A DNA stretch of 64,000 nucleotides from Blepharisma japonicum (lineage: Eukaryota > Ciliophora > Heterotrichea > Heterotrichida > Blepharismidae): positions 1-64,000 of the forward strand of contig CATKHK010000004.1 in the NCBI GenBank assembly GCA_949751835.1, read 5' to 3'. The translations under genes and the position numbers were made by a program. This document shows, one piece after another, positions 1-64,000 of this stretch (the stretch's first letter is position 1; each line of letters opens with the position of its first letter). Under the pieces are notes generated by a model. That model saw nothing but the letters and a program-made list of their open reading frames with translations, was not told the origin of the DNA and made no database searches.

Positions 1-11
1 ACACCCTAACA
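1..11. repeat. Telomeric repeat at chromosome left end
   Basis: The first 11 bases are ACA followed by one full CCCTAACA unit, that is about 1.4 copies of the C-rich telomere repeat known from Blepharisma and Stentor. The C-rich strand reads 5' to 3' into the chromosome, as expected at a left end. Unique AT-rich sequence follows from about position 12. Confidence 0.8.
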
Positions 12-494
12 CAGATCTTTTTTTATATATTAAATATATATTACTTTCTGCAATCCTAGATATATTTTTTTTGAGTTTTTAATATTTTAAGCTCTAAGCA
101 AATAAAGATAATCGTTTGGATATTGTTGACTCATCACTAAATCAATCCAATACAAGATGCGCATAAGCTTAATAGCAAACTGTCTAGTAAATCTACCATA
201 GCCAGTTAAATTTGTCTCTTCCTAGCCTTAAGTTCTTCGCATTGAGCTAATACAAATGGATTTCAGCGAATTTGCATAGGAAAATGGGAGCAATTTGATT
301 TTAAAGATTATTTACTTGGAGTCTGTCAGTTAACGAAGTCTATTCATTTGAAATGTACAAGAAAAGACTTTTCCCATGTAGTGATAAAATAAATTCAATT
401 AAATGATTTTTTTTATGTATATTCAAAGATTGCTTAGACTTGATTATAAAACTGGAATATTTGGAAAAATCAATAATAGGATAAAAGCTGAAAT
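12..494. other. Subtelomeric spacer with a decayed coding-like stretch
   Basis: AT-rich subtelomeric sequence. A stretch at 258-389 is open in the same frame as the gene starting at 495, and has a coding-like composition, but it ends at TAA 390-392 and several more stops follow before 495. It may be the decayed upstream part of the pentapeptide/WD40 gene, because relatives of that gene usually carry a long N-terminal region, often an ATPase, before the repeats. This is inference. Nothing else is seen here. Confidence 0.4.
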
Positions 495-1159
495 ATGGAA
501 GAAAGGGAGATAAATTCTAAGAGTTACAATCAGAAATTTTCTGCAATTAAGAAATTTCGAGATTGTCGTAAATTGATTCTTACAAAGAAGCATATACATT
601 TAATTATATCAAGGAAATTTATAGCAAATTTGTCTACCTGCAAAGATCTTAACTCTATAAAAGAAAGCTGTATCAACAAAATCGACTTCAAAGCTTTCCC
701 ATGACTTAGCAGAGGAATTAAAGATTCTCTAACAGAGAACTTGAAAGAAATGCTTTATAGCGTTATTTTATTATCAAGAATTACAGATTCAGTTAATCTA
801 GCAGCAAGTAACGCAATCATGCTTCTAAATAAAGCAGGATTTTTATTCATAAATAAAGACTTGAGCAAGCTAAATATTCCTAATGCTGACTTATCTTATG
901 GAATGTTTATTAATACAAATTTTGAGTCTAGTAATCTTTCTGGGGTGAATTTTTGCAATGCCCAAATATATGACTCAAACTTCAAAAACAGCAATATGAC
1001 TAACCTAAAGTTTGGAGGAAAAGTTCTAATGTCAAATTTTAGCATAAATGTTGAGACTTTCAGCTTTTCTCCTTGTGGAAAATTTCTAGCAGTAGCTGAT
1101 GGTAAAGCAATTTATCTCTATAATTCAAAAACATACCAGAAAATTATCCAGCTAATTGA

Positions 1160-2375
1160 GAGAGAATTATTGATTCCTTATTGCCCATGCATGCCCTAAC
1201 TAATACCTTCCTTTTCTTGTTTCTAAAATAATTGTCATGCTTGCTGTTTTCTGGCTTCTCCTAACTTCTCCACCAAAGATTTTAATTCACCTTTGAGATA
1301 AACAAAGTTGTAAGTATTTTCTTGGGTTCTTCCTCTTCTTCATATTCTTTGACGAATGGGTTCTTAGACTCAATTTCCTTTTGATGCATGCCCTTGAGAG
1401 CTCTATATTTTCCCCATTTGCCTCTATTTTATCTAGGAAAGGATTGTGGTATTTATCTTCATGATGACTGTTCTTTTCAAATATTTTACTTTCTTTCTCA
1501 ATTTCTATGTTCAAAATAGGACTGAGATTTCTATTTTTGCCTGATTTAATATAAATTTTTGTGATCCTGGATATTCGGAGTGTTTAATTTATTTCTTTCT
1601 GGCTTTTTTGAAATTTTTATTTGTTTCTTTCATTCTGTTAATTCCACCCTATCGTATCCGCCTGATAAGCACCCGATTTCTTGAATTTGGAACATTGTAT
1701 TATTCTTGCGTGGCACTCATTGATTTATTTCCTATAATTAAAACATCTAATAACTCAAGTACATCTCCTAAGCCTTTAAATTCTATATAAAAATTTGTAC
1801 TTTGATTCAGGTATAAAGTTTAAATATGCCTTCTCCCCTCATGAGAAATTGTATCCTCTGTGCAGACTTCTCTAAATTTACACTTTAGTTTTAAGACTTC
1901 GATTGCTTCTTCGATAGCAATATCAGAAGGTACCATCAAGCTAATTCAATACCTTTTATAATTAATCTCTCCTCCAGGCAGAAAAGGTCCAACTGGTACA
2001 GTAATCTTTTTCCTTTGAATTTCATCGAAAACAAATTGATCCCTAAAACTTATGGTAAACTGCTTCTTCAAGGAAAACTAAACAGCATCTCCTGAAGGTA
2101 GTCTATGGGATCTTAACACTCACCCTAGTCAGAATTTATTATTTATACCCACGCAGAATGCTAAGCAGAGGTCTTTTTTCTTCTTTTGGTCTGATCCTTT
2201 AAGAAACTTCGAGAAGTGGGTTTTCACAGAAAATTGCAAGAACCCCAGAACTATTGAAAAATAAATTTCGGAATATTTCTTTAACTTTTTCTTCATCTAC
2301 TCCATCAAGAGCAGGAACCGAAGGGAAAGTCAGCTGCTTCATTTCTTCCATCTTTAAAAAAGTACATCTAATTGA
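1160..2375. mobile_element. 1216-bp insertion flanked by CTAATTGA direct repeats (IES-like or transposon-like)
   Basis: The segment interrupts the WD40 gene and is flanked by 8-bp direct repeats CTAATTGA at 1152-1159 and 2368-2375, each containing a TA dinucleotide. Its length (1216, one more than a multiple of three) is what is needed to restore the host frame. Almost all of the segment is filled by a decayed minus-strand gene that starts 17 bp inside the right edge. No terminal inverted repeats were seen by eye. It could be a retained internal eliminated sequence with TA boundaries, or an old transposon insertion with an 8-bp target duplication. The direct repeats and frame are seen; the mechanism is inferred. 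Confidence 0.65.
1203..2351 (-). pseudogene. Decayed unknown gene on the minus strand inside the insertion
   Basis: Reading from ATG 2351, about 50 codons are open (start MEEMKQLTFPSVPALDG) up to TAA. A +1 shift near there opens a further frame (KFLKGSDQKKKKDLCLAF) that continues, past a TAG, through FSLKKQFTISFRDQF and PVGPFLPGGEINYKRYW to TAA 1820-1822. The same frame then continues through EFKGLGDVLELLD and stops twice more. A further minus-strand open stretch with coding-like composition covers about 1203-1560 (ends TAG). Codon use and TGA-as-Trp match coding DNA, but at least one frameshift and four stops are present, so this is a pseudogene. I do not recognise the family; a retroelement ORF1 or transposon accessory protein is possible but unsupported. 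Confidence 0.55.
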
Positions 2376-3993
2376 AGATTTTCATATAAGATCATTATTA
2401 TTTTCTGATAATGGAAATTATTTATTGTCTAGAAATAGTGAAATGAAAGCGATTTTATGGGATACATCATCAAAACTTCAAATTGCTGAATTTATAAATC
2501 GAATTAGCACTTTTAGTTTTTCACCTTGCAATAATTTTTTATGTTTTGCTTTTCTTGATGTATCTAGTCGGAAAATACAGATTTATGACATAAAAAAGAG
2601 AGAAATAGTAAATGAAATAAGTGATTTTCATTTTGGAATAAATTTAGTATTTTTTTCCTATTCAGGAAAAAATCTAGTAATTTTAAGCTGAGATAAATCA
2701 CTTAGCGTTTTAAATTTATCTACAAAAAAAATACTAAACCAAATAGCTTGCCAACATAAAAATCCAGTAGTGATATCTTGCAATCGAAAATATATCGCTT
2801 TTCATTTTAGCAATAATAAATTATTTATTTATAGCACTGATAAACTAGAGATATCGATATCTTTTACAACAAATCACTATCAGTTTGATCTTTTGGCATT
2901 TTCTCCTAACGGAAAATATATAGCCCTATCGTTGCAAAAAAAAGCAATTGAAGTTTATGACTTGGAATTAAAAGAAAAAATATATAAAGTTTTTTGCAAT
3001 AAAAGCTCTATTTTTAAATCCCTTATTTTTCATCCACATGGAAATCAATTAGTTTCTATGACCTCTGATAGAATTTTGCGATCTTGAAAAATTCCATCAG
3101 ATATTGAAATGAGTAAGAAATGAATGATAAGAAAGGGAATGACAATGGCTTCATTTTCTTATGATTACCAATATTTTGCTGTTGCTGACGAAGAGGGATG
3201 AATTTTTATATTTTTAACAGAAAACAAAAAGTTATATAAGGAGTTTCAGGCTCATAATACAGAAATTTTATGCATTTCATGATCAAAGGAAGTTTTGGCT
3301 TCTTCCAGTAGAGATCTTATAATTAAAATTTGAGACATTTGCAATGGTATTACTTTAAAAACTATCCTTACTAATTCGCTGTCTTATTGAATTGAGTTTT
3401 CTCCTAACGGTAAAAAGATCCTTTCTTGTGAATTCCCAAATTTAATAAATATATGGGATATTGATAATGATCAGATACCTATAGCTTGAAGTCATCATTT
3501 AAAAAAAGTCTCCATGTCCCATTGATCTCGCTGCGGTAATTTTCTTATTACTAGCAGTTCTGATAAAACAATTAGCATCTTAAAATTCAGTAGCCTTGAA
3601 ATATTAAGTGAGCTGACTGAGCATAGCCACGAAGTTGATTCAATCAATTTATCAATATGTGGAAAACTTTTAGTTTCTTGTGATCTGAATAAAAATGTCA
3701 AGATTTGATATTTAGGAGATTTTAATCACAATTATCAGGAAATTAAAGTTATAAAAGAATTTAATGTAGGAAACTTGATTAGCTCAATTGTTTGGACACC
3801 TGATGGAAAAAATCTAATTTTTGGTGATGGAGAAGGAAGAATACTAAAATGAAATTTTTTCGCTGAAAAGCCAGATCAATACTTAGTTTCTCATAAGGGA
3901 CTTGTTACTTCTCTTGACTGTTCAAACAATGGGCAACTTATAATTTCCTCTAGCAAAGACAGGACAGTTAAGATATGAAAATTTGATAGATAA

Positions 3994-4601
3994 GTTTAAA
4001 ATAAATTTTCTTCTTATGGTGTTAATAAATTATTTTGAAGCAGTTTAAAAAAAGGCTTTATAAAAAATCTTGCTAATTAATTATTCTAATATATTCGGCA
4101 TTTACTTTCTGCTGTTATTTAATTTTTGAATTTTTGCACTTGCTACCCTTCAATCGTTTGATCAAGGGTGGGGGTTGATTTTCCCAATTTTTAGGTCTGA
4201 CTAAAATTTTTTTTAGTAAAACCAATGTTCCAAATAGGCCAAGATCATTAAAAATGCTATACATATATTTTTTGCTTTATTGCAGCAGTCTAAATATGTT
4301 GCATCATAAAGTCTGCCAATTGATTTTATGAAAATGGTATTGAAATGGAGTGCTAAAATAGAAAGAACAGTGTGGCTAATTAGGAGAATTAATCAAGAAG
4401 GCGAAAAATGTAGGGATCTTTTTGATCCACTTGACTATAATAAATGTAAGCGCTCATAAGAGCAGCTGAGCAATACCAGAAGTTGGTGGAGACCAAGAAC
4501 AAGACAGAAAAATAGAAAAGAAGAGGGATCAGCATCAAAAGAGGATAAGAGCTAAATAAAGTAATGAAGTGGAATTATAAATAATTTCTTATTGTAATTA
4601 A
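3994..4601. other. Intergenic spacer
   Basis: 608 bp of AT-rich DNA between the WD40 gene and the TPR-IQ gene. Stops occur in all frames, and no open frame or RNA-like structure stands out. Confidence 0.6.
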
Positions 4602-6083
4602 ATGGAAGATAAGCTAAATTCTTTGGAATTGCAGTTGCTTAACTACAATAAAGTCGGAATGGAACTTTTAAGAGAGAATAAGTTTTCAGAATCATTATAT
4701 TATTTAAAAGAAGCAGAAGCATTGCTTTCATTACAATTTCAAAGATCGAAAAACATAAAATTGATTGGAATTACCTTAAATAATCTTGGTTGTTATTACA
4801 AAAAATGCAAGCATCCAGAGCTTGCATTAAAATATATTACACAAGCTATAAACTATGAAAAAATCAATGCGAATCCAACCAACTTAGCAGGAACTCATTT
4901 AAATTTATGCGTTATTTATAGTGAATTAGAAAACCATGAAAAAGCTTTAGAAGAAGGACTAAAGGCAATAGAAATTTTAAATTCTGAATCATCTTTGAAT
5001 ATTAATTTGATAAATACTCAAATTATTGCTTTCTATAACATAGGAGCTGAGCTGGAATATTTAAAAAGATTTTCTGAAAGCTTAGAGTATTTTAAAATGG
5101 CTTATCAAACTTCGGCTGAAAAATTAGGCATCAATAATGACCTTTCATTGGCAATGAAGAAAAATCTGGAAGATGTGAGTAGCAGATATAAAAGTAATGT
5201 AATTAATAAGCCAAAATTAAGAACAAAGTCAAATTTTGGGCGAAATGTAAAATCAGAAACCCCACGCAGAAATATAAATTCCTCATTACCGCCTATGAGT
5301 CAGTATAGGGACGTGCCAAATGTAATGTCCCCACATCTTTGCTACTTAAAAAAAAAAATTGAAATAGAGTTTCCAAAGATTCTTGGAAAAACTGAAAATT
5401 CTATTTGAAATTATGAAGAAAAAAATAATAAAGATGCTATCTCACCACAAACACATAAATATCAAAGATTTTTAACTGGAGAAAGATTACAGCCAATGTT
5501 TTTTAGTCCTAATTTAAAAATTAAACAAAAAAGGAATAGCAACACGACAAGGCCAGGAAATAAAAATAGTATTAACAAGAAGCAACATTTGATTTTTGGC
5601 CAAAACTTGACTGAAGAAAAGATGCTAACAGGAAGAAGCATCATAAAGAAAGATAAGTTTCTGAAAAAAGATGCTAAAGAATTGGCTGCCATAAAAATTC
5701 AAAGATTTTACAGGAACTATCTTAAAAAAGAAAAGGTAAAAAATACGAACAGAAAAAGACTTGAAATTAGTAATACAGAACCTATCAATATTTTAAATAA
5801 ATTAAATCAAAATACAAATAAAAAAGGAACTGGATTTAATAATAAAACAAATCAAGAGTTAATTACAGAAAGACGCTTAAATATTTCATATGCTCAAGCT
5901 GCAATTAGAGGCTATGAAGAAAGAAAGATATTCAACCTAATGCGAAAAGCTTCTATTCTAATACAAAAAAATTTAAGGAAATATCAGTGTAAGAAATTAT
6001 ATATTGAAATCAGAGAAGCCATTATATTTATTCAAAGAATTTATCGTTCATATCTTAAAAATAAGACAAGCATTCGAAATTAA
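4602..6083 (+). CDS. TPR and IQ-motif protein
   Basis: 493 aa, ATG to TAA, with one in-frame TGA (Trp, 5406-5408). Residues about 10-200 form tetratricopeptide-like helical pairs (LLRENKFSESLYYLKEAEALL; TLNNLGCYYKKCKHPELALKYI; THLNLCVIYSELENHEKALEEG; YNIGAELEYLKRFSESLEYF). A basic, low-complexity linker follows. The C-terminus has IQ-type calmodulin-binding helices near residues 364 (AAIKIQRFYRNYLKK), 430 (AQAAIRGYEERK), 450 (ILIQKNLRKYQCKK) and 475 (IFIQRIYRSYLK). TPR-IQ proteins in ciliates are often cytoskeletal or ciliary scaffolds bound by calmodulin or centrin-like proteins; the role here is inferred from domains only. A different-frame open stretch continues past the stop (to 6192) but I see no intron or slip that would join it. 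Confidence 0.85.
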
Positions 6084-6521
6084 CTCAAAAATTAAAAATT
6101 GTAGTTTTAATAATAAGAAATTGCGGTATGATAGATTTAATAGAGGTATTAAAGACATTATTTGGCGAATCACATATTTATCGAAATATTAATGACTATT
6201 GCAAAGGCTTATTGGCTATGCAAGTTGAAACTCTAATTTATAAGAATTCAAAAATTCAGTAATTTTAACTTGTATTCTAAAGCTACACATTATTTCATTC
6301 TATATCATTAAAAATTGATATACTAAGAATTTATAATCCCTATAGATGTTTGCTATCATATTTTAAAACAACAATATTTTCAGCTCTATTTGTTTGATAT
6401 TATCTCTGCAAAAGCTATAATCATTTTTAAGAATGCCTTAAAAGGAAAAATACTAAATAATGCAATTATATTCTTTTAAAATCTTTCTGAGATTATTATA
6501 ATCATATATATTATAAATTAA
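6084..6521. other. Intergenic spacer
   Basis: 438 bp of AT-rich sequence between two plus-strand genes. It contains a short out-of-frame open stretch up to 6192 that overlaps the previous gene's end; nothing supports it as coding. Confidence 0.6.
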
Positions 6522-8117
6522 ATGAATAATCAATATAGTATCCAGCTTCAAAAATATGAATTTGGTCGAGCTTTATTTGATGCTTTAGATAGAAATGATC
6601 CCGAACTACTTAAACTAATTTTGGATCAATATCGTAATATTCCCACAAATTCGACAGTAGCAGAAATCAATGGCTTAACTCCATTACATATTGCCGCTTT
6701 AAAAGGAAACTTAGAATGCTGTGAAACTTTGCTTGATTATGGTACTAATATAGACATAAATGCTAGAGATGATCATGAAAGAACTCCTTTGCATATTGCC
6801 TGCCTTTATTCTCATTTATCCATTGCCCAACTTTTATCCCGCTCTGGCGCCTTATTGAATGTTTCTGATATCTATGGGAACACTCCGCTTCACTATGTAA
6901 TTTTAAGAGGTAACACAGAATTTATCAATTGAATATTTCGTAAAAATCCCAAGACGGAAGTTAAAAATAAAGAAGGAAAAATCCCAACAGAAATGAGCCA
7001 AAAAAAGAATGTAAAATTGTTGGTTTTTAAGCTAATGAGACCTTCACTTGGCTCTGACAATTTTATAGAAAGCCGAAACTCACTAAAAAATATTGAATTA
7101 ATTTCAGCCATACCCAAGCAGCCATCATGCGATTTAGATGAAGTACCAGAATTAATTTTTGACTCAAAATTATCACCATCAGATTTTTTAGTTCTAGAGC
7201 AACTTGGTAAGGGAAGTTTTGGAGAGGTATTTTTGGTCCAAATGAAAAACTCTTATAGATTTTATGCAATGAAAGTTCTTAAAAAGCAGAAAGTTATCAC
7301 TCAAAACTTGATCAGATATGTGATGACAGAAAGAAACGTTCTCACTTACATAAAACACCCTTTTATAGTAGGATTAAATTATGCTTTCCAAACTGCAAGC
7401 AAATTATTTCTGGTGCTTGACTATTGCCCTGGTGGAGACTTAGGACGTCTCCTTAATAAAGAAAAAGTGTTTAGTGAAGAAAGAGCAAAAATTTACGTTT
7501 GCGAGATTTTAACTGCAATAGAAGAGTTGCATAAGAGAAACATCATTTTTAGAGATTTGAAGCCAGAAAATGTTGTTTTAGATGAAGATGGCCATGCTTT
7601 ACTAACTGATTTTGGGCTTTCGAAGGAAGGGATTCAAAGCTCCCAAGCTGCTAATTCTTTTTGTGGCTCAATTGCATATCTCGCCCCAGAAATCTTGAGA
7701 CAAAAAGGTCATGGAAAAGCAGTTGATTGGTATTTATTAGGAGTTTTATTATATGAAATGCTTATAGGCGTTCCGCCTTATTTTTCTAGCAATAAAAAAC
7801 AATTGTTATCTAATATTCAAAAAGCTCCATTAATAGTTCCTTCGCATTTAAATCACGCAACCAAAGATTTATTAATTGGCTTACTTCAAAAAAATTACGA
7901 GAAAAGATTGGGATTTATTGGTGATGCTGAAGAAGTAAAGAGTCATGAATATTTTAATGGGGTTGATTGGGATATGGTCATGAAAAAAAATTTAAGGCCA
8001 CCAAAATCTGTTATGAAGAATGATATTACTAATGGAGTTAATATTGATTTTGAAGAAGAAATTGAAACTAATGAAAATGATAACCATTTGCAAGGATGGT
8101 CTTTTGTACATGATTAG
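6522..8117 (+). CDS. Ankyrin-repeat AGC-family serine/threonine kinase
   Basis: 531 aa, ATG to TAG, one in-frame TGA (Trp, 6930-6932). Residues about 45-150 hold ankyrin repeats (NGLTPLHIAALKGNLECCETLL; ERTPLHIACLYSHLSIAQLL; YGNTPLHYVILRGN). The kinase domain starts near residue 225, with glycine loop GKGSFGEV (229-236), catalytic Lys in AMKVLKK, catalytic FRDLKPEN (Asp345) and DFG at 363-365. The activation segment is SFCGSIAYLAPEIL, where most AGC kinases have SFCGTPEYLAPE, so the usual Thr of the loop is Ser. RLG near the lobe end (EKRLGFIGDAEEVKSHEYF) and a terminal hydrophobic motif (LQGWSF) are AGC hallmarks. It should phosphorylate Ser/Thr on partners selected by the ankyrin domain. 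The ankyrin-AGC fusion is unusual outside protists; substrate unknown. Confidence 0.9.
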
Positions 8118-8597
8118 AACTGTAATAATTTTAAATAATATGCAATATTTACTTGGTATAATATTGAAAGACTATGAAATCTTTCTTGATAGGTAATATT
8201 ATTTAACTCAAAATTTGATTTCCTTAATCATTTATGATTTTTATTAGTAGAATAAGGATTGCTAAGAAAATTAAACAAATGCTAGAAACTTGGTTTAGAT
8301 TAATATAGCTTCATTAGCCAATCTTGTTTGCATCTCTAATTACTGCTTAAAAGTTATCAAGTTGGCAGCCAGTATCAAAGATATGCTAAATAGCTAGCAT
8401 TATCTCTCAGAAAGGGCAATTCCTTCAATTTTCTCACCGAAATTCTTTCAATTATTATATAGGCATTTTCACTGCATCTCAATGAATAATAATGTCAATG
8501 CCAATTTCATTTTTGTTTTCTCGTCAAAATAAGAGTGACTTTCTGATATGGCGTCAATTCATAACTAAATTTCATAATTCTATTTTAGCTTAATATT
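8118..8597. other. Intergenic spacer
   Basis: 480 bp, AT-rich, no open frame of note and no recognised motif. Confidence 0.6.
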
Positions 8598-11500
8598 ATG
8601 ATGGTGTTTCTCTCTATCTTTATTTTTCTAATATATCGGATAAATTCAGAAGCTGTATTCGATGTATCAGGAATTTCCCCCTATAAAATCTCTATCAAGA
8701 TACCTGCAGATGCAAGTGAAGTCCGTGGTAGACAAATTGCTATGAGTGCCATTGATCAGCAACTAACACGAACTGATAACCAGATTTTATCGTTTTATAG
8801 TGAAACTAGCTTCTTAGACTTCAACCCTAAAATCTTAGATTTCGGGTCTACTCAGCTTTACACGATGAAAGTTCTTTCTGTAGAAGTGATTAACAACTCA
8901 AAAACTGAGCAAGTTGAGCTTCTGCATCAATTTGTAATGGAGCCAACCCACTTCCAGATCTCTTCATTTCCAAAGAAGCCTTTGCTTCCTGGATGCTCAA
9001 TGACAATTCAGATCATTTATCTGCCCATCACATTAGGAACTCATAATACCTTAATGATTTTTAACACTAATTTCAGGCCAATTATATATCCTGTCCAAGG
9101 CAATGCACTACCAAATGAGTATTTTGCTAGCGAAATCGCTATTGAATCACCAGAAGAGTATGCTGAAGAAAATTTTTATATTTACAATCCTTACGATTAT
9201 CCTATTAAAGTAGAAAGTGTTATAATTGAGGACTCTAACATTGTTCTTGAGCAAAAATATGACCTATATGGAAGTCTTGGGCTGATTTTATCAAAAGAGT
9301 GGATTTTATTGGCAACTATAATTAGTCTCTACAAGCAAGAAGGAATTTATGAAAGTTTTTTGCAGGTCAGCTTGAGCAATAAGTATCTGAAGATTCCGAT
9401 AAATATTCATTTTTATAAGAGAGGGTTGAATTTCCCACCTAGGGTTTTATCTTTTGGAATTTTGACTGAAAAGGATCTCCCCTATAGAATTCCTTTAGTT
9501 GGATCAAATTCAGGCAACTTTGGAGTAGAAATCATTGATATTTTGACTCCTCCAAAGGCTGATTTTTTATCTGTGAAGACAAATAATAAGATAATTGCTC
9601 CTAACTCATATGATATCAATATTGGATCTTTTACTTTTAGTCCTAGGGAAGAAGGGGTTATAATGGGGAAAATTAAGGTTAAAACTAATTCGACTTCTAC
9701 AGATTATTTACTGGAATATATGGCTATTGTTTATTATGATCTTATTTCTTATAATCCTATTGATATGATTTTTCAGTCTGGTGTAAATTTAGAAAGAGTT
9801 ATTAGCTTAGAAAATACATTGAATAAGCCAATTCTGCTGCAAAAAGTAATCCCTCCAGCAGAAGCATTAATTACTGAATTTGAAGAAGTTTGGCTTAAGC
9901 CTCAACAATTAATGAACGTGATTAAAATAACTGCAGATTTTAAAAAGCCTCAGACAAGTTATATGAGATTGGTCACAAATATAGGTACAATTCCTATCAA
10001 AATTATAGTTGACGATGGCAAGCTTAATTTCTTATATATTGAAAATTTATATGAAAATATTCTTAATGGCCCTTTGGAATTCGGCCCAGCTCTAATAGGT
10101 CAAACCAGGTCGCAAAAATTTGGGCTGAAAAATCCGAATCACTTTGATATTGCAGTTAAATCAATCCAAAATCTCCATTATTGTAATTTAAAATTATCAC
10201 ATATTCTAACCTTTAGTGGCCAAATTCTGAATCACAATATCATATTCCCAGAGTACTCCCAATCAACTTATCTGTTTACTCTTAAATCTGGCTCAACTGC
10301 CTATTTTGAATTGACTGTTTCAATACTCCCAACAGTCCATATGCCTTTGGAATTTACAACTTCAACAGGAAAAATTAATTTGCCTATTTCTTATACACCA
10401 GTTTCAGGCTCGGTAGCCCTCCTGCCTATTCATTTCTCTGAAATTTTCCCAGGGATTTTAGCACAGAAGAAAATAACAGTTTCTAATTCATTTCCAATCG
10501 ATTTAAAAATTTTTTCAGTGGAAACTGACTTATCATTCATGGAAGCTGAAATTACTAAAAAATTAGTCCCCAGTGGAAAAGAAATAAGTATTGGGAAATT
10601 AAAATTCACCCCACCCTTCAATAAAGATGAAAGTATAGTCCATGATTTTACCAAATGGCCAACTTATGGGTATGCCAGAATATGGAATGAGAAAAGAAAA
10701 GCCTGGAAGGACGGAGAAATGCTTGGAACAATTAAAGTCAAATGTGATATTATAGGAGAAATAGTTGCAGCTATTCATGTAACTTTTGGAAAGCCAAGCC
10801 TGCCAATATCAGGAGTGCACAAAAAATACACTGCAGAGCTTAATACAAAGCTTCCAATATATATCAAGGCTCAGAACCCCACAGATTTCCCTTTGCAAGT
10901 GCAACTTCTGATAGCTCCAGATTCCAAGATGAGCGAGCTGAAGAAATATGAGTGCGCGAAGCACCAGAAAAGCATTGAAATGCTTGATGATGAATTTGAA
11001 AATATTGATTTGCAAAAATTAGAAAGTAAGCATTATAAAGAATGTGCTTTAAACTATCAAGAAGAAATTCCATCTATTAAAGAGGCTAACGAAGTTAGGC
11101 CTTTACCTATCTCTAAGGGGGTAAAGGACTGAAGCCTATTTGGCAAGTTAAAATATTTGTTAGGTTTTCACTCGAAAAATTTCTCAGAATATCTCAAGCC
11201 TAAGTCTTTATCGTCAGTACCATGGTACCCTTGCTGTGAAGACAGCTGTGGATGCCAAAATAGTTTAAACAAAGAAGAAGACTATAGGCAGAAATATTCC
11301 TTTTTCATAGCAAGCAAAGCAGTGACAATAATTTCTCCTCACACTTCAAAAGTCTTGGGCCCTGTTTACTTCCAGCCTGCTACTTTAGGCAACTATAATA
11401 CATCATTTCTGCTTAGAAATAACTATACTTTATTTGAAGAAATTGAAATTTTTGCTGAAGCGATAGGTCCGAAACTTGCATTTACTAAAAAAAACTCAGA

Positions 11501-12575
11501 AAAGAAATTTCTGAATGGTAAAAATGGAGTGAAAAAAGAGTTGTCTCTTCTGGCGATTGATGTAAGTTTAGATGAAATTTATAACACAAAAACCAATTAT
11601 AACCCTCAAGAAGAGCTAAGCTTTGTAAGGACTTTTGAGCTGAGAAATTATGGTAATTATCCTGTTGAAATTTCAGAAATCCTTTTGGCAGGCCAAGATT
11701 GTAAATCAAGCGGGATTGAAATTAGAAATTGTGAGGAGAATTTTATTTTAGATGCAAATGAATGAGTTGATATAGAAATAGCATATACCCCTTCATTTAA
11801 TGAAATTTCTACGTTGTTGCCTTTATGAATTGTCACTGCAAATGATATCTTTATGATCCCAGTTGAAGCAAAAATTCCAGAAGGATTAGAATATAACTTT
11901 ATTTTATCTCTAAAAGTAAGACATTTAGCGAAAGAGTGTCTCTTTTTCCTACTCGCGCTATTTGGTGGCCTCTGCTTTTTAATTCTAAGAATAACTGTCG
12001 ACTATAAAAAAGCAAGATTATGCTGGAATTTGCGGTCCAGCAAAGACAATTTTGGTGCTACTTTAAGACGATATGAAATATTCCAAAGATACAATTCGCC
12101 GCAATTTGTTTCGAAAGCTGAGCTAGCAGAAACGAAAGAAGAAAATTCGCCGCCTCCTCAGCCTCCAATTCTAAGCACAGAAGAAGAAATTACTGAGAAA
12201 ATTGAGCAGCCAATAAAAAGAAAAAAAGTTAGAGCCAAGAAATTCCCTTCAACAATTGTTCAAAATTTCGACGATTTATCATTGCAAGCAAAAATCAGCA
12301 AAGCGCAGGTTTCTTTGCCGCAGATAATAGCGACAAACCACCTTCTAAATAAAAAAATCAAGAGGCACAAGTCAGCAGAGCCTGAAGAGCATGAAGAGCC
12401 AGCACCAACACCTAAAGACACTAAAGCAAACCAAAGTGCTGATGAAGAGGATTTCTTTATTGATTCATATAAAATGAACAATGAGCTTTTTTCTGGCAGT
12501 GGAGGATGGGGAGGCTTAATTGATTTCCAAAACGATTGCGAGCAAGAAACAGAGCCAGAAAATAGTAATCCTTAA
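8598..12575 (+). CDS. TMEM131: TMEM131-like secretory-pathway membrane protein
   Basis: 1325 aa, ATG to TAA, with in-frame TGA (Trp) at 11130, 11763 and 11826. An N-terminal signal peptide or anchor (MMVFLSIFIFLIYRINSEA) precedes a PapD-like domain of the TMEM131 family (LDFNPKILDFGSTQLY, then MTIQIIYLPITLGTHNTLMIF, about residues 70-180). Further Ig/PapD-like beta modules with repeated LSFGI, LEFGPALIG-type strands follow. One transmembrane helix lies at about 1114-1132 (CLFFLLALFGGLCFLILRI), then a cytoplasmic tail of about 190 aa rich in Pro, Glu and Lys. Metazoan TMEM131 helps move large secretory cargo such as procollagen through binding TRAPP via its tail. A ciliate has no collagen, so cargo is unknown. 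The family call rests on domain order and the N-terminal domain. Confidence 0.8.
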
Positions 12576-12709
12576 AATCTTTATTTAGTGGCATTAATAT
12601 TATTCTAATTTATATTAATTAACGCAGCAAAGCAAACCATTAAGCTCAATTGCTGCTTATTTGATAAAATAATAATTAAAGGGCAAACCTCAGCTTGCTC
12701 CATGCTATC

Positions 12710-12723
12710 CGTTTTCCAATATA
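12710..12723 (+). promoter_or_regulatory. Shared start-proximal motif CGTTTTCCAATATA
   Basis: The motif begins 18 nt upstream of the ATG of the acidic secreted protein gene. Near-identical copies lie at the same distance from two other small secreted-protein genes (14370 and 16067, the latter on the minus strand). It may be a core promoter or transcription-start element; function is inferred. Confidence 0.55.
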
Positions 12724-12727
12724 ATTA

Positions 12728-13087
12728 ATGACACTCAAGATTATATTAAGCCTAGCTCTTATTTTCATTATTTCCTCTGCATTTAAGCATGATACTTTAA
12801 AACAAGAAGTAAGCACAAAACCTATGCCTTTATTTCTATCACAAAGCTCAACTGAAAACACAGAAGTTGAAGCTACACCGAGCACTTTTTTTAGCGAAGT
12901 TTATGATGATTGGGATGAAGATTTTGAATGGGATGAAGATGATTACTTATTAGATAACTTGATTGATTTTGCAATAGATTTTATTGATGATAAAATCGAT
13001 GATTATAAAGAAAATCAAATGGAAGATGAGCTCGAAGAATATGAAGAAGATCAACAAGAAGAAGAAGAAGGGCAAGAGGAACAATAA
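12728..13087 (+). CDS. Small secreted acidic protein
   Basis: 119 aa, ATG to TAA. A signal peptide (MTLKIILSLALIFIISSA) is followed by a short linker and a strongly acidic C-terminal half made almost wholly of Asp and Glu (DDWDEDFEWDEDDY, then EEYEEDQQEEEEG). The first residues (MTLKIIL) resemble those of the proteins at 14387 (MAFKIIL) and 15833 (MALKVLF), and the upstream motif is shared, so the three look like a small family by origin despite different mature parts. Possible roles include Ca2+-binding filler of secretory granules (extrusomes, pigment granules); this is inference. Confidence 0.75.
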   Translation: MTLKIILSLALIFIISSAFKHDTLKQEVSTKPMPLFLSQSSTENTEVEATPSTFFSEVYDDWDEDFEWDEDDYLLDNLIDFAIDFIDDKIDDYKENQMEDELEEYEEDQQEEEEGQEEQ

Positions 13088-14386
13088 ATTGACTTTTAAT
13101 ATAATAAATCATTATGAATGAGATAATTTCGATAATCAGATTTAAATTTAATTTTAATTTTAATTTTAATAGCATGCGAAATAAGCTGAGCTATATTAAT
13201 CATTGAATATATTATCATAGCATGATGCTCTTCCATTTCTTATATAAATAAATTGCTAATTAGCTCTATTAAAACAAATTATAAGCATGAAATAATTTTT
13301 TAATTTTAAAAACGTAAATAAAAGGCATTCTCTTTTGATTTTAAAATAAACTTGGATTTTATTTTGTTTTTGAATGATCTTTGGAAACACTAAAATGAAA
13401 TTATTTGCATATTTCAAGCTGTTACAAAAATTGGTTTTTTACTTTAGAAGCAATATGAAAATTTAAAAAGAAATCCCAAATGGGTTTAATCGAGCATAAA
13501 CACATTAAAGACTCATTGCAGATATTTCTTCAAAGATCCCAAAGTATTGAGATTACACAAATACCATGCCGAATATAAATCTAAAGCATTGAAGAATTAA
13601 TAGCTTTCCTTCTGTATGGAAAACTGCAAGAAATAGGGTTTCAAATTATCTCTTATTTAGTGTTTTAAATCACAAAAACTTTAATATTAGTGATAAACAA
13701 GTTGTAAATATCATGAAGGAAATGCTTTAGACATTAAATCGATGAAACCTAAAAATGTCGGTTTAATTCAAAATACCTGAAAATTATGATATGCTGTCTA
13801 AGCTAGTCCGCTTCAATAATTTTATTTGTATTTCAAGGCAACTAATAGCGTTATCAATAAGCCAAGAAAATATTTATTCCAAATCTAACAGTTCGGTTAT
13901 AAAGAAATTGATTTATTTTCTTTCAAATTAAAGATATATCTGTCAATAAATTTAAGTTTCTTAAATAGCTCAAATGCTAGCAGCTTTTGAATTCAAAGTG
14001 TATTTGTGCTGCAATTCGAAATAATGCCACTCTTCCATCTTAATTCAATTTTTTTAATGCGTTATTCTATATCAGTTTAAAATTTTAGGGATAATAATTC
14101 AAAAATCTGAGATAATTAAATAAAATCAACCTGTGTCCCTAAGAGCTTATGCTGGTTTATCCTCTCTAGCCTTCATTATTATAGCAGAAAATTTAGGTAA
14201 AAATGATAATTAGTGTCGATAGAGGGTAGGAAGCTCATTGCCTAATGTTGCATCGTAATATCTATTTATTGAGCTTTCCTCAATGCATTTAACCTTATAT
14301 TAAAGCTTAATATACAAATCTGGATAAATTGTCTTCTATTATTTTCAACCATGATAAATTTTTGAGATGCGTTTTCCAATATAATA
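13088..14386. other. Long AT-rich spacer
   Basis: About 1.3 kb. Stops are frequent in all frames even with TGA as Trp. A short T/A-rich tandem (ttttaattttaattttaa) sits near 13145. No gene, RNA or repeat family recognised apart from the motif at 14370. Confidence 0.6.
14370..14383 (+). promoter_or_regulatory. Shared start-proximal motif CGTTTTCCAATATA
   Basis: Identical over 14 bases to the copy at 12710 and starting 17 nt upstream of the ATG at 14387. The intervening bases (AT-rich) differ little among the copies. Confidence 0.55.
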
Positions 14387-15295
14387 ATGGCATTCAAAAT
14401 TATTCTTTTAGCTGCTTTCATTCTTGCAATTGCTACTTGCATCAAGCAAACCAATGAGCAAAACTCAATCCAAGGTAGCAAGAGACTATTCTCTGGGTTT
14501 TTGGAACTTGTAAATTCTGGAATGGGACCTGGAAATTCGTCATCTGGATCAGCTGGATTATCATCTAGCTCATCTGGAAACACATCATCTGGATCTTCTG
14601 GGAGCACTTCATCTGGGTCTTCTGGGAGCATTTCATCTGGATCTTCTGGAAGCACTTCATCTGGATCTTCTGGAAGTACTTCATCTGGATCTTCTACAAG
14701 CAGTTCATCTGGATCTTCAGGAAGCAGTTCATCTGGATCTTCTCAGAGCAGTTCATCTGGATCTTCTGGAAGCACTTCAACTGGATCTTCTCTAAGCACT
14801 TCATCTGGATCTTCTGGAAGCACTTCATCTGGATCTTCAGGAAACAATTCATCTGGATCTTCTCAAAACACTTCATCTGGATCTTCTGGAAGCACTTCAA
14901 CTGGATCTTCTCTAAGCACTTCATCTGGATCTGCTGGAAGCACTTCAACTGGATCTTCAGAAAACAGTTCATCTGGACAATCAGGCAGCTCCTCATCGTC
15001 CAAATCATCAGAAGGAGAACATGAAGAAGAAGGAGAGAATGAAGGAGAAGGAGAGCATGAAGAAGAAGGAGAACATGACGAAGAAGAAGAAGAAGAAGGA
15101 GAACATGAAGAAGAAGGAGAACATGAAGAAGAAGGAGAACATGAAGAAGAAGGAGAACACGAAGAAGAAGGAGAACATGAAGAAGAAGGAGAACATGAAG
15201 AAGAAGGAGAACATGAAGAAGAAGGAGAACATGAAGAAGAAGGAGAACATGAAGAAGAAGGAGAGCATGAAGAAGAGGAAGTTTTAGCAAATTAA
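14387..15295 (+). CDS. Secreted Gly/Ser-rich and Glu/His-repeat protein
   Basis: 302 aa, ATG to TAA. Signal peptide MAFKIILLAAFILAIATC, a short unique segment to about residue 48, then about 155 residues of GSSGS/TSSGS repeats. These have an underlying 30-nt DNA periodicity (tcatctggatcttctggaag) with variable third units. The C-terminal third is a near-perfect tandem array of GEHEEE (18-nt unit), about 15 copies, ending EVLAN. The acidic, His-containing repeat could bind metal or calcium and condense in a secretory granule; the Ser/Gly part suggests an extended, possibly glycosylated, chain. Long open frames on the other strand and frames here are shadows of the repeat. Confidence 0.8.
   Translation: MAFKIILLAAFILAIATCIKQTNEQNSIQGSKRLFSGFLELVNSGMGPGNSSSGSAGLSSSSSGNTSSGSSGSTSSGSSGSISSGSSGSTSSGSSGSTSSGSSTSSSSGSSGSSSSGSSQSSSSGSSGSTSTGSSLSTSSGSSGSTSSGSSGNNSSGSSQNTSSGSSGSTSTGSSLSTSSGSAGSTSTGSSENSSSGQSGSSSSSKSSEGEHEEEGENEGEGEHEEEGEHDEEEEEEGEHEEEGEHEEEGEHEEEGEHEEEGEHEEEGEHEEEGEHEEEGEHEEEGEHEEEGEHEEEEVLAN
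14541..14990 (+). repeat. Ser/Gly coding tandem repeat
   Basis: Degenerate tandem units around tcatctggatcttctgg, encoding GSSGS and variants (TSSGS, SSSGS, NSSGS, TSTGS). The order of variants repeats at a longer scale (the block from about 14755 recurs near 14877), pointing to duplication of multi-unit blocks. Confidence 0.8.
15015..15282 (+). repeat. 18-nt tandem repeat encoding GEHEEE
   Basis: Tandem copies of gaacatgaagaagaagga, nearly identical over the last ten units and diverged at both edges, consistent with recent expansion by slippage. Confidence 0.85.
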
Positions 15296-15832
15296 AGCTT
15301 TATAACAATATTATATTACAACGTCTCTGCATAAGAAATCATCATAAAATGACTCAAACTTGTTAAATGAGAAACTATTTCTTTTTTAAAAAAAGGATCT
15401 TTTGTTAACGATTACTGAAAACGTTAAAATATAGATAATTTTTAATAAATGCATAACGAAAGCTTCTAAATACTCTAATATAGTTGTACTATTCAATTTA
15501 AAATACAGGGCACTTCATATTATTATTCCCGATATCTATAATTGAAATTTTTATTTCTGGATAGGAATTTTTTTATTATTATTAATAATATAAACGCTCC
15601 ATTTAGGCTTGTTTTTTTATTCAAATATTAAGACAATTAAGTGCCTTATTTCCAATTATAAATTAAAAGTATTCTACAGGTGAGTCGCTATTTAATTCAA
15701 TTATAGTAAGAGAATTTTCAACTATATAAATGGGCATATTTGGCTTCTCAACAAAAATAATTTCAATTAGAGTAGAATTTGAAAATAGATCAAATTAAAA
15801 ATCAATTTTATTAATTGCTCTGTATCATTTTG
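15296..15832. other. Convergent intergenic spacer
   Basis: 537 bp between two convergent genes. AT-rich, no open frames of note. Confidence 0.6.
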
Positions 15833-16048
15833 CTATGAATCAGTTTCATCAGCTGGCCCAGTACCGCTCGGATTTAGATTGGTTGAGCCATGAAATAGAT
15901 CTGTCTTTAAATTTAACTCTGCTGCTGAGGCTAGAAACATTGGAAAATCAGTTTTAATCTCTTCTAGCGCAGTTAGCTTTTCATTGTTCTGGACATTGAT
16001 TGAGAGTGCTAGCAAAAGGCCTGCGATAAATAAAACCTTGAGTGCCAT
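15833..16048 (-). CDS. Small secreted protein of the shared-motif family
   Basis: 71 aa on the minus strand, ATG 16048 to TAG. Signal peptide MALKVLFIAGLLLALSINV, then a short mature part (FPMFLASAAELNLKTDLFHG, ending GPADETDS) without the acidic or repeat extensions of its relatives at 12728 and 14387. The start is supported by the shared motif 19 nt upstream. Function unknown. Confidence 0.65.
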   Translation of the reverse strand: MALKVLFIAGLLLALSINVQNNEKLTALEEIKTDFPMFLASAAELNLKTDLFHGSTNLNPSGTGPADETDS

Positions 16049-16052
16049 TTAT

Positions 16053-16067
16053 TATTATTGGAAAACG
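16053..16067 (-). promoter_or_regulatory. Shared start-proximal motif CGTTTTCCAATAATA (minus strand)
   Basis: Third copy of the motif, on the minus strand, beginning 19 nt upstream of the ATG at 16048. It differs from the other two copies by an inserted base in the AT tail. Confidence 0.55.
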
Positions 16068-16277
16068 CATAAAAATCAAGATAAAATCTTGCAGCTTTGC
16101 TTTGAATTTTGTCTTCTTCAAAAAATTTTCTTTCCAAAATTGATTTAATGAGTTACTGCAATATCCTTAATTTAAAGGTGATTTATAAGCTAAATTCTTA
16201 GAAATCTCTATCTACATGAAAATATCTTTCTCAATCTTAAATTAAATTATATTTAATTAACATAGGAAAAATATAAA

Positions 16278-17093
16278 CTATGCATCCTTGCATTTAATAG
16301 CAACTAATTCTCTGCTTAAAGATCTCTGTCTTTTAGTTAAATCAGCTAAATAACTGCTGCTCTTTTGGGCAAATTTAGGATTACTGCAGATCAAAGGCTC
16401 AAATATATTATTTGAAGGCCTTCTATTTTTAGTTGATCTTGAGTGCTTTTCAGTGGGGATTTCTGAAAACTTGAACTCTTTTATAGAGTATTTCTTCTGA
16501 GGCAGCACTAAGAATTTTTTGTTTTTGTTTTTTTGGCTCAAGTAGTTATATCAAGCTTTTGCAAAATTATTCGGATTCTCAATTTTCGGAGTTTCATCAT
16601 TTTCTGTCTGATAAGAACTTTCAAAAAGAAAAGTTTTCTTAGAGCTTGTTGCTGGTCTTTTTCAGTTGGAATTTTCATTCGAATCTCTATGCTTGCTTAG
16701 GATAATAGAGTTTTCTGAAAATTCTTGGAAATTGTTTATTTCGACTTTGACTGGATGGAATAATGCTTTGGATTTTGGGCGCTTGTATTTATTTCTTATA
16801 TCAATTTGAGGAAGCTCTTCATCGTTAGCTTGAAAAGTCTGAGAAGCTTGAGAAACAGTTTCAGGAATTGGAGATAAGCTTTTTGAGTTCGTGTGAATAA
16901 ATGTCGAGTTACTGCATAATTGTTCACTTTTAGGGGAAATTTCTGGGAGATTAATGCTTAGCTGCCTTTTATTTGCATCGCTAAACAAATTTATACGTTT
17001 GATCATTTTGTAATTAGACTGCGAAAAGCCTTTATTGTTGCATGGACTTGATACAGGTCTTGAATTTGCATCTTTATAAATTGGCGAAGTCAT
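16278..17093 (-). CDS. Unrecognised basic, Ser/Lys-rich protein
   Basis: 271 aa, ATG 17093 to TAG 16278-16280, read through two in-frame TGA (Trp) codons. The protein is polar and probably largely disordered (SPKSEQLCSNSTFIHTNSKS; KHSRSTKNRRPSNNIF), with many Ser-Pro and Lys/Arg patches suited to phosphorylation or binding. No domain, signal peptide or membrane segment seen. Confidence 0.6.
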
Positions 17094-17297
17094 TTTCTCA
17101 ACTTTATAGGCATTTTAAATTTTATATGTTTTCAGCTCTATTAAGCTCATTTAACTAACTTTTACTTAGCGTTTAACTGCCCTTGAATTTTTTTTAAATT
17201 GCATTAAAAAAATATTTTACTATGTTAAAGCTATTAAAATGCTAAATTTCTGATAAAATAGCTTAAACTGAAATCAATAGTGTAAAAAAATTTGTAA

Positions 17298-18665
17298 ATG
17301 GAAAAATCTATGTGTTTGTTTCTGATGCTTGCTATTTTTGCGTGCTTTTGCAAAGCAGATCAATTTGCAGATGATCTAAATGATCTTGGAAATATAGATT
17401 TAAAAAATGAAAACTTAACTGGGCCATCTGTTCAAGATGAAGTCGGTAATTCTACACTATCAGAAAAGGAGCTTTCCCAAAAAGAGGAAGATTTTGAAGC
17501 AGTTGAAGGATCAATTAAGCAGGATCAGCCAAAATATGAGAGTAAGGATAAAGAGGAAAGCAATAATCCAAAAGAAGACAGCTCATATTTTGAAAATCCA
17601 GAACATAAGGTTAGTGAAACTGATAAATCTAGGACTGAACACCTTATATCACCTCAAAATTATGAGAATAAAGAGGATGATCCAGACGATGGGTTAGATT
17701 TTGATGAAATGTTTGATTGGGGGTCAGGGAAAATAAATGATGAAGAAGAGGATTATAGTGATTATAAAGATGATAAAGAAATCGAAGAAGGTCTTGAGGA
17801 CTATAAGGCAGAAGATGGGGAAGGAGGTGATCTTGAGGAAGATCAAGAGGAGGAAAATGAAGTAGATAATAAAGAAGAAGAGAGTGAAAATACAGACAAA
17901 GATGGCTCAAAAGAGGAGGACACTAATAGTGAAGATATCGAAAAAGACAAAAATGATGGCAATATACCAGGAGAGAGCTCAAAAGATGGTGATGTAGAAG
18001 TGGAAATTGAAGTTGAGGAAGAAACAAATGCAGGCGAAACTCCAGACCCAAAAGAGAGTGAGCATAAATCTGATGAAGAAGAAACAAATACTAGCGAATC
18101 CCTAGATCCAAAAGACAAAACCAAGGAGAGTGAGGATAAATCTGATGAAGAAGAATCAAATACTAGCGAAGGCCCAGATCCAAAAGATAAAACTGAGGAG
18201 AGTGAGGACAAAGCTGATGAAGAAGATATAAATTCAAATGAAGATGCAGATACACATAAAGAAGAAAATAATAAAAGCTATACAGAAAGTAAGGATGAAG
18301 AAAAATCAAATCCTGAAACAAACTCAGAAAATTCTGATTCTGATGAAGTAAAAGAAAGCTCTTCTTCTACCCCACCTCCTTCCGAGTCTTCTGACAAAGA
18401 CAGCAAAAACTCCAATGACGACAGCCCAAGCTCCCCCAAATTCCCAAAAGAAGGTGAAGAAATCCTCAAAACTGTAGACACAAACACTTTTTCTTCAACG
18501 GAAGATCAAATTTCCAACATCATTTCCGTCATTGTCATTTTCGGAGTTTTTCTATCTCTTTTTACAATTTACTATGTTTTCATCCGCCGCAAAAAGCCAA
18601 AGCAGTACCATATGCGTGAACTGAGGACTTTTGCTACCAACAGTAAAAATTATACTAAAGTTTAA
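17298..18665 (+). CDS. Acidic single-pass membrane protein
   Basis: 455 aa, ATG to TAA. Signal peptide MEKSMCLFLMLAIFACFCKA, then about 370 residues dominated by Glu, Asp, Ser and Lys, with an imperfect tandem block of about 30 aa (DPKDKTKESEDKSDEEESNT and relatives, residues about 250-320). A single transmembrane helix (ISVIVIFGVFLSLFTIYYVFI) is followed by a short basic tail (RRKKPKQYHMRELRTF). Topology is type I with a very acidic lumenal or external domain. Such proteins can bind calcium or act as granule-membrane proteins; no specific family recognised. Only 12 nt separate its stop from the next ATG. Confidence 0.75.
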   Translation: MEKSMCLFLMLAIFACFCKADQFADDLNDLGNIDLKNENLTGPSVQDEVGNSTLSEKELSQKEEDFEAVEGSIKQDQPKYESKDKEESNNPKEDSSYFENPEHKVSETDKSRTEHLISPQNYENKEDDPDDGLDFDEMFDWGSGKINDEEEDYSDYKDDKEIEEGLEDYKAEDGEGGDLEEDQEEENEVDNKEEESENTDKDGSKEEDTNSEDIEKDKNDGNIPGESSKDGDVEVEIEVEEETNAGETPDPKESEHKSDEEETNTSESLDPKDKTKESEDKSDEEESNTSEGPDPKDKTEESEDKADEEDINSNEDADTHKEENNKSYTESKDEEKSNPETNSENSDSDEVKESSSSTPPPSESSDKDSKNSNDDSPSSPKFPKEGEEILKTVDTNTFSSTEDQISNIISVIVIFGVFLSLFTIYYVFIRRKKPKQYHMRELRTFATNSKNYTKV

Positions 18666-18677
18666 TCTTCAATTAAT

Positions 18678-19889
18678 ATGGACAAGTTCATTCAACTCAA
18701 AGTCTACGCAGGCGAGGCCAATGATCTAAGCAGCATTGTCGAAATCAATGACACCACTTCTGCTGAAGACATTTTGACTAAGGTTGCCCCTAAGCTCTTG
18801 CATATAAGTGTTGACCGACTCCAAGAATATGCATTATTTATTGTAATGAGTTCAGAAACTCCATTAAAAGAAAGAATGCTAGCTCCATTTGAATGTCCTT
18901 ACCAAATTCTGGTATTTTTTATATAGCAAAGAACCCAGCCAAGCCAAAAATACTACCACGTTGTCAAAAGCAGCCAAATTTCGCCAAGTTTGGTTGATGA
19001 TAATGTTTCAGTCATGGAAGCTATAAAAGATGAAGAAATTATTAGAGAAGGAGGGTTGAAAAAATATACAGGAACTAAATGGAAAGACAGGTACTTTATA
19101 TTGGACTCTAAATGCATTTATTACGGAAAGAGCAAAAAGACGCTAGCCAAAGCATTTTCAAGGATTGACTTAGAAGCTGTTTCAGTCACCGTAAGCCACA
19201 GTTAGGATGTGGAGGAATCAAGATTTGGAAAGTACTGCTTTCAGCTTGTAACCCCACACAAAGTGTATGTTCTGAAAGGAAACAACACAGAAAACAAACA
19301 AAAATGAATGCAAAGCATATCTAAACAATGCAGCATCACATCAGAAAACAAAGCATTTGAAGAGCTAAATGAAAAAATAAGGAAAGCTGAAATGCTGAGA
19401 GCCGCCAAAGATGAAAAATTGGTGTCAGACTGTCAAGAACTTCAAAACTTGGTCAGCTTTACTGAAGGCATGAAGATGCTGGCGCCATTAATCCCTGATA
19501 AAACATTAAGAGACTGCATGGTAGAAATTTCTGAGTATAGAGCCAATGTTGAAAGTAAGCCTGCACAAGCTTTGATTAAGGGAGGCGAACTGCTGGATTT
19601 TCTTGAAGAGCTTGGAGAAGACGAAGGATATCTAAATAAGCATGAAATTGAAGAAAAAAGATCTTTGCTTTTTGATTGGAAAAATGCAAGATCAATCGGA
19701 AATGCTAGAAATAGCCTGAATCATGAACTTTTTGATGATGTTTTCAGAAGATGTACAGAAGTTGTAAAGGAAAAATATTTTGATGATATCAAAAAAAGTG
19801 TGGAGTTTCAAGCAAGACTTTGCAGGCTGCCTGCAAGGATTTGGCAGAACAGAGTTAGATCGAAAAGGATAGGACAGATTTTTAATTAG
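18678..19889 (+). CDS. RA-like and PH-domain protein (two 15-nt introns)
   Basis: 393 aa after removing introns 18912-18926 (gtattttttatatag) and 19191-19205 (gtaagccacagttag); stop TAG. Residues about 3-95 resemble a Ras-association or FERM-F1-type ubiquitin fold (FIQLKVYAGEANDLSSIVEI, then a YHVVKS end). A PH domain follows at about 117-207 (GGLKKYTGTKWKDRYFILDS; FGKYCFQLVTPHKVYVLKG; ENKQKWMQSI, where the Trp is TGA). Both introns fall inside or just before the PH domain, and splicing is required to complete it. The helical C-terminal half is unrecognised. RA-PH pairs act at membranes downstream of small GTPases and phosphoinositides (as in the Grb7/RIAM families); orthology to either is not claimed. 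The next gene is convergent, with 22 nt between stops. Confidence 0.8.
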
Positions 19890-19911
19890 ATTGTGACTAA
19901 TGAATTATTAG

Positions 19912-20718
19912 TTAATCTTTCTTTATGTCATCTTTTTTTAATATCCTTGGCAGCAAAATAATTAAAATTCCGAAAAGCCCTAAGCAAAAATACCCAAAAG
20001 CTATCCCAGGCCAGTTTTTATTATGAACTGGGTCTTTTGGTCTATACGCATCCTTGCAAGCCTCTTCACATCTGCGTAATAATTACGTTTTGCACGTGCA
20101 AGGCTTTACTGAAAATCCATACAAATTGGTCGCATTCGAATCACAGCTCGCGAAGTTTAAATCCAAACTTTCAGGCTTTTCCTCAATCACAAATTCAATT
20201 AGCGTGGACAGTAAACTAGCAGAATTTTCTCCATGGAATTTCATGAACGTTTCTAACGAGTATGTTCCAGGGATATGATAATTCCTATGGCAGCTTTTAC
20301 AAGAATCATGCAAAGAATGAACCAAAGTCGGTGTTATAAAAGCCGTGTAGTTTACATTTCCATCCGCATTTATATCCGAAAGTTTGGGCTTAAGAAATTC
20401 AGACTGATTTGGAGAACTTGTGAGTCAGCATCAAAGTCGTTTAATATTGGCAGCACAGATATCACAGCCTCTAGCTGAGTTTCCCCAGGTTCTATCAATC
20501 ATGTAGTGCAGTTTTTCAAGTTTCATATTCATTTCATCAGACATGCAAGATTCTTTGCCCTTAAATTCCGGACACGACATTGCTGCAAATTTTTTGTGTG
20601 AAGGTTTTGAGTATTCTGTGTCTATTTTGCAAGCGTCGTTTTCACAAGAAATAGCCGAGTTTAAGCATAGAGAATGTGTGAGATATATGAGATTTACAAG
20701 GTAGAACCAAAGTTTCAT
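19912..20718 (-). CDS. NPC1 N-terminal-domain protein with one membrane segment
   Basis: 263 aa, ATG 20718 to TAA 19912-19914, with TGA as Trp twice in RLWCWL and one 15-nt intron (20072-20086, gtaattattacgcag on the coding strand). After a signal peptide comes a Cys-rich domain matching the sterol-binding N-terminal domain of Niemann-Pick C1: CPEF near residue 50, CDICAANIKRLWCWLTSSPNQSEF (NPC1: FYNLLNLFCELTCSPxQSxF) and, at the end, CDSNATNLYGF then KPCTCKTCEEACK (NPC1: CSCQDCxxxC). A single transmembrane helix (AFGYFCLGLFGILIILLP) and a short basic tail end the protein. Full NPC1 proteins have over 1100 residues, 13 membrane helices and a sterol-sensing domain, all absent here. It probably binds sterol or a related lipid in an acidic compartment; ligand is inferred. 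Confidence 0.75.
20072..20086 (-). other. 15-nt intron ending in CAG
   Basis: Coding-strand sequence gtaattattacgcag. Removal joins the NPC1-type CxCxxC motif to the second half of the Cys-rich end and to the transmembrane helix in one frame; without it the frame ends at TAA inside the intron. The other seven introns in the window end in TAG. Confidence 0.7.
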
Positions 20719-20804
20719 ATTGATTATTAATGACGTTGCAATTAAGAATGGAGAGAAATAACACAGTTGGATGATAATAATGGCTGATAAAGAAATTTAT
20801 TTAA

Positions 20805-21806
20805 TTAATCGTCTGATTTCTTTGGCTTTACCAGATGGTAGGCTACATAGACTGATTCTCCGCTTTTCATTTGAGTGTAGATATTCGACCCTTGCACCCC
20901 GCTGAATCTTTTCAAAACTGGGTGTAAAAATCTTGGAGTTCTGTTCAAAATCATTCCACTCCTTCTGTTTGAGTCGAAATTTAGGGAAAGCAGTACATTA
21001 TCTGTGATGTCTTGCTTTTCCTGAAGCTTCATTTCTGTAGAATTCAAGGCTTCTTCATAGGCTGGGAGATCATTTGCATATAAGAAGTCAGTGATGAAGA
21101 AGTGGCCGCCTGGCTTAAGAATTCTGTTGACTTCTGCAATAAAGGCTTTAATGTTCCCGTAACAGTGGGAGCTCTCGACATTTAGAACTACATCAATGCA
21201 TTGGTCTTCTGCTGGTATATGCTCAGCATCTCCCCATACGAAGTTGATATTATGCCCAGTGTGTGTCTTTTTACAGAATTCTACTTGCTGTTTGGAATAA
21301 TCCACCCCAATTGCAGATGCAGGCTTTAGATATTTGAGGACATAGGCCAATCCGCCTCCTCGGCCACAGCCAACCTCTAATACTCTAAGTCCATTAAGAT
21401 TTGGGATCTTTTTAAATCCTGTTGCCATGTAATGGTAAAGCTGATAGGAAAAGCGCTCTGATTCTTCTTCAGGGTCGAGATAAATCGTGAAACCTGTTTC
21501 AGTGTTAATAGCATAGCCATAATTCATTGTTTTCCACTCAGCTTGTGGGAACATCCAGCACAAGAAGTTGTAAAACTGCTGCCAGAGGAACTTGCGAGGC
21601 TTGTCACTTTTGAAGAACAGCCAATCGTAAAATCGTGTACCTTGTTTCGCCACACTGCCCCAGAGGCCTAAAAGTCGGAGGATTCCATAAATTATGGCAG
21701 CCCAAAAGAGAATAATTGGGGTTGTGAATAAGAGAATCGGAATCCAAATTGGACTAGTGAAGAGGATTATTAGTGCTGCAGAAATTCCTATAACCCAGGC
21801 CCACAT
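20805..21806 (-). CDS. Membrane-anchored class I SAM-dependent methyltransferase
   Basis: 333 aa, ATG 21806 to TAA. The N-terminus (residues 1-50) is two hydrophobic helices that should anchor it in a membrane. The methyltransferase core has motif I VLEVGCGRGGG (142-152), the acidic loop GVDYSKQQVEF, WGDAEHIP (adenine contact), VLNVESSHCY and the post-motif LKPGGHFFITDF. This pattern is close to mycobacterial phthiotriol-type and other small-molecule or lipid methyltransferases of the type 11 family. The likely substrate is a membrane lipid or lipophilic metabolite, methylated at O or C; not determinable from sequence. Confidence 0.85.
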   Translation of the reverse strand: MWAWVIGISAALIILFTSPIWIPILLFTTPIILFWAAIIYGILRLLGLWGSVAKQGTRFYDWLFFKSDKPRKFLWQQFYNFLCWMFPQAEWKTMNYGYAINTETGFTIYLDPEEESERFSYQLYHYMATGFKKIPNLNGLRVLEVGCGRGGGLAYVLKYLKPASAIGVDYSKQQVEFCKKTHTGHNINFVWGDAEHIPAEDQCIDVVLNVESSHCYGNIKAFIAEVNRILKPGGHFFITDFLYANDLPAYEEALNSTEMKLQEKQDITDNVLLSLNFDSNRRSGMILNRTPRFLHPVLKRFSGVQGSNIYTQMKSGESVYVAYHLVKPKKSDD

Positions 21807-22832
21807 TTTTATTGCAAACAGTATGACGTAGATATTAATTTTGGTTTAGCGAAAAATGGGCTTTGAGTTGCATTTAGAGTAACCTAAAGAGATGATCAAT
21901 TTTTTTTTGACTGAAAATTTAATCAAAAATGATTTTTATACTGTTAGAAACTTTGTTGAAAAATTATGTTAAAAAATTACGAGTGAGAGAGAAAATAAAA
22001 AATAATAAAAATAGTGATTTATTATTGTCAAAAATTTTTTACTAGTAGGTGGTTGATTTAAAATCAACCAAAGGGCCTATTTTAGGTAATCAATAATATA
22101 CAACTTCTAAAAGGGTTATCAATATAGATAAAATTTAAAATATAAAGGAGTGCGGGCGTTTACAGCTGTATTAATAAATATATTCATATAAGAAAACTTA
22201 TTAAGTGAATTTCTGCAGGCTAACTCAAAGCTAAATAATTGATTGCGCACAAAAAAGTAAGAACTGAAGAATAGTATATTCATTTTTATTAATTCTTATG
22301 ATATATTTACTTTCATCATAAAGTAAGATTTTATTATATTATTCAAATTCTACTCTCTTATTAGAATCCCATTTTAACCAATTAATAAATAGTAATTTTT
22401 GTTTCCCGTGTTTAATAGCTTTCAGCAAGCAATATTTGATATCAATAAAAATATTTTTATATATATTTTTGAGCAACTCAAATTGATAAATGCAAATAAT
22501 AAAATTATTGCTGCACCAATGCAAAAGCCATTTGCAAACTAAATTTAACATCGATAGTTCTTGCCGAATTCTTACAAAGTAAAAGAATTCGCTTTAAAGG
22601 TGCTTATATTTCATTAATGCAAATTAAAAATGCTTTCAATTTAAATGATAGCTTCGAATAAATACTGATTTTCAGTTAAAGCAATAAACGAAGCCACCAT
22701 ATTTTAGGCTTAATTTAATCACATTCATAATAAAAATTACTGTCTGACCTATTTACTTACTTGATGTAATCAAGTTTAATAAAGTTTCTAAATTTTCTCA
22801 TATTTAAAGTATATATATAATCGATCTAAAAT
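21807..22832. other. AT-rich intergenic spacer with a small palindrome
   Basis: About 1 kb between divergent genes, very AT-rich. Contains a 19-bp inverted repeat at 22051-22069 (GGTTGATTT, 1 nt, AAATCAACC). A minus-strand open stretch at 22339-22551 lacks any coding character. Confidence 0.6.
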
Positions 22833-22843
22833 TCAGCCATTAT
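22833..22843 (+). promoter_or_regulatory. Conserved upstream motif TCAGCCATTAT
   Basis: Eleven bases conserved exactly upstream of all three zinc-binding paralogs, here starting 36 nt before the ATG at 22869. It lies in a diverged spacer, so conservation suggests a promoter, transcription-start or 5'-UTR signal. Confidence 0.5.
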
Positions 22844-22868
22844 GACACCAATAAATCATATAATCATA

Positions 22869-23321
22869 ATGATAAACATTGAAGGAGGCAATATCAATTT
22901 TTCCAATGATACAACCCTTGCTATGGAAAATATCTTAGAAAATATGTTTTCACTGATAAACCCAAAGGGCAAAGAAACAGAATTCAATGTGTCTGAGAGT
23001 AAAGCCCTACCTGAGATAAATTTCTCCAAAGTCTGGGAAGTTGATAACTTGTATCCACTTCAAAATCAGCCACTTGATTGTCATATCCCAGATCGAGAAG
23101 AACGGGTTTGCACTCATACAGATCGAAAAGTCTACGCTAGAAATATGTGCAACCATTGCTATAGGACGTTCGGCCAGAATAAGATGGCCTGAACTTGTCC
23201 ACATAAAGATAGACAACACTATGCTAAAGGAAGGTGTCAATTGTGCTACTTAAAGGAGTATCATCGCTCAAGAGTTTTCGGAAAAAGAAGAAAAAGCAAA
23301 GGTAAATATAAAATAAACTAA
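22869..23321 (+). CDS. Tandem CxH/CxxC zinc-binding protein, paralog 1
   Basis: 150 aa, stop TAA. I chose ATG 22869, not the in-frame ATG at 22842, because ATGATA following a conserved upstream motif is common to all three paralogs and paralog 3 has no ATG at the earlier position. The N-terminus has a conserved short motif (ENMFSLINPKG). The C-terminus has two modules C-x-H-x10-C-x2-C (C81, H83, C94, C97; C110, H112, C123, C126), each with DRxxYAxxxC, ending in a basic tail (FGKRRKSKGKYK). TGA 23190-23192 encodes the linker Trp, which is TGG in paralog 2. Similar Cys/His modules occur widely in protist proteins and probably bind zinc; nucleic-acid binding is likely from the basic tail but unproven. 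Confidence 0.75.
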
Positions 23322-23709
23322 ATATATTGATTATAATCACACCATAGAAAAAGTATATTAATTATTTTCAATCAGTGGATATGAATTATTTTCGAATATA
23401 TTGAACTTATAATGTGAGGATCATAATGATAATACCCTTATTATGTATAATTGAAAATCTAAATTTTTTTTCCAATTTAAGCATAGTAAATTTGATATTC
23501 TGCTTATTATCTTTTGGTTTTCAATTTATGCAAAGCCTAATACAATTTAGTAATATTTGTGGAAATCACTCAAAAAGGTAAACAAAAATTAAAGAAAAAT
23601 AATTCCAATCAAAAGTCTAAGTAATAAAGGAAATATCGAGTGCTATCAAATGAATATATCAATAATTCGCTTCCCATATTTTATTTGCATATAGAAATGA
23701 GTACAAATA
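23322..23709. other. Intergenic spacer between zinc-binding paralogs
   Basis: About 390 bp, AT-rich, no gene seen before the motif at 23710. Confidence 0.6.
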
Positions 23710-23720
23710 TCAGCCATTAT
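23710..23720 (+). promoter_or_regulatory. Conserved upstream motif TCAGCCATTAT
   Basis: Second exact copy, starting 35 nt before the ATG at 23745. In this copy the motif falls inside an in-frame extension (ATG 23697), which argues that the extension is not translated. Confidence 0.5.
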
Positions 23721-23744
23721 GCCACCAGTAATTCAATTTACACA

Positions 23745-24170
23745 ATGATAGGAAATAAATTCGAAATATCTCCTTTACAAGAAGTTCCAGTGAAAAGTAT
23801 CCTGGAAAATATGTTTTCACTATTAAACCCTCAAGGACTGAGCACAGACTTCAACGTCAGTACCACTAAACTTCTCCCTCAAATAGATTTCACTCAATTA
23901 GAGGATTGCGGATATTCCTACCCAATTCAAAATCCGCTGCCAGATTCTCAAAGCCAATCTGATAGCAAAATTTGTACTCATAAAGATCGAAAAATTTACG
24001 CAAGAAATATGTGCAACCAGTGCTATCGAAAATTTGGGCAGAATAAGACAGCTTGGGCATGCCCTCATAAAGACCGCCAGCATTATGCTAAAGGATACTG
24101 CCAGCTTTGCTATTTGAAGGATTATCATCGCTCAAAGCTCAATGGAAGAAAATGGAATAAAAGTAAATAA
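23745..24170 (+). CDS. Tandem CxH/CxxC zinc-binding protein, paralog 2
   Basis: 141 aa from ATG 23745 to TAA; an alternative in-frame ATG at 23697 would add 16 residues but disagrees with the paralogs. It carries the family motif ENMFSLLNPQG, then two C-x-H-x10-C-x2-C modules (CTHKDRKIYARNMCNQC and CPHKDRQHYAKGYCQLC) and a short basic end (LNGRKWNKSK). The linker Trp is TGG at 24054-24056, where paralogs 1 and 3 use TGA: direct within-window evidence that TGA is Trp. The arrangement on the same strand 0.4 kb from paralog 1 points to tandem duplication. Confidence 0.75.
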   Translation: MIGNKFEISPLQEVPVKSILENMFSLLNPQGLSTDFNVSTTKLLPQIDFTQLEDCGYSYPIQNPLPDSQSQSDSKICTHKDRKIYARNMCNQCYRKFGQNKTAWACPHKDRQHYAKGYCQLCYLKDYHRSKLNGRKWNKSK

Positions 24171-25414
24171 TTCATATCATTATATAATTTATATAAAGTA
24201 TGAAGAAATTTAAAATTGGCCTCGAGATTAAGGGTCAAAAAGAACTTTTAAGTTGAGTCAATTTTGCTCAAAGTTTCCAAATAGTTTTGATAGTTTTAAG
24301 GAAACAATTAATTGACTTTATCTTCTAAATCCTAGGAAGTGGATCCTATATAAGAATTCAAAATTATATTTTGTTTTAAAATTAATTTGGCTAACGTTTT
24401 ACTTGACTATTTAAATATGCTTACCAATTTGAATCACAAAAAACATTTATATAATTGGATGTGAATTTGTGATTTATATTCATGCAGCTGAAAAATATTC
24501 GATTTTTCAACATCTTAGCAGTTTTGTGGTCTTTTGCAATTCAATTGTCATATTTATATTACAATTATATGTAATAATTTTAAAATATGACTTAAAGAAT
24601 ATAGTTAATTTTATTATAAAGGTTTCTAATAAGTTTCTTAATCCAATATAACAATAAAAAAATACATCTTTGGTAAATTTACATATCATTAATCAGTCTT
24701 ATCTAAAATCCTTATTACTTCATTTTGAAAAATATTAGGTTATATTTTTATTATTTACTCATAAAATTTAATTCAATATACATATAAATTAGCCTGTATA
24801 AATTCCATTTTATCAATTTATATTCTATTCAACTTTTTGAAATCAAAAAATTTAAATGTTATTAAAATGTGAAGACCAGCAATCAAAACTGATATTTAAG
24901 TCTGAAATCCTAACGATTATTTTATATTTTTAAAGATAAATAAACTGCTATTATATATATTCATTCACTGATGCCATTTACCAAATACTGAAAAGCTGGT
25001 TGAATTTATAAAGGACACATCAGATAACCGCTAATCAGATAAATAAAAATTTAGCTTTATAATGCAATTATATTGAATAAGCAATTTTTATATATATGTA
25101 TAATATTTATATATGTATATAATAAATAAGAGAGCATATATATATAGGATTCCAATTGATTATTTCAAATCATGGTTGGCACTTGACATTAAGAATTTTA
25201 ATCCTTGATAAAATAAAAATTAATAGGAATTATGGCAATTCTTTTAACTACTGTTGAGATCTCTCAGAAACTAGATTCTTTATTACATTATAAACCCAAT
25301 AATTACTGAATTGCTTATTTGGCATTTATAATTTATTTCTCATCACAACACATATTAAAATTAATTATATCAAAACTAATCTTGAATATAAATTTGTATA
25401 ACAATTCCTTACAA
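24171..25414. other. Long AT-rich spacer
   Basis: About 1.25 kb, extremely AT-rich, with TA-dinucleotide runs near 25085-25150. Short open stretches on both strands (about 60 codons) show no coding signature. No RNA gene seen. Confidence 0.6.
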
Positions 25415-25425
25415 TCAGCCATTAT
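25415..25425 (+). promoter_or_regulatory. Conserved upstream motif TCAGCCATTAT
   Basis: Third exact copy, starting 31 nt before the ATG at 25446. The following bases (ctgcc) cannot start translation, which fixes the family start downstream. Confidence 0.5.
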
Positions 25426-25445
25426 CTGCCATAATAATAATCATA

Positions 25446-25919
25446 ATGATAGACATAAGCCCAAACGAAGTTGAAATAAATGAAATTTCTCCTCCGCCAA
25501 CACTCAATCTGCTTTCTAGCATGTTTTCATTACTAAATCCCCAAACTAAAACTGTAGAGTTTGGTTTTTTCCCAACTCTCGAGCTTCCTAAGCTTGACTT
25601 TTATAAATTGCAAGAAGAGTTTGAAGAGCTTGAAAGAGCCAAAGCGATGCAGCTCAGCGAAGTCCAAAATCAAGGACTTGAACCCATAGATTCAGAAATA
25701 GAGGAGAGAAGATGCACCCATACTGATAGAAAAATCTATGCACGGAATATGTGCAATCACTGTTACAGAATGTTCGGTCAAAATAAAATGGCTTGAGCTT
25801 GCCCACATAGAGATCGCCAGCACTATGCGAAAGGGAGATGCCAGCTTTGCTATTTGAAAGAGTATCACCGATCCCGAGTCTTCGGAAGAAGACGAAAGGG
25901 AAAAGGCAAAATCAATTAA
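25446..25919 (+). CDS. Tandem CxH/CxxC zinc-binding protein, paralog 3
   Basis: 157 aa, ATG to TAA. N-terminal family motif SSMFSLLNPQ, an acidic central helix (LQEEFEELERAKAMQLSEVQ) absent from the other two, then the two C-x-H-x10-C-x2-C modules (CTHTDRKIYARNMCNHC; CPHRDRQHYAKGRCQLC) and a strongly basic tail (FGRRRKGKGK). TGA 25794-25796 is the linker Trp. The tail could be a nuclear localisation signal. Closest in its end to paralog 1. Confidence 0.75.
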
Positions 25920-26640
25920 AGCTATATATATATAAAATTGATTATAGATGAAATAAGTATTGCGGGATTTTTTAGAACTGTTAAATCTTTTGCCGAGCTT
26001 TATATGGCTAATATGATAAAGCGCTCTTCTAGCCATTGCTATAAATATTTTATATTCAATTGTAAGATTAGGTATTTCTCTCAAATAAGCATAAGATTAC
26101 TAAGCGTTATATCACTATTTACAGGAATTAAAATCTTATTTATCGTAACTATTGTTGTATATAATCTAAATAAACTGTTACTCTATATAATATTAGTGAA
26201 AAAATGAATTTTACTATATATAAATATTATTTAGCATAGCCTAAAAGCCAATTCTTGTAAATTCTTCATTACTCAAAATTTCAATTTATATAATGGATTA
26301 TTTTCAATTTTTATGAAAAGCTATAAATCTTTTGTCTTTTTATGAGTGGGCATTTCACGCGTAGAATTAAATTCTAAAAGTAGATTTATTCAAATATTGA
26401 TACTCCACATGGTGGTATTTCATTCTACGTGTGGAGTGCACTTCCAAAAAATATCAATAGATAACATTATGTTCAAGATGATGCAAGAAATTGGAGAAAA
26501 TGTTTTCACCATTAAAAGCAGCAAGTTATGAATTTAATAATGCATGCCTCACTAGCTATTTAAATCCATTTATAAAGTAGTTTAATTGAATATAGGCATC
26601 AAAAATGCCTAGGGAGTAATGCTTAACAAATCTAATTAGT
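25920..26640. other. Convergent spacer with inverted repeats and a possible paralog relic
   Basis: About 720 bp. A nested inverted-repeat region spans 26353-26437: ACTCCACA (26402-26409) pairs with TGTGGAGT (26430-26437), and TTTCACGCGTAGAAT is imperfectly repeated in reverse near 26422. Downstream, around 26490-26520, gaaaatgttttcaccattaaa resembles the paralogs' MFSL(L/I)NP coding segment and may be a decayed fourth copy. No intact gene. Confidence 0.4.
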
Positions 26641-28266
26641 TTAACTTTGATATTGCTGATTTTGATAACAAATCGCATGAATCTGTGCTCCTCCTTCAAG
26701 TGGGTAATACACCTCAAGGAGTGGATTAATTGGCCTATTGCAATAGTAGCACATCAATATACAATATGGGCATGAACCACCACTATATTTAACTGCACAG
26801 GATTTACATAGTGGATTGTGGTTTCTTTCGCATAATATATTCGAAGCTGTAGTATTTAATCCGCATTTAGCGCATCTTTTCATTGAGATGCTTAGTTGTG
26901 ATAAGTTCATATCTGGTTTATTAGAAATTATAGGATTGAAGGCTGGGCCCATTGAAATTTCAACAGTAGGAGGCTTAGGAGTAGTTTGGTTTGCACATCT
27001 TTCATGTACAGACTGACCTTTAATACTTTTTCTACTATCATTTGGCAAAATTTTCTCATTGCAGATGTGGCAAAAAAAGCCAAGAGTAGGCTGCATTTTC
27101 TGAATTGATTCCTCATTAAGCTTAGTAGCTCCAACTGGCTCACTAGTAACAGATGTACTTGGTTGATTAGCTCTTGCTTTCTGCCCAAAGTTAATTAAAA
27201 TATCATTGAGCCCTAGGCAATCAGTGTCTATTGGCGCTACTTTTTGTCCACAAGGGCATTTTACGTCTACTTTCCTTTCAATTTTTTCTCTAATAATCTT
27301 CTCCTTCAAACACTCAACACAATGTATAGCTCCACAAAAACTGAAAACTTTTGTTTTATTCTCATGATTGCAGCTGCCAAGGCTGTTCAAGTATTTTTCT
27401 AAGTCTTCCAGCTGTCTAAGATTCCATTCAGATTTTAACTTGTGAAGCTCCTGGATAATTTTTTTTAAATCATTTTTTATGTCTACATCTACAATAATTT
27501 TTTGCCTGTCAACAACCCCAGCTAATGTTTCAATCAGCTGCTTTATCACTAAATCTGGATCTTCAGGCTCTGGAGGTGGCCGAACTATTGCAGTTTCCAT
27601 CATCACTGCTTTTATTGGCGAAGCTCCTCCACGTGATTCTCCATACACAAAAGGGAAGGTCCTTAACAAGTCAATGTTTTGTGTTTCATAAAATTCGTTT
27701 TCCTTTTCGTGAATAAGAACGCTCCAATTAAAATTCTCGTCAACGTAAAGAGAAATGCTTGGCCTGACATTTTGTTTATGGATTGTGCGGGTTGTCCCAT
27801 CAAATTTGTAGAGTTGAATGGCAACATCTAATTCTACGTACAAAGCATTGAAGTATACATCAGTTTCTATATCAACAAGCTTTTTTCCCACGCTTTCGGC
27901 TGCAGAGTGCTTTTCATCTTTTCTAAGCCTAGGACAAAGGATTGCTTTGATGGATTCAGCTAAATCTTGGCACTCTCCTGATTGATATAAGCGATTAATC
28001 TCACCAATTGGATCGTTATCATCTTTTGCACAATTAATCGCATACATCATATTCTCCAAAGGGGTGCTTTTGAGCTGCATAGACAAATCCTGCAGTTTAT
28101 TGCGTAAGCTCTGAGCATTACTTTTCATTGCACAAACTCTTAACACCAGGGCATAGCCATAACTTGCAAAAAAGCTATCTATCGGTGGATAGAATTCTAC
28201 CTGCCCAACATATTCAGGGAATTTTGGGTGCTGAAAACTATGAATCACCGCTCTGATTTGGTCCAT
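26641..28266 (-). CDS. Multi-zinc-finger protein, possibly with an inactive OTU-like domain
   Basis: 541 aa, ATG 28266 to TAA. The C-terminal half has several Cys/His clusters: a RING-like stretch (CNHENKTKVFSFCGAIHCVEC, ending CPCGQ), CHICNEKI with a later HERC, and CAKCGL, CERNHNPLCKSC, CPYC, CYYC and HAICY, resembling RING/LIM-type zinc sites. The N-terminal half has the look of an OTU-fold peptidase (SFFASYGYALVLRVCAM; then DVYFNALYVELDVAIQLYKFDG and PSISLYVDEN), but the position where OTU enzymes have their DGNC cysteine reads DSFFAS, so catalysis is unlikely. A role in ubiquitin signalling is a guess from these two halves. The family is not recognised with certainty. Confidence 0.6.
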   Translation of the reverse strand: MDQIRAVIHSFQHPKFPEYVGQVEFYPPIDSFFASYGYALVLRVCAMKSNAQSLRNKLQDLSMQLKSTPLENMMYAINCAKDDNDPIGEINRLYQSGECQDLAESIKAILCPRLRKDEKHSAAESVGKKLVDIETDVYFNALYVELDVAIQLYKFDGTTRTIHKQNVRPSISLYVDENFNWSVLIHEKENEFYETQNIDLLRTFPFVYGESRGGASPIKAVMMETAIVRPPPEPEDPDLVIKQLIETLAGVVDRQKIIVDVDIKNDLKKIIQELHKLKSEWNLRQLEDLEKYLNSLGSCNHENKTKVFSFCGAIHCVECLKEKIIREKIERKVDVKCPCGQKVAPIDTDCLGLNDILINFGQKARANQPSTSVTSEPVGATKLNEESIQKMQPTLGFFCHICNEKILPNDSRKSIKGQSVHERCANQTTPKPPTVEISMGPAFNPIISNKPDMNLSQLSISMKRCAKCGLNTTASNILCERNHNPLCKSCAVKYSGGSCPYCILMCYYCNRPINPLLEVYYPLEGGAQIHAICYQNQQYQS

Positions 28267-28477
28267 ATTTATAGAAATAGACAGGAAAATGTTTCCTAAC
28301 TTAAAAATGCCAATAATCTCTTTCCTTTATTTATAAGTTTTATTTGCGTATTCTCTAATTGTTTCAATGAATATCTATTAAGCTATTTTTCGGCTATTTA
28401 AAAACTTCTGCTAAACAAATAAAAACGTTAAATTAAAAACTTAATTAAACTTAATGAATTGCGTAAATTAAATTAAC

Positions 28478-31400
28478 TTAAAATTCAGCTGAAAAAACAC
28501 TTTTTCTTGCATCAATAATTGATGAGATTTCGGCCCTCAGATTCCGATTCTCTTTGATATACATGTCAAGTTTGTCTTCTTTCTCAGCAATTTCTGACCT
28601 CAAGACTTTGATTTTTTCAGTTAAGTCTTGCAGCTCAGTGATTCTTTGCTTTGCCAGCTGATCTTTTTGCGTTTTTTCCTGCTCTAAAAATCCTTCTAAT
28701 TCTTGTACTCTAATCTCTAGGCTTTGGATTTCGTCTATGAGTCTTTGCTTCATAGAAAACCCTTCTTTATCTGCCCCTTGAAGCTGACTATTTAGCCTTT
28801 CTACCCTTTCTTGTTCATTATCAAGCTCTTCTTTATACCCTTTAATTCTGCCTTCATACTGGTTTTTCACCTTGTCCATTTCCTCCATAAATTTTCTTTT
28901 CAGCCTCGTTTCCAGTTCGTTTTTTTCTTTGATTTTCTGCTTTACCTCTTCTCTTAATTTTTCTATTTCTTGCTCGTATTTTGTTTGTAATTCTTGTGTT
29001 GATTTTCTTAGCAAGCTTTGACTGTTATTTTTTATTTTTGTGGATTCGTCAGTGACTTCTCTTTGAAGCTGGTCAAAAGCTTCAGAATTAGCTTGAAGTC
29101 TCAAGTGCAATTTTTGGTTTTGTTTATTCAGATTGTCGACTTGTCCTTGCAGCTTTTTTGAATAATCGCTGCATTTGAGAACTTCATTGTCTGAGTATTT
29201 TTTCTTGTCAATTAAGGATTTCGCTGCTCTTCTTATCCCGTCCATATCGGCATCGTCCCACCAGGTAAGTTCCTCTCTTAACAAATTTTCTTCAATTTTG
29301 CTTAATTTTGATTTCCACTGTCTTTTCATTTCTTCTGAAATTTCAGCGATTTTATAATCGATTTTTCGCTTGTCTGAGACTTCTTTTTCTATGAGTTTTA
29401 TAGCAATTTCTTGGATCATTGACTGGGTTGAATCCATGAAGGAGCTTACTTCATATTCCAAAGCTAGTTTTATATTTGATAAATCTGTCCTGAGACCTTG
29501 AATGCTGTATCTTGTCGATCTTTTTATTTTTTCAAAAGAATCGTTAACTTTCTGTCTGGTTTCTATAAAAAGGCCTTCAAAATTTTTTAGTTCGTCTTTG
29601 GCTTTTTCTATTTCTAGCTTTCTTGCACTTGCTAACTTTTTGAGCTCATAATTATCTTGCTCCAAAGAAGTAATGATTTCTCTGTTTTTCCTTTCCTTTG
29701 CGTCTAAATCTGTGGATAAAGTCCTTGTGAAATCTTCTGACTCCCTTATTCTATTTTTAGCTTCAGAGTGCTGATTAGACAGCTCTTCTAAGCTCCTTTC
29801 AAGACTGTCTACTTGATTTTCAAGCTTTACTATATTTTTATGGGCTTTATCAATTTCTGTTTCTAGCTGGAACGATTTTTCTTTTTCTTGCACCAAAAAT
29901 CTTTTTTCGACCATTTCATTTTTTACATATTCCTGCTCGTCTTGATATTTTTTAATTTGACGCTTTAAATATGTGTTTTGGTCTTCCGACTCGTTTAATC
30001 TTCCTTTAAGATTGGCATTTTCAGTCTCATATCTGAATCTCAAGCTAGCTTCTTCATTTTTGGAGTTTTTTAGGTCTTCTAGCAGCTCTCCAGCTGTTTC
30101 AAGTTTATTTAATAGATCAAGTTTTTCATTTTCAAGGTCTCTAATTGCATTTGTTTTGATTTTTATTTCAGAAAGCATTTTTTCTGTTTTATTTGACAGC
30201 TCTTCTTGAGCTTGAGCTTCGAGTGCTTTGGAATTTGAGAGAAGCTCATTTAGTCCAGCGTTTTCTTTTTTAAGTTGGCTAACTTCTTCTTTAAACTCGC
30301 TTATTTTTTGTTCAAATTCTGATGCCAAAGCTTCGATACGATTTTGATGGATTTTATTGATGGTTCTTTCTTTTTCTTCTATAATGCTTTGATGAGCGGT
30401 TTTCATGATGTGGTCTCTTTCGACTTCTTTTGCTTTATTTTGGATAGTCGTTCGCAACTCTTTTTCTTTTTCATTTCTGAGCTCAATCTCTGACTGAATT
30501 TCTCTTTCAAACTCAGCTGTTTTTTGTTGCAAATCAGAATTGAATTGAGATTGAAGCTGCAAAAATTGTCTGTCATATTGAGATTTTAGCTCAATTTCTC
30601 TTTTTTTTGTGCTGATATCTAGCTCTCTATACTTTTTTTCTGAGTCTTCTAAACTTCTTCTTAGTTTTTCTTCATTAGCTATTAAAGTTTCGTTTTCAAT
30701 TTTTGAACTTTCTATTTTTTCTATGGCTTTTTTCATCTCATTTTGGAAATCTTGTATTTTTCCTCTCTGTTCTTTTATTTTTTGCTTTAATTTCCGTGAT
30801 TTAGTTCTTGCTTTTTCAGCAATTTCCTGTATCACTTTGTGGCTTGAACTTGAAACCTCTTCATATTTATCTTGATAAGCTCTAAAATGGGCCAAAATTT
30901 TTTGTTTTTCATTTTCAGTGTTTTCCAATTTATCCTGGAGGTCTCTATTTTCATCGATTAAAAATTCCAGCTTTGCTTGTGTGCTTGCTCTGCTATCTTC
31001 GACTGCCCTCGCTGACGATTTCCATTGCTGTTCTCTTTTCTCTGCGTTTTCTACAGCCATCTTCATCTTGTTTATCTCATCATCAAGCTCACGAATTCTG
31101 TTTAAATCCCTTTGCTTTTGAAGGTTCAAATTTTCTATTTCTTTGATCGCATTTCTAACTTGATCTTCTAACTGCAATCTTTCTTCATCAAATTTCCTAT
31201 TTTGTATTCTTGCGTTTTCTTCAATTTTTTGCAACCATTCTATATCTTTTCTCTTTAATCTGTCTTCTAAAACAGCTTCGCTTTCACCAAGCTCTGCCTT
31301 TAAATCGTGGGCAATTCTCAAAGATCGCTCTTTATCAGATTCTTCAAACCTTAGCTTATCTTCTAGTTCTCTTATTATTTTTTCAAATTTATTGCATTCG

Positions 31401-31639
31401 GCCCTCCTCTGAACCAATTCTTCTTGAAGTCTAAGAATCGTTGACTCTTTTTCTCCGCCTATGATTTCTTCAAACAGTTCTTTTGCTCTTTGGCTTGCGA
31501 ATTCTTGGCTCAATGAGTTTTCTCGCATGGCATTATAAATTTCGTCTCCGTTGATTTCATCAAAAAATGCTTGCACTTGTCTGGCTATCTGAGAAATCCT
31601 TTGCTCGTATAAATCTTTAAAATACCCAATTTGGTCCAT
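28478..31639 (-). CDS. Long coiled-coil protein
   Basis: 1053 aa from ATG 31639 to TAA. An earlier in-frame ATG at 31657 overlaps the upstream gene's stop; I prefer 31639, leaving 10 nt between genes. Residues about 1-80 may be globular (YFKDLYEQRISQIARQVQAF). The rest is almost unbroken heptad-repeat helix rich in Glu, Lys, Gln, Arg and Leu, with a break near residues 720-800 (RSTRYSIQGLRTDLSNIKL; WWDDADMDGIRRAAKSL). No motor, ATPase or actin-binding motif is seen. Such proteins serve as cortical, basal-body or golgin-type scaffolds; no orthology can be assigned. Confidence 0.75.
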   Translation of the reverse strand: MDQIGYFKDLYEQRISQIARQVQAFFDEINGDEIYNAMRENSLSQEFASQRAKELFEEIIGGEKESTILRLQEELVQRRAECNKFEKIIRELEDKLRFEESDKERSLRIAHDLKAELGESEAVLEDRLKRKDIEWLQKIEENARIQNRKFDEERLQLEDQVRNAIKEIENLNLQKQRDLNRIRELDDEINKMKMAVENAEKREQQWKSSARAVEDSRASTQAKLEFLIDENRDLQDKLENTENEKQKILAHFRAYQDKYEEVSSSSHKVIQEIAEKARTKSRKLKQKIKEQRGKIQDFQNEMKKAIEKIESSKIENETLIANEEKLRRSLEDSEKKYRELDISTKKREIELKSQYDRQFLQLQSQFNSDLQQKTAEFEREIQSEIELRNEKEKELRTTIQNKAKEVERDHIMKTAHQSIIEEKERTINKIHQNRIEALASEFEQKISEFKEEVSQLKKENAGLNELLSNSKALEAQAQEELSNKTEKMLSEIKIKTNAIRDLENEKLDLLNKLETAGELLEDLKNSKNEEASLRFRYETENANLKGRLNESEDQNTYLKRQIKKYQDEQEYVKNEMVEKRFLVQEKEKSFQLETEIDKAHKNIVKLENQVDSLERSLEELSNQHSEAKNRIRESEDFTRTLSTDLDAKERKNREIITSLEQDNYELKKLASARKLEIEKAKDELKNFEGLFIETRQKVNDSFEKIKRSTRYSIQGLRTDLSNIKLALEYEVSSFMDSTQSMIQEIAIKLIEKEVSDKRKIDYKIAEISEEMKRQWKSKLSKIEENLLREELTWWDDADMDGIRRAAKSLIDKKKYSDNEVLKCSDYSKKLQGQVDNLNKQNQKLHLRLQANSEAFDQLQREVTDESTKIKNNSQSLLRKSTQELQTKYEQEIEKLREEVKQKIKEKNELETRLKRKFMEEMDKVKNQYEGRIKGYKEELDNEQERVERLNSQLQGADKEGFSMKQRLIDEIQSLEIRVQELEGFLEQEKTQKDQLAKQRITELQDLTEKIKVLRSEIAEKEDKLDMYIKENRNLRAEISSIIDARKSVFSAEF

Positions 31640-31649
31640 ATTAGAGTTA

Positions 31650-34040
31650 TTAATCATTATTCAAATTAAATTTAATGATTCTTGTTTTTCTTTTACCATG
31701 GTCGCCTCGAACTCGATGAGAGTCTCTCATATCCATTGTGACATCTTTAAAAGACATGTTAAACATAACTCGGGGCGTAAGTGGGGTGATGGGGGATAGC
31801 AAATCATCAGTATCAGCTGTTGCTCTGTCTTGAGGTGAGAGAAGATTATGCTCTATTACTTCTATAAAAGCTTTGGCAATACGTGAAAGGACTCCTTCTC
31901 CGTGGGTTAAAACTCGTACCATGCTTTGATTTTTTTCATAAATTAGTTTGACTACACTGGCTGCGTGGTATCGAGGCAGATAATCTGTATTTAGCCTGTT
32001 TATTGTCATGCATAAATCGTAGAGTTCACGCATGTTTCAATCTTTTTTATTTTTTCTCAGCTTGTATAGAAGCTTGATAGCAAATGGTTCTCATCTGTCA
32101 GGGTAGCTTTGAATATCAAAAGATAGGTTTTCGTTAATTATAGTATCTGAAGTGCTTATCTGGCGGAAAATACTTCGATACTGACAAGAGATGACACTAT
32201 TAAGAATTCTGATTATTCCATGCTTTCCATAAAATAGGTTCGGGTGTGCTTTTTCTTCTAAATTGTCTCTAAAAGAAATCCTCACAGGAATATCATTAAG
32301 CTCCCCGGTCTCATAATATTCTTTTTTTTGCTTAAGCACTTTTTGTAGCTCTAATATCATTTCTTGCGCTGAGTGCTTTATAAAAATCTGCTCTGGCAAA
32401 GCTTCAGGAAGCTGCTCTGTATGGTTATTTAACAATTCAATCAGCTCTTTTGGGCTAATCTTGTCAGCAGCCTTCATAGGGTAAAACTTGTTTTGTTCAA
32501 ATATGTTGTACCTCTTATTATTTGTAGCCTTGGTTATTTCTTTAAACCTTTCTAAGGTTGATTCATCAAATTTCCCAAAATAATATAGAAATTGCATAAA
32601 AGTAACAGAGTCTATGAACCCTTTTCAAAACTCCTTCATTTTGCAGCTTTCACTACACACAGAAATGTTGTGCAAAAATTCTTCTTCTTGGAATTCAAAC
32701 TGCCTTGTTTCTTCATCTTTGACTAAATATGCTGAAAACTTGCTGATTCCGTTTAAAAAGACATCTAAAAATGCATGTCTGAGGAGAGTGACAAAGCATT
32801 CTTGCCTTTCAGCTCGCTCCATTGGCTCTAGAAGCTTTTCAGCATTTTTAATAAATTCTTTGTCTGGGATGCTTTCTTCAAGCTGGTGAGTATTAAAAGA
32901 ATAAAGTCTTTCATAATCAACGTAATAGTATGCTTTTAACAGCTGAATTTTCTTGCAAAGCAAAGCTTTTTCACAGTCACAAAGCAATGAAGGCACTGTG
33001 TTGTATAAAATATTTGAGTCGATGTCCAAAATCATTGCGTCTGGCTCTTTACTTATGGCTTCTTCTTTTGGTATATATTTATTATTTAGCCCTATTAATA
33101 CAGGAACAGGCACTTGTAAGTAGTCAAGCAGGTGCTTGCTTAATACTGGAATATAGCTCATAGTCCAATTCATAGGGAAAATCAGCTTTTTAAATGCTTC
33201 AAGCGTCAAAAATAGCAAATATTCATTGCAGCTAAATATAAATGCATGCCTGCTTAGCAGTAAGCTTTCTCAGAAACTGATGATGTTAGTTATATCAACC
33301 AAATCAGTCAATATCGCGACACAGCTTTCATAATGCCCCAGGCTAAGTTTCTTATCAACTGGCAGCAAAATTTCAGTTCTTCCGACCTCAATTGTAAAAT
33401 CTACTTCAATCGGTGGGATTATTGTATCGTTTAATAAAAAGCACGCATTTCGAATAAATTCTACACTTGAAATCAGCGATGATTCATTTTGGTTAATTTC
33501 AAAAATATAATTATACAATGAATCTAAAATATTCCGAAACGCATCAATATAGGTGCTTTTTGTAAGCAGGCATAAAGCGATCGGTGTATAGTAGACTAAA
33601 TCGCTTGAACCAAACGCTTGTTCAACTGTATTTGGGATAAAATGCAAAAGACCAGTCGGGACGTTACGTGACTTGGTTTGCTCTAAGATTTCAGGCGTAA
33701 CTCTCTCGTAGGTAATTAAGCAGTGGATATTTGTAAAGTAACCTTTTTCGTTAGTAATTGTAGTTGAGTAATAAGTCTGAGGCATGTAATTGTGCTCAAG
33801 CTTGATTTCTCGGTCTGTAAATATCATCTAGATTTAACTTACGTTAATTTGATCCTGCGTGAATTCTTTAGAATTCGGTGGGAGCTTAGCAATTAATTCA
33901 GGGATGCTTGAATCTTTCCCTTCAAGAAAAATATCTAAATAAAAATTACTTCTGAGGGCTTTCACAGATAAACCTAATATAAGAATGGAATCAACCAGCC
34001 TTATTGCTGGCTCATGTTGCTCTTCAAATAGATTTTCCAT
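31650..34040 (-). CDS. DENN-domain protein (one 15-nt intron)
   Basis: 791 aa, ATG 34040 to TAA 31650-31652, after removing intron 33828-33842 (gtaagttaaatctag) and reading several TGA as Trp. The N-terminal third fits a uDENN module. The central cDENN is clear at about 245-320: SFWESLLLSRHAFIFSC, LFLTLEAFKKLIFPMNW, SYIPVLSKHLLDYLQVPVP, FLIG-type VLIGL. A dDENN-like start is MILDIDSN. DENN proteins are exchange factors for Rab GTPases and steer membrane traffic; the Rab partner is unknown. An in-frame TTG-initiated extension to 34079 lacks an ATG. The compact junction with the next gene (10 nt) suggests very short untranslated regions. Confidence 0.8.
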
Positions 34041-34502
34041 AGTGCCAAAACTTAGGCGAAAAATTATTAATTCAATCAATAGTTTAAAATCTGAACTATT
34101 ATGATCTTAGTATATACAGCATTAAGAAGCTATTTTGATGATCATCAAGAAAATTTGAAGCTATAAGCCATACTTAAAATCATCCATTTTACTAGATTAT
34201 CCATATAATTGCTTAAAAATATATTCATGCATAAAGATTTCAGTACTCTTGTGGAGAGCATTTATGAAATTTTCTATATCAAAATTAGTATGAAATAATA
34301 CTATTTAAGTCTAAAAAGCTTAAATAGAATAGTGATTTTATTGTTATTTAAAAATTCATGAATTTAATTTAATTTAATTTATATAATAGGCTTTAATCTC
34401 TTACTTTTTTATCTTATTATTGCAATAATTAAATAAAATCCATAAAATTTCTCTTTTAACCATTCTTAATTTATCAAAATGATTTAATTTCTTAAATAAA
34501 AT
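34041..34502. other. Divergent intergenic spacer
   Basis: 462 bp between two divergent starts (DENN gene and nicalin gene), AT-rich, presumably holding both promoters. A short aatttaatttaattta run at 34360. No other element recognised. Confidence 0.6.
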
Positions 34503-36029
34503 ATGCAAAGGCTTATTTTATTAGCTGGTCTTTTGGCCCTAAGTTTTGGAGCAGTCCAAATTCCAGTCTACAGACTCATCCAATACGAATATGAAGGCAC
34601 TCACCTCGGTTCTCAAGTAAGCTCCATCAACTATCTTGGGGCTCACTACGAAAACACTCAAGAAATCCCACGAAAAATCACCATGATCCACATATCAAAT
34701 CTCTCAATTGAATCACTTGAAACCCTTCTAGGCCATAAGCCAAGCGCAGTTCTTATCATCCTTACACAGTCTCCTCCTCAAGGCTTAAAGGAGCTCGAAA
34801 ACTACCTTGGGACCAACTCATTCCCATTCCCTATCTATTTTACATACGAAACACCAGAGGTGATGGACATTTACAACTACTTGCAGCAGCAAAAAGGTGA
34901 CCAAGGCAGTGACACTGACCAGCTTCAGTTTTCCTTAAGCACTGATGAGAAACCAGTCGCTAAAGGACTGACACAAGAAAATTACTATGGCTTCGTCTAT
35001 GAATATTCCGAAGCTCTCCCAACAATTGCATTGGTGACTTATTATGATGCCTTTTCAATCGTCCCTGAGCTTTCCAAAGGAATGGACGCAAATGGCAGTG
35101 GAGTCATTACTATCTTAGAGCTCACAAAATATTTCAGAAAATTATTCAGCACATCTCCTCCAGCTTACAATTTATTGCTTGTCTTAACCTCAACTGGGAC
35201 ACTTAACTTCCAAGGCCTCAGAAACTGGCTTGACTCAGAAGACGCAGAATTGCAACAAATAATTGGAAATATCAAATTCGCGCTTTGTTTAGATACTCTT
35301 GGCAAAGGAAGTGACCTGACTTTCCACGTGTCAAGATTCCCTAGCAAAGAAAATGAAGCTGACATTGCAAAGCTTTATGCAGATTTTAATAAGACTTCTA
35401 GCATAACTGGAACTGGGCTTAACTATATGAAGAAAAAAATCAACATGGCTGATTCTTTTATACCATGGCAGCACGAAAACTTTGCAAAGAAAAAAGTTCT
35501 GTCAGCAACCCTCTCCCATCTTCCTGTAGCAAGCACAAGTATTATTGATAGAAGCTCTCTATATGATAATAAAGAAAATATTGATATTGATGCAATTGAA
35601 AGAAATATAAGGTTCATCGCAGAAAGTTTGACTAGGTTTTTGTATAGCAGAGATGACGGAAATTTGGTGGTTTATTCCAAAGCTGAGCTGACTTCTAAAG
35701 AAAGCATAGGACTTTGGGCAGAAAAATTAGGGAACTATACAAGGTTTACTACCAAGCTGGCTCCTGGGGCTGAATTTCCAAAGGTTTTGAAGGAGACACT
35801 CAATGAGCTGACAAATAGCACTTTTAAGGTTCAAAAGTACCCAGTCACTGACTATACACTTTATAACACCAAAGGAGAAAATTTGAGCGTTTATAAAGTG
35901 AAGCCTGCAATTCTTGACCTTTATATATTTTTGGGGATTTTTGGGTACATAATTGTGCTATGGGGAGTTATTAAGGTATTTGGATCACCATTTGTGAGTA
36001 AAGGAGAAGCAAAACGCAAGACAAAATAG
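34503..36029 (+). CDS. NCLN: Nicalin, ER membrane-protein biogenesis factor
   Basis: 508 aa, ATG to TAG. Signal peptide (MQRLILLAGLLALSFGAVQ), then YRLIQYEYEGTHLGSQ, matching nicalin's N-terminal YRMQQYDLQG. The peptidase-M28-like lumenal domain follows, with TIALVTYYDAF near residue 180, GMDANGSGVITILEL, YNLLLVL, LNFQG, ALCLDTLGKGSDLTFHVS and RFIAESLTRFLYS, and a C-terminal YKVKPAILDLYIF transmembrane helix with a basic KGEAKRKTK end. Human nicalin (about 560 aa) pairs with TMEM147 and NOMO in the BOS complex of the multipass translocon. The fold is that of an aminopeptidase without activity; here even the His of the family's HYDAF reads Tyr. No intron needed. Confidence 0.92.
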   Translation: MQRLILLAGLLALSFGAVQIPVYRLIQYEYEGTHLGSQVSSINYLGAHYENTQEIPRKITMIHISNLSIESLETLLGHKPSAVLIILTQSPPQGLKELENYLGTNSFPFPIYFTYETPEVMDIYNYLQQQKGDQGSDTDQLQFSLSTDEKPVAKGLTQENYYGFVYEYSEALPTIALVTYYDAFSIVPELSKGMDANGSGVITILELTKYFRKLFSTSPPAYNLLLVLTSTGTLNFQGLRNWLDSEDAELQQIIGNIKFALCLDTLGKGSDLTFHVSRFPSKENEADIAKLYADFNKTSSITGTGLNYMKKKINMADSFIPWQHENFAKKKVLSATLSHLPVASTSIIDRSSLYDNKENIDIDAIERNIRFIAESLTRFLYSRDDGNLVVYSKAELTSKESIGLWAEKLGNYTRFTTKLAPGAEFPKVLKETLNELTNSTFKVQKYPVTDYTLYNTKGENLSVYKVKPAILDLYIFLGIFGYIIVLWGVIKVFGSPFVSKGEAKRKTK

Positions 36030-36269
36030 GCTAATATTTAAGATTTCTCTTTTATTACAAGATGAGTAACGGCTATCCAATTAATTTTTCTTTATTTAGC
36101 TATGAATATCAAAATCATTTATTCCAAGGTTTAAAATTAATATTTTTACAGTAGCAAAAGAGTAAAAGTCTGTTATTTATTTAAAATTAATATGAGTAAA
36201 TAGTTATTTTTCAAATTAACATTAAATGATTATTCATTTTCATAAATCCAGCATAATATTATGATATAA
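36030..36269. other. Short intergenic spacer
   Basis: 240 bp, AT-rich, no element seen. Confidence 0.5.
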
Positions 36270-38420
36270 ATGCAAGAAGACACTATTAAATTGTTAAAAA
36301 TATTTAGAATGGAAGATGAATCTCCTCACTCCACTAATGAAATGAAAAATATTGAGGTCTCAGGCAGAAACATAAACTTTACATCTCAGCCCCCAAATCA
36401 AAGCCGGTCCAAGTACATCCTTACTGACTTCTTTACTAGCATCGACCAGATCAAGAATCCCACATTTGAAGAAAATCTGACCGCCCTTTCTAAGATCCAC
36501 CGATTCCTCACAGGTTTTAGCATACTTAATCCTTCTGTATGAATCGTCCTTATGATCCTCGGGCTTTTGTCTTCAGTAATTGCGTTTTGTGTCGACTATC
36601 TCTCTGAAAAATTGATGGATACTCGTGAGTTCTTTGCAAGCACTGAAAATGGCTTTTTGAATTTCTGTATATGGATGCTATACACCCTTGCACTTTCCTG
36701 ACTTGCCGCTGCTACAACTAAATGAATCAGCCCAGACGCAGAAGGATCAGGGATTCCAGAGATGAAAGCAATCATTGCAGGCGTAAAACTGCCTCATTGC
36801 TTAAGCACTCAGACTTTTATAGCGAAATTTACAGGATTAATAGCAGGCTCTGCTGCAGGATTAAGCATAGGAAGAGAAGGGCCTTTTGTGCATGTAGCCG
36901 GAATTATTGCCCACAAATTAACGAAATATCGAATTTTCAGACATTTGAGAACTGTAAAAAATATATAGAATTTGACATTGAGGAACCAAATAATGGGTGC
37001 ATCAGTAGCTGCTGGAGTCGCTGCTGCTTTTGGAGCGCCTGTAGGAGGAGTGCTGTTTAGTATAGAAGTTACTGCAACTTATTACTATGTCAGTAACCTA
37101 TGAAAGGGCATTTTTTGTGCTGTTTGATGTGTGATTGGCTTTGACCTATTTAGAAGCGGAGAAGTCACCGATTTAATTAACCTAACCAAGCTAGACCCTA
37201 TTGAATTTGGCTACGAAATTTTCGGATTCACATTGTTAGGAACTTTATGTGGATTTGTAGGAGCATTTTTCATTAAATTTACAGGGAAAATGATTTATAA
37301 TAGAAAAAATTTAAAATACCCAGCAATTCATACGAGATTTAGATACACACTTTTTGTAGGTGCCATATGTGGGATTCTTACTTATATGCTTCCTTATATG
37401 CAGCTTCATGATAAAATTGTAATTAATCAGATGTTCAGAGCTGATAATCTGACTACATATGAAAAAACGTATTGGAGCAAGCCAACTCTTAGCCTAAATC
37501 TGTTTATTTATGTAATTACGAAACTACTGCTTACAAGCTTAAGTATAAGCTGTCAAATACCTTGTGGTGTCTTTGTGCCGATTTTTGCGGCGGGGAGTAC
37601 TTTTGGGAGGCTTTTTGGGCAGATTTTGGACTCAATTTTTGGGACTGAGTATAGAGGAGTTTATGCAGTTGTAGGAGCAGCTGCATTGACTTCGTCAGTT
37701 ACCCATACTTTGTCAATTGCTATAATTGTGTTTGAGCTGACTGGCCAAATCCATTATTTTTTGCCTATGATGGTTGGCGTTCTCCTTGCCTATTCCATCA
37801 GCTCTGGCTTTGGGATTTCTTACTACGATTCTTTGTTAGAAATGAAAGGTCTCCCTTATCTCCCATCTATAAAATCTTCATGACTCTACGCTAACTGTGC
37901 AAAAGACGCTGTGGACCCTCAATACCCTTTTATAACTCATGAGGCTACGATAAAAGATCTATCGAAAGCTATCCAGCAAAGCAAAAGCGATATAGTAAAA
38001 ATTCCAGTAGTAGACGATGATATGAATTTAATGTTTGACGTGAACTTAACTAATATAAAACGGTACATTATGACGATATATCAAGAAAAGCTTCATACAC
38101 TGTCACGTGATTCAAGGTCTCACATAGAAAAGTATTTTTCTTATTTATTGCATGAAATTGATGATATTGAGTATGAGCAAAGCATTGCTTGCAGAGAGGA
38201 TAGCGAAATGAAAGAAGTGGACTCATTTTTTAGCACTCCTGTAGAATTTTCTTCTAGTATTTTGCAATTGGATGACTCGCCACTGTCCATTCCTGAGAAC
38301 ACCCCGCTGGTGAAAGTCCACTTCTTGTTTATGATGCTGGGTCTGACACAGATTTATGTAGCGTATAGAGGAAAACTGATGGGAGTAGTTTCCAAAGAGA
38401 TGTTCCTTAAACATAGATAA
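36270..38420 (+). CDS. CLC-family chloride channel or Cl-/H+ exchanger (one 15-nt intron)
   Basis: 711 aa after removing intron 36954-36968 (gtaaaaaatatatag); stop TAA. Several TGA codons encode Trp. The membrane domain has the CLC signatures GSGIPE (160-165), GREGPFVH with the gating glutamate (201-208) and GVFVPIFAAGSTFGR (third anion-site motif). The intron lies between helices and its removal joins HLRT to NLTLRNQIMGASVAAGVAAAFG in frame. Two C-terminal CBS regions follow (YPFITHEATIKDLSKAIQ, and a last one ending in GVVSKEMFLKHR), as in eukaryotic CLCs. The protein should move chloride across plasma or organelle membrane; whether it is a channel or an exchanger cannot be settled here. 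Confidence 0.92.
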
Positions 38421-38440
38421 ATTGTTTAATATTTAATAAC

Positions 38441-38779
38441 ATGGAATTTCTTGATGAGCCTTTAAAGAGACCTCCAAGACCAGTTAGCCCAAGAGTTCCT
38501 ATTGATCATTACTACAGAAGAGCTTACAATTATGGGATTTCGCTGTCATTGTTTTACTATTTTGTTATGTTTATTAGGCATCGAAATGATCGAGTAGCTA
38601 AATTTCATAAGACTACAAGTTTCTATAAGATCTGGCTGCCATGCTTTATCCTAGGGTCAATTATATATCCATTTGACAATTATTTATGGGGCAAAGTTGA
38701 CGGACAAGTGAAGTTTTGGCAGCTTTCTATATACAAAGAAGAAAGAAAACCCAGAAACTTTAAAGAAAATGGATTTTAA
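38441..38779 (+). CDS. Small protein with two predicted membrane segments
   Basis: 112 aa, ATG to TAA, 20 nt after the CLC gene and 18 nt before the dynein gene. A Pro-rich basic start (PLKRPPRPVSPRVPI) is followed by YNYGISLSLFYYFVMFI and YKIWLPCFILGSIIYPF, both likely membrane helices, and a basic end (YKEERKPRNFKENGF). Size and layout recall small subunits of mitochondrial complexes, but I recognise no family. Confidence 0.65.
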   Translation: MEFLDEPLKRPPRPVSPRVPIDHYYRRAYNYGISLSLFYYFVMFIRHRNDRVAKFHKTTSFYKIWLPCFILGSIIYPFDNYLWGKVDGQVKFWQLSIYKEERKPRNFKENGF

Positions 38780-38797
38780 TTAAATTTCAATATAAAA

Positions 38798-41700
38798 ATG
38801 TCGGATGGTAGAAAATCGTATATTCTAGGCTGCGCAAGCGCTGCCCTAGGAGTTCCAAACCTTCCTACGTCACCTTTGATATCCACTTTCTTAGATACTC
38901 CAGATTTCGCAACATTGCAAATCGTCTATTCAAATGAAGCTTCATTTTCCCTTAGCATTCAGGCTTATCCAGAAACAGCGCGCGAAGTTCATTTTATCAA
39001 GCTCGTTCCTCGCGCACTGAATGAGAATGAAATGATTTCAAGTGTCATTATGGGCACACTCGGGAGCAACCCGCTCTCTGCCCTTCTCAGAAATCTCAAA
39101 GCAGTTACTCAGCCTCTATTGCAGACTGGAAATGTCGACAGCCACTTACAAAACTTGGCTAGTGAGCTTGAAGCTGGGCTATCTTCAATGCTGAGACAAG
39201 GGCCAAGAGGGGAATCAGTTGACTCAATCTTAATTCCTGCTGACGAATTCGAATACTGGGCAAGCGTTGCTAATGACTTTAGAGGTTCCCAAGCAGTCCA
39301 AGACCAAGCTAAGACTTTTGTGACTTTATTTTCTAAAATCTCTAGACAATGGAGCGAAATTTCAACGCTGAGTTTTTCAGAAATTCATGATCTACTGGAG
39401 CAAACCCTTGATGTCTTAGATTCAGTGTGGAAAGAAAACAGTGTTCAAGCATATCCTCAAGCTAGGATGGACAAGCTCTTTAATGTTATTGCTGAAGCTA
39501 TTGCAAGAAAAGTCCAAGACTCAATCCCTGACTCTCAGCTCTGGGGTTCTGAGTTCTCAAATGCCAGACTGCTATTAAAAGAAGCCTTAAAAGCTTGCGA
39601 AAGATGGATCGAAATCATGCATGAGCTTCCTAACAACTACTGGAGAGAAGAAAGAAAGTGGGGCAAAAAGCTTCCCAAAAGCGAGTATTTAATGGCCTTT
39701 GCGATGAGGTTGGAAGAAGTCCTCACTCTGAGAACCCAGCATGATGAGCTTATCCTTTTATTATCCCAAGAAGATCAACGACGTTTCAATGTCGAAAGGA
39801 CTTTTGACCCTTTCAAAAGAGTTCAAGCCTTCTTAGTCAACCCTTACACTCAGCCTAAATGGGACGAAGCCAAAGCCAAATATGACAGCAATATGCAAGC
39901 CATTGAAGAAGAAATCGCCAACAAACTTAGAAGAGAAGTTCTACAAGTCTCAAACATTTCCCAGCAAATGAGGGATTTCCAAAAATGGCAAGGACTGCTA
40001 AGCCGCCCAAACATTGGCAGGTCACTTCAAAGTGAAAGAGAGCAAATTCTTAACCAGCTCTGTATACAAGTAGAACAAATCAGGGAAGAATTTGAAAGCA
40101 GATCAGGCATGAAGACAGAAATAATCCCAGGAATGGATAAGCCTCCACAGGACTTGAACATGTCCCCATTAGTCGGCAGCATTGTGTGGGCTAGAGGCTT
40201 GCAGCAAAAAATTGCAAGAATTTTGTCATCAGCTGGAGCATTTTTAGCAGATTTGGGGAGTATTGGGAGACTAAGAGATACATGTGAGCAGGTCAGCAAA
40301 ATTCTGGTAGACTTCCAGAAGCAGCAATTTAATAGCTGGAAAGCGAATATTGAAGGGGACATTGATAATAGAAATGAGCCACTAGGGCTAGAAATCACTG
40401 GGAAAATGATGGAGCTAGACTTAAGTGATGGGCTGCTTAAGGTCAGCTATTCCGATAAACTTGTGCAACTACTCAAAGAAACAAGACAGCTTGCAGAGTA
40501 TGGGTTCAGCATCCCTAAAAAGCTTAAAGATATAGTCGCACAAGGCAAAAAATATTATAAAGAAGCGATCACTCTTAAAAGAGTAGCTAACTTCTACAAC
40601 TCAATGAGCTCACAAATTATCGACTCTCAGAAAAAGCTGCTATTAGGCGAGGCTATTGCTTTTGAAGATGTCGTAAAGTCAGCTAAGAACTTAAAAGATG
40701 GGAAAGTTACATGGAATAACCCAGTTGACGTTGAAGAGTATATTCAAAGAGTTCAAAAAGCAGCTAATGATCTAACCACAGAAAATAGAAGACTGAGAAA
40801 AGCACACTTTGGAATAATCGAGCAAATTGGCGAACTTGAAAAAATCGACTTGCTAAGGCACAGACAAATGTGGAAAGAAAAACTTGACGAAATCAGAAGA
40901 GCCATTAATACAATCACAGCAGAAAAAAGTGAGGACGCAGCCAGGGCATGGAAAGCTGATCTCGACAAAGAGCTTTTTAAAAGCTTAGAAGTCCAATATA
41001 AAAATGGCTTAGAAAATCTGACTGACAATTTGCCTGAAATTAAAGCTGATATCGTATTTGCGAACAAAACTTTGCAGTTTAGACCGCCTCTAGAAGAACT
41101 TAAGGCAAAGTACTACAAAGAAATCAAGCTTTTTATATCAATTCCTATCACTTTTCAAGGACTTGGAGGAAATCCTGAGGTCTATAGGAAGATGCCTGAT
41201 AAAAATTCAGATGGCCTTTATACAGTTTATTCTAAGGCTGAAGCATTATTTGCTGAATTAAAGGAGCTTCTAGGAACTTATAAACCTTGGGTCGTGCTGG
41301 GAAAAGTTAATATTGATGCAATGGTGGAAGAGCACGTTAAAGATGTAAATGACTGGGAGGCTAACTTTAGAATGCTGAAGCAAAAGCGAAAAGATGTAGA
41401 AAAACTGCAAGAACAGCAAAAAGTCCATTGCTTTTCTATATCGACAGCTCCTATCAAATCATCCATTGAAGAACAGCTTCAAAGACTTTCAGAAGCTTTG
41501 ATTGTGTCCCTCAAAACTTCTATTAAGACTGATATCGACTATCTCGACGAATTTCTCAAATCAGCAAATGCCAAACTCACACAGCGCCCTCAAAGTGTTG
41601 AAGAAATCGCCAAAGCCCAGCGCGAAGCTTTAGAAGTCGCAGGCCAAAAAGAAAAAACTTATAAGCAGTATCAGAACCTTGAAGAAAAATCCAAAATGCT

Positions 41701-44700
41701 TAAGCAGCTGACAGGAGCCAGTCCAAATCTTGCAATAATTTCAGATAAATGGAAAAACTTCGAAGTAAGCGTAGAAGCATTTTCAGAAGTCATAGAACAG
41801 CAGCGAGAAGTAGTCAAACAAGACATCTCAAGAAGAGGTGAAGAGCTTGAATCAGCCTTAGACAAGTTTGCGTCGAGATGGGCAGCACTTAAGCCTAAAC
41901 AAATCGACGAGTTTGATATGCAGACTGCTATAGAAAATGCAGAAAAGGTTAAAGAGTGAAGAAATGAATGGCAACAGCTCAGTGAAAGAATAGGAAAGCT
42001 TAAAGAAGAATCTGAACAGTTCAATATGCCGATAAGAGAATTCTCCACTAAAGAGATTGAAGCAGAAATCGTTGAGCAAGAAGCCAATTGGAGCTTGTTT
42101 GAAGAGTTCAGAACAGAGCTAGGCAAGCTGGGCGAAGAAGACTGGCTCTCATTCAGGTCAAAGCTATACTTATTCCAAGACTTCTTCTTAGCCTGGACTG
42201 AAAAAATCAAAGGCAAAACCAGAGATGCAGTAGGCAGATTTATCAGCACCCAAATTGAGCTATATAAAAGAGTCTGGCCACTTCTCAAGCTAGCCACTGG
42301 TGAAGGCTTTGAAAAAGAGCACTGGAAGACCTTGTTTTATTATTTAAAGCTCCCAAAAGAAATCTCTATGGAAAATTTGAAATTCAAGCATTACATTGAC
42401 AACTCTGCCTATATGATAGCTTCTGCAGACCAAATTAAAGAGCTTCAAGCTAGAGCTCAAGGAGAAATCACTATCAGAGAAGCAATTCATGATTTAAGGG
42501 TTTGGTGTGATGAAGCTGTATTTTCATTATATGAGCATATACAAAATGACAGAGTTACCCCGCTTATCAAAGACTGGAAAGAGCTTTTAACCCAAGTTAG
42601 TGATAACCAAGCCTTGCTGTCCTCATTAAAAGAATCACGATTTTTCCAAAGATTTGCAGATCAGGTTGAGCAGTTTGAGTCAAAACTGTCGTCACTGGAT
42701 GACTATTTGTTGAAATTGAGCATCATTCAGAGGAAGTGGGTATACTTGGAACCAATTTTTGGAAGAGGAGCTTTGCCGCATGAGCAAGGAAGATTTAAAC
42801 GGGTTGATGACGAGTATAGAGGAATTATGCTGGGAGTTGGCTCTGATCCAAGAGTTATTAGCCTTTGCAGCATCCCTGGGCTTAAAGATACATTGGAGAC
42901 TTTGCTTGACCAGCTAGAAAGATGCCAGAAAGCATTGAATGATTATTTAGAAGAAAAACGATCGAAATTCCCTAGGTTCTATTTTATTGGTGATGATGAT
43001 TTATTAGAAATTTTGGGCCAAGCCAAAAACCCAAAAGTCATCCAAACCCACCTGAAAAAATTATTTGCAGGTATCCACAGAGTTGAATTTGATAATAGTG
43101 GGACCATCATTGCATTTTTGAGTTCTGCAGGTGAGCGAGTTGCTTTGCATACTTCAGTACAAGTGTTTGATGATGTCGAAATATGGCTCGGGCAGCTCAG
43201 CAAAGAAATGCAATCAACACTTGCCAGAGACTTATTAGAGTGCTTAAGAATTAAAGACATCCAAACTGCTTTAAGAGAGCAGCCAAGCCAGCTCTGTTCT
43301 TTATGCGAAGTGATCCGCTTTTCAATGGACTGTGCAAAAGCAATTGAATCCAATGGTCTACAACAGCTAAAACAGTCTTTAACTCGCCAGCTTTCAAACC
43401 TTACATCAACTCGCTATACTGACCAATTGTTGCTATTGAAAGTAAAAAGCTTGATTTTAGATCTAATTCACAACATGGAAGTCACTGATTTATTGATCGC
43501 CCGCAGCGTCAACTCAGTCCACAACTGGGACTGGCACCGCCAGCTGAAGTTTATTATGAATAATGAAAAGCTTTGTATCATAAACATGGTGGATGCGCAG
43601 TTTAACTACACCTATGAGTACCAGGGAAATGCCCCAAAGCTTGTGCATACACCTTTAACTGACAAATGTTATTTAACACTGACCCAAGGAATGATGATGG
43701 GGTATGGAGGAAACCCTTATGGACCTGCAGGAACTGGCAAAACTGAGTCTGTGAAAGCACTAGGTCAAGCCTTTGGCAGACAAGTTTTGGTGTTTAACTG
43801 TGACGAAGGAATTGACTTTAAATCAATGGGGAGAATCTTTATTGGGCTTGTAAAATGTGGAGCTTGGGGCTGCTTTGATGAGTTTAACAGACTTTTAGAA
43901 GAACAGCTATCAGCTATTTCTCAGCAGATTCAAGTCATACAATGGGGGATCAAAAATGGTGAAAAAACATTAGAACTGTTAGGAAGGACAATTGAAATTA
44001 ACTTAAACGCGGGGATTTTTGTAACCATGAATCCTGCTGGAAAAGGCTATGGTGGCCGTTCAAAGCTTCCTGACAACTTGAAAATGCTTTTCAGGCCTGT
44101 TGCTATGAGCGTCCCTGACAATGAACTTATTGCTGAAGTTCTACTATTTGCAGAAGGATTCCAGAACGCCAAAGAACTCGCCAAGAAGCTTGTAGAGCTT
44201 TTTATCCTTTCTAAACAGCTGTTATCAACCCAAGAGCATTATGATTGGGGACTCAGAGCTCTCAAAACGACTCTTACAATTGGTGGACAGCTAATCCAAG
44301 CCGAAAGAGCATCTAAACGAGACATTTCAGCTGACAGAGAATCTATTTTACTAATTAAAGCAATCCGTATCAACACCTTGCCAAAGCTCACATATGCAGA
44401 TTTACGTAGATTTATCCCACTTGTAAGTGATATCTTCACTGGGACATCAATTGAAGACATACAATATGAAGAGCTTGAAAAGGCAATCCAGCAAACAATT
44501 CAAGAGTTTAAGCTAGAAAACTCTGAAAACCAAGTTGCAAAAATCCTGCAGTTCCATGAAGCCACAAAACAAAGAATGGGAGTTGTTCTAGTCGGGCCAT
44601 CTGGATGCGGCAAATCAACTATTTGGAAAGTATTAAAATCTTCCTTAGAAAAGCTAAACCAGCAGATCATAGTCCATACAATGAATCCAAAATCAATGCC

Positions 44701-47700
44701 ACGTCAGCAACTCCTAGGACATATGGACACTGACACCAGAGAATGAAACGAAGGTGTGCTTACAGCAGCAGCAAGAGAGTGTGTAAAGCAGCCGCTAGAA
44801 GTCAGATCTTGGGTCATCTGTGATGGTGACATTGACCCTGAATGGATTGAGTCCTTAAACTCAGTCCTCGACGACAATCATCTTTTAACCCTCCCAACTG
44901 GAGAAAGAATCAGCTTTGCTGACAACGTAAACTTTATTTTTGAAACTAATGACTTAAGATTCGCTTCTCCTGCAACAGTCAGTAGAATGGGGATGATCTT
45001 TATGAGTGAAGAAGACGTGGACATCAATAGACTTATCACTTCGTGGCTGAAGAAACAGTCAGCTGAAGACCAAAGCAGAATGGAGAGATGGGTAGAAGAA
45101 ATTTTGCCAATGGCGATTGACTGGACTTTGCATTATTCAGAAGAAATGGCTGTTAAGACTACTAAGGTGGGAACTGTTATGAGTGCGCTGTCAACGATAG
45201 GGGGCTCTAAAAGTAAAGGAGAGTTCGTTTATAATGTACTGAGAGGACTTGGCTCGAATTTTGCTATAGAGCTTAGAGAAAGGTTTGCAAAAGAAATTTT
45301 TGCAAGAAGCAAAGAGCACCCTGTAGAAGAAAATAAGCCATTAAACAGCTTTTATTCAGAAGCTACAGGAAATTTCAAAGCTTTTGTGTCAGAGACTGAG
45401 AAATTTGACCTCAATGAATTTTCTGATCCGTTTGATCCACCCATTGTACGTACAGTTGGAATCCAAAGAGACATTGAGCTATTTAAATCCTGGCTTGAAA
45501 CAGGCCAGCCTTTCATAGTGGTCGGTCCTGAAGGCTGTGGAAAAAGCCTAATGCTTAGGTCTGCCTTTAAGCAATTAAAATCCACCCAAGTTGCTACTCT
45601 TCATTGCAACGCTCAGACAACAGCTGGACATGTGATACAAAAGCTGCTTCAAGTTTGTGCGCAATCTTCAAATGCTCAAGGCAGGCTATTAAGGCCGAAA
45701 GATACCTCTCGTTTAATTCTGTATCTTAAAGATATCAATTTGCCAACCCCAGATAAATACAACACAATTCAGCTTATAGCTTTTCTTCAGCAGATTGTGA
45801 CATATCATGGGTTTTATGATAATTTAGATTTCGTGAATCTTGAAAGAATCCAAATTGTAGCTAGCATGAACCCGAGCTCTACTGTAGGCCGCCATATGCT
45901 TTCTCCTAGATTCACCGCAAACGTCCGTATTGTATGTGTAGACTATCCTACACGTGATGAGCTTATCCATGTTTACACTCAATACTTGAAAAATATTGTT
46001 AAGGCGCAAAACATCGCTGGAAATCCTGACCAAGCTTCAAGACTAGCCCAATCCATGGTAGATTTATTTGTAAATGTGAAAGCAAGATTCCCATATGATG
46101 AGCATAGGCACTATTTATTTACCCCCAGAGACGTAACACAATGGACTTTCAACCTGCTAAGATATGAAGCAAAAAGCCCACCTCAGCTCCACGAAGTATG
46201 GGGCTATGAAGCAGTTCGAGTGTTTAAAGATCGACTTGTTTCTAGAGAACACTCAGTCCAATTTGATGCAATCTTAAACAGCCAACTTAGATCTGGGCTA
46301 GGCTACAATGAAGGAATTAAAGCATTTTTCTTAACATGGTCTTCCACACATGAAGCAGCTATCAAAGGGATCCCAGGTATGGGTCGTGTTTCTGAAGAAG
46401 ATCTCAGAAAAATAATCGCCAATGGTCTGCTTGCCTATGAGCGAGAGTTCAGAGAACTACACTTCCACGTCTTCGACGAGTCTATGAGCAACATCGCTAA
46501 AGTGAACAGAAACTTGTCAGTCCCAGGTGGGTGCATACTAATGGTTGGAGAAAGCGGTGTCGGCCGAAGAAGCACAAGTCTTCTTGTCTCCCATATGCTG
46601 AATCTCCAATTTTTCTCACCAAATATCACGAGAGAATATACTGATAAAGAGTTCAGAAAAGACTTAAAATCGGTATTGCAAATAGCTGGGGTTGAAGGAA
46701 AAGGGACTGTGCTGTTTTTAGAGGACTATCAATTGGTCAGACCTGACTTTTTGCAGCTGCTAAATAGTTTATTAGGAGGCGGAGAAGTACCTGGGCTCTA
46801 TGCGACTGAAGAAATTGAGCCTTTATTAGCACCTTTGGCTGACCAAATGAGGCAGGAAGGTAAATGCAAAACTTTGTATGAGTTCTTCTGTAGCTTAGTT
46901 AGAAAGAATTTGAGGATTGTTCTAAGTTTGGACCATTCACATCCTTTGTACTCAGTTTATACAGCTAGTAACCCTGCTCTATTCACAAGATGTTCTATCC
47001 TCTGACTGCAGCCATGGAGCAAAGAAAGTATGAATGCAATTGCTCACATAGAGCTGGGAGAACAAATACAAGAACTGCCTGACAAACAAGAAATCGTAGA
47101 CTTAAGCATCAATATGCATAGGTCAGTGCCTAAATCAGTTATGAGAAACTACATGGATTTGCTGAAAACCTTCAGAAAAATTGTGAAAAACAAATTCTCC
47201 TCACAAGGGGGACAAAGTAGCCATTTGAAAGCTGGGCTTGGGAAGCTAAAAGAAGCAGAAACGCTGGTAAATGACTTAAAGGTTAAAGCTGAGCATCAAA
47301 AGAAACAGCTTGCTACAAAGCAAAAAGAAGCTGACCAAGCTCTAGAACAGATCACTAAAGCAATGGAAAAGGCAGCAGAGTCTAAGCAAGAGCAAGAAGT
47401 CCTTTCAAAGCAGCTGCAATCAGAAAATATCAAAATAAACGAAAGAAAATCTGTGGTTGAGAGAGAAATGGCTGGAATCCAGCCCATGCTAGAAGAGGCC
47501 CAAAAAGCAGTCGGGTCTATTAGAAAAGAAAGCTTAGACGAGCTAAAAGCTTTGAGGCTGCCCCCAGAGCCAGTCCATGACGTGCTAAGTGCTGTTCTCA
47601 GACTTATGGGAAATTACGATTCTTCCTGGAACTCTATGAAAGAATTCTTGAAAGGCAGAAGTGTCATCAACAATCTAGTGAACTACAATCCAAGGCTTAT

Positions 47701-50700
47701 AACTCCAGAGGTCAGAAATGACGTATGGGGATTAGTCAATAAGAAAGCTTCAAGCTTTGAGACTTCAGTAATCCAGCGTGCCTCTGTCGCAGCCGCACCT
47801 ATGGCAGCTTGGGTTAAAGCCTTGCTTGAGTACTCCTTAATTCTTGAAAAAATAAAGCCACTAGAAGACGACTTAGAACGAGCCACAAGACAAATGGAAA
47901 CTTCCCAAAAGCGTGTGATGGAGTGTGAAGAGCAGCTCGACGGCCTTGGAAAAATGGTAGAAAGCCTCCGCAGCAACTTCTCTAAACGCACATCAGAAGC
48001 TGAGCAGCTGAAAAATGAACTCAGCATCGCAGAAGGAACATTAAGCAGTGCTCAAGATTTACTAGGAAAACTTAGCGGTGAAAAAGGCAGATGGGAACAT
48101 CAGCTAAAAGAACTCCAAGGCAACTTAGACATGATGCCAAAGAACTCAATGGTCTCTGCAGGATTTGTAACTTACCTATCTCCTCATAGTGAAGATATTA
48201 GAGAAAATATAATGAAGCAGTGGAAAGGATCAGCTGGATCACTTGCTTATGACTTCCGCAAGTTCATGTCTTCAGAAAGCGAAATGCTGAGGTGGAAAGG
48301 TGAAGGACTCCCTGGCGATTCTTTGTCAATGGAAAACGCCATAGTCATTTTTAACTCAAGCAAAACCCCTCTTATTGTAGACCCAGCATCTACAGCAACA
48401 TCATGGCTAAAAACACAAGAAGCAGGACAGCTAGAGGTTCTTAACCAAAGCGACGTGAGGTTTACAAGTCAGCTGGAGCTTGCAGTAAGGTTCGGGAAAA
48501 CTTTGATTATTCAAGAAATTGATAAGGTTGAGGCACTTTTGTTCCCACTTTTAAGGCTAGATTTAGTGAAGCAAGGACCAAGATGGATGGTTCAGATTGG
48601 AGATAAGCTGATCGACTACTCAGAAACGTTTAGGCTGTTTTTGTGCACAAGAGATTCCCACATTGATGTACCGCCGAATGCATTTTCAGTTATAAATTTG
48701 GTCAATTTTACTGTTACAAGGTCAGGACTCGAAGGACAGCTGCTGAGCATTATTTTGAACCATGAGCAGCCTGAACTGGAAAAACAAAAAACAGAAATGC
48801 TAGCAAAAGAAGAGCAGCTGAAGGTGCAGCTGGCGACTTTAGAAAAGCAATTATTAGAAGAATTGGCAACAGCTGAAGGGAATATTTTGGAAAATAAAGC
48901 TCTTATAGAGAGCTTAAACAGGACAAAAGAAAGCAGCATCAGCATATCAGAGTCCTTAAACAAATCTCATGAGCTTCAGTTATCATTAGATGAGCAAAGA
49001 GAAGTTTATAGGCCACTGGCTTCACATGGGTCAACTATTTATTCACTACTCCAAGACTTGCAGAAAACGAACAATATGTATCAATTTTCATTAGAAAGCT
49101 TCCTTAGAATTTTTTCAAAAGCACTAAAATCACAAAAGCCATCCAACAATCTCCAAGTCAAACTTGACAACTTAGGACGAACTTTAGTCCGCTTGGTCTA
49201 CCTAAACGTATCAAGATCGCTATTCAAGAGTGATAGACTTATGTTTGGGCTGCACTTTATTAAAGGGATAAAACCAGAGCTATTCGAGGTCAATGAATGG
49301 GAATTCTTAAAAGGTGAAGTCGCAGTTACTGGCGATGCCGGCCGGCTTTTCCCTAACTGGGCTTCAGAAGACAGAAGAGATGAATTCGGTATGTTTGGCG
49401 CTACTTTGCCTAGGCTTATCAACAGCATTCAATTAGACAACAATGAGCTGTGGAGATCATGGGGACAGTCTCCTCAATGTGAGCTAGAGTTTCCTTCACA
49501 AATACAAAGCAGAGTTTCTCCATTCCAAAAATTACTATTAGTAAAGGTCCTCAGACCAGATCGTCTTGAAAGTGCAATGACTCTCTTCGTAAGTGAAGGT
49601 CTCGCTGAAAAAGACATAAACCCCTCCGCCCTCTCCTTACCAGATCTATACAAAAATGAAACTTCCGCAGTTGAGCCTGTGCTGCTTATTGTGTCACCTG
49701 GGTCTGATCCTACCAAAGAGCTAGAAGAGTTTGCAGAAGAAGTTGTAGGAAGAGCTAAATACCATCAAATGGCTATGGGTGGTGGCCAAAATGAAGAAGC
49801 GCTAAAACTGTTAAGGGAAGCTGCTCACAAAGGGGACTGGGTCTGTCTTAAAAATCTCCATTTAGTGACAAGCTGGTTACCTTCATTAGAAAAAGAACTG
49901 AAAATCCTCAGACCTCATGAAAACTTTAGACTGTGGCTTACTACAGAGCCCCACTTAAAGTTCCCAGCCATTTTATTGCAATCTTCTTTAAAAATCACTT
50001 ATGAGTCTCCACCTGGGATCAAGAAAAACATGCAAAGAACTTACCAATCTTGGGCCCCTCAGTATATTGAGCAAGGCAACGTTTTACGAGCCCAAGCATT
50101 ATTTGCATTGGCTTGGTTCCACGCGATAGTCCAAGAAAGGAGAACTTATATCCCACAAGGTTGGTCCAAATTCTATGAATTTTCACTACCCGACTTAAGA
50201 GCTGGGGCGACTTTACTCGAAAAAATTCTTGAAAGAAACCCAGTTCAATGGCAAGCTCTTAAAGGTTTATTAGAAAACGCAGTTTATGGTGGCAGAGTTG
50301 ACAATACTTTTGACTTAAAAGTGCTAAATACCTATCTTGACCAGTTTTTCTCCCAGCAGACTTTTTCTAATGGGCAGCTTTCTTCTGAGTTGAGACTCCC
50401 CAATTCTAAAAATTACAATGATTATATATCGCTTATAGACAGAATGTCAGATACAGATTCCCCATCACTATTTGGGCTTCCTTTAAATATTGACAGGTCT
50501 GTCCAAAGGTTCAATAGCTCCAATGTAATAAAGCAGCTAAAGCAGCTGTCTGCAGTCAGCCAAGAAGAGCTGGAGTTTGATAGAGAAGAATGAAGCATTA
50601 AGCTAGGCCCACTTTGGAACTTATGGCAAACTTTGCAAAGGTCAGGGGAGAAGTTTAAAGGGAATTTAGCAGAAAGTGATGATCCTTTAGAAAGCTTTGT

Positions 50701-51388
50701 CTTCATGGAAGCAAAATATGCATTCAAAATGCAAGAAAAGGTGCATTTGGCACTAGACGGAATCAATAAAGTTATTTCTGGACAAGGATTATTGACTAGT
50801 GATATGGAAAGTGATGCCAAAGCTCTGTTACAAAATTTAGTCCCTGATAGCTGGTCTGATATGTGGGAAGGACCTTCAAGTCCTGTCCCTTGGCTCAGAG
50901 CTCTTGTGAGACGTACAAATGCATTGAAAAAGTGGGTTGAAGGGATGAGGAGTGGGAATTTGTTTTCAGACTCAATTGCTTTAGGAGAATTATTCCACCC
51001 TGAAACTTTCTTAAATGCACTTAGACAGCTAACATCAAGAAAGCTGGGAACTCCTATGGAGCAGTTGAAGCTAATGACCAATTTTGAGTCACAAATGCAG
51101 AATGGAATGCAGCTGAAAGGGTTGCTGATGCAAGGATGTGAGTTTTCTAGAGGAGGGTTAACGGCGCCAAGTCCTTCAAGCTCAGAATTGATGCCTTTGC
51201 CTGTTTGCAATATTGCTTGGGTAAGAAGAGACGCGAAGGAGCCATATGAAGAAAATGCTGTGAAAATTCCGCTGTATTATTCGCTTGAAAGAGATAAATT
51301 GTTGTGTACATTGACGTTGCCTAATGTGGGAAGAACTGAAGAGCGTATTATCAGTGGAGCAGCCTTATTCCTTATTGGTTCAGAGTAA
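38798..51388 (+). CDS. DYNC2H1: Cytoplasmic dynein-2 (IFT dynein) heavy chain
   Basis: 4196 aa, ATG to TAA, with no intron required; TGA encodes Trp at 41957, 44744 (in TREW), 47003 and 50591, among others. The N-terminus matches the dynein-2 type (PLSALLRNLKAVTQPLL; LQNLASELEAGLSSMLRQ). The motor has AAA1 GPAGTGKT (1642-1649), AAA2 GPSGCGKS (1933), AAA3 GPEGCGKS (2243) and AAA4 GESGVGRRS (2584), the last with Arg in place of the Walker Lys, as also in animal DYNC2H1. The stalk coiled coil begins near residue 2780, with the microtubule-binding tip about 2925-3015; AAA5/AAA6 and a C-terminal domain complete it. Human DYNC2H1 has 4307 residues. It drives retrograde intraflagellar transport in cilia. 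Base composition is more GC-rich than the flanks, fitting a highly expressed housekeeping gene. Confidence 0.95.
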
Positions 51389-51549
51389 CTAAATAATGAA
51401 TTTCGAAATAAATTTAATTATCAATAAACTATAAATAAAATTTACATAAAATTATTACATAAAATGGTTTTTATAATAATTATGGCTAAAATCGAGAGGA
51501 CAAGAGTGAAGGCTTAAGAGAAGCAAGATTTTCAATATAAAGGTATGTG

Positions 51550-52560
51550 ATGCGCATGTTAGACTTCTGCATAATGATGTCAAAAAGAACTGATACTTAC
51601 TATATAGGTTTACTTGCCATTTCAATCACAATTGAAATGCAATTTGCAAGAGAAGTGCTATGAAGATGCCTAGATCAGGCCTTACAAGCCTTTATCTCTA
51701 ATAAACATTATATAAATTCTCAATTCTTTGATGCTGAGTTCCTTATAAGGCATACTCTACTATTTAAAAACTCAGGAGTATCACGATTCTATAATAAGAA
51801 AATGGACATCGACCCCACAGATATTTTAATTTCCATAAGAATCTCCTTATCTAACATTGAAAAAGCAATAAAAACTACTTCTGTCTCCGAAATAAAGGAC
51901 ATTCTAAGCTCAGTCTTAAAAGCTGAGGTTTCTAATTGAGATACACTTGAAAAGCTGCACAACGAAATTGATGAGCTAAGCCTCGACAACGATTTAAAAA
52001 CCTCTATAGCAATCTATATCAACTTCACCCTCTTCAAACTCGCCTTAAAGCAGCAGAATTTCAATCCCGCCCTCGCTCACAAATGTGCAGAAAAATTACT
52101 TCACCTTCGTCAAATCCCACATCTTGACATTCAAGGACTTATCATAGATTTCTCTCACAAGCTTTGTGAAACCTTTTTAGATATAAATTCACTTAAAGAA
52201 ATACATGACTGACTAAATTTACTTTTAAGTGTCATAAAAGAACAGTTTGGGACTTTTAATCACCTACTGCAAATTCTTGAATTAAAATTCAATATGCTTT
52301 TGTGGAGAGAAATTTCAATAGATAATTACCAGCACCTTGTAGATATATTGCAAGAGCTTTATGCAGTCAGTCAAATGAGCTGGAATCTAGCGCATTTAAA
52401 CAGCATTGTATCTGAAATAACTCTTCATTATATGGAGCAATTAAGAAAAAACAATTTTAATGAAGGCCAAAGGATCTTGGATAATAAAGCGTTAGCATGT
52501 ATGCAGCGTTTTAATTTGGAGGAAAGATTGTGCAATAAAATTAAACAGTTAGCTAATTAA
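51550..52560 (+). CDS. Unrecognised helical protein
   Basis: 336 aa from ATG 51550 (first ATG after TAA 51538-51540) to TAA, with in-frame TGA (Trp) codons. The sequence is alpha-helical in character with paired-helix features reminiscent of TPR or HEAT solenoids (FKLALKQQNFNPALAHKCAE; ALACMQRFNLEERLCNKIKQ), without Cys/His clusters, signal peptide or membrane segment. ATG 51556 and the ATG at 51574 are alternative starts. No family is recognised. Confidence 0.6.
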
Positions 52561-53394
52561 GTTATTTGATAACAATATTTATTAATTATTTATCATATTC
52601 TAGCCCAGTGGCCGAATTTCTTATGGAAGGAATTTTATGTCTTAATAGAAAAATATAAAAATGAGAAAATTTTTCACTCAAAAAGATTGGTTTTCGTAGC
52701 AGGTAAAAAGAAATATTTATGGTTAATAAAAGGTTTAATATATAATTTGTGGTGAAATAATTGGCTGCAATGTGAAAAGGGCTATAATAAAAATCAGATT
52801 TTAAGAATTAAGTTGCTTATGCTGGTGAGCCTAGAATTGTGCTGCTGTGGATTGGGAGAGTGAACTAGGGGTGGTTAAATTCAGGTAAAATGTTTAAGGG
52901 ATATGAGGGAATTCAAATGATATTAATTAGCTGGTGGGCTTTGCAAATAATAAAAAATGATATGCTACTTTTTAATAGGCTCTATTCTAGATATGAATAT
53001 TTTATATTTATTTTCTAAAGCGAAATGCTTAGTTGTCATCTAAAGGAGGCTTTGTGATTAATTTTCTACTATTAATTACATGATTCCTTTAATATCTAAA
53101 GAATATAATCTTTAAAAGGCAATTTCTATTAAATATGCTTAATTGCTATTATATTAATCCCTAATTAATCTTTATTAGATCACATTATCTTAAAATAAAC
53201 AATTATTAACAATCAAATAATTGTATATCACATCAATTCAAATCTATATAAATAATTTTTGATTTCTTTTTATATTTTAAGTTAACTAAATCGTTTATGC
53301 AGAGCAGCTAATATAAAATTTCCTATAATTAGAATTCTCTCGAAAGGGTTTTATTTTCTTTGCTCATAACTTTTTCGAAGAATTTACCAATAAT
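52561..53394. other. AT-rich intergenic spacer
   Basis: About 830 bp. All frames are closed by TAA or TAG at short intervals, and no tRNA, repeat or motif stands out. Confidence 0.6.
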
Positions 53395-54246
53395 ATGTCT
53401 GACTCTCGTGTATCACCTGGAGCCACTCTCGGAGCCATTGCTACAACACTTCCACTACTCATATCTCAGCCTTTCGATTTTATGAAAGTCCAAGCGCAGA
53501 TCCTCGCTACAAATCACAGGGTTGAGATCATAAGAGGCAGTCCTCTTGCACATGCAGCAGTCTCTCAAAAAGGATGGTCAGCTTTATATACAGGATTTGG
53601 CCCAGCTTTATTAAGAACTTTCACTTTTGGCATTGGGAGAACCTACATATATCATCATTTCTACTCAAAAGCAGCAAGTCAAGATAGATTCCACTCAGTT
53701 TCTACCATGACTAGGACAGCGTATGCAATGACCGCTGGCTTTATAATGACCTTAATTTTGAACCCTCTAGATGTGATTCTTACAAGAATGCAAGCAAGTT
53801 ATGTGCTTAAACCAGAATTGGCATATCAATATCAAGGCCTAGCCTCACTCCCTAATCTTTTTGGAAAAGATATGCTAACTGGAGCTCTCGCAAACTCCCT
53901 TCAGAAATCTATGCTAGCTTTTGGCATGCTTGGCACCTATGACCATGCTAAGTCTTTCTGGGCCAATAATTGGGGAGATGTGACTGGAGTAAAACCATTG
54001 GCAGCTATGTTTGCATCTATTGCAGGAGGGATCTTCGCTCTACCATTTGACAACATTAAAACTAAGCTGCAGGTCCAAAAAGAAGGGCACAAAATTTACA
54101 GAAACATCGTAGATTGCTTTTTCAAAACTCTTCATAGAGAATCCATATGGGGATTCTACGTGGGGTATTGGTCATTTGTAGGAAGACTCTTCGTCAACTC
54201 TCTCTTCCCAATTTATGTTTTGGAATTCTTGCGTTCAAGAACTTAA
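53395..54246 (+). CDS. Mitochondrial carrier (SLC25 family)
   Basis: 283 aa, ATG to TAA, no intron needed. Three tandem carrier repeats with signature cores QPFDFMKVQ (residues 25-33), NPLDVILTRMQ (about 123) and LPFDNIKTKLQ (about 218), each starting a P-x-[DE]-x-x-[KR] motif, and six expected helices. Sequence between the motifs (GFGPALLRTFTFGIGRTYIY; GFYVGYWSFVGRLFVNS) recalls the 2-oxoglutarate/malate carrier (SLC25A11) and dicarboxylate-carrier branch. It should exchange a small carboxylate or other metabolite across the inner mitochondrial membrane; the substrate is not settled. Confidence 0.88.
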   Translation: MSDSRVSPGATLGAIATTLPLLISQPFDFMKVQAQILATNHRVEIIRGSPLAHAAVSQKGWSALYTGFGPALLRTFTFGIGRTYIYHHFYSKAASQDRFHSVSTMTRTAYAMTAGFIMTLILNPLDVILTRMQASYVLKPELAYQYQGLASLPNLFGKDMLTGALANSLQKSMLAFGMLGTYDHAKSFWANNWGDVTGVKPLAAMFASIAGGIFALPFDNIKTKLQVQKEGHKIYRNIVDCFFKTLHRESIWGFYVGYWSFVGRLFVNSLFPIYVLEFLRSRT

Positions 54247-54544
54247 GTGAGGAATTAATATAATCCTCTTTATCAAAATGGTGTGATTAAATTTGTAAAA
54301 TTAGTGCGGGAATAAAATTGATGAATATTTATTCAAACTCAGGCTTTCTAAAAAAAATAGATCTTCTCTATTGTCTTATTCCTTATTTATCCTTGTTAAA
54401 ATGTTATGCTTTTATTTTTAGACTTAACAATTATAAAATTGTTTTAATTTATTATCAACTTCCTATCTATAAATTTTCCTAATCTCTATTTTATCTGCTA
54501 ATTTATATCAGCCAGTTAATATATCATAATAAAAATATAATCTA

Positions 54545-55828
54545 ATGCGTTTCTCAGCTACGCTAAACACATGTTTGCAAGCTATCTCCACTTTGAACTT
54601 TTCTCTATCAGGCTTGGTGCTTTCTACATTTACAGCCTCAGCTCTCTTACTCCCATCATTTTTAAGTTCAGGACTTTCATCGACCTTTTTCCTTATTAGA
54701 TCGAGCCCAACAGTTTGCATCTTCGTGATCCTCAGCATCATGTTTTTCTGTGCTACAGCAACTCACTTGATTTTCAATGTTTTGCACGGGCCTTTATCTT
54801 ATAACGAAAGCAAAAAAGCATACGAAATTCTTATGAATGATTCCATGCTTTTGCAATTTGTGGTAGTTTCTATAGGTGATTGCAACTATGTTGGAATTGA
54901 AATTGCAATTTGGGCAACGATTTGCTTTTATTATTGCTCTTGTAAAGTCATTTGTGTGACTGCAAAGTATAGACTCGCAAACAACCAAGTGAGAAATTTA
55001 AAGAAGTTCAGCTTTATTTCAGCGTTTATGGGGTTGATATTTATGATTGGAAGCGCAAAGATTTTTTATAGTGCAGGATGAATGATGATTTTACTGATTA
55101 ACTATGAAGGACTGTTAGTTTTAAAAGAAAATTTTTTGATTTTATATCAATTAAGTCTAAATTCTGCTATAGCGTCACCTACTGAAATGGGTTTTCAGTT
55201 ATTTGAAATAGCAGTTAACACTGTGAGATGGCTGCATATAGCAATTAGGTATTCTGATTGGATACTGACAAGCCCTATACAATTTTTTGTGATAATGAAA
55301 GTACAAATTTTTGCATTTGAATTTATCGATTTGTATAGAAGGTTCAGAAATTATATATATTCAATGAAAAGCTTCTTACAAAAATACCCAATTATGAGTA
55401 AAAATGATTTAACAAAATATTGCAATGAAAATTGCTGCATTTGTTTGGAATCACTACCTTCAAGCAAATGCAGCAAAATTTCGTGTGGCCATGTGCATCA
55501 TGTAAAATGCATAAGAACATGGATTCTAAATAATAGCCATCCTAAATGTCCTTTATGCAACCAGGAATTTTTAAAGCCTGAAACACAAAATCTCACCATT
55601 TCTTCATTTTCTTCACTTTTTAATTACTTTGGAAGTCGAAATAATCAAGCAGAGCAAACAGATAATCAAATAGAACAAGTTTTAGGAGAAGAAATTGGTT
55701 TATTTCAAGAAAACCTTGCTAATATTAATTACTTTGAATTAGAGCAAACAGATACTCAAATAGAAGAAAATTTAATAGAACAAATTGGTTTATTTCAAGA
55801 AAACCTTGCTGATATTATTCGACAATAA
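54545..55828 (+). CDS. Multi-pass RING-H2 E3 ubiquitin ligase
   Basis: 427 aa, ATG to TAA, with TGA 55079-55081 as Trp. The N-terminal 270 residues hold several hydrophobic helices. A classic RING-H2 lies at about 297-340 (CCICLESLPSSKC, CGHVHHVKC, WILNN, CPLC; C3H2C3). This layout recalls ER-membrane ligases of the gp78/HRD1 type that tag proteins for degradation. The C-terminus contains an internal duplication of about 26 residues (EQTDNQIEQVLGEEIGLFQE and EQTDTQIEENLIEQIGLFQE). No CUE domain is evident, so gp78 orthology is not claimed. Confidence 0.82.
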
Positions 55829-55956
55829 AACTTTTTAAATTGCTAGTTATAAATAGATTTCATTAATAAATTACAAAATCTTCAATACATGGCTTCGCGT
55901 TTACTATTTAATTATTCTAAAATAGTAAAATTTTCATGTTTTTATCTTTATCAATT

Positions 55957-56232
55957 AGCTGATCTTTCATATCAATAAAATTAAAGATGAGCAAATGATA
56001 TGGTATCTCCAATTATAAGATTGAGCACATAAAGGCTTTGTGGCAATTTTATTTTCTAATTTTTAAGGTCCTCAGGAAATTTCAATGGAATCGTTCAAAG
56101 CAAATTGGGCTAGTAAAATAGCATTATATTTTATAGAAAGATTCTTAAGAATTTACCCAAATGACAGAATGAATGCTGCTAAATCTTTACATCATCCATT
56201 TTTTTGAGAATTAAGAGAAGATATTGGCTAAA
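55957..56232 (+). pseudogene. Truncated relic of the CDKL5-like kinase gene
   Basis: Two parts match the kinase gene at 56682. First, 55957-55998 (agctgatctttc...tcaataaaatt...atgagcaaa) matches the 5' flank and first codons (56651-56690). Second, about 56112-56232 matches the kinase-domain end ([21 protein letters not shown] segment at about 57505-57612); here it reads LRIYPNDRMNAAKSLHHPFF-WELREDI and then stops at TAA. The whole of the catalytic core between is missing. A tandem duplicate that lost its centre is the simple reading. Confidence 0.7.
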
Positions 56233-56681
56233 TGAGACACTTAGGAAGTTAATTTAGCTTAAAAATTAAGATTATGCTCTTAAAAGTTAAACTTATTAAA
56301 CAAGTTATTTTTCGGTTTTAGCAATCTGTCTTTAGCCATTTAAAGTAGATGTAATTTTTTTCGAATAAATACAATGTTATATTAAAGCAGTTTTAATAGT
56401 AGCAATACTTATATCTTTCAAGAAAAGATATGCTACAATAAACTGATAGAATAATTCAGCCAAAAGGAGCTATTGCCAATTTTATAGGATAACAAAATTT
56501 GGTAATTATTTGTTATAAATTGTTCATATTATATAATATTCGATAGAGTTTATTCCATATTAATGTTTATGTTTACTTTATTAATTTCTGCATTTGAAAA
56601 GTTATTTCTCTTTCTCTTCTTGTACCTTTAAAACTTTACCTTCAGTAGCCAGCTGATCTTTCTAATCAATAAAATTTAAAA

Positions 56682-58572
56682 ATGAACAAGTATGAAGTGA
56701 TGGGAGTGGTTGGAGAAGGTAAAATTTACTTAGGCGCTTATGGAGTCGTGCTAAAATGCAGAAATAAAGAGACAGGTGAAATCGTTGCAATTAAAAAATT
56801 CAAAGACTCTGAAGAAGATGAAACAGTCCGCAAAACCACAATCCGCGAGGTAAAAATCCTCCGAATGTTAAAGCATGACAACATTGTGCAGCTGAAAGAA
56901 GCTTTCCGTAGAAAAGGCAAGCTATATCTTGTGTTCGAGTACGTTGACAGAAATTTACTGGAAATTTTAGAAGACAACGCTGGAGGACTGGATGTAACTT
57001 TTATCTTAGATAAATACAATACGATCATATATTTACCAGCTTTGCAAGTCAATAGAATATTGCCACAGAAACGAAGTGATACATAGGGATATCAAACCAG
57101 AAAATTTGCTAATTTCAGCGTAAGTTTTATATAGAAATCAAACATTGAAATTATGCGACTTCGGATTTGCAAGAACACAGCCGCAGAAAGGAGGAGTCCT
57201 GACTGACTATGTAGCTACTAGATGGTACAGGTCACCAGAACTTCTGTTAGGGGGCAGTGAATATGGCAGACCAGTCGATATGTGGGCTATAGGCTGCATA
57301 ATGGGAGAACTTACTGATGGTCAACCTCTGTTTCCAGGGGAAAACGAAGTAGACCAACTATATTTAATCCAAAAAATGCTTGGCTCTCTTACTATTGAGC
57401 AGCAGGAAATTTTCCAGAAGAATCCAAGATTCATTGGTTTAAAGTTCCCTGAAATTTCAAGAATTGAGACACTTGAAAGAAGATACATGGGGAAACTTAA
57501 TAAATTAGCATTGGATTTTATGGAAGGACTGTTAAGAATGGACCCAAACGACAGAATGAGCGCTGCTGAATCTCTACAGCATCCATTTTTTGGAGACTTA
57601 AGAGAAGACATTGATGAAAGACCATTTACTTCATTAGTCTCAAGAAATGAATCAAATAAAGCAAGAGGACGACCAGGTATTGGTGTTTACCCTCAACAAA
57701 ACTTCTCCAGCCACCTAGCAGCTGCTTCTTCAATTGCCTCAAAACTGAAAAACCAGCCAAATGTTGGGACAAATGCTACCCCAACTGACAGCCGTCGTGC
57801 CAATATAAAGCTTAAAGATGACCAGTCATCTTCGCCTCCTCCACACTATAAAGATCCTTATCATTCCGGTTCGGTCCCTCCAGGGCTAGATCCTAATAAA
57901 TTTGATCTTAAAACTCTTCGAGGAACCCAAAACAAGGACAGCCAAAGATCCAAGACAAGAGCTTCTCCATTTATTTCAGATCCTAATGAATTTGATATGC
58001 CAGTGACTACAAATCAAAGCAATGAGTTCGAAATAAAACTGGAGAGGCAGAGAAGTAAGGATGGTATTAAATATGGCTATCCACAACCAAATCCACAGGT
58101 CAGGAATAAGAAAAAAAGTGATGAGCCAATGTTTAATATAAATGAAGAAGAAGATACAAAATCAAGTCCAAAAATAAAAAACCACAATAAGAAAAAAATC
58201 ACAACCAAGCCTGTGTACTCTCATGAAATTTCGTATGAAAACCCAATGCAGAGAGGACAAAGTCGAGGCTTATTTGCGAGAGCCAGCCTGTTTCCAAAGC
58301 AAATCCCTGAAATTCCTCACGCAGTTAATGAATCCGGTGATTTCTCAAACCATCAGTCAGCTAGACAGCTTCCAAATATTCATAATAATTACCAATATGC
58401 AGATCTTATGAAAAGACCTGACAAAGGCCAAAAATACCCAGGCTATGAAGATCCTGAAATGGGTGGAGGCCCTCAGTTTATTGCTCCTTTCCAGGGCTAT
58501 GCTGAGGACGGCTATAACTTTGCTAAGCAAAATAAAGTGTATAGCTATGAATATAACGCAAGAGCTAGATAA
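56682..58572 (+). CDS. CDKL5-like CMGC protein kinase (three introns)
   Basis: 614 aa after removing introns 56719-56733 (15 nt), 56994-57009 (16 nt) and 57120-57134 (15 nt); stop TAG. Splicing yields VGEGAYGVV (glycine loop), [83 protein letters not shown] and LERRYMG, all as in the CDKL5 branch of CMGC kinases, including the TDY activation motif. The C-terminal 300 residues are long, polar and disordered. CDKL kinases act at cilia in length control and ciliary transport; regulation of this one through TDY phosphorylation is expected. Without the introns the frame breaks after LDV and in ISA. A truncated relic lies just upstream. Confidence 0.92.
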
Positions 58573-58701
58573 TTTTAAATCATTTTTTGTTATCCAATGG
58601 CTTAAAATCTGAAAACTAATTTAAGTTAACGTAAATTTAGTAAAAACCCTTTTCTTGAATAAGAAAGTTTCTTACGATTAATTAACAAAACTTTTGCAAA
58701 C

Positions 58702-58962
58702 TTAAAAAATATCGCATGTACAACTGGAACCAGTAACTTTAACCGTCGTTTGTTCATATGTTATGATACTGCACATAGGGTTGCAGAATTTTACTTTGTG
58801 TGGACCTGTGTGACCATCACCTGTGGATGATCTACTGTCTGATCTTCTGCTTGTATTCGGATCGTCTTGGAATGATACTTTTAGAATAGAAGGTCGCTGT
58901 GAAGGAGGTGGAGGCATTGGTATTAAATCTCCACAAGGCTCTATAGACTCACATTCGTTCAT
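58702..58962 (-). CDS. Small protein with RVxF-like PP1-docking motifs
   Basis: 86 aa, ATG 58962 to TAA, on the minus strand. It has a Pro-rich stretch (PMPPPPSQRP), SILKVSFQDD and HKVKFCNPMCSIITYEQ. KVSF and KVKF both fit the RVxF docking motif of protein phosphatase 1 binders, and the second, followed by an acidic/aromatic strand, resembles the V-x-F...Y pattern in several PP1 regulators. It is a candidate phosphatase regulator or a chance small frame; the open frame is short, but its composition is protein-like. Confidence 0.4.
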   Translation of the reverse strand: MNECESIEPCGDLIPMPPPPSQRPSILKVSFQDDPNTSRRSDSRSSTGDGHTGPHKVKFCNPMCSIITYEQTTVKVTGSSCTCDIF

Positions 58963-60145
58963 TAATTTTATACTAAAAGGTTGTAATACTGAATAATAAA
59001 TTCAAAAAAAGCTTGGCTTAGATAGATTTATAGCAAGGTGCAGGGGAAAATAGAATAAAAAGAAATTTTTTAGAGCTCTATTGAGGTTTGATAAGTTTTA
59101 ATACTCAAAAAAAAATTATATTTTTTTTTGGGGAGGAATATAATTGATTTAAGCAACTTTGACATAAAAATTGTTTTACATTAAAGTATTTTAAATAGTC
59201 ATATTTGTGAATTATTGCACCAAGATAATGTGATAATTTTCAAATTATAAGAAAAATGGATGAAAATGAATGTAATCCTGTATGAAGCAAATTTAATGAG
59301 GCAATCATAAATTGTTTTATATTTTTCAGAATAAAGCTTATATATATTTAAAGCAGCATTTTAATATTAAGATCGATCCATATAAATCGAATATCCACAT
59401 TTCCTTTTAGACGATATCGAATTGTATGCAGATGCGACAAACTTCTGTCTTTGCAAGAAAATTAATATTAATTCATCTTAGAAGCGTCTAATTATTGTTT
59501 ATCTAAAATATCCAAAAATAATGCATATTATATAATTAGATAAGTTTAGAAGCAAGCTTAAATCTTGAATTAAAAGCTTTAATTTTATAAGCCATATTAG
59601 TAGCTTTTTAAGTTTGAATTTATAATTAAATAGTCAAAGCAGCTATTTATAATCAATTTGTAACAGCAATAGAACCATTTTTATAAATTTATCATATAGT
59701 GATATTGATAATTATTAAATACGCATTTGTAAAACAAAAAATATAGTTCCCAATCAAGTAAATAAAGATGTAATAGTCAAGCAAAAATATTTATTTAGTT
59801 AGTTGCTCTATGATTTATTTATTTAATATTGTTTAGAGAAAAATGAATATAAAATATAAATCAATAGTAAAAATACAAAGAATATATCATTTTTATATTT
59901 TATATTTGATTATTAAAAAACAATAATTATTCAAACAAATAAGATGATATCTAATTTTTTGTTGCGAGCACTAATTACTATAATAAACTTATTTTAAATG
60001 TCTTAGGTATTAGATATTATGCTTAAAGATATGTAAGCAAACTCAATCCACTGCAATTTTTTTTTATTTGATATACTATTCCCTTCAACTTTGCTGTATA
60101 TAGAATGCCCTGCAAATTCACTTCATAATTAAAACAAGATTTAAA
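58963..60145. other. Long AT-rich spacer
   Basis: About 1.2 kb, among the most AT-rich stretches in the window, with poly-A/T runs near 59108 and 60057 and stops in all frames. No gene or RNA is seen; it must hold the promoter of the large gene at 60146. Confidence 0.6.
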
Positions 60146-63100
60146 ATGGACTGTGTAATGCTCCTAGATCGTTTAGGTGAATTCCGCTCAATCAGTGACA
60201 TCTACCAAATTCTCCAAAAAATATTATCAGACCTCAACGAATTTGTAATAGAAGGCCACAGTCTTCCTATCTTTACAGAGCAGCTTATCGAAAAATTAGT
60301 CCCATTAATCTGCGAAGATTTAATTAAAACTTTCAAATTCAGAAACGACTCCAGGGCTCGCTCAGTCAATAAAAACCCTCGGCATCGTGATAAAAACCAA
60401 TTCGACAAAGTCCTCGACAAAATTGGTATGATTCTTTTAAAACTCTGCCATAAAAGTGAAATTGCAAGTGAAAGGGTTATTGAAATGTGTTTCCAACATA
60501 TAGAAAACCACCCAGAGTGTACAAATACATTTATTATTCTTATCAAGCTGTTTCTGTTCTCTGACCAAGTAAAAAGCACAATTAAAGATATGGATGCCGC
60601 CAGCATTGTGGTTAGTCTTTTAGAAAAAATATGTGGGCAGCCTAAGACAATGCCAACTGACCCTTCTCCTTTAAAGCAAAAACACTCAAGAAAAGCAAGC
60701 GATTTTAGTGCCATGCTTCATCAGCCTTCTACCCCTAAATATGCGCCAGTAGAGTACCGTACTGCGTTAAACAGGTCTCTTATATCAGAAAATGATAGCT
60801 TTTTTATGGAACTTCCTACACTTCATGGGCATACCGTGTCGTCAAGAGCTTTGCGAAGGGTTGCAAGAGTAAAAGTAGAAGAAACAAGGCCAAAATCGCC
60901 TGTTGTTCCTGTGCTAAATATTCCTCCTCAAGATACTAATAGATCGTCAAAAAGGGCTGATGTGCAGAAATCGATAAGTTATAGATCAGGGAGGGTTTCA
61001 GCATTTTCTGGGTCTTGGGGCGAAAATATTCAAAGCCCAGTGATGGCGAGTCCATATGGGAAAGAAACGCCTAAGCCAAATGCTTCACAAGTTTTTGACT
61101 TTGAGACTTCTTATATTGCTGAAGAAAGCACGAATTATCATGAAGTCGTCCCGCCGACTAAAATTATTTGTAATTTAGCCTTACAGCTGGGTGAAGCCTG
61201 CTTGACGGCTGATTTAACTGCTTTAATTTGTCAGAAAAGAGATAATGATTTAGAAAAAATTGCAAAATTGGCTGCATTTCCTGGTAATGCATTTGAAAAG
61301 AAAAAAGAAAAAATAGAAAAAAAGCCAAAAAAAGAAAAAAAATTGAGGTCACAGTCTTTAACATCACTTTATAGTCCTCAGCATATAGCTCAGAAAAATA
61401 GTGATAATTTATTATTTTTAGGAAAACATGGCCAAGCTTCAACGCAAAGACATCGCACAACTGTATTATCATTTCTCTTATACATTGTCCAAATGTATGA
61501 GCCAAACGAGCTCCAATTTATTAAAAATCCTCTTAATATCCTATTTGCCCACGTCTTATCTCCAGACTACACAAGACATCAAAATGCTTTATTAATAAAA
61601 AACCAAGAAAGTGGCACTTTCAGCGATGATGAAAACGAATTATATGAAGAAGAACAGTGCTGCACTGGCGAAGACTCATTAGAAAAAGTTCCCAATGAAA
61701 TCCAAACCTTAGAGTTCTTAAAAGAAGAAGCAGAAGTCCAACCAAGCAACACAGTCCCAGGTATGAGCCCTCGCGGCGTCCATCCTCATCAAGAAGAACG
61801 CAAAGACGACCGTCGCGATATCAGCATAAATTACGAAAATTCTTATTTTTTCGGCAACGAAAGCAGCGGACTTGAATTCGGCTTTTTCCAGGTCTGAAGC
61901 AAAAGGACTGAAGAATTTTTAATCCCTGAGCATACAGCGATTTTTGCATTGTTGACTGCTTATGCACAATATACAGAATCTGTCCATAGACAAGCTATAA
62001 CACCTTCTATAGCAACAGTAATGCCAAATACATCATCATCCCAAATGTATGAAGCAATTTCGCCTAAAAAATCTAAAGGAAGGTCTCCGAATATTTCAAT
62101 GGCGCTAAGTATGATGATGGAAGACCCATATGCCCAATACAGAGAAACTACTCTTTGGATTAATGGGGTCGGGTGGAGAGATATGAGCTCAAAAGAAAGG
62201 CTGAGGAAAAAATCTGATTTGATATTGTATAGGCTTAGTAGAAGACTTTTATGGATACAAGAAAGCTATTCGGAAGCTCAGCTAGCTGAAGCGGAGACTG
62301 AGTTATTTATGTTTTTGAGCAGATATTTGAGAATATGCAGGAGCAGGATAAGCTTTTTTCAAACGGTAGACTTGATATTTGAGCAGCTCCTGGTTACAAA
62401 GAAAAATTTATTAGAACATGCAGAATGACCAGGATCAAGACCAGGGTCTCCAACCCAAAGTGTAGGACCTTCAAGACAGCTTGGTGGAGCCTTTTTAGAT
62501 GTGATTTCTCAGTTGTTGATACAAAGCCAAACAGTTGAAGCTTATAAACTTTTATATGACGTTTTTGTAGGAAATGACAGCTGGAATGAATGCACAAAAA
62601 TTTTTACGCTAAGCTTGCTAAGTGATAATGTGAGAAGCGAAGCTAGATCTGCTATAAAATATTACAACGCCATTTCAATATTTTTAAGAAAAATTGTCAA
62701 TGAATTGCAGCTGGATAGAAAATCAGCTGAGCTGAACTCATCAGAAAAAAATTGAAAAGAAAATATCCGTAGAGTTTTAGGTGGATTTTCTTGGCTTATT
62801 TCGCCAATGAAAGGAATTATTCCAAAATTTTTGTATAAGCACAGCTATGATGCAAGCCCAAATAGTCTGCATCAATTTTCACCTCCACCTAGAAATCTGC
62901 ACGTGACGAGGTCTATATTAGAATTATTGGAAAATTTGTATTGGTTTAGTCCGAGATTCACGAACTATAGAAATGAAGAATATGCTTTGCATTATATCAG
63001 AGTTCATTATATATCATTTTTAAAACTTTATACAAATAACCAACCCAAGCAAGTGCAAGAAGAGCCACTTCTAAATGCAACTGTAGGAAACCACATTTCT

Positions 63101-64000
63101 ATGTCTTCTGTCCAAGAAAGTGCACAAACCTCAGCATATTTTAAAGCCTGCCAAGAATTATGCAAACTTCATTTAAGATGTCTATTTGCATATGCAAGAA
63201 ACCGCACCCCAGATGTAACAAGAAAATTTTTTCAATATCGAATTCTTGATTTTTTAACAAGAGAAATCAGCTTAGAATACGATATAACACTTAGAAGAGA
63301 AAGATTCATTGAGCTCAGACAAGCCGAGAAAAAAAGAGTGAAGATGAAATTTAGATCAATAGAAGAAAAAAAGGTAGAAGAAAAGAAAGTCGAAGAAAAA
63401 ATTGAAGAAAAAAAAAGTGAAAGCGACTTTGCGCCAATCTCTGCTCCCAAAAAGCCTTTCTCAGCGCTTCTTAAACTTGACTTAAAAAATGTTCCAAAAC
63501 GGACAACTGAAGCTTATAAAACAGAAGCAGAATCCTCTCTTGTGAAGGCGGTAGAAGCTCCAAGCTTAAGGTTAGAAACTCCAAGTTTGAATAAAAAACC
63601 AGAAATTCCATCCTTAAAGCTTGAGCCTGCAAATCCTGAAATCAAAAAATCCCCAGAGCTCCCAGTCATCGAGCCAAAAACCAGTTCTAAGCTTCCTTTC
63701 AAAGTTCCCAGTCTCAACCTTCCTCCCTCCCTTACAAGCTCAAAATCTGAAGAATCCAAAGCCAGCCTTAAAATCCCTAGCTTAAGCCTCGGTCCAGAGC
63801 TCTCCCAAAACCCCCCAGAAGCTCCACTAATAAAAGTCGACTCCCTAGTAGAAAACCTAAAGCCTTCTCCAATAGTTAAAAAACCCTTAATTCCTTCCTT
63901 AAAAATTGGCTCCCTAACTCAAGACCCAGAGAAAAAAGAAATCGAAAAGCAAGAATTTGTCAAGCAATGCCTTGAAGGAGACGGCAAAAAGCATGAAAAT
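60146..64000 (+). CDS. Large unrecognised protein, 3' end beyond the window
   Basis: At least 1285 codons from ATG 60146, open to the right edge with TGA (Trp) at 61895, 62426 and 62753. The N-terminus is helical (LDRLGEFRSISDIYQILQKI; VEIIFQHIENHPECTNTFIIL-type), suggesting an armadillo-like or scaffold fold. A Ser/Pro-rich linker and a Lys-rich patch (KKEKIEKKPKKEKK) follow, then more helical regions (LFLFLSRYLRICRSRISFFQ; KFFQYRILDFLTREISLEYD). The visible end is a disordered, Pro/Ser/Lys-rich region with repeated SLKL/SLNL/SLKIP phrases. No catalytic motif or membrane segment seen. I do not recognise the family. Confidence 0.7.

Follow-up and report, generated by a model that had tools for sequence, protein, structure and literature searches.

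Half-LINEs of the HAL1 type, known from mammals, are retrotransposon copies that bear ORF1 and have no ORF2. Within the ciliates, the closest described system is the macronucleus of Blepharisma stoltei, a genome of 41 Mb and 66% AT; according to the published text, introns in Blepharisma are mostly 15 and 16 bp long (PMC9942806). The B. stoltei macronucleus holds LINE sequences, which the published text describes as carrying endonuclease and reverse transcriptase (RT) domains, with many partial copies and some loci partly excised (PMC9942856). These LINEs are described there by RVT_1 and endonuclease domains, and the term 'ORF1' is absent from the main text (PMC9942856). The same source reports for the internal eliminated sequences (IESs) of Blepharisma a median length of 255 bp, a 90th percentile of 603 bp and a maximum of 7251 bp, states that direct repeats with a TA flank about three-quarters of them, and makes the case that selection favours transposons with target duplications that already suit the preference of the excisase (PMC9942856).

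We analysed the first 64,000 nucleotides (hereafter the window) of a Blepharisma japonicum contig (CATKHK010000004.1), in which a pentapeptide/WD40 gene close to the contig start is interrupted by 1.2 kb of foreign sequence. The telomere unit, genetic code and composition of the window (34.3% GC) fit the description of B. stoltei as far as the published text gives it (PMC9942806). The segment is very probably a decayed copy of an ORF2-less non-LTR (LINE-type) retrotransposon, lying antisense in a member of the pentapeptide/WD40 family and bounded by an 8-bp duplication, CTAATTGA. Unlike the LINEs described from B. stoltei, it is an ORF1-only relic within a host coding frame and has a target duplication. 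It resembles the HAL1-type elements in bearing ORF1 without ORF2, but here there is no sign of an ORF1-only form multiplying, since the other copies are differently truncated. With Blepharisma IESs, the longer of which are described as mostly repeats, it shares a TA-containing direct repeat and a position inside a gene; in contrast, it is retained in the assembled sequence, is a candidate only, and is long against the reported median of 255 bp (PMC9942856). Moreover, IES repeats are reported to be most often TA, TAT/ATA or TATA, whereas the repeat here has 8 bp (PMC9942856). The insert is thus one more case of a published kind, LINEs in the Blepharisma macronucleus, and it is the intact host frame that sets its interest. 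Full-text literature searches did not return any title or opening of an abstract that deals with this insertion, and nothing joining non-LTR retrotransposon, ORF1, zinc knuckle and ciliate.

An insertion in a pentapeptide/WD40 gene

Joining the two flanks of the segment (Table 1) yields a single open frame of 760 codons, from the ATG at 495 to the stop ending at 3993, provided that TGA is read as Trp, as open coding frames in the window require. The unit whose removal restores this frame comprises one copy of CTAATTGA and the 1208 bp in between, 1216 bp in total. When the insert is left in, the 5' half reads 12 foreign residues and then meets TAA at 1197-1199. The host halves themselves contain no stop and no frameshift over 2280 nt, that is, over the whole 2.28-kb frame.

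Table 1. Features of the interrupted gene and its insert; positions are those of the window.
Feature	Position	Strand	Remarks
Contig start with a single CCCTAACA telomere-type repeat	1..12	+	Repeat unit as in the published text of PMC9942806
Host gene, 5' part (pentapeptide repeats and first WD40 strands)	495..1159	+	Pfam PF00805, 2.9e-7
Left direct repeat CTAATTGA (probable target-site duplication)	1152..1159	+	
Retrotransposon relic, antisense to host gene	1160..2367	-	1208 bp; 1216 bp including one repeat
3' terminal stretch common to C96	1160..1222	-	Ungapped 1178-1222, gapped extension to 1160
Lysine-rich open frame, 127 codons, past the zinc-knuckle position	1203..1583	-	Probable ORF1 C-terminus, from position and composition
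LINE ORF1 relic	1663..2363	-	82% DNA identity to C172:32366-33103; start codon 2351-2349
Four bases from the 5' end of element homology to the right repeat	2364..2367	-	
Right direct repeat CTAATTGA	2368..2375	+	
Host gene, 3' part (WD40 repeats), including stop	2376..3993	+	Pfam WD40 PF00400, 1.7e-36

Paralogues in the same genome provide the strongest evidence for an insertion. Our own-genome searches used an assembly of 45.2 Mb in 224 contigs, in which the left and right flanks listed 20 and 7 non-self matches, respectively; three from each were taken for alignment (the non-self loci L044, L045, L046, L048, L049 and L050). All six of these paralogous pentapeptide/WD40 genes align uninterrupted across the junction with the joined frame, at 43-48% identity and with no stop in the aligned stretch. 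Sequence comparison therefore establishes that the segment is an insertion in a gene whose paralogues have no such interruption. At the junction (1147-1159 / 2376-2390), the joined frame lacks one residue relative to all six, a small and unexplained difference. Searches of the assembly with the left and right flanks found no insert-free second copy of the locus, the best other matches being 75% (left) and 72% (right) identical.

The octamer CTAATTGA is not rare by itself, with 9 occurrences in the window against 6.2 expected, so its evidential value lies in its position: two points 1204 bp apart, with a few nucleotides of slack at each end, share an exact 8-bp direct repeat in 0.36% (0.0036) of random placements in the window. 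Target-site duplications are variable in length in LINEs, and here an exact 8-bp repeat is present at both ends of the insert; the pair is a probable target-site duplication. The preliminary description of this locus had proposed a 1216-bp insertion between direct repeats whose precise removal gives a 760-aa gene, and we recovered both repeat copies and the joined frame. It had also raised the possibility that homologues carry the insert as a normal part of the gene, which is the case in none of the six paralogues. The TA that it pointed out in the shared repeat is indeed there, but it carries little weight as a pointer to an IES, because TA is present in 45% of all the window's 8-mers.

Identity and ends of the insert

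Searched against the genome at the DNA level, the insert retrieved four further copies or fragments, two on contig C172 (32366-33103, 82% identity; 7455-7829, 84%), one on C15 (3689-3892, 77%) and one on C96 (58062-58106, 87% over 45 bp). The first of these has a 204-codon open frame from its ATG, with which the insert has 60% identity at the protein level, and this open piece as a protein query finds 22 places in the genome with E<=1, a number that counts both itself and the insert. At four loci (C6, C120, C144 and C186) the homologous frame lies upstream of an APE-type endonuclease and/or an RT on the same strand: C144 and C186 have an RT (PF00078) downstream, C6 an Exo_endo_phos_2 match, and the frames that follow at C6 and C120 match endonuclease families (PF14529 or PF03372) above the Pfam curated cut-off. 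By eye, the frame is followed at all four loci by CxxCxxxGHxxxxH, which we take to be a zinc-knuckle-like motif and which is degenerate in the insert. Pfam gave no domain model for either the C172 open piece (best E 0.1) or the corresponding frame of C6, so the identification as ORF1 rests on linkage to endonuclease and RT. Since the homologues precede these domains, the insert is read as an antisense LINE ORF1 relic. One of the relatives is itself composite: at L006:7021-7829 on C172, a LINE C-terminal-like frame, in which a Cys/His motif is visible by eye, passes straight into a piece from the middle of ORF1, from which we conclude that C172 carries chimeric LINE pieces.

Approximately 500 bp of the insert are left past ORF1. 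No convincing similarity to ORF2 (endonuclease and RT) was found in the insert, and we therefore class it as a LINE-derived relic and not as a complete LINE. The part past ORF1 does give a weak two-piece tblastx match to the RT locus L012 (E 2e-5), a value reached by none of 60 shuffles, of which 7 reach 1e-3 and the best 3e-4. As a trace of ORF2 this match was rejected: it is Phe-rich and lies in antisense frames, and we take it as low complexity. The lysine-rich frame of 127 codons is probably the C-terminus of ORF1, as its position and composition suggest; it has no significant relative in the genome (best other E 0.33) and no Pfam match. The 440 bp from 1223 to 1662 gave no DNA match in the own-genome search and are thus assigned to the element by position and composition only.

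LINE copies usually lose their 5' end. In the insert the 5' end is retained, which, like the lack of ORF2 and of a tail, counts against a LINE copy. The homology to C172 and C15 has its last common base at 2363, 4 nt short of the right repeat. C172 (L002:1139-1497) and C15 (L004:1128-1497) also have 373 bp upstream of the element in common, at 87% identity, so they probably represent one duplicated insertion and are not independent witnesses of the 5' end. By eye this upstream stretch is TPR-like, and the two copies resemble a segmental duplication near contig ends. At the other end, the similarity to C96 stops, with gapped extension, at the base adjoining the left repeat. The terminal part scores 38.5, which none of 1000 letter shuffles reaches (maximum 29.5), and the support of C96 for the 3' terminus consists of one short gapped match. 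A genome search for further relatives of this stretch gave only C96 itself and the window, and no target duplication was seen by eye at the C96 element. Homology that ends at one repeat and 4 nt from the other is as expected of an element with a target-site duplication. No poly-A or simple-repeat tail was found on reading the minus strand at 1160-1180.

As far as sequence can tell, the identity of the insert as ORF1, the coincidence of its ends with the repeats and its decay, described below, are firm. The coding relic mentioned in the preliminary description can accordingly be named as the antisense remnant of a non-LTR retrotransposon ORF1, the further copies it had suggested looking for exist, and its transposon with an 8-bp target duplication becomes a non-LTR retrotransposon through the ORF1 homology and the ends at the repeats. 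A DNA transposon with an 8-bp duplication was considered and rejected: none of the 25 longest of 78 inverted-repeat pairs joins the ends of the insert, and the coding relic is a LINE ORF1.

Decay of the insert and integrity of the host frame

Compared with the open frame of C172, the insert contains 8 frameshifting indels over 612 nt, and 58 of the 573 sites compared are different. The differences are spread evenly over the codon positions (16/24/18), and in ungapped codons 15 are synonymous and 41 non-synonymous (15/56), as expected without selection. The indels are unlikely to stem from assembly error, since the flanks are free of them. In a three-copy comparison of 560 columns the insert alone differs at 54, C172a alone at 20 and the third copy alone at 24.

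We simulated neutral drift of the host frame in 2000 runs, taking the ratio of indels to substitutions from the insert itself. At 0.25% substitutions the frame was still open in a fraction of 0.36 of the runs, at 1% in 0.02 and at 2% in 0/2000. With half the indel rate these fractions were 0.09 at 1% and 0.009 at 2%, and when stops alone were counted they were 0.46 at 1% and 0.017 at 5%. A decayed insert within an intact host implies either a recent copy that was dead on arrival or a gene that was under selection while the relic decayed, and the simplest route to the latter in a ciliate would be macronuclear excision. On sequence grounds, developmental excision and the recent insertion of a dead copy would both be compatible with the contrast, which they explain equally well.

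Origin and fate of the insert

The course of events that we propose begins with a LINE copy without ORF2, which would have inserted antisense into a pentapeptide/WD40 family member close to the contig end, presumably by target-primed reverse transcription, and would thereby have duplicated 8 bp of its target, CTAATTGA. ORF2 would have been lost before insertion, through an internal deletion or because the template was already ORF2-less, and the copy may have decayed after insertion or arrived in a decayed state. The absence of both ORF2 and a tail might instead suggest filler captured during the repair of a staggered break, where fill-in of the cut could also produce the repeat. We consider such an origin improbable: both ends of the segment match ends of homology in other copies, as expected of element termini and not of random filler. 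That the segment is a spliced intron is hardly credible. Its precise removal does restore the frame, but none of the 9 possible cut registers within the repeat places GT at the left, and Blepharisma introns are reported to be predominantly 15 and 16 bp long (PMC9942806).

Another question regards what becomes of the retrotransposon relic in the macronucleus. There is close to an even chance that the gene was recently broken by an already decayed copy, which would be kept in every macronuclear copy of the locus, with halves too young to have decayed or, alternatively, both still used as two genes. The perfect repeat, the fully open host halves and the presence of ORF1 fragments of the family elsewhere in the genome all agree with a recent break. 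Against it, the proteins of a LINE normally work on the RNA that encodes them, so that a dead copy is a poor template, and in the assembly no donor was found that is closer than 77-84% identity among matches longer than 45 bp; the donor would need to be germline-limited or lost. Nested within the LINE explanation, and not an alternative to it, is a reading that we hold more tentatively, namely that the relic is also an IES, present in the germline and removed from most macronuclear copies by excision between the CTAATTGA repeats, which would leave the gene functional, the assembly having kept the unexcised form. The intact 760-codon frame next to 8 frameshifting indels in 612 nt of insert points this way, as does the simulated neutral frame at the insert's indel rate (open in 0.02 of runs at 1%, in none of 2000 at 2%), yet the simulation loses force when the indel rate is halved or stops alone are counted, some of the divergence falls on the C172 side, and the relic may already have been dead when it inserted. 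Likewise, the repeat contains TA, as do those of about three-quarters of Blepharisma IESs, and partial excision of LINE loci is on record in the published text (PMC9942856), but TA in an 8-mer is close to a coin toss in this window (45%), no empty-site copy was found in the assembly, and none of the 25 longest inverted-repeat pairs, out of 78, joins the ends. At about 1.2 kb the insert lies above the reported 90th percentile of IES lengths (603 bp) and well under the maximum of 7251 bp (PMC9942856). The full scenario, in which a LINE copy and not a cut-and-paste transposon turned into an IES, its TA-holding 8-bp duplication now serving as excision repeat and the host being selected while the relic decays, seems rather unlikely. 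Nonetheless, a retrotransposon in a coding frame whose empty site can be inferred from paralogues would offer a clean test of adoption by the excision machinery, and of whether any insertion with TA in its target duplication can become excised. If it is not excised, the locus is an ordinary broken gene.

Reverse transcriptase sequences at contig ends

With one RT match taken per contig (from 32), 21 of 29 contigs have theirs within 10 kb of a contig end, against 7.2 expected. Subtelomeric targeting of LINEs was considered and rejected, as none of the 19 fetched RT-bearing ends has a telomere repeat in its last 100 bases; assembly breaks at repeats are therefore the likelier cause of the clustering. 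Contig C69 (L025) starts with a telomere array approximately 1 kb from a LINE fragment. Finally, at L055 (C2:879500-881000) an ORF1-like stretch lies inside an open stretch of 408 codons that reaches the end of the retrieved piece, together with a sequence resembling, by eye, an ABC-transporter membrane domain, which might reflect a fusion or an insertion at the start of a gene.
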